NCBI GenBank assembly: GCA_903857865.1
Contig: CAIOGO010000005.1
Location: 1 to 31,594 of the forward strand
Reading direction: 5' to 3'
DNA length: 31,594 nt
DNA from: an uncultured bacterium
GTDB lineage: Bacteria; Bipolaricaulota; Bipolaricaulia; UBA7950; UBA9294
How positions within the stretch are numbered: the first letter of the stretch is position 1; the number at the start of each line of letters is the position of its first letter. The notes under the pieces were generated by a model. It made no database searches. It was not told the origin of the DNA and saw nothing but the letters and a program-made list of their open reading frames with translations. The translations under genes and the position numbers were made by a program. Below are positions 1 to 31,594 of the stretch, piece after piece.

Positions 1-2
1 GG

Positions 3-122
3 AAGACGGCGGCCGTCGTCGTGACGGGGAGCGGACTGAAGGACGTCGCCTCGGCGCGGCAACGCGTCGGAGCGCCGATCGTGATCGATCCAACAATCAA
101 GGAGATCGAGCGGCACCTATGA
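3..122 (+). CDS. PLP-dependent enzyme, threonine synthase-like (C-terminal end only)
   Basis: An open frame enters from the left edge and ends at TGA 120-122, giving 39 visible residues. It contains V-V-V-T-G-S-G-L-K-D, which resembles the 'TGxGLKD' strand-turn near the C-terminus of threonine synthase and related fold-type II PLP enzymes. The short tail after it, ending I-K-E-I-E-R-H-L, fits the usual C-terminal helix. The stop overlaps the next start codon (ATGA), so it is probably translationally coupled to the iron-sulfur subunit gene. Seen: frame, motif and overlap. Inferred: the family. A paralogous lyase or dehydratase of the same fold is equally possible because the catalytic part lies outside the window. 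Confidence 0.5.
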   Translation, partial: KTAAVVVTGSGLKDVASARQRVGAPIVIDPTIKEIERHL

Positions 123-589
123 ACATCCGCTTCGCTGTGAACGGGCGCGAGGTGTCCGTCGAGACCGATGCCGAAACCCGGCTGCTCGACGTCCTGCGCG
201 AGGACCTTCACCTGACGGGGACTAAAGAGGGATGCGGCGAGGGCGAATGCGGTGCCTGCACCGTCCTCCTCGATGGCCTTCCGGTCAACTCGTGCCTCAT
301 TCCGGCGCCGCAGGTTGAGGGTCGCGAGGTCCTGACCATCGAGGGGCTCGCAGACGGACATCGCCTCCACCCGCTGCAGGCAGCGTTCGTGGAACAAGGC
401 GCCGTCCAGTGCGGGTTCTGCACTCCGGGCTTCGTCCTTTCCGCCTACGCGCTCCTTCGGTCCAACTCGGCGCCGACCGACGAGGAGATCCTCACCGCGC
501 TCGAAGGGAACCTCTGTCGCTGCACGGGATACGGCAAGATCGTCTCCGCCGTGCGAACCGCGGCCGAGCGGATGAGAGAATCGCCATGA
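119..589 (+). CDS. 2Fe-2S subunit of a xanthine dehydrogenase/CO dehydrogenase-family molybdenum hydroxylase
   Basis: This 156-aa protein is the electron-transfer small subunit (CoxS/XdhC type) carrying two [2Fe-2S] clusters between the Mo active site and FAD. The N-terminal plant-ferredoxin-like domain has ligands C39, C44, C47 and C59 (motif G-C-G-E-G-E-C-G-A-C). The C-terminal helical domain has C98-G-F-C101-T-P-G and C133-R-C135-T-G-Y. All eight cysteines are present and the length is typical (150-170 aa). Its ATG overlaps the preceding stop, and its TGA overlaps the ATG of the nucleotidyltransferase gene, so these genes form one tightly coupled operon. The substrate cannot be deduced because the large Mo-binding subunit is not in the window. 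Confidence 0.93.
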   Translation: MNIRFAVNGREVSVETDAETRLLDVLREDLHLTGTKEGCGEGECGACTVLLDGLPVNSCLIPAPQVEGREVLTIEGLADGHRLHPLQAAFVEQGAVQCGFCTPGFVLSAYALLRSNSAPTDEEILTALEGNLCRCTGYGKIVSAVRTAAERMRESP

Positions 590-1188
590 TCGCCGCCCTG
601 GTTCTCGCCGCAGGACTTGGAACGCGGATGCGCGCCTCGAAACCTCTTCTCGATGTCGGCGGGGTTCCCTCGTTGGCTCGCGTGCTCGCCGCCATCGACG
701 GCGCGGACATCGATCACGTGACCGTTGTGCTCGGACGGGACGCCGACCTCATCGCGGAACGCGTCGATCTGTCGAGAACGCATATCGTCCGAAATCTGGA
801 ACCGGAGACCGGATTGGCGACATCCCTGGCCCTCGGTCTCGCTGAGCTCCCCCCCTCGTCCAGCGGCGTCCTCGTCTTCCACGCGGACATGCCGTTCATC
901 CAATCAGCCACGGTCCGCGCTGTTCGCCGCCTTGCGGAAGACGGGGCGCGCATCGCGGCGCCCCGATGTGGGGGGCTCCGCGGCTTTCCCGTCTACTTCT
1001 CACGCGCGTGCCTCGCTCCGCTGGCCGAGACCTTGTCCGGCGACTCCGGCGGACGCCGCTTCATCGAACGGAATCCCCGCTGTCTAGAGCTTGTTGACGT
1101 CTCCGATTCGGGCTGCATCCGGGACCTCGACTCGCCGGAGGATCTCGCACCCTGCGAGCAGGAGGCAACGTGGACTACGTGCGCGTAG
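586..1188 (+). CDS. MobA/MocA-like nucleotidyltransferase (molybdenum cofactor cytidylyltransferase type)
   Basis: A 200-aa GT-A-fold NTP transferase. The N-terminus reads A-L-V-L-A-A-G-L-G-T-R-M followed by a conserved Lys in K-P-L-L, the nucleotide-binding signature of the MobA/MocA family. A metal-binding D-M-P motif occurs in 'F-H-A-D-M-P-F', and G-D-S-G-G lies near residue 150. MocA-type enzymes convert Mo-molybdopterin to the CMP form used by xanthine/CO dehydrogenase-family enzymes, which fits a gene between the 2Fe-2S and FAD subunits. I chose ATG 586 because it overlaps the upstream stop (ATGA) and the homologous N-terminus begins there; a longer frame from 409 is a shadow of the upstream gene. 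It overlaps the FAD-subunit start by 19 bp. MobA versus MocA specificity is inferred from context only. Confidence 0.85.
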   Translation: MIAALVLAAGLGTRMRASKPLLDVGGVPSLARVLAAIDGADIDHVTVVLGRDADLIAERVDLSRTHIVRNLEPETGLATSLALGLAELPPSSSGVLVFHADMPFIQSATVRAVRRLAEDGARIAAPRCGGLRGFPVYFSRACLAPLAETLSGDSGGRRFIERNPRCLELVDVSDSGCIRDLDSPEDLAPCEQEATWTTCA

Positions 1189-2024
1189 GGTCTCTCGCCG
1201 AGCTGGGCAACGCGCTGGGCCGCGACGGCGCCACCCTCATCGCGGGCGGCACGGACCTGATGGTCAAGATGCGCGCGGGCTCCGTACGCCCGCGTCTTCT
1301 CGTCGACATCTCCAGGGTCGATGAGCTTCGCGAGGTCTCGATGCACCCGAGCGGTCTCACCATCGGCTCGGCGGCCCTTGTCGCCGAGGTTCTCGCATCG
1401 CCGACCGTCTCCACCAACTATCCTCTGCTCGCGACCGTTCTCCGTTCTCTCGGCTCAACCCAAATCCGAAATCGGGCCACGCTGGGGGGAAACCTGGCCA
1501 ACGCTTCACCCGCGGCCGACAGCCCGCTCGCCCTCCTCGCCTACGACGCCCGCGTCACGCTCGCTGGGGCAGGGACCGAGAGAACGCTGCCACTCCACGA
1601 GTTCTTCCTCGGACCCGGCCGCACTGCCCTTCGTCGCGGAGAGTACATCCGATCGATTGACCTGCCCACACCCCGGACGGACTGGGACGTCTTCTTCCAC
1701 AAAGTGGGGCGACGGCGAGCCTTGACCATCGCCATCACGAGCGTCGCCGGACTCATCGCGCTTCGCGGTCGCGCCGTCGTCGACGTTCGGGTCACAGCGG
1801 GGTCAGTGGCTCCGACCCCCATCCGCCTCCGCGCCGTGGAGGACCTCGTCCGCCGTCGAGAGCTTGACGGGGAACAGATCGCGGCAGCGCACGCCACCGC
1901 GCTTCGAGAGGTTTCTCCCATTGACGACGTGCGAGCCACGGCGCTCTATCGCCGCACCGTCACGGCCGACCTCGTCGCGCGATTCCTGCACGAGGCGTCG
2001 GAATCCACGCCCACTTCCCCATAG
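1170..2024 (+). CDS. FAD-binding subunit of a xanthine/CO dehydrogenase-family molybdenum hydroxylase
   Basis: A 284-aa medium subunit (CoxM/XdhB type). Motif 1, A-G-G-T-D-L-M-V-K-M (near residues 24-34), and motif 2, R-N-R-A-T-L-G-G-N-L-A-N-A-S-P (near residues 105-120), are the two pyrophosphate-binding FAD signatures. The C-terminal CO-dehydrogenase flavoprotein domain follows. The start is GTG 1170 with GGAGG-type spacing just upstream (G-C-A-G-G-A-G-G-C-A-A-C), inside the end of the nucleotidyltransferase gene. It would pass electrons from the 2Fe-2S subunit to NAD+, O2 or quinones. No Mo-binding large subunit follows; the next gene is a lipoprotein, so the catalytic subunit must be upstream of the window or elsewhere. 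Confidence 0.92.
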   Translation: MDYVRVGSLAELGNALGRDGATLIAGGTDLMVKMRAGSVRPRLLVDISRVDELREVSMHPSGLTIGSAALVAEVLASPTVSTNYPLLATVLRSLGSTQIRNRATLGGNLANASPAADSPLALLAYDARVTLAGAGTERTLPLHEFFLGPGRTALRRGEYIRSIDLPTPRTDWDVFFHKVGRRRALTIAITSVAGLIALRGRAVVDVRVTAGSVAPTPIRLRAVEDLVRRRELDGEQIAAAHATALREVSPIDDVRATALYRRTVTADLVARFLHEASESTPTSP

Positions 2025-2065
2025 CCCGAGTCGCCGCTATGCTGTTCCTCAGAAGGAGGATTCCC

Positions 2066-2458
2066 ATGACCAAGCGACTACTCGTTGCGCTGGCGGCGTG
2101 TCTCCTTGCGTGCGTTGCGTTGTCCGGCTGCTTCCTCTTCCCGAACCGTCCACCGGTCGCCGTCGTCGCCGTTCACTACAACATTGACGAGACCGATCCG
2201 ATGGTCGTCGAACTCGACGCCTCGGCCTCCACCGACCCGGATGGCAACGCCATCACTGCCTACATGTGGACGTTCTCCGACAACCTCACGATCATCGAGC
2301 CGCTCGCTTTCTCGACCGTCGTCGCGTACCCGAAGCTGCGCGTCCGCTGTCCGAACGAAGGCCAGTACACGCTTGAGCTCCTCGTCGTCGACGATCAAGG
2401 TCTCGCATCCGACTCCCCGGCGGGCGTCACCGTCACGGTTCCCCAGCCGATGCCCTAG
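2066..2458 (+). CDS. Small lipoprotein with a single PKD-like domain
   Basis: A 130-aa protein. The N-terminus M-T-K-R-L-L-V-A-L-A-A-C-L-L-A-C-V is a lipoprotein signal ending in lipobox L-S-G-C (Cys near residue 24), so it should be exported and lipid-anchored. The remainder is one immunoglobulin-like PKD/Ig domain: V-E-L-D-A-S-A-S-T-D-P-D-G-N, then Y-M-W-T-F-S-D-N, and a closing Y-T-L-E-L-L-V-V-D-D-Q-G strand. These are the standard PKD landmarks. ATG 2066 is chosen over an upstream in-frame ATG (2039) because AAGGAGGA sits at optimal distance before it and the signal peptide begins there. The role is unknown; an extracellular binding or scaffolding module is the family expectation. Confidence 0.82.
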   Translation: MTKRLLVALAACLLACVALSGCFLFPNRPPVAVVAVHYNIDETDPMVVELDASASTDPDGNAITAYMWTFSDNLTIIEPLAFSTVVAYPKLRVRCPNEGQYTLELLVVDDQGLASDSPAGVTVTVPQPMP

Positions 2459-2675
2459 TCGGCACGGACTCCGCGCTTTAGAGTCCGGGCGCCTGGCCCA
2501 GTGGACGAAGACATCGTGCCGGGGACCCCGAGAGTTCGGCACACAGGGAGGCGAAGGCGGCGCTATCGCTCTCGAAGAGACAGGCTGATCAGGATTCCTC
2601 GAACGGCCACCCTGCCGCTTGACGTGTCCCGATGTCTCTCGCTCGTCCCCTCCAACCCGCGCCCACTCGTCCCCC
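2459..2675 (+). other. Intergenic stretch with a weak hairpin, no gene seen
   Basis: No convincing coding sequence lies between the lipoprotein stop and the sigma-factor promoter. A 7-bp stem (2465-2471 with 2481-2487) just past the lipoprotein gene could help end transcription but has no T-run. A second short inverted repeat, G-T-G-C-C-G with C-G-G-C-A-C, lies near 2516-2542. Neither folds into a recognisable tRNA, RNase P or SRP RNA. Confidence 0.4.
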
Positions 2676-2704
2676 TTCACAAGGGCGTTCGGCGGCGGTA
2701 TACT
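2676..2704 (+). promoter_or_regulatory. Sigma-70-type promoter upstream of the sigma-factor gene
   Basis: -35 TTCACA (2676-2681), 17-bp spacer, -10 TATACT (2699-2704). The expected start of transcription is near 2711, giving a leader of about 128 nt before the sigma-factor ATG. The leader contains the terminator-like hairpin at 2771-2795. Confidence 0.6.
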
Positions 2705-2770
2705 TCGCCTACGGTACAGCAAGAGAGGGCGCAACGCTCTCGCAGGTCGGAGCGCATGATAAGGTAGATC

Positions 2771-2800
2771 GGAGGGCCTATTGGCCGTCCGTTTTTGTTT
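2771..2800 (+). terminator. Terminator-like hairpin in the sigma-factor leader
   Basis: GGAGGGCC (2771-2778), loop TATT, GGCCGTCC (2783-2790) form a stem with one G-G mismatch, followed immediately by GTTTTTGTTT. This has the form of an intrinsic terminator. It lies between the promoter at 2676-2704 and the ATG at 2839, so it would either attenuate the sigma-factor transcript or end a separate small RNA of about 85 nt. Confidence 0.55.
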
Positions 2801-2838
2801 CGATAATACCCTGCTTGGTCTGCCGGCCAGGAGGAGAC

Positions 2839-3783
2839 ATGAAAGAGCCAAGGGCAACGGTCAGTCTGTCAAGGAATCTGAGTACATCGTCGGACGACGA
2901 GTACGAGATGATCGACGCCGACGACAGGCCGTCTCGTGCCGACAACCCCATCCGCACGTATTTCGGAGAGATCAGCCGTGTCCCGCTTCTCACGCGCGAG
3001 GACGAGGTTCGTCTTGCCAAGAGAATCGAGGCGGGCGATCAACGAGCGAAGGAGGAGTTGGCCGAGGCCAACCTCCGCCTCGTGGTTTCCATCGCGAAGA
3101 AGTACCGCGGCTGCGGGCTTCCCTTCCTTGACCTCATTCAGGAGGGCAACCTCGGCCTCATGAAGGCCATCGAGAAGTTCGACTACACGAAGGGGTACAA
3201 GTTCTCGACCTACGCCACGTGGTGGATCCGCCAGGCGATTCTTCGCGCGATCACAAACCGCTCGCGCACGATTCGCGTTCCGACCCACATCAACGAGCTG
3301 ATTCGGAAGATCTACCAAGTGGAGCGCAACTTCCTCAAGGAGAACGGGGAACTCCCCACGCCCGAGAGCCTCGCGCACGAACTCGAGACCACGGTCGAGA
3401 ACATCATCAAGGCGAAGAAGACCGCGCAGAGCATGACGTCGCTCGACATGCCCATCGGCTATGACGACGACGGCTCGGTGCTTGGGGACTTCATCGAGGA
3501 TTCGACCGTCGACTCTCCCGAGCGCGAGACGTTCGAGCACCTCCTCGTCGAGGAACTCGAGCGCGCCCTCGACGAGCGGCTGACCGATCGCGAGAAGCGC
3601 ATCCTCGAGCTTCGCTACGGGCTCAACGACTATCAGCCGAGGACACTCGACGAGGTCGGCATTGAGTTCGGCATCAGTCGAGAGCGTGTCCGCCAGATCC
3701 AGAAGGAAGCTCTGGCCAAGCTTCAGGATTCTGATCTGAAGCAGCGACTCGAATGGTTCAAGCTTCTATCGGAGGCTGCGTAG
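2839..3783 (+). CDS. rpoD: Primary RNA polymerase sigma factor (sigma-70/SigA family)
   Basis: A 314-aa sigma-70 factor. Region 1.2 lies near residues 36-70 ([10 protein letters not shown]). Region 2 lies near 75-145, with [13 protein letters not shown] and the -10 recognition segment [13 protein letters not shown]. Region 3 begins at R-V-P-T-H-I-N-E-L. Region 4 ends the protein, with L-R-Y-G-L-N and the -35-reading helix [13 protein letters not shown]. There is no region 1.1, so it is short for a housekeeping sigma, but the conserved segments are of the primary (group 1/2) type. ATG 2839 follows AGGAGGAGAC; longer in-frame starts reach back through the leader hairpin and are rejected. The 3' end overlaps convergent topA by 26 bp. 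Confidence 0.95.
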
Positions 3784-6052
3784 ACGAGTCGTCGATGGGC
3801 GAAGCGGTCGCCTCGCGATACGTGCATTCCTTCGTCGTGCAGCGTAGTTCGCCGCCTTTTTCGAACAGAACGCCCGACTCGCATGACGGGCACTCCTTGA
3901 CCGGTCGGTCGCTCGTGGCGAAACGGCACTCTGGGTACCGACTGCAGCTGTAGAACGCACGCCGGCGCTTGGCTGAGTACTTCTCGACCAGCTGCCCCTG
4001 CCGGCACTGTGGGCAGAGCACACCCGTCGACACGGATGCCGTGGCGCCGCACTCCGCGTTGCTGCAGCGGTAGTATCGGCCGTAGCGACCGGAGCGCAAC
4101 TCCATTGCCAGCCCGCACTTCGGGCACGGGACGGTCGAGGCGGCGGACTCCGCCGCCTTGTCGAGCGCGGCCTGCACTTCGACACGCTCGGCCCCGTACA
4201 CGACATCGAGATCCGGCGGCAAGCTCACGGTGTTTCGACACTCGGGGTACTTGGAGCATCCGAGGAAATGGCTCCCTTTCCAGTAGCGTAGCTCCATGGC
4301 GGCGCCGCATGCCGCGCAGACAGCGTCCGTCGGAACTTGGAACGGCCGCTCTTCGGATCCCTCGATCTTCGCCTCTAGGGCGCCCAGCCGCGCCGAAAAG
4401 GGCTGGTAGAACTCGTCGAGCGCCTCCTGCCTCGACATGTCGCCCTCTTCGATCCGGTCCAGATCCTCTTCCAGGTGCGCCGTGAATTGCGGCTCGACGG
4501 TCTCGGCGAAGTACTGAGTGAGGAAGTCCACGACCATGTGACCGAGCAGGGTGGGCCGCATGCTCGAGCCATCCTTGATCGCGTAGTTGCGTTCCTGGAT
4601 CACCGACACGATCGACGCGTACGTGCTCGGCCGTCCAATCCCTTCCTTCTCGAGCACGTTGACGAGGCCCGCTTCGCTGTACCGCCGCGGAGGCTCGGTG
4701 AACTTCTGCCGTTTCTCGACGGAAACGAGTGACAGCACTTGTCCGATGTCAAGCTTCGGAGGAAACGTCGCTTCTCTCTCGCGACGCTCCGGCAGTGCGC
4801 GCAGGAATCCGTCGAACGCAAGCTCGCTGCCGGCCGCCTCGAGCTGGAGCGGACCTGCCTCGACGGCCACGCTGCGCTGCCGATACACCGCGCTCGTCAT
4901 CTGCGTCGCGAGGAATCGCCCGTAGATCAGCTGATAGAGCTTCATCTGCTCCGGAGTCAGGTAGCTCGCCACGGATTCGGGAGTCCGCGCCACATCCGTG
5001 GGGCGAATGGCCTCGTGGGCGTCCTGGGATTTCCGCTTGTTCTCGAACGTCCGAATCTTGTCCACAAGGTACTTCTGCCCGTGCGTTTCGCGAATCGCCT
5101 CGCGCGCCGCCTCGACCGCCTCGTCGGACAACCGCACGGAGTCGGTCCTCATGTACGTGATCAGTCCCTGGGAGCCCTCTGGCAGGCCGATCCCCTCGTA
5201 CAGTTCTTGCGCAATGGCCATCGTCCGCTTCGGCGAGAAGCCAAGGAACGACGACGCGGCCTGCTGCAGGGAGCTCGTGATGAACGGAGGCGCCGGGTGC
5301 CGTAGGCGATCCTTCTCTTCGACGGCGCGAACGCGAATCTTGGCCTTGCCGAGCGTCGTCGCCACGTCGTCCGCTTGGACGGCCGACCGCACGACGAGCT
5401 TCTCGCCAGCCGTCTTCGTCACGAGCGCCGCGAATCGCTCTCCGTTCTCGAGCGTCGCCTCGATCTCCCAGTACTCCTCCGGGACAAACCGCGCGATCTC
5501 CTTCTCTCGATCGCAGAGGAACCGAAGGGCCACCGACTGCACCCGCCCCGCGGACAACCCCGCAAAGCGGTTTCCGGCGAGCGTCCGCGACAAGAGCGGG
5601 CTGATGAGGTAGCCCACCAAGCGATCGAGGACTCTCCGCGTGCGCTGAGCCTCCACTCGGTGGAGGTTGATCTGCTCCGGGTTCTTCAGGGCCGCGAGGA
5701 TGACCGGCTTCGTGATCTCGTTAAAGATCGGGCGCGAGAACGCTTTGTCGTCCTTGACGACTCGCTTGAGGATGGTGTAGAGGTCGTACGCAATCGCTTC
5801 GCCCTCGCGATCGTGATCCGTCGCGAGGTAGATATGCTCGGCATCCTGTGCCGCTTTCCGCAGCTCCGTCACGAGCTTCGACCTCTTCGTCTCGAACTTC
5901 GGCTCGAAGCCCTTCTCGATGTCGACGCCGAGTTCGCCGGTGGGCAGATCGCGCACGTGCCCCTGCGAGGACAGCACCCTGAATCCGTCGCCAAGATACT
6001 GCCCAATCGTCCGCGCCTTGGTCGGCGACTCCACAATGATCAAGTTCTTCAA
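3758..6052 (-). CDS. topA: DNA topoisomerase I (type IA)
   Basis: A 764-aa enzyme that relaxes negative supercoils through a 5'-phosphotyrosine intermediate. The N-terminal TOPRIM domain has E8 (I-V-E-S-P-T-K-A) and the D79-H-D81-R-E-G-E-A metal site. Tyr300 in I-T-Y-M-R-T-D-S is the nucleophile. Four C-terminal C4 zinc-ribbon repeats follow (starting C-A-A-C, C-P-K-C, C-P-Q-C and C-P-S-C), ending in a short Ser/Thr-rich tail. The start is TTG 6050-6052, with AAGGAG upstream; no ATG fits the conserved N-terminus. A perfect TATAAT lies at 6079-6084. It is convergent with the sigma-factor gene, and the two 3' ends overlap by 26 bp, so neither can have a separate intergenic terminator. Confidence 0.97.
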
Positions 6053-6078
6053 TTCCCCAGGCTCCTTCCGAGATGGCC

Positions 6079-6106
6079 ATTATACCGATGCGGCGAGCGA
6101 AGTCGA
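6079..6106 (-). promoter_or_regulatory. Promoter of topA
   Basis: On the - strand a perfect -10 TATAAT (6079-6084) is preceded, after 16 bp, by TCGACT (6101-6106), matching four of six bases of the -35 consensus. The expected start near 6072 gives a leader of about 20 nt before the TTG start codon. The -35 lies inside the first copy of the 20-bp repeat described for this spacer. Confidence 0.6.
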
Positions 6107-6304
6107 GACGCCGCGCGTCCCCGGGACGCAAGGTCGCGCGGCCTAACGTCAAGACGCGGCGCGTCCCCGGGACGCGGGGTCGCGCGGTCGCGCGACGGCG
6201 AGCGAAGTCGAGACGCAAGGTCGCGCGGCCCAACGTCAAGACGCGCGGTCGTAGCGCGCGCCCTCCAGGACGCGCGGTCGCCTGCGGCGAGACTTGTCGA
6301 GACG
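6091..6304. repeat. Cluster of short direct repeats and palindromes between topA and the double P-loop gene
   Basis: Three repeat units are interleaved. Unit A (CGGCGAGCGAAGTCGAGACG) is at 6091-6110 and 6196-6215, with a degenerate copy at 6285-6304. Unit B, 32 bp, is at 6127-6158 and 6214-6245 with one mismatch. Unit C, a 17-bp unit containing the near-perfect palindrome GCGTCCCCGGGACGC, is at 6113-6129 and 6159-6175. No open frame here looks like a protein. The order A-C-B-C-A-B suggests duplication of a REP-like element, with the first A copy overlapping the topA promoter. Confidence 0.8.
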
Positions 6305-6351
6305 GCCGGATCCCGCAGGATCCGCTGCGTCCCCGCACCGGACGCCTCGGA

Positions 6352-6357
6352 TAGAAT
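6352..6357 (+). promoter_or_regulatory. -10-like element directly before the double P-loop gene
   Basis: TAGAAT ends 8 nt before the ATG at 6366, so a transcript would start at or within a base or two of the start codon. No Shine-Dalgarno sequence and no good -35 are visible. This suggests a leaderless mRNA. Confidence 0.4.
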
Positions 6358-6365
6358 AGCCAACG

Positions 6366-7670
6366 ATGGCTGCTTCGGGGCGACACGTGATCGTGGAAGG
6401 ACTGCCCGCCGTGGGGAAGAGCGAGACCCTTGCGCTTCTCGCCCGCTTCTACCCGCGGACGATCCGCGTGCTTCCCGAGCTCGTCAAGTCGGTCGTCGAG
6501 GACGAGCGCATCGATCTGTTCCGCGAGCGAGCGCGGCTGACGCAGGCTCTCGCTCTGGCCGTGCCGCGCCGCCGCGCAGAAGTGGAGGCCGCCGTGCGGT
6601 CCGGACTCCTTTGCCTCGAGGAGTCCCACCTCGGCGTCCACTACGCTTATGCCACCGCCCTCGCGGACACAGGCTTCCTCGAGGCGTACCCCGATCTCGA
6701 GCGGCAGACGCCGCGCCCCAACCTCTACGTTCGACTCGACATCCCCGTCGCCGAGTCGGTTGCCCGTCAGGCGGCTCGTGGCACGCCTGCGTACGACGTG
6801 AGCGAGGAGCTGCTTGCGCGGGTCTCCACGGAGTTGTCCCGCTGGCATGCAGATCGCGGGAGTCCGCTCGTTGTGCTTGACGCGGATCGCCCGCCCGGCG
6901 AAGTGGTCGGGGAGCTCGAGAAGACGCTCGGCCTCACCTACTCCGGACGGCACGCCAATCCCGCGTTCGACGTCTTGCTCTTGCTCGGGCGGCCGGCAAG
7001 CGGCAAGAGCGAGTTCATCGACTTCCTGACCCGCGTCCCGAGGGCGGAGCGCGGCCCCGTCTTCCACATCGGCCCGTTCTCGGTCGCCGACGATTTCCCG
7101 ATCCTCTGGCAGAAATTCGAGGAGGACGACGCGTGGGAGCGCCTGGGGTTCCCACGCCTCTACTCCAAGCGCGCCGACGGCAACTACGCAGTGAGCGACG
7201 ATCGGATCTGGCGCTTCCTCATCGATCGCCTGGACACCGCGGCGGGCGCTCTGCCTCCTGCGCCCGGGCGGACCGTGCTCGTCGAGTTCTCGCGCGGCGG
7301 CCCCACCGGCTACCAAGACGCGTTGGCCGGACTGTCGGACGAAATCCTGTCCCGCGCTGCGATCCTCTACCTGTCCGTGTCGTTCGCCGAGTCCTGGCGC
7401 CGCAACGTTGCGCGCTACGACGAGAAGCGCCGGAGCGGAATCCTTACGCACTCCGTTCCGAGGGTAGAGATGGAGCGGACGTACGGCACGGATGACTGGT
7501 CATCGCTCACTCAGGGGGACCCGGCTGGGTTTCTGACGCTGCGCGGCCACCACGTGCCCTTCGCGACGCTCATCAACGAGCCCGAGGCCTTGGACCCCGA
7601 GGTTCTTCGCACGCGCTATCGAGGCGCCCTGGAGACTCTCTTCCGGCTGTGGGGTGAGCGCCGCTCGTAG
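6366..7670 (+). CDS. Double P-loop NTPase/kinase-like protein of unknown function
   Basis: A 434-aa protein with two separate Walker A motifs: G12-L-P-A-V-G-K-S19 near the N-terminus and G208-R-P-A-S-G-K-S215 in the middle. The first half (about 1-195) resembles deoxynucleoside or thymidylate kinases, with an acidic L-C-L-E-E-S-H segment and a C-terminal L-V-V-L-D-A-D-R-P like that of thymidylate kinase. The second half (200-434) is another P-loop domain of less certain relation, with V-L-V-E-F-S-R-G-G and an R-R-N-V-A-R-Y-D-E-K-R lid-like basic segment. I recognise no named family with this tandem layout. The ATG lacks a ribosome site and follows a -10 box closely. The stop abuts the convergent dipeptidase gene with no spacer. 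Confidence 0.75.
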   Translation: MAASGRHVIVEGLPAVGKSETLALLARFYPRTIRVLPELVKSVVEDERIDLFRERARLTQALALAVPRRRAEVEAAVRSGLLCLEESHLGVHYAYATALADTGFLEAYPDLERQTPRPNLYVRLDIPVAESVARQAARGTPAYDVSEELLARVSTELSRWHADRGSPLVVLDADRPPGEVVGELEKTLGLTYSGRHANPAFDVLLLLGRPASGKSEFIDFLTRVPRAERGPVFHIGPFSVADDFPILWQKFEEDDAWERLGFPRLYSKRADGNYAVSDDRIWRFLIDRLDTAAGALPPAPGRTVLVEFSRGGPTGYQDALAGLSDEILSRAAILYLSVSFAESWRRNVARYDEKRRSGILTHSVPRVEMERTYGTDDWSSLTQGDPAGFLTLRGHHVPFATLINEPEALDPEVLRTRYRGALETLFRLWGERRS

Positions 7671-8723
7671 CTACCCGAGGACCTCCTCGAAGACCCGGAG
7701 GAAGTTCGCGTAGCACACCTTGCCGATCTGCCGCTCCGACAAACCGACCTCACGGAAGAGAGGCACGAGCTTCACGTAGTCCGCAACGGAGTCAATGCCG
7801 TCGGGCGTCACATCGATCCCGTCAAGATCGCCTCCGAGCCCGACCGCGTCCTCGCCGCCGACCTTGACCGCGTGCACGACGTGCCGAGCCACCCAGTCGA
7901 GGCTCGGACGAGGGAGGGCGCGGCGGCGCGCCGCCGCCTCTTTGCCCTGCGCCGGGTCCGAGCTCGCGGCGGCCCACATTGCGGCCACCTGCGGATCGAG
8001 GAAGTGGGGCGCCAGGTTGATGCCCATCACTCCGCCGCAGTCCGCCACTTGGCGGATCATCGCGTCGGTCAGGTTTCGCGGATGCGGGCAGAGGGCACGG
8101 CAATTCGAGTGGCTGGCGATGAATGGGCGAGTGCTCGCCCTGCAGATGTCGGCGAAGGCTCGGTCCGAGAGGTGGGACACGTCGACCATCGTCGACAGGT
8201 CTTCCGCCAGGCCGAGCAGACGCTCGCCCTCCCGAGTGAGTGGCCGATCCGTCCCGAACGCCGTCCCGGAGAACTCGTTGTCCCTCCAAGCGAAGATGAC
8301 GCTGCGCACGCCACGTTCGACGTAGCGCCGCAGACCCTCGGCCTTCCCTTCGAGCGGATCCGCACCCTCGAGCGCGATGATCGCCGCCATCGGTCCGCCG
8401 GCCATGGCTCGGCGCAAGTCGGCGGCGCAGGTGCCGACCGCCATCCGCCCTCCTGAGCCGGCGGCCATCGCCCACACCGCGGAGACCATCGCTTCGCCGC
8501 GCTCCACGATGCGGTCGGGCGGCGTCTCCGGGTACACGGCGCAGGACGCGAAGACCTGGATTCTGACTCCCGCCTCGTCGAGCCCCGGAAGCGTGACATG
8601 CATGCGCGCTGCAGCCGCGGCGAAGTCCGCACCCTCGTCAACGACCTTCATCGGCGCGTCGCAGTGCGCATCGAAGAAGGGGACCCGCGCTCTCGTGGAG
8701 CCCTCTCTCTTTTCGCTGCTCAT
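7671..8723 (-). CDS. Membrane dipeptidase, peptidase family M19
   Basis: A 350-aa zinc dipeptidase of the amidohydrolase superfamily. The N-terminal ligand motif is F-F-D-A-H-C-D, the HxD pair normally written H-N-D. A D-V-S-H segment, S-H-S-N-C-R-A-L followed by R-N-L-T-D, and G-L-G-G-D-L-D-G-I-D complete the M19 signature. No signal peptide is seen, so it is probably cytoplasmic, cleaving dipeptides (some relatives accept D-residues at the C-terminal position). ATG 8723 overlaps the ridA stop as ATGA, which decides the start over an upstream frame extension. It is the last gene of the long - strand array. The HCD variant of the first motif is within known family variation. Confidence 0.9.
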   Translation of the reverse strand: MSSEKREGSTRARVPFFDAHCDAPMKVVDEGADFAAAAARMHVTLPGLDEAGVRIQVFASCAVYPETPPDRIVERGEAMVSAVWAMAAGSGGRMAVGTCAADLRRAMAGGPMAAIIALEGADPLEGKAEGLRRYVERGVRSVIFAWRDNEFSGTAFGTDRPLTREGERLLGLAEDLSTMVDVSHLSDRAFADICRASTRPFIASHSNCRALCPHPRNLTDAMIRQVADCGGVMGINLAPHFLDPQVAAMWAAASSDPAQGKEAAARRRALPRPSLDWVARHVVHAVKVGGEDAVGLGGDLDGIDVTPDGIDSVADYVKLVPLFREVGLSERQIGKVCYANFLRVFEEVLG

Positions 8724-9103
8724 CCGACGACGGCGAGCGCTTCGATCTCGAGCGGCGCGTCCAGAGGAAGGCGCGCGACCGCAACGCACGTTCGCGCGGG
8801 GAACGGCTCGGAGAAGAACTCGGCATAGACTCCGTTGACGGTCGCAAAGTGGGCCATGTCGGTCAGGTACACGGTGACCTTCACCACGTCGCTCATCGTC
8901 GCTCCGCCGGCCGTCAGGATAGCGCGCACGTTCTCCAGCGCCTGGCGCGCAGCTCGCGCGATGTCGTCACGGATCAGCTCCCCCGAAGGGGTAAGCGGCA
9001 GTTGTCCTGACGTGTAGACCAGTCCCCCGGCGCGGACGCCCTGCGAATAGGGTCCCAGAGCGCCGGGCGCTTCGGCCGTCGAGATCACGCGGCGGATCGT
9101 CAT
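8720..9103 (-). CDS. ridA: RidA family reactive intermediate/imine deaminase
   Basis: A 127-aa YjgF/YER057c/UK114 protein, the standard length for this trimeric family. Landmarks are G-P-Y-S-Q-G near residue 17, Y-T-S-G-Q-L-P, and the C-terminal catalytic segment [12 protein letters not shown] containing the conserved Arg, followed by an E-I-E-A-L-A strand. RidA hydrolyses 2-aminoacrylate and related enamines/imines released by PLP enzymes, so placement directly after kbl is sensible. ATG 9103 overlaps the kbl stop (ATGA), and its own stop overlaps the dipeptidase start in the same way. Confidence 0.94.
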
Positions 9104-10278
9104 CGGATCACCCCAAGGCGGCGCCCGACCTTCGCGAACCGGTCGATGGCAAAGTTCAAGTCCTCCCCGCTGTGAGCGGCGGACAGCATCACGCGAATCC
9201 GCGCTTTCCCGCGTGGTACCGTCGGGAATGCAATCGCTGTCGCGAACACGCCCTCGGCGAACAACGCTTTCGAGAAGTCCCACGCGGTGGACGCCTCGCC
9301 GAGCATCACCGGGGTGATCGGCGTCTCGCTCACGCCGATGTCGTACCCAAGGTCCTTGAGGGCGGATTTGAAGGCGCGCGCGTTGTCCCACAGCTTCCGC
9401 ACCGGCTCGTCCGATGCCTCCAAGATGCCGATCGCCGCGATGCACGCTGCGACGTCCGGCGGAGTTGCCGCCGACGAGAACAGAAACGGCCGCGCCCGCT
9501 GCCGCAGGTATTCCACAATCTTCGCGCTGCCCGCGATGTAGCCGCCCATGACGCCGAACGCCTTGGACATCGTCCCGCACTCAATGTCGACCCGCCCGTG
9601 GAGGTGGAAGTGATCCACGATGCCTCGCCCATTCCGGCCAAGCACGCCCTCGCCGTGCGCATCGTCGACCATGATCATGGCGCCATACTTCTCGGCGACG
9701 TCGGCGATCCCGGGAAGCGGAGCGAGGTCGCCGTCCATCGAGAAGACCCCGTCCGTGATGATGAGCTTCTTCGCGATGCCCTTGTTCTCCTCGAGGAACC
9801 TCGCCAGACCGTCGACGTCCCGGTGCGGGTAGATGGCGCGCTGCGCCTTGCTCAGCCGCACTCCGTCGATGATCGAGGCGTGGTTCAACTCGTCGGTGAA
9901 GAGGATGTCCTCTTTGTCCATGAGCAACGGAATGACGGCCAGGTTGGTGTTCAGCCCGGACTGCACCGAGAGTGCGGCCTCCGTGCCCTTGAACCGTGCG
10001 ATGCACTCCTCGAGCTCGACGTGCAGGCTCATCGTTCCCGCGATCGAACGCACGGCGCCCGGCCCGACGCCGAATTGGTCGATGGCGCGTTTCGCCGCCT
10101 CGCAGAGCCGCGGGTCGTTGGCAAATCCAAGGTAGTTGTTCGAGCACATGTTGAGAACGCGCTTGCCCTCGATCGTCACCCACGCCCCCACCGAACTCTC
10201 CACGGTGCGGATCGTGTTGTAGAGTCCCTTCTCGCGCAGATCGGCAAGGGCTTCATCAATGAACGCCAGCTTGTTCAT
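9100..10278 (-). CDS. kbl: Glycine C-acetyltransferase (2-amino-3-ketobutyrate CoA ligase)
   Basis: A 392-aa alpha-oxoamine synthase (fold-type I PLP enzyme) close in length to E. coli Kbl (398 aa). N-Y-L-G-F-A near the N-terminus, [17 protein letters not shown], the PLP-contacting D-D-A-H-G-E-G and the Schiff-base Lys239 in G-T-M-S-K-A-F-G are all present. It splits 2-amino-3-oxobutyrate plus CoA into glycine and acetyl-CoA, or runs in reverse. Relatives making 8-amino-7-oxononanoate (BioF) are similar, but the overall match reads as Kbl. No threonine dehydrogenase is nearby. ATG 10278 (preceded by GGGAGGGG) overlaps the upstream stop as ATGA. Confidence 0.93.
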
Positions 10279-10670
10279 CCCTCTCCCCTCTCGTTTCCCG
10301 CTCCAGAGACGCTCTCTGGCTTCGCTCCCCACAACTCATCGAACTGCTCGAAGGCGCGACGCAGGTGCGGGATCACGATGGAACCACCGACGATCAAGGC
10401 GACTCCCAGACTTTCGACAACTTCTGACCTCGTCGCGCCACACGCTTTCGCCTCGCGCAAGTGGTAGGTGATGCAGTCATCGCAACGCAGCACCGCCGAG
10501 GCGACCAATCCCTGCAGCTCTTTCTCTTTCCTGGGAAGGGCGCCGTCGGCGTAGACGTCTTGATCCAAGGCACAGAAGCGGCGAAGCGACAGATTCCCCT
10601 CGCCGAGAATCGCTCGGTTCCCGCACTCCCGCCGCTGCGCGAACTCCTGCAGCCCGTCTCGGTCCATCAT
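10275..10670 (-). CDS. Carboxymuconolactone decarboxylase/AhpD-like protein
   Basis: A 131-aa all-helical protein. The core [22 protein letters not shown] contains the AhpD-type C-x-x-C followed three residues later by His, the redox/proton-relay signature of CMD-family peroxidase-reductases. A following [12 protein letters not shown] helix is typical. The first ATG (10668-10670) follows GGACGGAGGG and is preferred. It starts 11 nt downstream of the Nudix stop, and its own stop overlaps kbl (ATGA). A disulfide-reductase or antioxidant role is the family expectation; the partner is unknown. Confidence 0.87.
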
Positions 10671-10680
10671 CCCTCCGTCC

Positions 10681-11151
10681 CTACGCTGGCGACGGTTGTG
10701 CTCCTGCGCTCGCGCGCGACAGAGCGTCCTCGACGGCTTCCAGAACTCGCCTGCTCTCCGCGTGCGTGAGGATCTGCAGAGCCTCCGCCGGCACGAGCCA
10801 GCGGCCGTCCGTGTGTTCGCGCGAAAGCCGGATCGCATCCCCGCGAACTCTCGCAGCGAAGTAGGTTACGGTCTTCCGAAGCGCGCGGCCATCCCGCCGA
10901 ACCGGGTAGCGGCTTTCGACGGAGACCCCGCCGACGAGATCCACGTTGACGATGCCCGTTTCTTCGCAGATCTCACGCATCGCCGCCTCGAGCTCGCCCT
11001 CACCCTGCTCGATTCTCCCCTTGGCGAACCCCCAATGCCCTCCCTGCTCGTGCCGCAAGAGAAGGTACAGCCGGCGGCCGTCCTCTTCGCGGAAGAGGAC
11101 GGCACCGGCCGCTCGCTCTTCGCCGTCGGTGCTACGGGATGTCGACTTCAT
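10681..11151 (-). CDS. Nudix hydrolase, Ap4A/NTP pyrophosphatase type
   Basis: A 156-aa Nudix protein. The Nudix box is complete: G-(5)-E-(7)-R-E-x-x-E-E-x-G, read as G-R-I-E-Q-G-E-G-E-L-E-A then A-M-R-E-I-C-E-E-T-G-I. The N-terminal S-A/A-G-A-V-L-F and H-W-G-F-A-K-G strands resemble bacterial diadenosine tetraphosphate hydrolases. It cleaves nucleoside diphosphate linkages with Mg2+. The gene overlaps the rpoB 3' end by 20 bp using ATG 11151 (26 bp with GTG 11157), so it is probably translated by coupling from rpoB. Substrate is inferred, not shown. Confidence 0.9.
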   Translation of the reverse strand: MKSTSRSTDGEERAAGAVLFREEDGRRLYLLLRHEQGGHWGFAKGRIEQGEGELEAAMREICEETGIVNVDLVGGVSVESRYPVRRDGRALRKTVTYFAARVRGDAIRLSREHTDGRWLVPAEALQILTHAESRRVLEAVEDALSRASAGAQPSPA

Positions 11152-14100
11152 GCCCACTTCGATCGTAGACCCGCGGATACAAACCCAGACTTCGCAGCTC
11201 TCGGAGAAGAACCTTGAACGACTCCGGCAGCCCCGGCTTCGGGAACTCCTCGCCCTTGAGAATCGCCTTGTACAGCTGGATGCGGCCCCGGGTGTCGTCC
11301 GACTTCAGGGTCAGCATCTCCTGCAACAGCGCGGACGCTCCGTACGCCTCCAGAGCCCACACTTCCATCTCTCCGAGTCGTTGCCCGCCGAACTGTGCCT
11401 TGCCGCCAAGCGGCTGCTGCGTGATGAGAGCGTACGGACCTGTGGATCGCGCGTGGATCTTCTCGTCCGCGATGTGCTCGAGCTTCAGGATGAACATGTA
11501 GCCCACCGTGATCGGACGGGCAAACGGCTGCCCGGTCCGCCCGTCGCGAAGCGTCACCTTGCCGTCGAGGTCATCCCCGTCGGCGAGTCCGGCCTTCACT
11601 CGCTCCTTGTGCAGTGCCTCGAGGATCTCGTCCTCGTGTGCCCCGTCGAAGATGGGGCTCGCAACGACCTCGCCGCGAAGGTGGGCCAGCCAGCCAAGAT
11701 TCGCCTCGAAGATCTGCCCAAGGTTCATTCGCGACGGCACGCCCATCGGATTGAGCACTAGATCCACCGGCGTTCCGTCCGGAAGGAACGGCATCTCGGC
11801 CATCGGCCGCACCGTCGAGATGACGCCCTTGTTCCCGTGGCGTCCGGCCAGCTTGTCGCCGATGGATACGGTCTTCCGCTGCGCGACGAAGACCTTCACC
11901 AGCTCGTTCACGCCGGCGTCCAGTTCATCGCCCTTGTCGCGCGAGAACTTCTTTACCTTGATCACCTTGGCCGTGCCGGAGACCGGACGCATGCGGAGCG
12001 ATGTGTTCTTCACGTTCCGCGCCCGCTCGCCGAAGATCGAGCGGAAGATCTTCTCTTCCGGCGTCGGCTCGGACTCGCCGCGCGGCGTGATCTTGCCGAC
12101 GAGAATGTCCCCCGTCCGGACGACAGTTCCCTCACGAACGATGCCATCCTCGTCGAGGTTCTTCAGGTCTTCTTTCGAGATGTTCGGAATGTCAGAGGTG
12201 ATCTCTTCCGGCCCAAGCTTCGTCTCTTCAGCCTTGACCTCGAATTCCTCGATATGAATCGAATCGAGCAGATTCTCGCGCACTAGGCGATCGCTGACGA
12301 CGATCGCGTCTTCGTAGTTGTAGCCCTCGAAGGGCATGATCGCCACGAGAAGGTTCCGCCCCAGGGCGAGCTCCCCCAGGTCGCTCGATGGGCCGTCGGC
12401 CAATAGATCCCCAACCTTGACCTCATCGCCCTCCGCGACCACCGGCCGCTGGTGAAGGATCGTGTCCTGGTTCGAGCGCTCGAAGCAGACGAGCGGGTAC
12501 ACCCGCCGTTTCTTTCCCTTCTTCACCACGATCTGGCTCGCATCGACCTCGACGACCACGCCGTCTTCCTCCGCGAGCAGGAGCATTCCGGAATCCATCG
12601 CCGCCTGTCGCTCGAGTCCCGTGCCGACAAGCGGCGCCTCGGCGCGAACGAGCGGCACGGCCTGTCGCTGCATGTTGGCTCCCATGAGCGCGCGGTTCGA
12701 GTCGTCGTGTTCGAGGAACGGAATGAGCGCAGACGAGATGCCGACGAGGGCGCGCGGAGAGATGCCGATGTAGTTCACCTGTCCTGGCGGCACCAACCGA
12801 ACGTCCTCTCGGCCCGTCCGAACCTCGACGCGCTCACCGAGAAGGCGGCCGTTCGCCCCCACGGGCGACGTCGCGGGCGCAATCATCAGGCGCTCTTCGT
12901 CGTCCGCCATCAGGTAGTCGATCTGGTCCGTCACTTTGCCCTTGACGACCTTCCTGTACGGAGAGACGAGGAAGCCGTACTCATTGACGCTCGCGTAGCA
13001 CGCGAGCGACGTGATGAGCCCGATGTTCTGTCCCTCTGGCGTCTCGATCGGGCAGATTCGCGCGTAGTGCGATGAGTGCACGTCGCGCACTTCGATCTTC
13101 GCCCTCCGCTTCGTGAGTCCCCCGCCTAGCGCGTTCAGCCTCCGCTTGTGGGTGAGTTCGGTCAGCGGGTTCGTCTGCTCCAGGAATTGCGAGAACCTTC
13201 CGGTGTAGAAGAGCTGGTTGATCGAGCCCTGCACGGTCCGCGTCGAGATGAGGCGCCGGATCGTGTCTTTCTCTTCCAGCGCGTACTTCGACAGCTTGTC
13301 GCGCGCGATGCGCGCCATGCGCACAAGTCCCGTCCTCAAGGCGTTCTCCGCCAGTTCTCCAGGCAACCGGACGCGCTTGTTGGCCAGGTGATCCTTCTCA
13401 TCCAGGAGCTCAGGATGAGACGGCACCTCGATCAGGACCTTGAGCGTCCGCACGATGTCGGCAAGGTAGAGGACCGGCTGCTTGAGCTGCATGTTGAGCT
13501 TTCGGTTCACCTTGAATCGCCCGACCTGAGAGAGGTGGTAGCTCGTGGGATGGAAGTATAGGTTCTCGATGTACTCGCCCATCTGCGCCGGCGACGATCG
13601 ATCGGATGGACGCAGCTTCCGGTACACACTCCGAAGAGCCTCTTCCTGACTCGTCGTCTGGTCCTCTTCCAGAGCCCGCTGGATGTAGCGGTGAACGAGA
13701 TGCACCGATCCGACTTTCGCCTTCTCGAGCACTCCGAGGCTCGCCTTCTGCAGGGTTTCCCCCGCAAGCAGGATCGGCTCGTCGTCACGGCCGAGAATAT
13801 CCACGGCCACGCGATAGCCAAGGTAGGGCTCCAGGTTCTCGACCGACACCGGGTGCACGGGGAAGGAGAAGCAGCGGCCGATTCGTGCATCGTCGAGCCC
13901 TAGAGCCTTCAGAAGGACTGTCGCGACGACCTTGCCTTTGCGGTCCAGGTTCGCCTTTAGGGTGCCGCGCTTCGTGTCGAGGACGATCTCCAGCCAAGCG
14001 CCCAGCTCGGGAAGGATGTGGCCCTTGTACTGGTTCGCATCCTCCTGCGTGAAGTAGACGCCCGGAGCCCTCGTGAGTTCATTGACCAACGCATTCTCGG

Positions 14101-14464
14101 ACCCGTTGATGATGAACGTCCCACGATTCGTCATCATCGGGAAGTCCCCGATGTAGAGTTCGGTCTCCTGAAGAAGCTTGCCCTCCTGGAAAAGACGCAC
14201 AGCGACCCGGAGCGGGCGGGAGTACGTGAGATCCTTGTCCTTGCACTCTGCTTCGGTGTTCCGCGGGTCGCCCAAGTACGGCTCGACGAACTCCATGACC
14301 AGCCCGTCTTTCCCGTGTCCCTCAATCGGAGTTACGTCGGCAAACGCCCGCGTGATCCCCTTCTCGACAAACTCGCTGAACGACCGTCGCACATCAGCCA
14401 GGAGATACGGCGGGGAAAGGATCTCTTGAATCCGTCCGTAGGATCTTCGCTCTCGGTACTCCAT
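11132..14464 (-). CDS. rpoB: DNA-directed RNA polymerase subunit beta
   Basis: A 1110-aa beta subunit, in the short class that lacks the large lineage-specific insertions of E. coli. The rifampicin pocket reads F-S-Q-F-L-E-Q-T-N-P-L-T-E-L-T-H-K-R-R-L-N-A-L-G, followed by V-R-D-V-H and C-P-I-E-T-P-E-G-Q-N-I-G-L. Aligned to E. coli it has Glu429 for Asp516, Thr435 for Ser522, His439 for His526 and Asn444 for Ser531. One residue is missing after A-L-G, where E. coli has G-P-G-G. The C-terminus has the usual G-G-K-A-Q-F-G-G-Q-R-L-G-E-M-E-V-W-A-L and a final F-K-V-L-L-R-E-L segment. The start follows GGGGAG. rpoC, normally next, is absent; a Nudix gene follows instead. Confidence 0.98.
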   Translation of the reverse strand: MEYRERRSYGRIQEILSPPYLLADVRRSFSEFVEKGITRAFADVTPIEGHGKDGLVMEFVEPYLGDPRNTEAECKDKDLTYSRPLRVAVRLFQEGKLLQETELYIGDFPMMTNRGTFIINGSENALVNELTRAPGVYFTQEDANQYKGHILPELGAWLEIVLDTKRGTLKANLDRKGKVVATVLLKALGLDDARIGRCFSFPVHPVSVENLEPYLGYRVAVDILGRDDEPILLAGETLQKASLGVLEKAKVGSVHLVHRYIQRALEEDQTTSQEEALRSVYRKLRPSDRSSPAQMGEYIENLYFHPTSYHLSQVGRFKVNRKLNMQLKQPVLYLADIVRTLKVLIEVPSHPELLDEKDHLANKRVRLPGELAENALRTGLVRMARIARDKLSKYALEEKDTIRRLISTRTVQGSINQLFYTGRFSQFLEQTNPLTELTHKRRLNALGGGLTKRRAKIEVRDVHSSHYARICPIETPEGQNIGLITSLACYASVNEYGFLVSPYRKVVKGKVTDQIDYLMADDEERLMIAPATSPVGANGRLLGERVEVRTGREDVRLVPPGQVNYIGISPRALVGISSALIPFLEHDDSNRALMGANMQRQAVPLVRAEAPLVGTGLERQAAMDSGMLLLAEEDGVVVEVDASQIVVKKGKKRRVYPLVCFERSNQDTILHQRPVVAEGDEVKVGDLLADGPSSDLGELALGRNLLVAIMPFEGYNYEDAIVVSDRLVRENLLDSIHIEEFEVKAEETKLGPEEITSDIPNISKEDLKNLDEDGIVREGTVVRTGDILVGKITPRGESEPTPEEKIFRSIFGERARNVKNTSLRMRPVSGTAKVIKVKKFSRDKGDELDAGVNELVKVFVAQRKTVSIGDKLAGRHGNKGVISTVRPMAEMPFLPDGTPVDLVLNPMGVPSRMNLGQIFEANLGWLAHLRGEVVASPIFDGAHEDEILEALHKERVKAGLADGDDLDGKVTLRDGRTGQPFARPITVGYMFILKLEHIADEKIHARSTGPYALITQQPLGGKAQFGGQRLGEMEVWALEAYGASALLQEMLTLKSDDTRGRIQLYKAILKGEEFPKPGLPESFKVLLRELRSLGLYPRVYDRSGHEVDIP

Positions 14465-14485
14465 CTTCTCCCCTTGCGCAAAGAA

Positions 14486-14523
14486 CGCCCTGCCCTAAGG
14501 CGACGAGCACCTTAAGGCAGGCG
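14486..14523 (-). terminator. Attenuator-like hairpin between rplL and rpoB
   Basis: On the - strand CGCCTGCCTTAAGG pairs with CCTTAGGGCAGGGCG across an 11-nt loop, a stem of about 14 bp with one bulge, followed by TTCTTTG. It sits about 22 nt before the rpoB start. Its strength and place match the partial terminator/processing site known between rplL and rpoB in E. coli, which lowers rpoB expression relative to L7/L12. The function here is inferred. Confidence 0.7.
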
Positions 14524-14556
14524 TTATCAGGAACCGACTCGTTCCGGCGTGCAGGC

Positions 14557-14937
14557 CTACTCCAGCTCGATCTCGGCCCCCGCCGCCTCCAACTTCTCCT
14601 TGATGCTCGCCGCTTCATCCGGACTGACGTTTTCCTTGATCACCGCCGGGACCTTGTCGGCAAGCTCCTTGGCCTCCTTGAGACCCAGGCCCGTGATCTC
14701 CTTGATCTCCTTGATGACCTGGATCTTCTTCTGGCCGGCGCTCTTCATGATGACCTTGTACGCCTCCACCGCTGGCTTCCCGCCCGCTTCGCCGCCACCC
14801 GCGGGGCCTGCGGCGACTGCCATGGGGGCCACCATCGCTGCCGAGACTCCGAACCGCTCCTCGATCATCTCGACCAGCTCGGCCAGATCCTTGACCGACA
14901 TCTCCTCAATCTGCTGGAGGATGTCTACGTTCGCCAT
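14557..14937 (-). CDS. rplL: 50S ribosomal protein L7/L12
   Basis: A 126-aa stalk protein. The N-terminal dimerisation helices ([10 protein letters not shown]) lead to an Ala/Gly-rich hinge (near residues 38-54) and then the C-terminal factor-binding domain with [20 protein letters not shown]. It recruits translation GTPases such as the EF-Tu encoded upstream. It begins 3 nt after the rplJ stop, and the attenuator-like hairpin lies between it and rpoB. Confidence 0.97.
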
Positions 14938-14940
14938 CGC

Positions 14941-15477
14941 TTATGCCTCCTCTTTCCCATCTGCGCGTTGCTCTTTCACTTCGTTCAGGACCACCGCAAG
15001 TTGTCGGATCTTCGCCTCCAGCACCACGGCGAGGGATCGCATCGGGCTGGCAAGGAGCATCGCCAGTTTCGCCAACAGCTCCTGGCGGGAAGGTAGCGTC
15101 GCATACTTCGCGACCTCGCTTTCCTTCACGACGGCTCCCTCGAACACGCCGCCCTTCAGGGTGTACTTCGGCGCATAGGTCTTCCGACACTCCTCGCTGA
15201 GCTTGAAAGCCAGCGCTGGGTCGTCGTACCCGATGGCCACCCCAATGGGGCCGGAGAACAGCTCCGAGAGGCCTTCGATCCCTGCCTCCTTCGCCGCAAT
15301 CCGCGCCAGCGTGTCCTTGACAACACGGTAATCCAATCCCTGTTTGCTAAACTTCTCGCGAAGCTCAACCATTTCGTTCGCCGTGAGTCCACGGTAGTCG
15401 GCCAAAACCAGTGAGGCCGCCTTTGCGAACTTCTCCGTCAGGCGAGCGACTTCCTCGGTCTTTGCTTGGGTCGGCAT
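14941..15477 (-). CDS. rplJ: 50S ribosomal protein L10
   Basis: A 178-aa protein forming the base of the L7/L12 stalk. V-L-A-D-Y-R-G-L-T near residue 24 and the central R-V-V-K-D-T-L-A-R-I and G-P-I-G-V-A-I-G segments are typical. The C-terminal helix that carries L7/L12 dimers is present and ends in a charged tail. It lies 9 nt after rplA with a good ribosome site (AGGAGGGCGAG) before the ATG. No extended L10-binding leader fits in the short gap, so autogenous control, if present, must act elsewhere. Confidence 0.97.
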   Translation of the reverse strand: MPTQAKTEEVARLTEKFAKAASLVLADYRGLTANEMVELREKFSKQGLDYRVVKDTLARIAAKEAGIEGLSELFSGPIGVAIGYDDPALAFKLSEECRKTYAPKYTLKGGVFEGAVVKESEVAKYATLPSRQELLAKLAMLLASPMRSLAVVLEAKIRQLAVVLNEVKEQRADGKEEA

Positions 15478-15486
15478 CTCGCCCTC

Positions 15487-16194
15487 CTAGGTTTCAGCTT
15501 CCGCAATCGCGGTCACTTCGTTCAGATCGAGCGGACTCCCGGGCCCCATCGTGGACGCGATGCTCACCTTTCGGATGTAGCGTCCCTTGACGCCCTCCTC
15601 AGGCTTCTTCTCGGCCACACTGCGAATGAGCGTACGCAGGTTTTCCCTCAGCGCCACCTCGTCGAACGAGGCTCGTCCGAACACGCTGTGCACGACACCC
15701 TGACGGTCCGTGCGGAACTCGACCATGCCCTTCTTCAGCTCACCGATCACGTGACCGATGTCCTTCGTGACCGTTCCCGTCTTCGGACTCGGCATCAGAC
15801 CCCGTGGACCGAGGACCTTTCCGAGCTTCCCGACCACAGGCATCATATCGGGCGTCGCGACAACCTTGTCGAACTCGAACCAGCCTTCCTGGATCTTCTT
15901 CGCAAGGTCTTCACCGCCGATGTAGTCAGCCCCCGCCCGCTCCGCGTCCGCGATGCTCTCTCCCTTGGCGAACGCAAGAACGCGGACGCTCTTGCCGGTC
16001 CCGTGCGGGAGACTGCACATTCCGCGCACGTTGACCTGGCTCGCCTTGATTCCCAGCACGAAAGACACCTCGGCGGTCTCGTCGAACTTGGCCGTCGCGG
16101 CCTGCTTCAGCCTTGCGACCGCATCGTCGATGCCGTACGCAACGTTCGGGAGAACGAGCTCTGCAACTCCAACATAGCGCTTGCTTCGTTTCAC
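15487..16194 (-). CDS. rplA: 50S ribosomal protein L1
   Basis: A 235-aa L1-stalk protein. Family landmarks include the N-terminal K-R-S-K-R-Y near the start, [24 protein letters not shown], and the central [28 protein letters not shown]. In many bacteria L1 also represses its own L11-L1 operon. Its ATG overlaps the rplK stop by 4 bp (ATGA), giving coupling. The sequence 'R-G-M-C-S-L' replaces the more usual 'R-G-x-V-x-L'. Confidence 0.97.
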
Positions 16195-16622
16195 CCGTCC
16201 ACCACCTCGACTCCCATGTTCCGAGCGGTGCCCTCGATGATCTTCATCGCGGACTCGAGCTTGTAGGTGTTGAGATCGGGGAGCTTCCGCTCAGCGATTC
16301 GTCGCACCTGCTCGCGCGAGATCCGGGCCACCTTGTTCCGATTCGGCTCCGCCGACCCCGTCTTGATGCCTGCCGCCATCTTGATCAGTTCCGCGGCCGG
16401 CGGCTGCTTGAGCACGAACTCGAACTTGCTCCCGAGATACACGGAAATAACGACCGGGATGATGATCCCGGGCGTCTCGTGTTTCGTGGCATCGTTGAAT
16501 TTCCTGCAGAAATCCATGATGTTGAGCTTGTGCTCGCCGAGTGCGGGTCCGACCGGAGGCGCAGGCGTCGCCTGGCCAGCCGGGATCTGCAATGTGATCT
16601 TGGCTATAGCTGTTCTCGCCAT
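16191..16622 (-). CDS. rplK: 50S ribosomal protein L11
   Basis: A 143-aa protein of the GTPase-associated centre. The proline-rich N-terminus ([17 protein letters not shown]) and [10 protein letters not shown] are diagnostic. The C-terminal 23S rRNA-binding domain ends M-G-V-E-V-V-D-G. It lies 31 nt downstream of nusG with AGGAGG before the ATG, and its stop overlaps rplA. Confidence 0.98.
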
Positions 16623-16653
16623 CTGACCTCCTCCCCTTCCTTTCTGCTCTAGA

Positions 16654-17769
16654 CTAGAGCTTATCGATTCCCTCGAACCCGAGGCGCACTGGCGTCTCGC
16701 GGCCGAAGATCTTGACCATGACCGTGACTTCCTCGGCGTCCTTGTCGATTTCCTTCACTTCGCCGGTGAAGTCCGCGAACGGCCCGTCGACAATCTCCAC
16801 CACTTCGCCCACGGTGAAGTCGACTTCCACTCGCGGCTCCCCCGACGCGGCAGGTGTCGCCGTCGCGACCGGCACGGCGAGCAGTCCCGCCTTCCGCCGG
16901 ATCAGCTTCATTTCGGGGCCCTCGATCGGCATGGGCTTGAACCGTGATCCTACATAACGCACGGCTCCCTTGATGCCGTCGATCAGCTCCATCATCTGCT
17001 CGTCATCAAGTCCCAACCGGCAGAACACGTACCCCGGAAACAGCCGCCGTTTCTCGATCCGCTGGATCGTCACGGCGCGCTTGTCCTTGTACTCCTTGAC
17101 CTTGAGGAGACCGGACGCACGACTAGCGATGTGATCCTCTTCCTCGTACAGATCTCCCTGGCTGAGCGTCATTCCCTTGCGCATCCGGACGGCGCACTTG
17201 TCCAGGATGATCTTCTTCTTCTCCTTCCCACCTGGGAGTTCGAAGGTCACTCGCCGCACCTTGTCGCGGACCACGACGGTGCCGCGATTCGCCACCATGT
17301 ACTTCTCATCGCTGTCCGACGTCAACGGCACGCCGTTGCGGATCTTCTCCCCAAGGCGGATGTCGCGGCGCACGCGTTTGTCCGCCGGAATGTAGTGTGT
17401 CTCCTCGTTGCGGTTGGTCAACTCCACCACGACGCGCTGAAGCACCTCGATATCTGTCACCTTGCCGTCTTCCTCCATGTGCCGAGGAGCCTTCCTGGCC
17501 AGGATGTCGCCACGCGCCGTTCGCACGTTAGGCTTGGCAACGAGGTCATACTCATAGGGAACTCGATACTCCGTCGTCGCTCCGCGGCGGCTGCGGGACG
17601 TGATCACTTCCTCGACAGGGACCAGGAAGAAGGTCTCCTCTCCGTCGATCTGGAAGCTCTCGACGGCCTTCTCCCACTCCCGTCTCCTCACGCGCTCGTT
17701 CAGGTCCTCTTTGACCTTCAGCTCAGAGCCAGCGTAGGTCTGGATCGCGTACCATTTCTTTAGCCGCAT
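16654..17769 (-). CDS. nusG: Transcription termination/antitermination factor NusG with a large internal insertion
   Basis: A 371-aa NusG, about twice the usual 175-200 aa. The NGN domain starts [12 protein letters not shown], is interrupted after V-P-V-E-E-V-I-T (near residue 60) and resumes at [12 protein letters not shown] (near 241). The insertion of about 175 residues is rich in Lys, Arg, Glu and valine strands, with R-G-D-I-L-A-R and G-T-V-V-V-R-D-K segments. The C-terminal KOW domain is normal ([17 protein letters not shown]), separated by an Ala/Thr-rich linker (300-312). Thermotoga maritima NusG carries an insertion of similar size and place. The protein binds RNAP and links it to Rho or the ribosome; the role of the insertion is uncertain. 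Confidence 0.96.
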
Positions 17770-17782
17770 GATGTCCTTGTCG

Positions 17783-17980
17783 TTACGCGGTTCGCGCGCC
17801 GACGATCAGCCTCAAGACGAACGCCACGATGCCGTCGATGCCCCAGATGTACAGCGTGAGGATCACGGTCATGAGCAGAATGAGCACCGTCAGAGAGATG
17901 ACCTCGGCTCTCGTCGGCCACGTCACGCGCGCGGTCTCCGCTCGCACGCTCTTGAGGTAGTTCACAATGCGCTCGATCAT
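17783..17980 (-). CDS. secE: Protein translocase subunit SecE
   Basis: A 65-aa single-span SecE. An amphipathic N-terminal helix (I-V-N-Y-L-K-S-V-R-A-E) leads to the conserved T-W-P-T-R-A-E-V hinge, then one transmembrane segment (L-T-V-L-I-L-L-M-T-V-I-L-T-L-Y-I-W). It stabilises SecY in the inner membrane. The second ATG (17978-17980) is preferred because GAGGAG lies 6 nt before it; the first ATG (17986) directly touches that site. It sits in the usual position before nusG. Confidence 0.93.
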   Translation of the reverse strand: MIERIVNYLKSVRAETARVTWPTRAEVISLTVLILLMTVILTLYIWGIDGIVAFVLRLIVGARTA

Positions 17981-18009
17981 CCGCATCTCCTCGCTCTAGG
18001 ATCCACTTG

Positions 18010-18082
18010 CAGGCCCGGGAGGGGTCGAACCCCCAGCCTTCCGATTTGGAGTCGGATGCTCTGCCAGTTGAGCTACGGGCCT
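18010..18082 (-). tRNA. tRNA-Trp (anticodon CCA)
   Basis: A 73-nt cloverleaf on the - strand: acceptor AGGCCCG/CGGGCCT with discriminator G, D-arm AGCTCAACTGGCAGAGC, anticodon stem TCCGA/TCGGA with loop CTCCAAA (anticodon CCA), and T-arm GGGGGTTCGACCCCTCC. The CCA end is not encoded. Its place between rpmG and secE is a common bacterial arrangement. Confidence 0.97.
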
Positions 18083-18103
18083 GTGTCCAGGTCAGCCTTG
18101 CGG

Positions 18104-18268
18104 CTAGACCTCCTTGTGCACCGTGTGCTTGCGGTCCCACTTGCAGTACTTGTTCAACAGGAGCTTGCCCTGGGACGTCGCCTTGTTCTTCTTCGTGTGG
18201 TAGTTCCTTCGTCCACACTCGGGGCACGCGAGAGTTACGTGGACGACCGCTTCGCCTTTCTTTGCCAT
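18104..18268 (-). CDS. rpmG: 50S ribosomal protein L33
   Basis: A 54-aa protein read directly from the - strand. It has the L33 pattern C-P-E-C near residue 15, R-R-N-Y-H-T-K-K-N-K, L-L-L-N-K-Y-C and K-H-T-V-H-K-E at the end. Zinc-binding L33 proteins normally end Y-C-P-x-C-R-K-H-T; here the segment is Y-C-K-W-D-R-K-H-T, so three Cys remain and Asp stands where the fourth ligand is expected. It lies between tuf and tRNA-Trp, its usual neighbours. Confidence 0.95.
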   Translation of the reverse strand: MAKKGEAVVHVTLACPECGRRNYHTKKNKATSQGKLLLNKYCKWDRKHTVHKEV

Positions 18269-18284
18269 GCGACAGTCCTCTCAG

Positions 18285-19496
<1,212 letters not shown>

Positions 19497-19572
19497 TCGC
19501 CAGACCTCCTTGCCGATCGTCTGTTCGACGTTCCTGCATTGCCAAAATGAAAAAGCGCCCGCCGCGAGCGTG

Positions 19573-19645
19573 AGCCCGCGATCGGAGTCGAACCGATGAC
19601 CTCCCCCTTACCAAGGGGGTGCTCTACCTACTGAGCTACACGGGC
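19573..19645 (-). tRNA. tRNA-Thr (anticodon GGT)
   Basis: A 73-nt cloverleaf: acceptor GCCCGTG/CGCGGGC with discriminator T, D-arm AGCTCAGTAGGTAGAGC, anticodon stem CCCCC/GGGGG with loop TTGGTAA, and T-arm ATCGGTTCGACTCCGAT. No CCA is encoded. It is the last tRNA before tuf, matching the place of thrT before tufB in E. coli. Confidence 0.97.
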
Positions 19646-19699
19646 GTTTCGAACTCCGCCGCGCGCGGAGTGTAACCGCAACGTTACCGCTCTTCCAAG

Positions 19700-19781
19700 T
19701 GGAGGGGGAGGGATTCGAACCCCCGTAGGCAACGCCAACGGATTTACAGTCCGCCCCGTTTGGCCGCTTCGGTACCCCTCC
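19700..19781 (-). tRNA. tRNA-Tyr (anticodon GTA)
   Basis: An 82-nt class II tRNA: acceptor GGAGGGG/CCCCTCC with discriminator A, anticodon stem GCGGA/TCCGT with loop CTGTAAA, a long variable arm (TGGCGTTGCCTAC region) and T-loop GGTTCGAATCC. No CCA is encoded. Confidence 0.97.
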
Positions 19782-19796
19782 GAGTGAACCAGCAAG

Positions 19797-19869
19797 AGCC
19801 AGCGGCCAGAATCGAACTGGCAACCTACTGATTACAAGTCAGTTGCTCTTCCGATTGAGCTACGCTGGC
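19797..19869 (-). tRNA. tRNA-Thr (anticodon TGT)
   Basis: A 73-nt cloverleaf: acceptor GCCAGCG/CGCTGGC with discriminator T, D-arm AGCTCAATCGGAAGAGC, anticodon stem ACTGA/TCAGT with loop CTTGTAA, and T-arm GCCAGTTCGATTCTGGC. It is the first gene after the strong promoter at 19890-19918. Confidence 0.97.
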
Positions 19870-19889
19870 GGCTCGCCCGAACGGCGCGG

Positions 19890-19918
19890 ATTGTACAGAA
19901 CCCGTTTTGAGACGTCAA
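19890..19918 (-). promoter_or_regulatory. Strong promoter of the tRNA-tuf-rpoB array
   Basis: On the - strand TTGACG (19913-19918), exactly 17 bp, then TACAAT (19890-19895). Transcription should start near 19883, about 14 nt before tRNA-Thr(TGT). It is the best promoter in the window and the only clear one seen for the 12-kb - strand array. Confidence 0.8.
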
Positions 19919-19920
19919 GA

Positions 19921-20586
19921 GCTAGTCCACGCCTACGCCAAGCAAGTTCCACGGCCCTAGTGTACGCACAGATGGCAAACGCCCGCCAGGACTTCGGGAA
20001 ACGAGTCAAATGACGGTAACGCTGGGCTCCGCTGATGCGATGGCCACTCTGGTTTCGCGATGGCAGCTGCTGCTCTTAGGGGGAGCAATCCACTTCCCAA
20101 CCGACGACCCTCTTGCTGAGGCCATGGCCACCAAGTTGGAGGGGTTCGAGATCCGCCGAACCGAAGCAGCAGAGGTCACGTGGCTCGAAGGTAGGCGAGC
20201 AAGCGACAAATCGCGTCCCCGGAGTCCGTCAACCGACATGCTTAGGGCCGAGTCCCATGGCCCCCTGCAGAAGCCAACCAGGACGCCCCCGAGTTCTCGA
20301 CGCAACAGGCGCGAGAACTCGCAAGCTGCTGAGCATCGCGGACCGCTCAGCAGCCCTTCTCCCCTAGCTACTCGGCAGGCCGGCTGCCGAGTAGCCATCG
20401 TTGAGGCGCTCCGCCAGCTCATGGCGCCGTCCGCTCCCGGCCGCCACCCGATCGGGTTCACGCCGCCGGCTGAGGAATCCGAGATCGACAGCACGTAGGC
20501 GGCAGCCAAATCGACGATTCCGCGCCATGGACTGCGGACGCAGTTCCTACAGGCTACGCGCGGCTCTTTTCGCAGTTTCCGCCCAT
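19921..20586 (+). other. Gene-poor junction; possible decayed phage-type reading frame
   Basis: No convincing intact gene was found. One + strand frame (20010-20498) starts with a protein-like stretch of about 50 residues, including G-G-A-I-H-F-P-T-D-D-P-L-A-E-A-M and L-E-G-F-E-I-R-R-T-E-A, loosely like the C-terminal part of phage terminase large subunits. It then degenerates into Ser/Arg/Pro-rich translation that runs through three perfect stem-loops, as real coding sequence rarely does. A similar-length frame exists on the other strand and looks like its shadow. This is probably the edge of the island and may hold a prophage remnant; evidence for the latter is weak. Confidence 0.3.
20290..20395. 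other. Three tandem perfect stem-loops (possible structured RNA or recombination/replication site)
   Basis: H1 has a 10-bp stem CGAGTTCTCG/CGAGAACTCG (20290-20299, 20312-20321) with a 12-nt loop. H2 has a 10-bp stem GCTGCTGAGC/GCTCAGCAGC (20325-20334, 20345-20354) with a 10-nt loop. H3 has a 12-bp stem GCTACTCGGCAG/CTGCCGAGTAGC (20367-20378, 20384-20395) with loop GCCGG. All are perfect, have different sequences, and follow each other with spacers of 3 and 12 nt. No T-run follows, so they are not simple terminators. Because stems are DNA palindromes the strand is undetermined. Confidence 0.75.
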
Positions 20587-20615
20587 TTGGATTCGACCTA
20601 CGCCTACGCTAGAAT
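20587..20615 (+). promoter_or_regulatory. Promoter of the restriction-type operon
   Basis: TTGGAT (20587-20592), 17 bp, TAGAAT (20610-20615), predicting a start near 20622. The -10 lies in the loop of a small inverted repeat, CTACGC (20604-20609) with GCGTAG (20617-20622), which could be an operator. The helicase ATG is at 20664. Confidence 0.55.
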
Positions 20616-20663
20616 CGCGTAGATCCGTTTGGAGGCAGAGACGACGTCGGACACACGCCGGCC

Positions 20664-23600
20664 ATGAGCACCGATCGAACATTCTTCACGAACGAGCCCA
20701 ACGCGACTCTTCTTGATCGGTTCACGTCAACGCTCCGAGACACGCAGTTCTTTGATGTGCTCGTCGGCTACTTCCGGACTACGGGCTTCTTCCGCCTGCA
20801 CGAAGCTCTCGAGTCAGTAGACAAGATAAGGATACTTGTCGGGATCGCCGTCGATCAATCGACCGTTGAAATCCTCGACACAGTGGACATGCGCCAGCGT
20901 CTCGACTTCGAGTCGCACGGGAACACCCAACGAAGCTTCTCCGAAGCCACCCGAGACGAGCTGGATGGTTCGGACGACACCTATGACGTGGAACGAGGAG
21001 TGCGAGCCTTCATCGAGTACCTGACTCAGCCCTGTGCTGACCCGGAGGCGGACAGGGCAAGAGGCGGGAACGGCCTGAAGCTGGAGATCCGCGCGTATCC
21101 CAGCCCCAACCTGCATGCGAAAGTGTACATCAGCCGCTATCGCGTCGAGGACCGCGACTTCGGCTGCGTCGTGACGGGGTCCAGCAATTTCAGTGAAAGC
21201 GGGCTTGTCGCGAACCGAGAGTTCAACGTCGAGCTCAAGGACAAGGCAGATGTTGAGTTCGCTCTGTCCCAGTTCGAAGCCCTCTGGTGCGATGGTGTCG
21301 ATGTCTCCAGGACGTATGCCGACACCGTCCGCCGGCAGACGTGGCTCAATGACGAGATCACTCCCTACGAACTCTACCTGAAGATGCTGTACGAGTACCT
21401 GAAGGAGGACATCAACCTGGACCAGGAGGAAGAACCGCACCTGCCCCCTGGGTTCCTGCACCTTGAGTACCAGAAGCAGGCGGTCGTCGCCGCGCGCAAG
21501 ATGCTCGAGGCATACAACGGCATCTTCCTTGCTGACGTGGTCGGGCTCGGCAAGACGTTCATCGCAGCACTTCTCGCCCAACAGCTGCCTGGAGGCAAGC
21601 TAGTCCTCTGCCCACCTGTACTCAAGGAGTACTGGGAGCAGACGTTCTTTGACTTCAGCGTTCGCAGCTTTCGAGTTGAATCAATCGGGAAGCTGGACCA
21701 CATCCTGCGTGAGGGTGCGGACAGGTACGACTACGTGTTCATCGACGAGGCACATCGGTTCCGCAACGAGTACACGCAGGGGTTTGAGCGCCTCCACGAG
21801 ATCTGCTTCGGCAAGAAAGTCGTTCTGGTCTCCGCTACCCCGCTCAACAACACCTTCGAGGACATCTTCAGCCAGCTGAAGCTCTTCCAGGTGCCACGGC
21901 AGTCTACGCTTCCCGGTGTCCCGGACCTGGAGGCGTTCTTCAAGAGGCTGAGCGAGCCGCTCCGCGGTCTGCGCAGATCAGATCCGGAATACGGCCTGCG
22001 GATCAAGGAGGGCTCAAAGGAGATCCGTGAGAGGGTACTTTCCCACGTCATGGTGCGTCGGACGCGGACCGAGATCATGCGCTACTACAAGGACGACATT
22101 GAGCAGCGCGGCCTCGCTTTCCCCTTGGTCGAAGAACCCAGGAGGATCGTCTACCGATTCGACCGCAAACTGGACGAGATCTTCACCAGGACAATAGAGC
22201 TGCTAAAGGTGTTCCGCTATGCGCGGTACACGCCGCTCCTCTACCTCAAGGCCGGAGTGACAGCGCTCGAAGAGCAGAGCCAGCGGAACGTCGGCGGATT
22301 CATGAAAGGTGTGCTTGTCAAGCGCTTGGAGAGCAGCTTCTTCGCATTCCGCCGATCTCTCGGCCGCTTCATCGACTCGTACGAACAGTTCCTCGCAATG
22401 CTCGATCATGGCACGGTCCTGATTAGCAAGCGGGTCAACGTGTACGACCTTCTTGAGGAGGACGATGAGTTGCGCATTCGGGAGCTGGTTGAGCAGGAGA
22501 GGGTTGCCAGCTACTCGAGCGACGACTTCCGGCCGCAACTCAAAGAGGATCTGAAAGCCGACCTCTCTCTCCTGCGGGAGATCGTCGCAATGTGGGAGGA
22601 CGTGACCGCCGACCCGAAACTCGACGCACTCATTGACCGGCTCAAGACCGATCGAGAGCTCAGAAACCACCCACTGATTGTGTTCACCGAATCCAAGGAG
22701 ACCGGCGAGCACCTACTCAAGCACCTGGAGAAGGCATTCCCCGGCAAGGCGCTGTTCTACTCCAGCCAAGGTGGGGTGCATGCGGGCGAGACAATCTCCG
22801 TCCCCCGTTCAAGGGAGATTATCCGAGCCAACTTCGATCCCACGAGCCGAGAGCAGGCGAGCGACATCAAGATCCTGGTGAGCACGGATGTGCTTGCCGA
22901 AGGTATGAACCTGCACAAGGCGAATGCCGTGGTCAACTACGACTTGCCCTGGAATCCGACCAAGGTGCTCCAGCGTGTGGGACGCGTGAATCGCGTTGGC
23001 AGCAAGCATGCCGGGATTCTTGTCTACAACTTCTTCCCTACCGATCAGTCGGAGGAGCAGATCGGCCTCGAGGCGTGCATCAAGAACAAGATCCAAGCAT
23101 TCCACGATACCCTTGGGGAAGACGCGAAGTACCTGACAGAAGAGGAGATCATCTCGACGCACGAGCTGTTTGGGGAGACCGTCTACAAGCGTCTGTCGAG
23201 CAAGAAGACCTACGAGGGCGATGAGGATGAGGAGCCGGCCTCTGCACTGGAGTACCTGATGCTCCTTCGGAGACTCCGCGACGATGAGCCCGAGCTGTTC
23301 CAATGCATCAAGCAGCTGCCCCGGAAGGCACGGACGGCGAAGCCGGTCGAGGGGAGGCAGGATCGGCTCATCACTTTCTTCCGGAAGGGGAGGCTCGAGA
23401 AGTTCTACGTGTCGGCTGCGGAAGGGACGACCGAGCTTACCTTCCTGGAAGCGGCGAGGGCATTCGAATGCGAGAAGGGCCAGAAGCGGGCCGCCCTCCC
23501 TCGGGCGTTCTACGACCGCCTGTCGGAAAGCAAGGCGGCGTTCATGAGCTCCACATCGCAGCAGACCGAGTTGGAGTACCCGAAACACGACTCTCGCTCC

Positions 23601-23915
23601 AACGAGGCATACATCAGCCGCAGACTTCGGACGGCGGAGTTCGCCAATCACCCGGCGCTGGCCGACGAGGACGAGGATTTCGTTCAGCGTGTTCTCACGG
23701 CACTAGAGGCCGGTATCATCCCGCGGAATGCCGCCCGGAGGATCAAGCGCGCGATCGAGAGGGAAGTGAGCCCACTGAAGGTGATCGTCACCCTGCGGAA
23801 TGAAATACCCGGGACGCTCCTGCAACAGGGAGCTCAGCCTTCTCACATCCCACTTGGCCGCCGCGAGGTCATCTTGTCGGAGTACCTTGTAGGAGGAACC
23901 GAGCGTGGATCGTGA
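20664..23915 (+). CDS. PLD-nuclease domain/SNF2-like helicase of a restriction-type defence operon
   Basis: A 1083-aa protein. The N-terminal third is a phospholipase D-superfamily nuclease-like domain: P-N-L-H151-A-K153-V-Y, then T-G-S-S-N175-F-S-E-S-G-L, the HxK...N pattern of PLD nucleases such as BfiI relatives. A superfamily 2 helicase follows: L-A-D-V-V-G-L-G-K-T (Walker A, near 289-298), D361-E-A-H (Walker B), S-A-T-P-L-N-N (390-396), and C-terminal motifs S-T-D-V-L-A-E-G-M-N-L (from about 739) and Q-R-V-G-R-V-N-R (about 770-777). The order and the D-V-V-G-L-G-K-T/DEAH pair are SNF2/Swi2-like. It overlaps the downstream methyltransferase gene by 11 bp, so the two are co-translated. Likely role: ATP-driven DNA translocation and cleavage of unmodified invader DNA (inferred). 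The ATG has only a distant GGAGG. Confidence 0.88.
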   Translation: MSTDRTFFTNEPNATLLDRFTSTLRDTQFFDVLVGYFRTTGFFRLHEALESVDKIRILVGIAVDQSTVEILDTVDMRQRLDFESHGNTQRSFSEATRDELDGSDDTYDVERGVRAFIEYLTQPCADPEADRARGGNGLKLEIRAYPSPNLHAKVYISRYRVEDRDFGCVVTGSSNFSESGLVANREFNVELKDKADVEFALSQFEALWCDGVDVSRTYADTVRRQTWLNDEITPYELYLKMLYEYLKEDINLDQEEEPHLPPGFLHLEYQKQAVVAARKMLEAYNGIFLADVVGLGKTFIAALLAQQLPGGKLVLCPPVLKEYWEQTFFDFSVRSFRVESIGKLDHILREGADRYDYVFIDEAHRFRNEYTQGFERLHEICFGKKVVLVSATPLNNTFEDIFSQLKLFQVPRQSTLPGVPDLEAFFKRLSEPLRGLRRSDPEYGLRIKEGSKEIRERVLSHVMVRRTRTEIMRYYKDDIEQRGLAFPLVEEPRRIVYRFDRKLDEIFTRTIELLKVFRYARYTPLLYLKAGVTALEEQSQRNVGGFMKGVLVKRLESSFFAFRRSLGRFIDSYEQFLAMLDHGTVLISKRVNVYDLLEEDDELRIRELVEQERVASYSSDDFRPQLKEDLKADLSLLREIVAMWEDVTADPKLDALIDRLKTDRELRNHPLIVFTESKETGEHLLKHLEKAFPGKALFYSSQGGVHAGETISVPRSREIIRANFDPTSREQASDIKILVSTDVLAEGMNLHKANAVVNYDLPWNPTKVLQRVGRVNRVGSKHAGILVYNFFPTDQSEEQIGLEACIKNKIQAFHDTLGEDAKYLTEEEIISTHELFGETVYKRLSSKKTYEGDEDEEPASALEYLMLLRRLRDDEPELFQCIKQLPRKARTAKPVEGRQDRLITFFRKGRLEKFYVSAAEGTTELTFLEAARAFECEKGQKRAALPRAFYDRLSESKAAFMSSTSQQTELEYPKHDSRSNEAYISRRLRTAEFANHPALADEDEDFVQRVLTALEAGIIPRNAARRIKRAIEREVSPLKVIVTLRNEIPGTLLQQGAQPSHIPLGRREVILSEYLVGGTERGS

Positions 23916-26900
23916 GAGCGCCCGAAGGATCATCGAGTCGTGCCTCGCGCAGCCATTCGCAGAGGATCGCTTTCGCCTCCTTGCAGTCAACCTCCTAGAG
24001 GGGATCGACGAAGACAAGGAGTTCAACTGGGTTTCCGGCCAATACATCCGGGACGCGTTCAAGGATCACGTCCGCAAGTACCGCCGCCTCGGCACATACA
24101 CAGATCCGGATGGGCGAACGCTCGATGTCCTTGTCGTTCACCTCAAGAACCCATGGGCGCTTGAGAGGTCCCGAGCCACCCAGCGCAACTTCGTGGCTGA
24201 ATACTTGAGGCAGCGCGGGGAGAAGGACGCGGCGCTCATTGCGTACCACGTTGATGATCCCGCGAACTGGCGCTTCTCGTTTGTCAGAATGCAGTACCGC
24301 GAGGAAGTCACGGAGGACGGCCGGGTCAAGGTGAAGGAGGAGTTCACGCCTTCGCGGCGGTACTCGTTCCTCGTTGGCCAGAATGAGCCGAGTCACACTG
24401 CACGGCAGCAGCTTGTCCCGCTGCTTGAAGAGGTCGAGACGCCCACGCTCGACGAGATCGAGCGGACCTTCAGCGTCGAGCGGGTCACGAAGGAGTTCTA
24501 CACCGACTATCGTGGTCTCTTCGAGAAGGCGCGCGCGGCGCTCGATTCGATCGTTGAGAAGAACAAGCGAGTGCGTGACGAATTCGCCAGGCAGTCGATC
24601 GATCCAGCGAACTTCGCGAAAAAGCTCCTTGGTCAGATCGTCTTCCTGTACTTCCTCCAGAAGAAAGGGTGGCTGGGTGTAGGACGCGACGAGGCCGGCG
24701 ACTTCCGGGCCTGGGGACAGGGGCCCAGGGACTTCCTCCGCAGGCTGTACGAGAAGCAGTTCGGTGGGTACAGGAGCTTCTTCGACGAGATCCTTGAGCC
24801 CCTCTTCTACGAAGCACTCGCGACCGAACGGCCGGATGACGTCTATACGCGCTTCAGCTGCCGCATCCCGTTTCTCAACGGCGGCCTCTTCGAGCCTTTG
24901 AATGACTACAACTGGCGCGAGGTTGACATCCACATTCCGAACGACCTGATCGCTGAAGTGCTCGGCACGTTCGACCGATACAACTTCACCGTCCGCGAGG
25001 ACGATCCGCTAGATCGGGAAGTTGCCGTGGACCCCGAGATGTTAGGGAAGGTCTTCGAGAACCTGCTCCCGGAGAACCTGAGGAAGGGCAAGGGCTCGTA
25101 CTACACGCCGCGGAACGTTGTCCACTTCATGTGCCAGGAGAGCCTCATCAACTACCTCGATGGAGCTGTCAACCGTGAGGCTGTCTCTCTCCTGCCAGGC
25201 CATGGGCAGCAACGCCTTATCGCTACGGGAGAAGCGGAGCAGATGGCACTCGGGAGTGGGGGATCTCTAGTTCCGCGGGCGGATCTTGAGGAGTTCATCC
25301 GCCGCGGCGAGTTCTCGCAGGAAATGGATGCAGCAAAGGTCGGGGGAACGAAGAGCTACAAGTACCGGTTGCCAGAGGCCATTCGCACACACGCCCAGGA
25401 ACTAGACCAGGAGCTCTCAGCCATCAGAGTCTGTGACCCCGCGGTAGGATCCGGAGCCTTCCTGGTTCGGATGATGCACGAGATCGTGAAGGCCAGGGCG
25501 ACTCTCGCGACGTACGTCACCGGAAAGTCTCCCGGGAGCCCATACGAGCTGAAGCGGGCCTGCATCCAGAACTGCCTGTACGGCGTCGACATCGATCCAG
25601 GTGCGGTTGATATTGCGAAACTCCGTCTCTGGCTCTCGCTTGTTGTGGATGAGGAGGAGTACAAGTCAATCCATCCGCTTCCGAACCTCGACTATAAGGT
25701 GATGCAGGGGAACAGCCTGTTCGAGGACTTCCATGGGATAAGTCTCTTGCCCGATCAGGGAGAGAGAAGCGGGACTCTGCTCAGGCGCGACAGAGGTCTC
25801 GTCGAGCGCATCGCGAAGCTCCACAAGACCCAAGCCGAGTACTTCGACGCGAACCACCCCGGCGAGAAAAGGAAGCTTAGGGCCGACGTGGAGGACTCGA
25901 TCCTCGAGGTGTTTGCCTACGCGATTGAGAGGCAGAGTCGCGATTACCTCGAAGCGAAAGTTCAAGTCGAGAGGAAGGGAAAGGGGATCCCCCAAGCCTC
26001 GCGAGAGAAATACATCGCTGAGGAACTCACGAAGCTCCAGGGTCGCTTGGGGTGCGCCCCAGATGAGCTTCGCGCCGAGCTCCGCGAACTTACGCATGGC
26101 AACGTCCCCCGCGACTTCTTCCCGTGGCGGCTCTACTTCGCTGATGTATTCGAGACGGGTGGGTTCGACGTGGTGATCGCCAATCCACCGTATGGGATCG
26201 ACGAGCCTGCAGCAGTGCGGGACCGTTTCTTTCCAGAATGCGCGGGCGGGCAACAGAACGCTGATTCCTATGCACTCTTCATTGCGATGGCCCTCGACCT
26301 GCTCGGTCCGAACGGCAACATATCTTTCGTCGTGTCAGATACGTGGCGCACGCTAGGTTCGCACCTGCCGCTTCGCCGTCTACTTCTCAGCCGCTCCAGA
26401 CTCTGCTCCGTTCTTTCCCTGCCCCCTTGGGTTTTCGGAGCGACCGTCAACACATGCGTGTTGAATGCTGTCCATGCTCCCGGTACGGAACGCGCTCGTG
26501 AGCGCAACGCGAATCTGGTGAAGGTCTGCGACTTCTCCCAGTTGCCCGAATCAAACAAGGATCTGACGACTCAGGTTCTTCGGCAGTGGGACGATGACGC
26601 GAAGCTCAACGTCCAGGCGGGGGGCTGGCGCATTGTCGAGGCGCCCTGTATCGCAACAGCGGGCACTTCCGACGTCCCGGTCGCTCGCTATTCGTATCGA
26701 CAGGAGCAGATCGAGGAGTACTCTCGCGCGGCGATCTTCATCGCAAGCCCTGTGCTGCACTGGGTGATGGCAGACCAGGGTACGCGCGTGCGGCATGAGC
26801 ACATCGCGATGTCTCAGGGCCAACCGATCTGCGCGCGAGTGCAGAAGCGTGGCGGCACCGAGGTAGCGCTCGTAAACCTCGAGCAGATCGCTGAAGTGAA

Positions 26901-27747
26901 AGTTGGCCTGCAGACGGGGGACAACTGCTACTACCTTCGCCGGAACAAAGAAGCTCACACGAGTTACGAGCTAGTCGATGAGGCGGAAGTCATCAGCGAT
27001 GGTGAGATCCAGAGCCTGAGCGAGGATGAAAAGAAGAACGGTGTGGATCCGGATTGTCATGGGGGACACCGCTTCCTGCCGTACGAGAAGGGTGAGAAGT
27101 CGGAAACGAAGATGGGTTGGCTTCCGAACTACTGGGTTCCGCCGACTCACTTCATCGATTGGTCTAGAGCAGCTGTGGCGCGCATGCGCAATCTGACAGT
27201 GGCAGAGCGAAAACGCTTCTACAACCAGACTGCGGCGATTCGCCGGGGGGACGATACGAGGATCGCAAGTCGCTTTCAAAACGCCCAGTACTACTTCAGA
27301 CCAGGAGTCACTGCATCGCGTGTAGGCATCTACAGCCCCACGTTCCGTCGCTCAATAGGAACGGTGTTCGATTCTGGTTGCTCCAACATCATCAGCTCCA
27401 GATTCACGACCGACTTTCTGCTCGCAGTATTGTGCAGCAAGGCAGTGAAGTACTTCTTCACCGCTTTCGTGAATCACACGGTCAACTCACAGGTCGAAGA
27501 CCTGAAAGAGATACCAGTTCCCCTGACGCTCCTTGACTCGGAGAGCGGATTGTCAGAGCTTGCAGAGAGCATTATCGAGCACCAGAGGAGGGATCCGATG
27601 TACGCCTACCAGCTCCACGAGCAGGTCCAGATTGACAAGCTTGTGTACGCGGCCTTCTTGATGGACCAGGAGGACATCGCTGAAGTCGAGTCATGGTACG
27701 CCAGAGAGTATCCACACCTTCGCGGGTCCAATCCTGGGGTGCCATAG
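23905..27747 (+). CDS. Eco57I-like N6-adenine DNA methyltransferase/restriction-type protein
   Basis: A 1280-aa protein. The SAM-binding motif I is D511-P-A-V-G-S-G-A-F-L and the catalytic motif IV is N760-P-P-Y-G, the gamma-class N6-adenine methylase order. The motifs are 250 residues apart because of a long charged insert (about 590-740). The N-terminal 120 residues carry L-D74-V-L-V-V-H-L-K81 and R-A-T-Q-R-N-F-V-A-E-Y-L, a segment I associate with large Eco57I-type restriction-methylases; whether it is a nuclease is unproven. S-Y-Y-T-P-R-N-V-V precedes the SAM domain. The C-terminal part (about 960-1250) looks like a TaqI-type target-recognition domain. The start is GTG 23905 with AGGAGG upstream, inside the helicase 3' end. 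It probably marks host DNA and supplies specificity for the PLD-helicase. Confidence 0.9.
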   Translation: MDRESARRIIESCLAQPFAEDRFRLLAVNLLEGIDEDKEFNWVSGQYIRDAFKDHVRKYRRLGTYTDPDGRTLDVLVVHLKNPWALERSRATQRNFVAEYLRQRGEKDAALIAYHVDDPANWRFSFVRMQYREEVTEDGRVKVKEEFTPSRRYSFLVGQNEPSHTARQQLVPLLEEVETPTLDEIERTFSVERVTKEFYTDYRGLFEKARAALDSIVEKNKRVRDEFARQSIDPANFAKKLLGQIVFLYFLQKKGWLGVGRDEAGDFRAWGQGPRDFLRRLYEKQFGGYRSFFDEILEPLFYEALATERPDDVYTRFSCRIPFLNGGLFEPLNDYNWREVDIHIPNDLIAEVLGTFDRYNFTVREDDPLDREVAVDPEMLGKVFENLLPENLRKGKGSYYTPRNVVHFMCQESLINYLDGAVNREAVSLLPGHGQQRLIATGEAEQMALGSGGSLVPRADLEEFIRRGEFSQEMDAAKVGGTKSYKYRLPEAIRTHAQELDQELSAIRVCDPAVGSGAFLVRMMHEIVKARATLATYVTGKSPGSPYELKRACIQNCLYGVDIDPGAVDIAKLRLWLSLVVDEEEYKSIHPLPNLDYKVMQGNSLFEDFHGISLLPDQGERSGTLLRRDRGLVERIAKLHKTQAEYFDANHPGEKRKLRADVEDSILEVFAYAIERQSRDYLEAKVQVERKGKGIPQASREKYIAEELTKLQGRLGCAPDELRAELRELTHGNVPRDFFPWRLYFADVFETGGFDVVIANPPYGIDEPAAVRDRFFPECAGGQQNADSYALFIAMALDLLGPNGNISFVVSDTWRTLGSHLPLRRLLLSRSRLCSVLSLPPWVFGATVNTCVLNAVHAPGTERARERNANLVKVCDFSQLPESNKDLTTQVLRQWDDDAKLNVQAGGWRIVEAPCIATAGTSDVPVARYSYRQEQIEEYSRAAIFIASPVLHWVMADQGTRVRHEHIAMSQGQPICARVQKRGGTEVALVNLEQIAEVKVGLQTGDNCYYLRRNKEAHTSYELVDEAEVISDGEIQSLSEDEKKNGVDPDCHGGHRFLPYEKGEKSETKMGWLPNYWVPPTHFIDWSRAAVARMRNLTVAERKRFYNQTAAIRRGDDTRIASRFQNAQYYFRPGVTASRVGIYSPTFRRSIGTVFDSGCSNIISSRFTTDFLLAVLCSKAVKYFFTAFVNHTVNSQVEDLKEIPVPLTLLDSESGLSELAESIIEHQRRDPMYAYQLHEQVQIDKLVYAAFLMDQEDIAEVESWYAREYPHLRGSNPGVP

Positions 27748-28021
27748 AGCCGGTGACAGAAGAGGGTGTCGGGGTTAGATGCTGTATCGAATGTCAAGCC
27801 TCCTTCAGAGCGGGAGGGCAGAACGGTTCGCCAGGCGGTGGGGTCAGATCTTCACTTGACAGGTCCCGCCACAGGGGCGGTGGGTCATCCCCGTTGCCTC
27901 ACGTACGGTGCGAGGGGGGGCGGGGTTCGGTCTTGCATTCCAGCACAAGATCCTGGCGAGACCCAACGACCAACGCCTTCGCGGCGCCTGGGCCGTCGAG
28001 AGAAGCGTGGAACGGGCGCGC
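27748..28021 (+). other. Non-coding spacer holding the start of a long repeat
   Basis: No protein-like frame was found between the methyltransferase stop and the nucleotidyltransferase promoter. The right part contains a copy of the GGGGTTCGG repeat (27922-27953) and the diverged left portion of the long direct repeat. The frame that runs into the next gene from 27766 translates to low-complexity sequence and is not believed. Confidence 0.5.
27922..27953 (+). repeat. Interspersed short repeat, copy 1
   Basis: The core GGGGTTCGGTCTTGCATTCC is followed by AGCACAAGATCC. It is continuous with the conserved flank (TGGCGAGACCCA...) that leads to the nucleotidyltransferase promoter. The tail CCAGCA..GATCC is shared, with variation, by the other copies. 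Confidence 0.75.
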
Positions 28022-28155
28022 GCCAGTGTCAGAGTGGCGCTGTAGACAAACTGCATACGCTCGTATACGATAAGCATACGATGGCTGGCGTGCTGGAGAC
28101 CCTGTTTGGATCAGTGGCTCGAGTCAAGGTCTTGTCGCTCTTTCTGCAGGACGCA
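27934..28155 (+). repeat. Long direct repeat, left copy
   Basis: This segment recurs at 31372-31594. The upstream 90 bp are diverged (scattered substitutions and a 1-nt length difference), whereas 28022-28155 is identical base for base to 31461-31594 (134 bp). The identical block covers the promoter, the iterons and the first 25 codons of the nucleotidyltransferase gene. The right copy is cut by the window end, so the true length is unknown. Confidence 0.9.
28043..28080 (+). promoter_or_regulatory. Promoter with iteron-like ATACG operator, nucleotidyltransferase gene
   Basis: TAGACA (28043-28048), 17 bp, TACGAT (28066-28071), with transcription expected at or next to ATG 28081, so the mRNA is probably leaderless. 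Three ATACG boxes start at 28055, 28065 and 28076, spaced 10 and 11 bp, i.e. on one face of the helix; the outer two are GCATACG and the middle one lies in palindrome CGTATACG. They overlap the core promoter, the usual place for a repressor site. The winged-helix domain of the product is the obvious candidate repressor. Confidence 0.6.
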
Positions 28156-28677
28156 GCGAGCGAGTTCTACCTGCGAGAGATCGCCCAGAAGACAGGCCTC
28201 GCGCTGCGCTCCGTTCAGCGCGTCGTGCACGACCTCGCTGAGATTGGCCTACTCCTCCGCGAGCCTCGGGGCAATGCGGTCTACTTCCGCCTCGACAGGG
28301 ACTTCCCCATCCTGCCTGACCTGAAGGGCATGTTCCTCAAGACGACGGGCCTCGGCGCCTTGCTGGCGGAGAGGATCACACGGGAGGGGGGAGTCGACGT
28401 GGCATTCCTCTATGGATCGGTGGCGAAGGGCACGGAGGCGGCCACGAGCGACCTCGACTTGGCTGTCGTGGGGCACCTTGCGACGCGGCGGCTGACGGCG
28501 TGTCTGGCCGAGGTCGAACGGGAGACGGGCAGAGAGGTCAACGCAACGTTGTTCACGCCTGCTGAGTGGAGCGCTCGGCGCGACGCTGACGACCACTTCG
28601 TCGCGACGCTCCTTCGCGAACCGAAGATCATCCTCGTGGGAAGCGCGGAGATGCTGGAGGCGCAGCGTGGAGAGTAG
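28081..28677 (+). CDS. Winged-helix/nucleotidyltransferase (MNT-like) protein
   Basis: A 198-aa protein. An N-terminal winged helix (residues 1-72: F-Y-L-R-E-I-A-Q-K-T-G-L-A-L-R-S-V-Q-R recognition region, wing G-N-A-V-Y-F-R-L) is fused to a minimal nucleotidyltransferase with G112-S-V-A-K-G and D124-L-D126-L, the GS...DxD catalytic signature of MNT-type polymerase-beta-fold enzymes. Such domains often act as antitoxins or AMPylating partners of HEPN toxins. The ATG at 28081 is preferred to a longer frame because the -10 box lies just upstream and the winged helix begins there. A small frame overlapping its stop may be what remains of a partner gene. The promoter and 5' end are duplicated at the right edge. 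Confidence 0.88.
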   Translation: MAGVLETLFGSVARVKVLSLFLQDAASEFYLREIAQKTGLALRSVQRVVHDLAEIGLLLREPRGNAVYFRLDRDFPILPDLKGMFLKTTGLGALLAERITREGGVDVAFLYGSVAKGTEAATSDLDLAVVGHLATRRLTACLAEVERETGREVNATLFTPAEWSARRDADDHFVATLLREPKIILVGSAEMLEAQRGE

Positions 28678-28822
28678 GGTGTCCAGTGTCGGAAAGGTGT
28701 TGACACTTCAGGCCTCTGCGCTCTCGGCGCGAGACGGCGCGCGCATCACGCGAAGCTCGCCAAGACCGCCAAGAGAAGCCAAGGGACTCCCGACGAGGTC
28801 ACCCTCCGCTGTAGCGTCGTGA
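28667..28822 (+). pseudogene. Short reading frame overlapping the nucleotidyltransferase gene, possible truncated partner
   Basis: GTG 28667 opens a 51-aa frame overlapping the previous gene by 11 bp. Its first part reads like a protein start (V-E-S-R-V-S-S-V-G-K-V-L-T-L-Q-A-S-A-L-S-A-R), then it becomes Arg/Ser/Pro-rich and stops. MNT-type genes are commonly followed, with an overlap, by a HEPN-domain gene, so this may be the stub of one. No HEPN motif (R-x4-6-H) is visible. It may equally be chance. Confidence 0.3.
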
Positions 28823-28912
28823 GCTTGGCTCCGACGTCGATTGCGATACGCGAACGTCGCACGTCGCCGTCGCACACAAGGTGCGACGCTACATCCACAA
28901 CGCCGTCGCGCA

Positions 28913-28950
28913 GCCGACGGGGTTCGGTCTTGCATTCCAGTATTGGAATC
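28913..28950 (+). repeat. Interspersed short repeat, copy 2
   Basis: GCCGACGG followed by GGTTCGGTCTTGCATTCCAG, then TATTGGAATC. Relative to the tandem copies at 31250-31327 it differs only in the tail, where ATTCCA and TGGAAT form a small stem-loop. Confidence 0.8.
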
Positions 28951-29108
28951 TAGCGATTCCTACGACTGCGACTGGCGGCCCGTGTCCCGGGACACAGAGC
29001 CAGGTCCTGCAATCGCGCATCGGGCTGCCCTCGGATACGGGGAGTGCCACGTGCTGGAATCCGATCCTTGGTGGGTGTCGCGAGCAGTCACGGAGTCTCT
29101 AGAGCCGG

Positions 29109-29114
29109 TAGACT
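29109..29114 (+). promoter_or_regulatory. -10-like element before the 135-aa hypothetical gene
   Basis: TAGACT ends 6 nt before ATG 29121. No Shine-Dalgarno sequence is present and the -35 region is poor. A leaderless transcript is the simplest reading. Confidence 0.35.
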
Positions 29115-29120
29115 GCCGAC

Positions 29121-29528
29121 ATGTACGCGATCAAGGCTGAGGTCGGCGACCCAGGGGCGGAGTCGTTCGCGTTCGACGAGCAGAAGACGATGTACGGTGG
29201 CAGGCACATTGCCAAGGGCGACACGATCTTCATCTTTGCCAGCGAGAACGAGGGCGGTTCAGGTCTAGTTGCCAGCGGCATCGTCACGTCAGCCCAAGCG
29301 AGTCCACGGAGACCCGGGATCGCCCGGCAGACGCCGCGCGTCAGCGTCGCCATCCGGCGCACGGCGCTCGCGAAGCGTCGCCTAGGACGGAGCGAGCTCA
29401 AACCCTTCTCCGACTGGAACGACGGTCGCCCCGAGACCGAGCTCAACTTGAAGCTCTACCGTCAAGCAACGGGCAAAATCGTGGGCATCTCAAACGAAGC
29501 AGCAGCATTCCTCCGCGGGTTCTTCTAG
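29121..29528 (+). CDS. Conserved hypothetical protein, possibly PUA/EVE-like
   Basis: A 135-aa protein beginning M-Y-A-I-K-A-E-V-G-D-P-G-A-E-S-F-A-F-D. It has a strand-rich core (K-G-D-T-I-F-I-F-A-S-E-N-E and G-L-V-A-S-G-I-V-T-S-A) and a C-terminal L-K-P-F-S-D-W-N-D-G-R-P-E-T-E-L-N. The layout, with a beta-barrel strand 'GDTIFIFAS' followed by 'G.GLVA.G.V', resembles small PUA-superfamily/EVE proteins that sense modified bases. I recognise it as a plausible conserved protein but cannot name a family with certainty. It has no frame-coupled neighbour. Its place beside restriction genes would suit a modified-nucleotide reader, which is inference only. Confidence 0.6.
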   Translation: MYAIKAEVGDPGAESFAFDEQKTMYGGRHIAKGDTIFIFASENEGGSGLVASGIVTSAQASPRRPGIARQTPRVSVAIRRTALAKRRLGRSELKPFSDWNDGRPETELNLKLYRQATGKIVGISNEAAAFLRGFF

Positions 29529-29767
29529 CGCGGCTGACTCTCGAGGGCGACGGAGTCGACCGGCGGGGTCGGGAGCTGGCGGACTAGGGCGCGAGTCAGG
29601 TCCGCAATCACGCGCAGCTGTCTTTCGGGCGTCGGGATTCGGTCCTGCAATCCAGCACTAGATACTGCTAGATCCGTGTAGATCCCGCATCGCTGCTAGG
29701 CGCCGTCGCGTCTTGCGAACGGCGCCGCTGCTCGCCTACCGAGACGATGCGGCTGGTGGTCCGGCCA
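29529..29767 (+). other. Spacer between the hypothetical and ATPase genes
   Basis: No gene is seen. It contains a degenerate copy of the short repeat (29631-29662, GGATTCGGTCCTGCAATCCA) and ends at the operator region of the ATPase gene. Confidence 0.45.
29631..29662 (+). repeat. Interspersed short repeat, degenerate copy 3
   Basis: GTCGGGATTCGGTCCTGCAA then TCCAGCACTAGA matches the repeat core with about four substitutions. It keeps the order TTCGGT, CTGCA, TCCAGCA. Confidence 0.55.
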
Positions 29768-29820
29768 TTGTCCTTCTCAGGCGGACAACAATCGGCTACA
29801 CTGTCCTTCATGGAAGGACA
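29768..29820 (+). promoter_or_regulatory. Promoter and TGTCC/GGACA palindromic boxes spanning the ATPase start codon
   Basis: TTCTCA (29774-29779), 17 bp, TACACT (29797-29802) predicts a start at about 29810, the ATG itself. Two inverted pairs surround it: TTGTCC (29768-29773) with GGACAA (29783-29788), and TGTCCTTC (29802-29809) with GAAGGACA (29813-29820), the latter centred exactly on ATG. The first pair lies over the -35/spacer and the second over the -10 end and start codon. A dimeric repressor binding both would block initiation; the second could also fold as an RNA hairpin hiding the start. Confidence 0.55.
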
Positions 29821-31135
29821 ACTACGGGCGCTCATCCGACAGAAGATCGTCGATTCGCTCGCGGCGTCGCCACCTTCGCTCACGCGGCGTGACGTGCGTC
29901 TGCCCACGGTGGAGGGGAAGGCGATCGCCGTCCTCGGGATGCGGCGAACGGGGAAGACGACGTTCCTCTGGCAGGTGCTCTCCGACCGGCTCGACGCAGG
30001 GACGCCGCGCGAGGGGCTCCTCTACTTCAGCTTTGAGGATGAGCGGCTGGCGGGGATGACGGCCGCCGACCTCGGCCTCTTGCTCGAGGAGTACTATCGC
30101 CTCTATCCCGAGTGGCGCGATGGCCAGCGGGTGACCTTCTTCCTTGACGAAATCCAGGTCGTGCCGGGGTGGGAGCGGTTCGCGCGGCGGCTTCTGGACA
30201 CGGAGAGGATCGACCTCTTCCTCTCGGGGTCGTCGGCGCGGCTGCTGTCGCGCGAGGTGGCGACGGCGATGCGCGGGCGTGCGATGGAGGCGCTTGTCCA
30301 CCCGTTCAGCTTCCGCGAGGTCTTGCGCCATCGGAGCTGTGAGCCGAAGACCGATCCAGACAGGCTCCCGAAGTCGGCACGCTCGGCCCTCGAGCGCGAC
30401 CTTCGCGAGTACCTCACGACAGGTGGCTTCCCCGAGGCGGTTGGCGTCCCGGCGCGCGACCGGATCGAGCTCCTGCGTGGCTACGTTGACGTTGTCTTGT
30501 TTCGCGATGTGGTCGAGCGGCACAACGTCACGAATCCGCTCGCCCTACGGGCCATGACGCGGCAGCTCCTCGCGAATGCGGCGGGGCCGTTCAGCGTGAG
30601 CAAGTTCCACGGCGCCCTGCACTCGCAGGGTGTCGCGGTGGCAAAGGACTCGCTCCACGCATACCTCTCCTACCTAGAGGACGCATTCCTTGTCCGCACG
30701 GTGTCGATCGACGCGGGTTCGGAACGACAGCGGATGGTGAACCCACGCAAGGTCTACCCGATCGATCCGGGACTGATCCCGCTGTTCGACCGCTCGGGGC
30801 GCGCAAACCTCGGGCATGCCCTAGAGACATGCGTCTTGCTCGATCTCGAGCGACGCGGCGCGGAGATCACCTACGTTCGGACGCGAAGTGGGTTCGAGGT
30901 GGATTTCCTCGCCCGCGGCTCCGGCGGGGAAGAGAAGCTGATCCAAGTCACGGCTGAGGCGATCGACCCTGCGACGCGGGAACGCGAGCTGCGCGCGCTC
31001 GTCGAGGCCGAGGCAGCGTATCCACGCGCCTCGCTCCACCTCGTGGCGCTCGATCCGGAGGACGTAGGAGAGCTTCCAAGGGGTGTCACTCTGCACTCGG
31101 CCGTGAATTGGCTCTTGCGGGCGGACGAGACGTAA
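29810..31135 (+). CDS. AAA_14/DUF4143-family ATPase
   Basis: A 441-aa protein. The N-terminal AAA+ domain has Walker A G43-M-R-R-T-G-K-T50, Walker B F-F-L-D113-E114-I-Q and S-G-S-S-A-R-L-L (139-146). A central T-T-G-G-F-P-E-A-V and a winged segment follow. The C-terminal DUF4143 domain has G-F-E-V-D-F-L and L-I-Q-V-T-A-E, a PD-(D/E)XK-like fold in which the usual E-x-K is Q-V-T, so catalysis by that domain is doubtful. Family members are frequent in mobile and defence regions, but their role is poorly known. ATG 29810 is chosen over 29747 because the promoter and palindrome centre there and the family N-terminus begins near it. Confidence 0.9.
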   Translation: MEGQLRALIRQKIVDSLAASPPSLTRRDVRLPTVEGKAIAVLGMRRTGKTTFLWQVLSDRLDAGTPREGLLYFSFEDERLAGMTAADLGLLLEEYYRLYPEWRDGQRVTFFLDEIQVVPGWERFARRLLDTERIDLFLSGSSARLLSREVATAMRGRAMEALVHPFSFREVLRHRSCEPKTDPDRLPKSARSALERDLREYLTTGGFPEAVGVPARDRIELLRGYVDVVLFRDVVERHNVTNPLALRAMTRQLLANAAGPFSVSKFHGALHSQGVAVAKDSLHAYLSYLEDAFLVRTVSIDAGSERQRMVNPRKVYPIDPGLIPLFDRSGRANLGHALETCVLLDLERRGAEITYVRTRSGFEVDFLARGSGGEEKLIQVTAEAIDPATRERELRALVEAEAAYPRASLHLVALDPEDVGELPRGVTLHSAVNWLLRADET

Positions 31136-31481
31136 GGAACCGAGCGGGTTCCGGTGACACAATACCAGACTCCGTCTTCTTGTGTCCCCATACGGCCGGA
31201 GGCCGGGGACACGATCCCGATCTGGTGGCAGGTGGCGCAGATCGTGCCAGGCCGACGGGGTTCGGTCTTGCATTCCAGCATTGGATCCGGCCGACGGGGT
31301 TCGGTCTTGCATTCCAGCATTGGATCCTGCCGCATCTTCTTGGCCCGCTGGGCGATGACGGGAGCGCGTCCTGCATTCCCGCACGAGATCCTGGCGAGAC
31401 CCAGCGACCAACGCCTTCGCGGCGCCTGGGCCGGCGAGAGAAGCGCGCAGCGGACGCACAGCCAGTGTCAGAGTGGCGCTG
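31136..31481 (+). other. Non-coding, repeat-rich spacer
   Basis: No gene is seen. Just after the ATPase stop GGAACC/GGTTCC forms a 6-bp hairpin without T-run. An 8-bp inverted repeat GTGTCCCC/GGGGACAC (31182-31189, 31205-31212) encloses a smaller CGGCC/GGCCG hairpin. Two tandem short repeats and the diverged left part of the long direct repeat follow. Confidence 0.5.
31250..31327 (+). repeat. Interspersed short repeat, two perfect tandem copies (4 and 5)
   Basis: A 39-bp unit occurs twice without a gap (31250-31288 and 31289-31327), identical in both. It starts GGCCGACG, continues GGGTTCGGTCTTGCATTCC and ends AGCATTGGATCC. The tail TCCAGCATTGGA can form a 4-bp stem. A further degenerate copy (TGCATTCCCGCACGAGATCC) begins at 31372 and joins the long direct repeat. 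Confidence 0.9.
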
Positions 31482-31519
31482 TAGACAAACTGCATACGCT
31501 CGTATACGATAAGCATACG
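31482..31519 (+). promoter_or_regulatory. Promoter and ATACG operator, second nucleotidyltransferase copy
   Basis: Identical to the element at 28043-28080: TAGACA (31482-31487), 17 bp, TACGAT (31505-31510), with the three ATACG boxes in the same phase. The product of either copy could bind both. Confidence 0.6.
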
Positions 31520-31594
31520 ATGGCTGGCGTGCTGGAGACCCTGTTTGGATCAGTGGCTCGAGTCAAGGTCTTGTCGCTCTTTCTGCAGGACGCA
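31520..31594 (+). CDS. Second winged-helix/nucleotidyltransferase gene, 5' part only
   Basis: ATG 31520 opens a frame of 25 codons that reaches the window edge. It is identical in DNA to codons 1-25 of the gene at 28081. Whether this copy is complete or a fragment cannot be told from the window. Confidence 0.7.
   Translation, partial: MAGVLETLFGSVARVKVLSLFLQDA

Follow-up and report, generated by a model that had tools for sequence, protein, structure and literature searches.

A dispersed two-hairpin repeat, probably mobile and REP-like, at a defence-island edge in Bipolaricaulota

The three hairpins analysed here, which lie at the edge of a defence-type island in a 31,594-nucleotide stretch of Bipolaricaulota DNA (the window), amount to 1.5 copies, one whole and one truncated, of a dispersed two-hairpin repeat. 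This repeat occurs in many copies, has inserted beside genes and within other copies of itself, has grown in tandem and keeps its pairing through paired changes, and both the feet of its stems and the linker between them are conserved. We consider it probable that the repeat is a non-autonomous mobile element of the REP-like kind, with a new architecture and with hairpins that are maintained in place. It apparently has not been described before, and we file it as REP-like, although it is neither a GTAG nor a CGTC REP. A search of the open-access literature yielded no paper on such a repeat in Bipolaricaulota.

The focal hairpins and the repeat unit

The original prediction placed three perfect inverted repeats within 20290-20395. 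They are present, and chance hardly accounts for them: the whole window holds five perfect hairpins (arms of at least 10 bp, loops of 3-15 nt) against 0.75 expected, three such hairpins inside 120 nt were encountered in 0 of 200 shuffles, and the RNA fold of the region has a z score of -5.9, with none of 200 shuffles equally stable. The cluster is far above chance. That no T-run follows the hairpins was also borne out. The features of the site are as follows.

20290-20321, minus strand: hairpin A, the first hairpin of the original prediction (10-bp stem, 12-nt loop)
20325-20354, minus strand: hairpin B, the second hairpin (10-bp stem, 10-nt loop)
20367-20395, minus strand: hairpin B of the truncated copy, the third hairpin (12-bp stem, 5-nt loop)
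20290..20354, minus strand: complete repeat copy (stem B 20325-20354, linker TTG 20322-20324, stem A 20290-20321)
20355..20395, minus strand: truncated repeat copy (stem B 20367-20395, linker TAG 20364-20366)
20355-20363, minus strand: stem A remnant GGGAGAAGG in the truncated copy
19937..20663, no strand assigned: gene-poor stretch holding both copies, from the end of synteny to the helicase start (blastn of G001 and G002; no gene predicted)

When the 181 bp around the hairpins were searched against the genome to which the window belongs (G000; 2.24 Mb, 22 contigs), partial matches with an identical layout and different stem letters appeared elsewhere. The unit, read on the minus strand at the focal site, consists of stem B (GGC...GC), a linker of 3-4 nt (mostly TAG), stem A (GGAG...CTCC) and TGG, and measures about 50-95 bp; in this direction the focal site reads B-TAG-(A remnant)-B-TTG-A. 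With a covariance model (R1) built from seven other copies, the focal copy being held out, the complete focal copy scored 47.9 bits (E 1e-9 in the window, 7e-8 genome-wide) and the truncated copy 32.9 bits; a full copy at G000 C14:85075-85120 matches the B stem and linker of the latter at 96% identity. The description of the hairpins as sequence-unrelated therefore holds letter by letter, but the second and third are both of type B and the first is of type A within one repeat. The accompanying denial of duplication fails, because all three hairpins belong to a single repeat family, in which stems drift apart through paired changes.

In G000, R1 returned 67 matches at E ≤1, about 59 of them at E ≤0.015, a few of the matches being the opposite strand of one palindrome. 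The copies located by search number about 60, at about 42 sites and on both strands, and the 60 copies analysed below correspond to 42 sites. Clusters and tandem arrays occur, the latter with a period of about 76 bp, and 11 of 14 close copy pairs are arranged head-to-tail. Stem A is preceded by CTAG in 48 of 73 copies, by CTTG in 11 and by CTGG in 5, and is followed in most copies by TGG, TGA, AGG or TGT; the A-side ends of the unit are not sharply defined. One sub-family, with a stem A of the form GCTTGCGGC...GCCGCAAGC and more uniform stems, is found at L010 818-888, L072 1543-1706, L067 961-1032 and L038 1408-1477, and is possibly the most recently active group. Locus L067 (G000 C6) also carries a long tandem repeat at 2753-4370, with a period of about 126 bp and shifted copies 74-77% identical.

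The island edge assumed in the original prediction is real. In the sister species G001 and G002, similarity to the window (blastn) covers tRNA-Thr together with its 5' flank and ends near 19896-19936; beyond this point the two species have other sequence, and neither a helicase operon nor the repeat occurs in the part that was read. The break in synteny implies that the two copies came in together with an inserted block that carries the defence island, or were inserted into that block. No gene was found over the focal region by the codon model, and two long ORFs there have no Pfam match. The copies lie about 270 bp upstream of the helicase start and antisense to the helicase gene, and position 20038-20049 is 92% complementary to 20389-20400, making it a possible left partner of the focal pair which, having no hairpin of its own, was not counted.

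The island itself (20664-31135) encodes a PLD-plus-SNF2 helicase, a type IIG restriction enzyme-methyltransferase-like protein, a nucleotidyltransferase (PDC-M05A) and an AAA/DUF4143 protein (PDC-S01). A promoter-like segment with TAGAAT and GGAGG precedes the helicase at 20567-20635, and segments 79-88% identical to it precede other large genes (G000 C14:81362, C20:110565 and C17:49837; G015 C91); as a repeat link to PLD-helicase genes it was rejected, being a separate promoter-like repeat. A 227-bp direct repeat, 95% identical between 27930-28155 and 31368-31594, reaches the end of the contig, so the assembly probably broke at a repeat.

Insertion sites, gene context and distribution

Comparison of empty with filled sites demonstrates that copies insert beside genes. 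In 18 genomes of the family, tRNA-Ser(gct) and tRNA-Arg(ccg) are matched without interruption, the gap between them being 0-7 nt (0 nt in the congener G002), whereas it is repeat-filled and 89 nt long in G000 and 333 nt long in G001. In both inserts GTGGC (stem B) follows the CCA end immediately, and an inverted stem B closes the insert, directly before tRNA-Arg or no more than 2 nt from it. The spacer between tRNA-Ser(tga) and tRNA-Ser(gct) measures 68 nt in G002, 356 nt in G000 and 413 nt in G001, and in the latter two genomes arrays of the repeat stand before the tRNA promoter. Two units directly behind a stop codon are common to G000 and G003 at the tRNA-Val locus, where G001 lacks the repeat and G002 carries one short, degenerate unit. 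No target-site duplication was seen at the filled tRNA-Ser/Arg and tRNA-Val sites, and a two-nucleotide duplication (TG...TG), checked by eye, proved inconsistent. Since the repeat opens up tRNA operons, it may affect tRNA processing.

Copies also insert into one another: two duplicate segments of a single locus are distinguished by the presence of a second copy lodged within the first copy, and the stem-B loop of another copy encloses two copies. At L080 1344-1514 (G000 C14), two copies are found between operon genes, and the upstream gene reads through the first of them in frame as a protein tail; a duplication at this locus was rejected as a target-site duplication, being a tandem duplication of a gene-start segment around the second copy. 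The tRNA-Ser/tRNA-Arg junction carries inserts of other hairpin sequences in another genus (416 nt in G017, L187; 276 nt in G023, L186), which may mean that hairpin families with no relation to each other insert in the same manner.

Most copies in G000 (51 of 60) are outside predicted genes. Genes were called with ARAGORN and with a simple codon model for which stretches of G000 served as training data, so the following counts of orientation and of gene ends are approximate: among the 50 copies with both neighbours, 18 lie with and 18 against codirectional genes, 10 between convergent genes and four between divergent genes, the focal pair being two of these four; B ends fall within 4 nt of a gene end in seven cases against 1.6 expected, and A ends in none against 1.6 expected. 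The B end is often flush with stop codons and tRNA ends.

Under strict filters, the repeat was detected in 12 of the 32 relatives belonging to the family of G000 and in one of the two genomes from a sister family; 65 genomes from other families of the class gave no copy. Nine copies are found in each of three congeners, and 22 and 23 in two genomes of another genus. An exact core pattern also occurs in records that include JAKLFO010000051 (RA.bin18) and JAPLGD010000091 (Lac Pavin), whose genomes yield match coordinates identical to those of the relatives G002 and G015; a search of viral contigs with two exact core patterns gave no match. A genome labelled Acidimicrobiia contains seven copies, and five of its relatives contain 1-7; feet and linker are unchanged there, and the B stems differ. 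The assignment to Acidimicrobiia is based on the title of the record and on the recurrence of the repeat in several relatives. The distribution is patchy, both in the family and in Acidimicrobiia.

Upkeep of pairing and competing explanations

Pairing is maintained despite free variation of the stem letters. Counted over 73 matches, in alignments that were fitted to the structure and so lean towards it, 97.6% of cells are standard pairs against 73.1% after shuffling, double-change cells number 239 against 58.8 in shuffles and 19-50 in slid controls, and 17 of 18 pairs show changes on both sides, an effect that is still very large. A second alignment set, to which other genomes contributed copies, gave the same picture. 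These two stems were also the ones predicted by RNAalifold, and 15 of 18 pairs there show double changes. The outermost pairs of stem B and the linker are nearly invariant; the remaining stem positions vary freely. Compensatory changes, for which a check with a covariance model had been suggested, are present as very strong covariation among copies at many loci, and the structure for which selection had been proposed is conserved.

The same upkeep can be followed in place. At four orthologous sites in sister species, 67 of 72 stem pairs are identical, five are changed on both sides and none is changed on one side or broken. For this count the arms were placed by eye at positions paired in both species, a choice biased towards pairing, and a copy may have been replaced instead of mutating. 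Loops of equal length in the orthologous copies differ at 30 of 57 letters. Stems are far more constant than loops and change together where they change. Plain decay fails to account for this; selection on pairing or template switching from arm to arm, a process of arm homogenisation between inverted arms (PMC8604942, PMC7202029), explains it. Such upkeep tells against a mobile origin to the extent that it is stronger than a decaying mobile repeat requires.

If the repeat is mobile, as we think probable, its copying may act on a folded single strand, for example on the lagging strand, with a trans-acting enzyme that would read the feet and linker and not the letters of the stems. After insertion, either selection or template switching by the polymerase from arm to arm would uphold the pairing, and the focal site would represent two tandem copies at the edge of the inserted defence island, one of which lost its stem A. 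The single-stranded recombination site envisaged by the original prediction survives here in part, since recognition of a folded single strand is still a live mechanism. A differing account, credible although we judge it unlikely, is that of a class of mobile DNA belonging to two phyla, in which one defined end inserts exactly at the 3' ends of genes and tRNAs through an enzyme other than the known REP transposases, the hairpins being kept afterwards by paired mutations since their structure serves the host.

A further alternative, which we regard as rather doubtful, is that the hairpins function in RNA where transcripts end, as terminators or in processing or stability, with selection maintaining their pairing, and that the copies are recruited signals. 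The prevalence of copies between codirectional and convergent genes, and seldom divergent ones, agrees with it, as do copies right behind a stop codon or tRNA CCA end and the stems upheld in orthologues. Yet TGG, TGA or AGG and no T-run follows stem A, copies in codirectional gaps are without strand preference (18 with, 18 against), the focal copies lie between divergent genes, and a terminator in the 89-nt insert of G000 would cut tRNA-Arg off from its upstream promoter. The perfect stems might instead be a by-product of template switching (quasipalindrome correction), with no selection on them and no need of structure for spread. Paired multi-base changes in orthologues, unaccompanied by single-sided ones, fit arm homogenisation (PMC8604942, PMC7202029), but as a complete explanation this seems quite unlikely: the feet, linker and trailing TGG common to two phyla, the copy number and the insertions are left unexplained, so template switching would form only part of the account.

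Two further readings name a specific agent or a local role. Movement by a Y1 transposase, which would make the repeat a true RAYT-driven REP/REPIN member, draws on four Y1 genes in G000, three of them within about 2 kb of copies, and on the resemblance of the CTAG right before stem A (48 of 73) to GTAG. We find it improbable, as GTAG precedes none of the 73 copies, the Y1 genes carry ends of the GGGGTCAG type and are not flanked by copies, and the two do not travel together among relatives, G015 having 22 copies and no Y1 gene and G017 five Y1 genes and no copies. No transposase matching the repeat was found, the Y1 genes being neither flanked by copies nor co-distributed with them across relatives. 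These genes, of about 290-300 codons, are at L028-L031 (G000 C22, C10, C22 and C13), and the GGGGTCAG/CTGACCCC sequence beside most of them is of the terminal-inverted-repeat type and not REP-flanked. A regulatory RNA or recombination/transfer site local to the PLD-helicase island, for which one could cite the helicase start about 270 bp downstream and the gene-poor surroundings, is extremely unlikely: the copies are read antisense to the helicase gene and match nothing in Rfam; as a general explanation it is refuted by the dispersed copies, some 60 of them beside unrelated genes. The single non-coding RNA gene or replication/transfer site of the original prediction is not supported, given that some 60 copies occupy about 42 sites on either strand, and its link to PLD-helicase operons is lost because copies adjoin many unrelated genes.

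Comparison with known repeat systems

Searches of Rfam at gathering and permissive thresholds gave no match (best E 0.49, 20.5 bits against a threshold of 52), consistent with the original prediction, which could name no family with the focal layout. The nearest relatives in character are the REP/BIME sequences and REPINs (PMC3733652, PMC3116915), which are likewise short dispersed palindromes in many copies, situated mostly in codirectional and convergent gaps and forming tandem and inverted clusters. Most REPs belong to either the GTAG or the CGTC family and are found chiefly where neighbouring genes are codirectional or convergent (PMC3733652), and inverted REP pairs, the REPINs, have been argued to be mobile units moved by RAYTs (PMC3116915). 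The present unit differs in having two unlike hairpins, free stem letters and conserved feet and linker, and in lacking both a GTAG or CGTC tag and a RAYT flanked by copies.

Taken by family, the features divide as follows. Like the GTAG super-family, the repeat is high-copy, mainly extragenic (51 of 60) and clustered (42 sites); the unpaired GTAG at the end of the palindrome is absent (0 of 73), and none of the four Y1 genes is directly flanked by copies. With the CGTC REPs, which have no dedicated transposase (PMC3733652), it shares that lack, whereas the CGTC tag occurs in 0 of 73 copies and, in place of an 8-9 bp stem with A-T at the first two positions, the outer pairs are G-C and C-G. 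The inverted pair of conserved REPs that forms the mobile unit of REPINs may have a counterpart in the inverted pairs that bound the tRNA-site inserts, but 11 of 14 close pairs are head-to-tail; a tail-to-tail pair as the general mobile unit was rejected, since it is seen at tRNA sites but close pairs elsewhere are mostly head-to-tail. TnpA-REP cuts folded single-stranded REPs in vitro (PMC8266576), and the substrates of this enzyme and of IS200/IS605 seem comparable, judging by their letters, in carrying a short motif at the 5' foot of the hairpin (CTAG here, GTAG there), although the tag differs and no matching Y1 gene is present.

Other hairpin systems are more distant. The T-run of intrinsic terminators is replaced in most copies by TGG, TGA, AGG or TGT, and the paired RYYYAAC/GTTRRRY at the base of a single integron attC fold has no counterpart in the feet GGC/GC and GGAG/CTCC of two hairpins. 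In layout, the mitochondrial double hairpin or repetitive hairpin elements (PMC2800124) are similar, being dispersed hairpin pairs with a patchy occurrence between close species, and for those of Allomyces no flanking duplications were reported either; they are mitochondrial and eukaryotic, and the comparison is one of descriptions. The Rickettsia palindromic elements (CGTC-1, CGTC-4; PMC3733652) are bacterial hairpin repeats that also lie inside genes, as in the read-through at L080, but they carry the CGTC tag, which the present, mostly intergenic repeat lacks.

How most bacterial short palindromic repeats spread is unsettled, a dedicated transposase having been proposed for the GTAG repeats only. 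Among them the present repeat stands out for its two hairpins with conserved feet and free stems, its clean empty and filled sites and the differences in occupied sites between sister species. With copies in two phyla and no matching Y1 gene, it is well suited to testing whether such repeats spread through an unknown enzyme, and also to separating selection on structure from palindrome-correcting replication.
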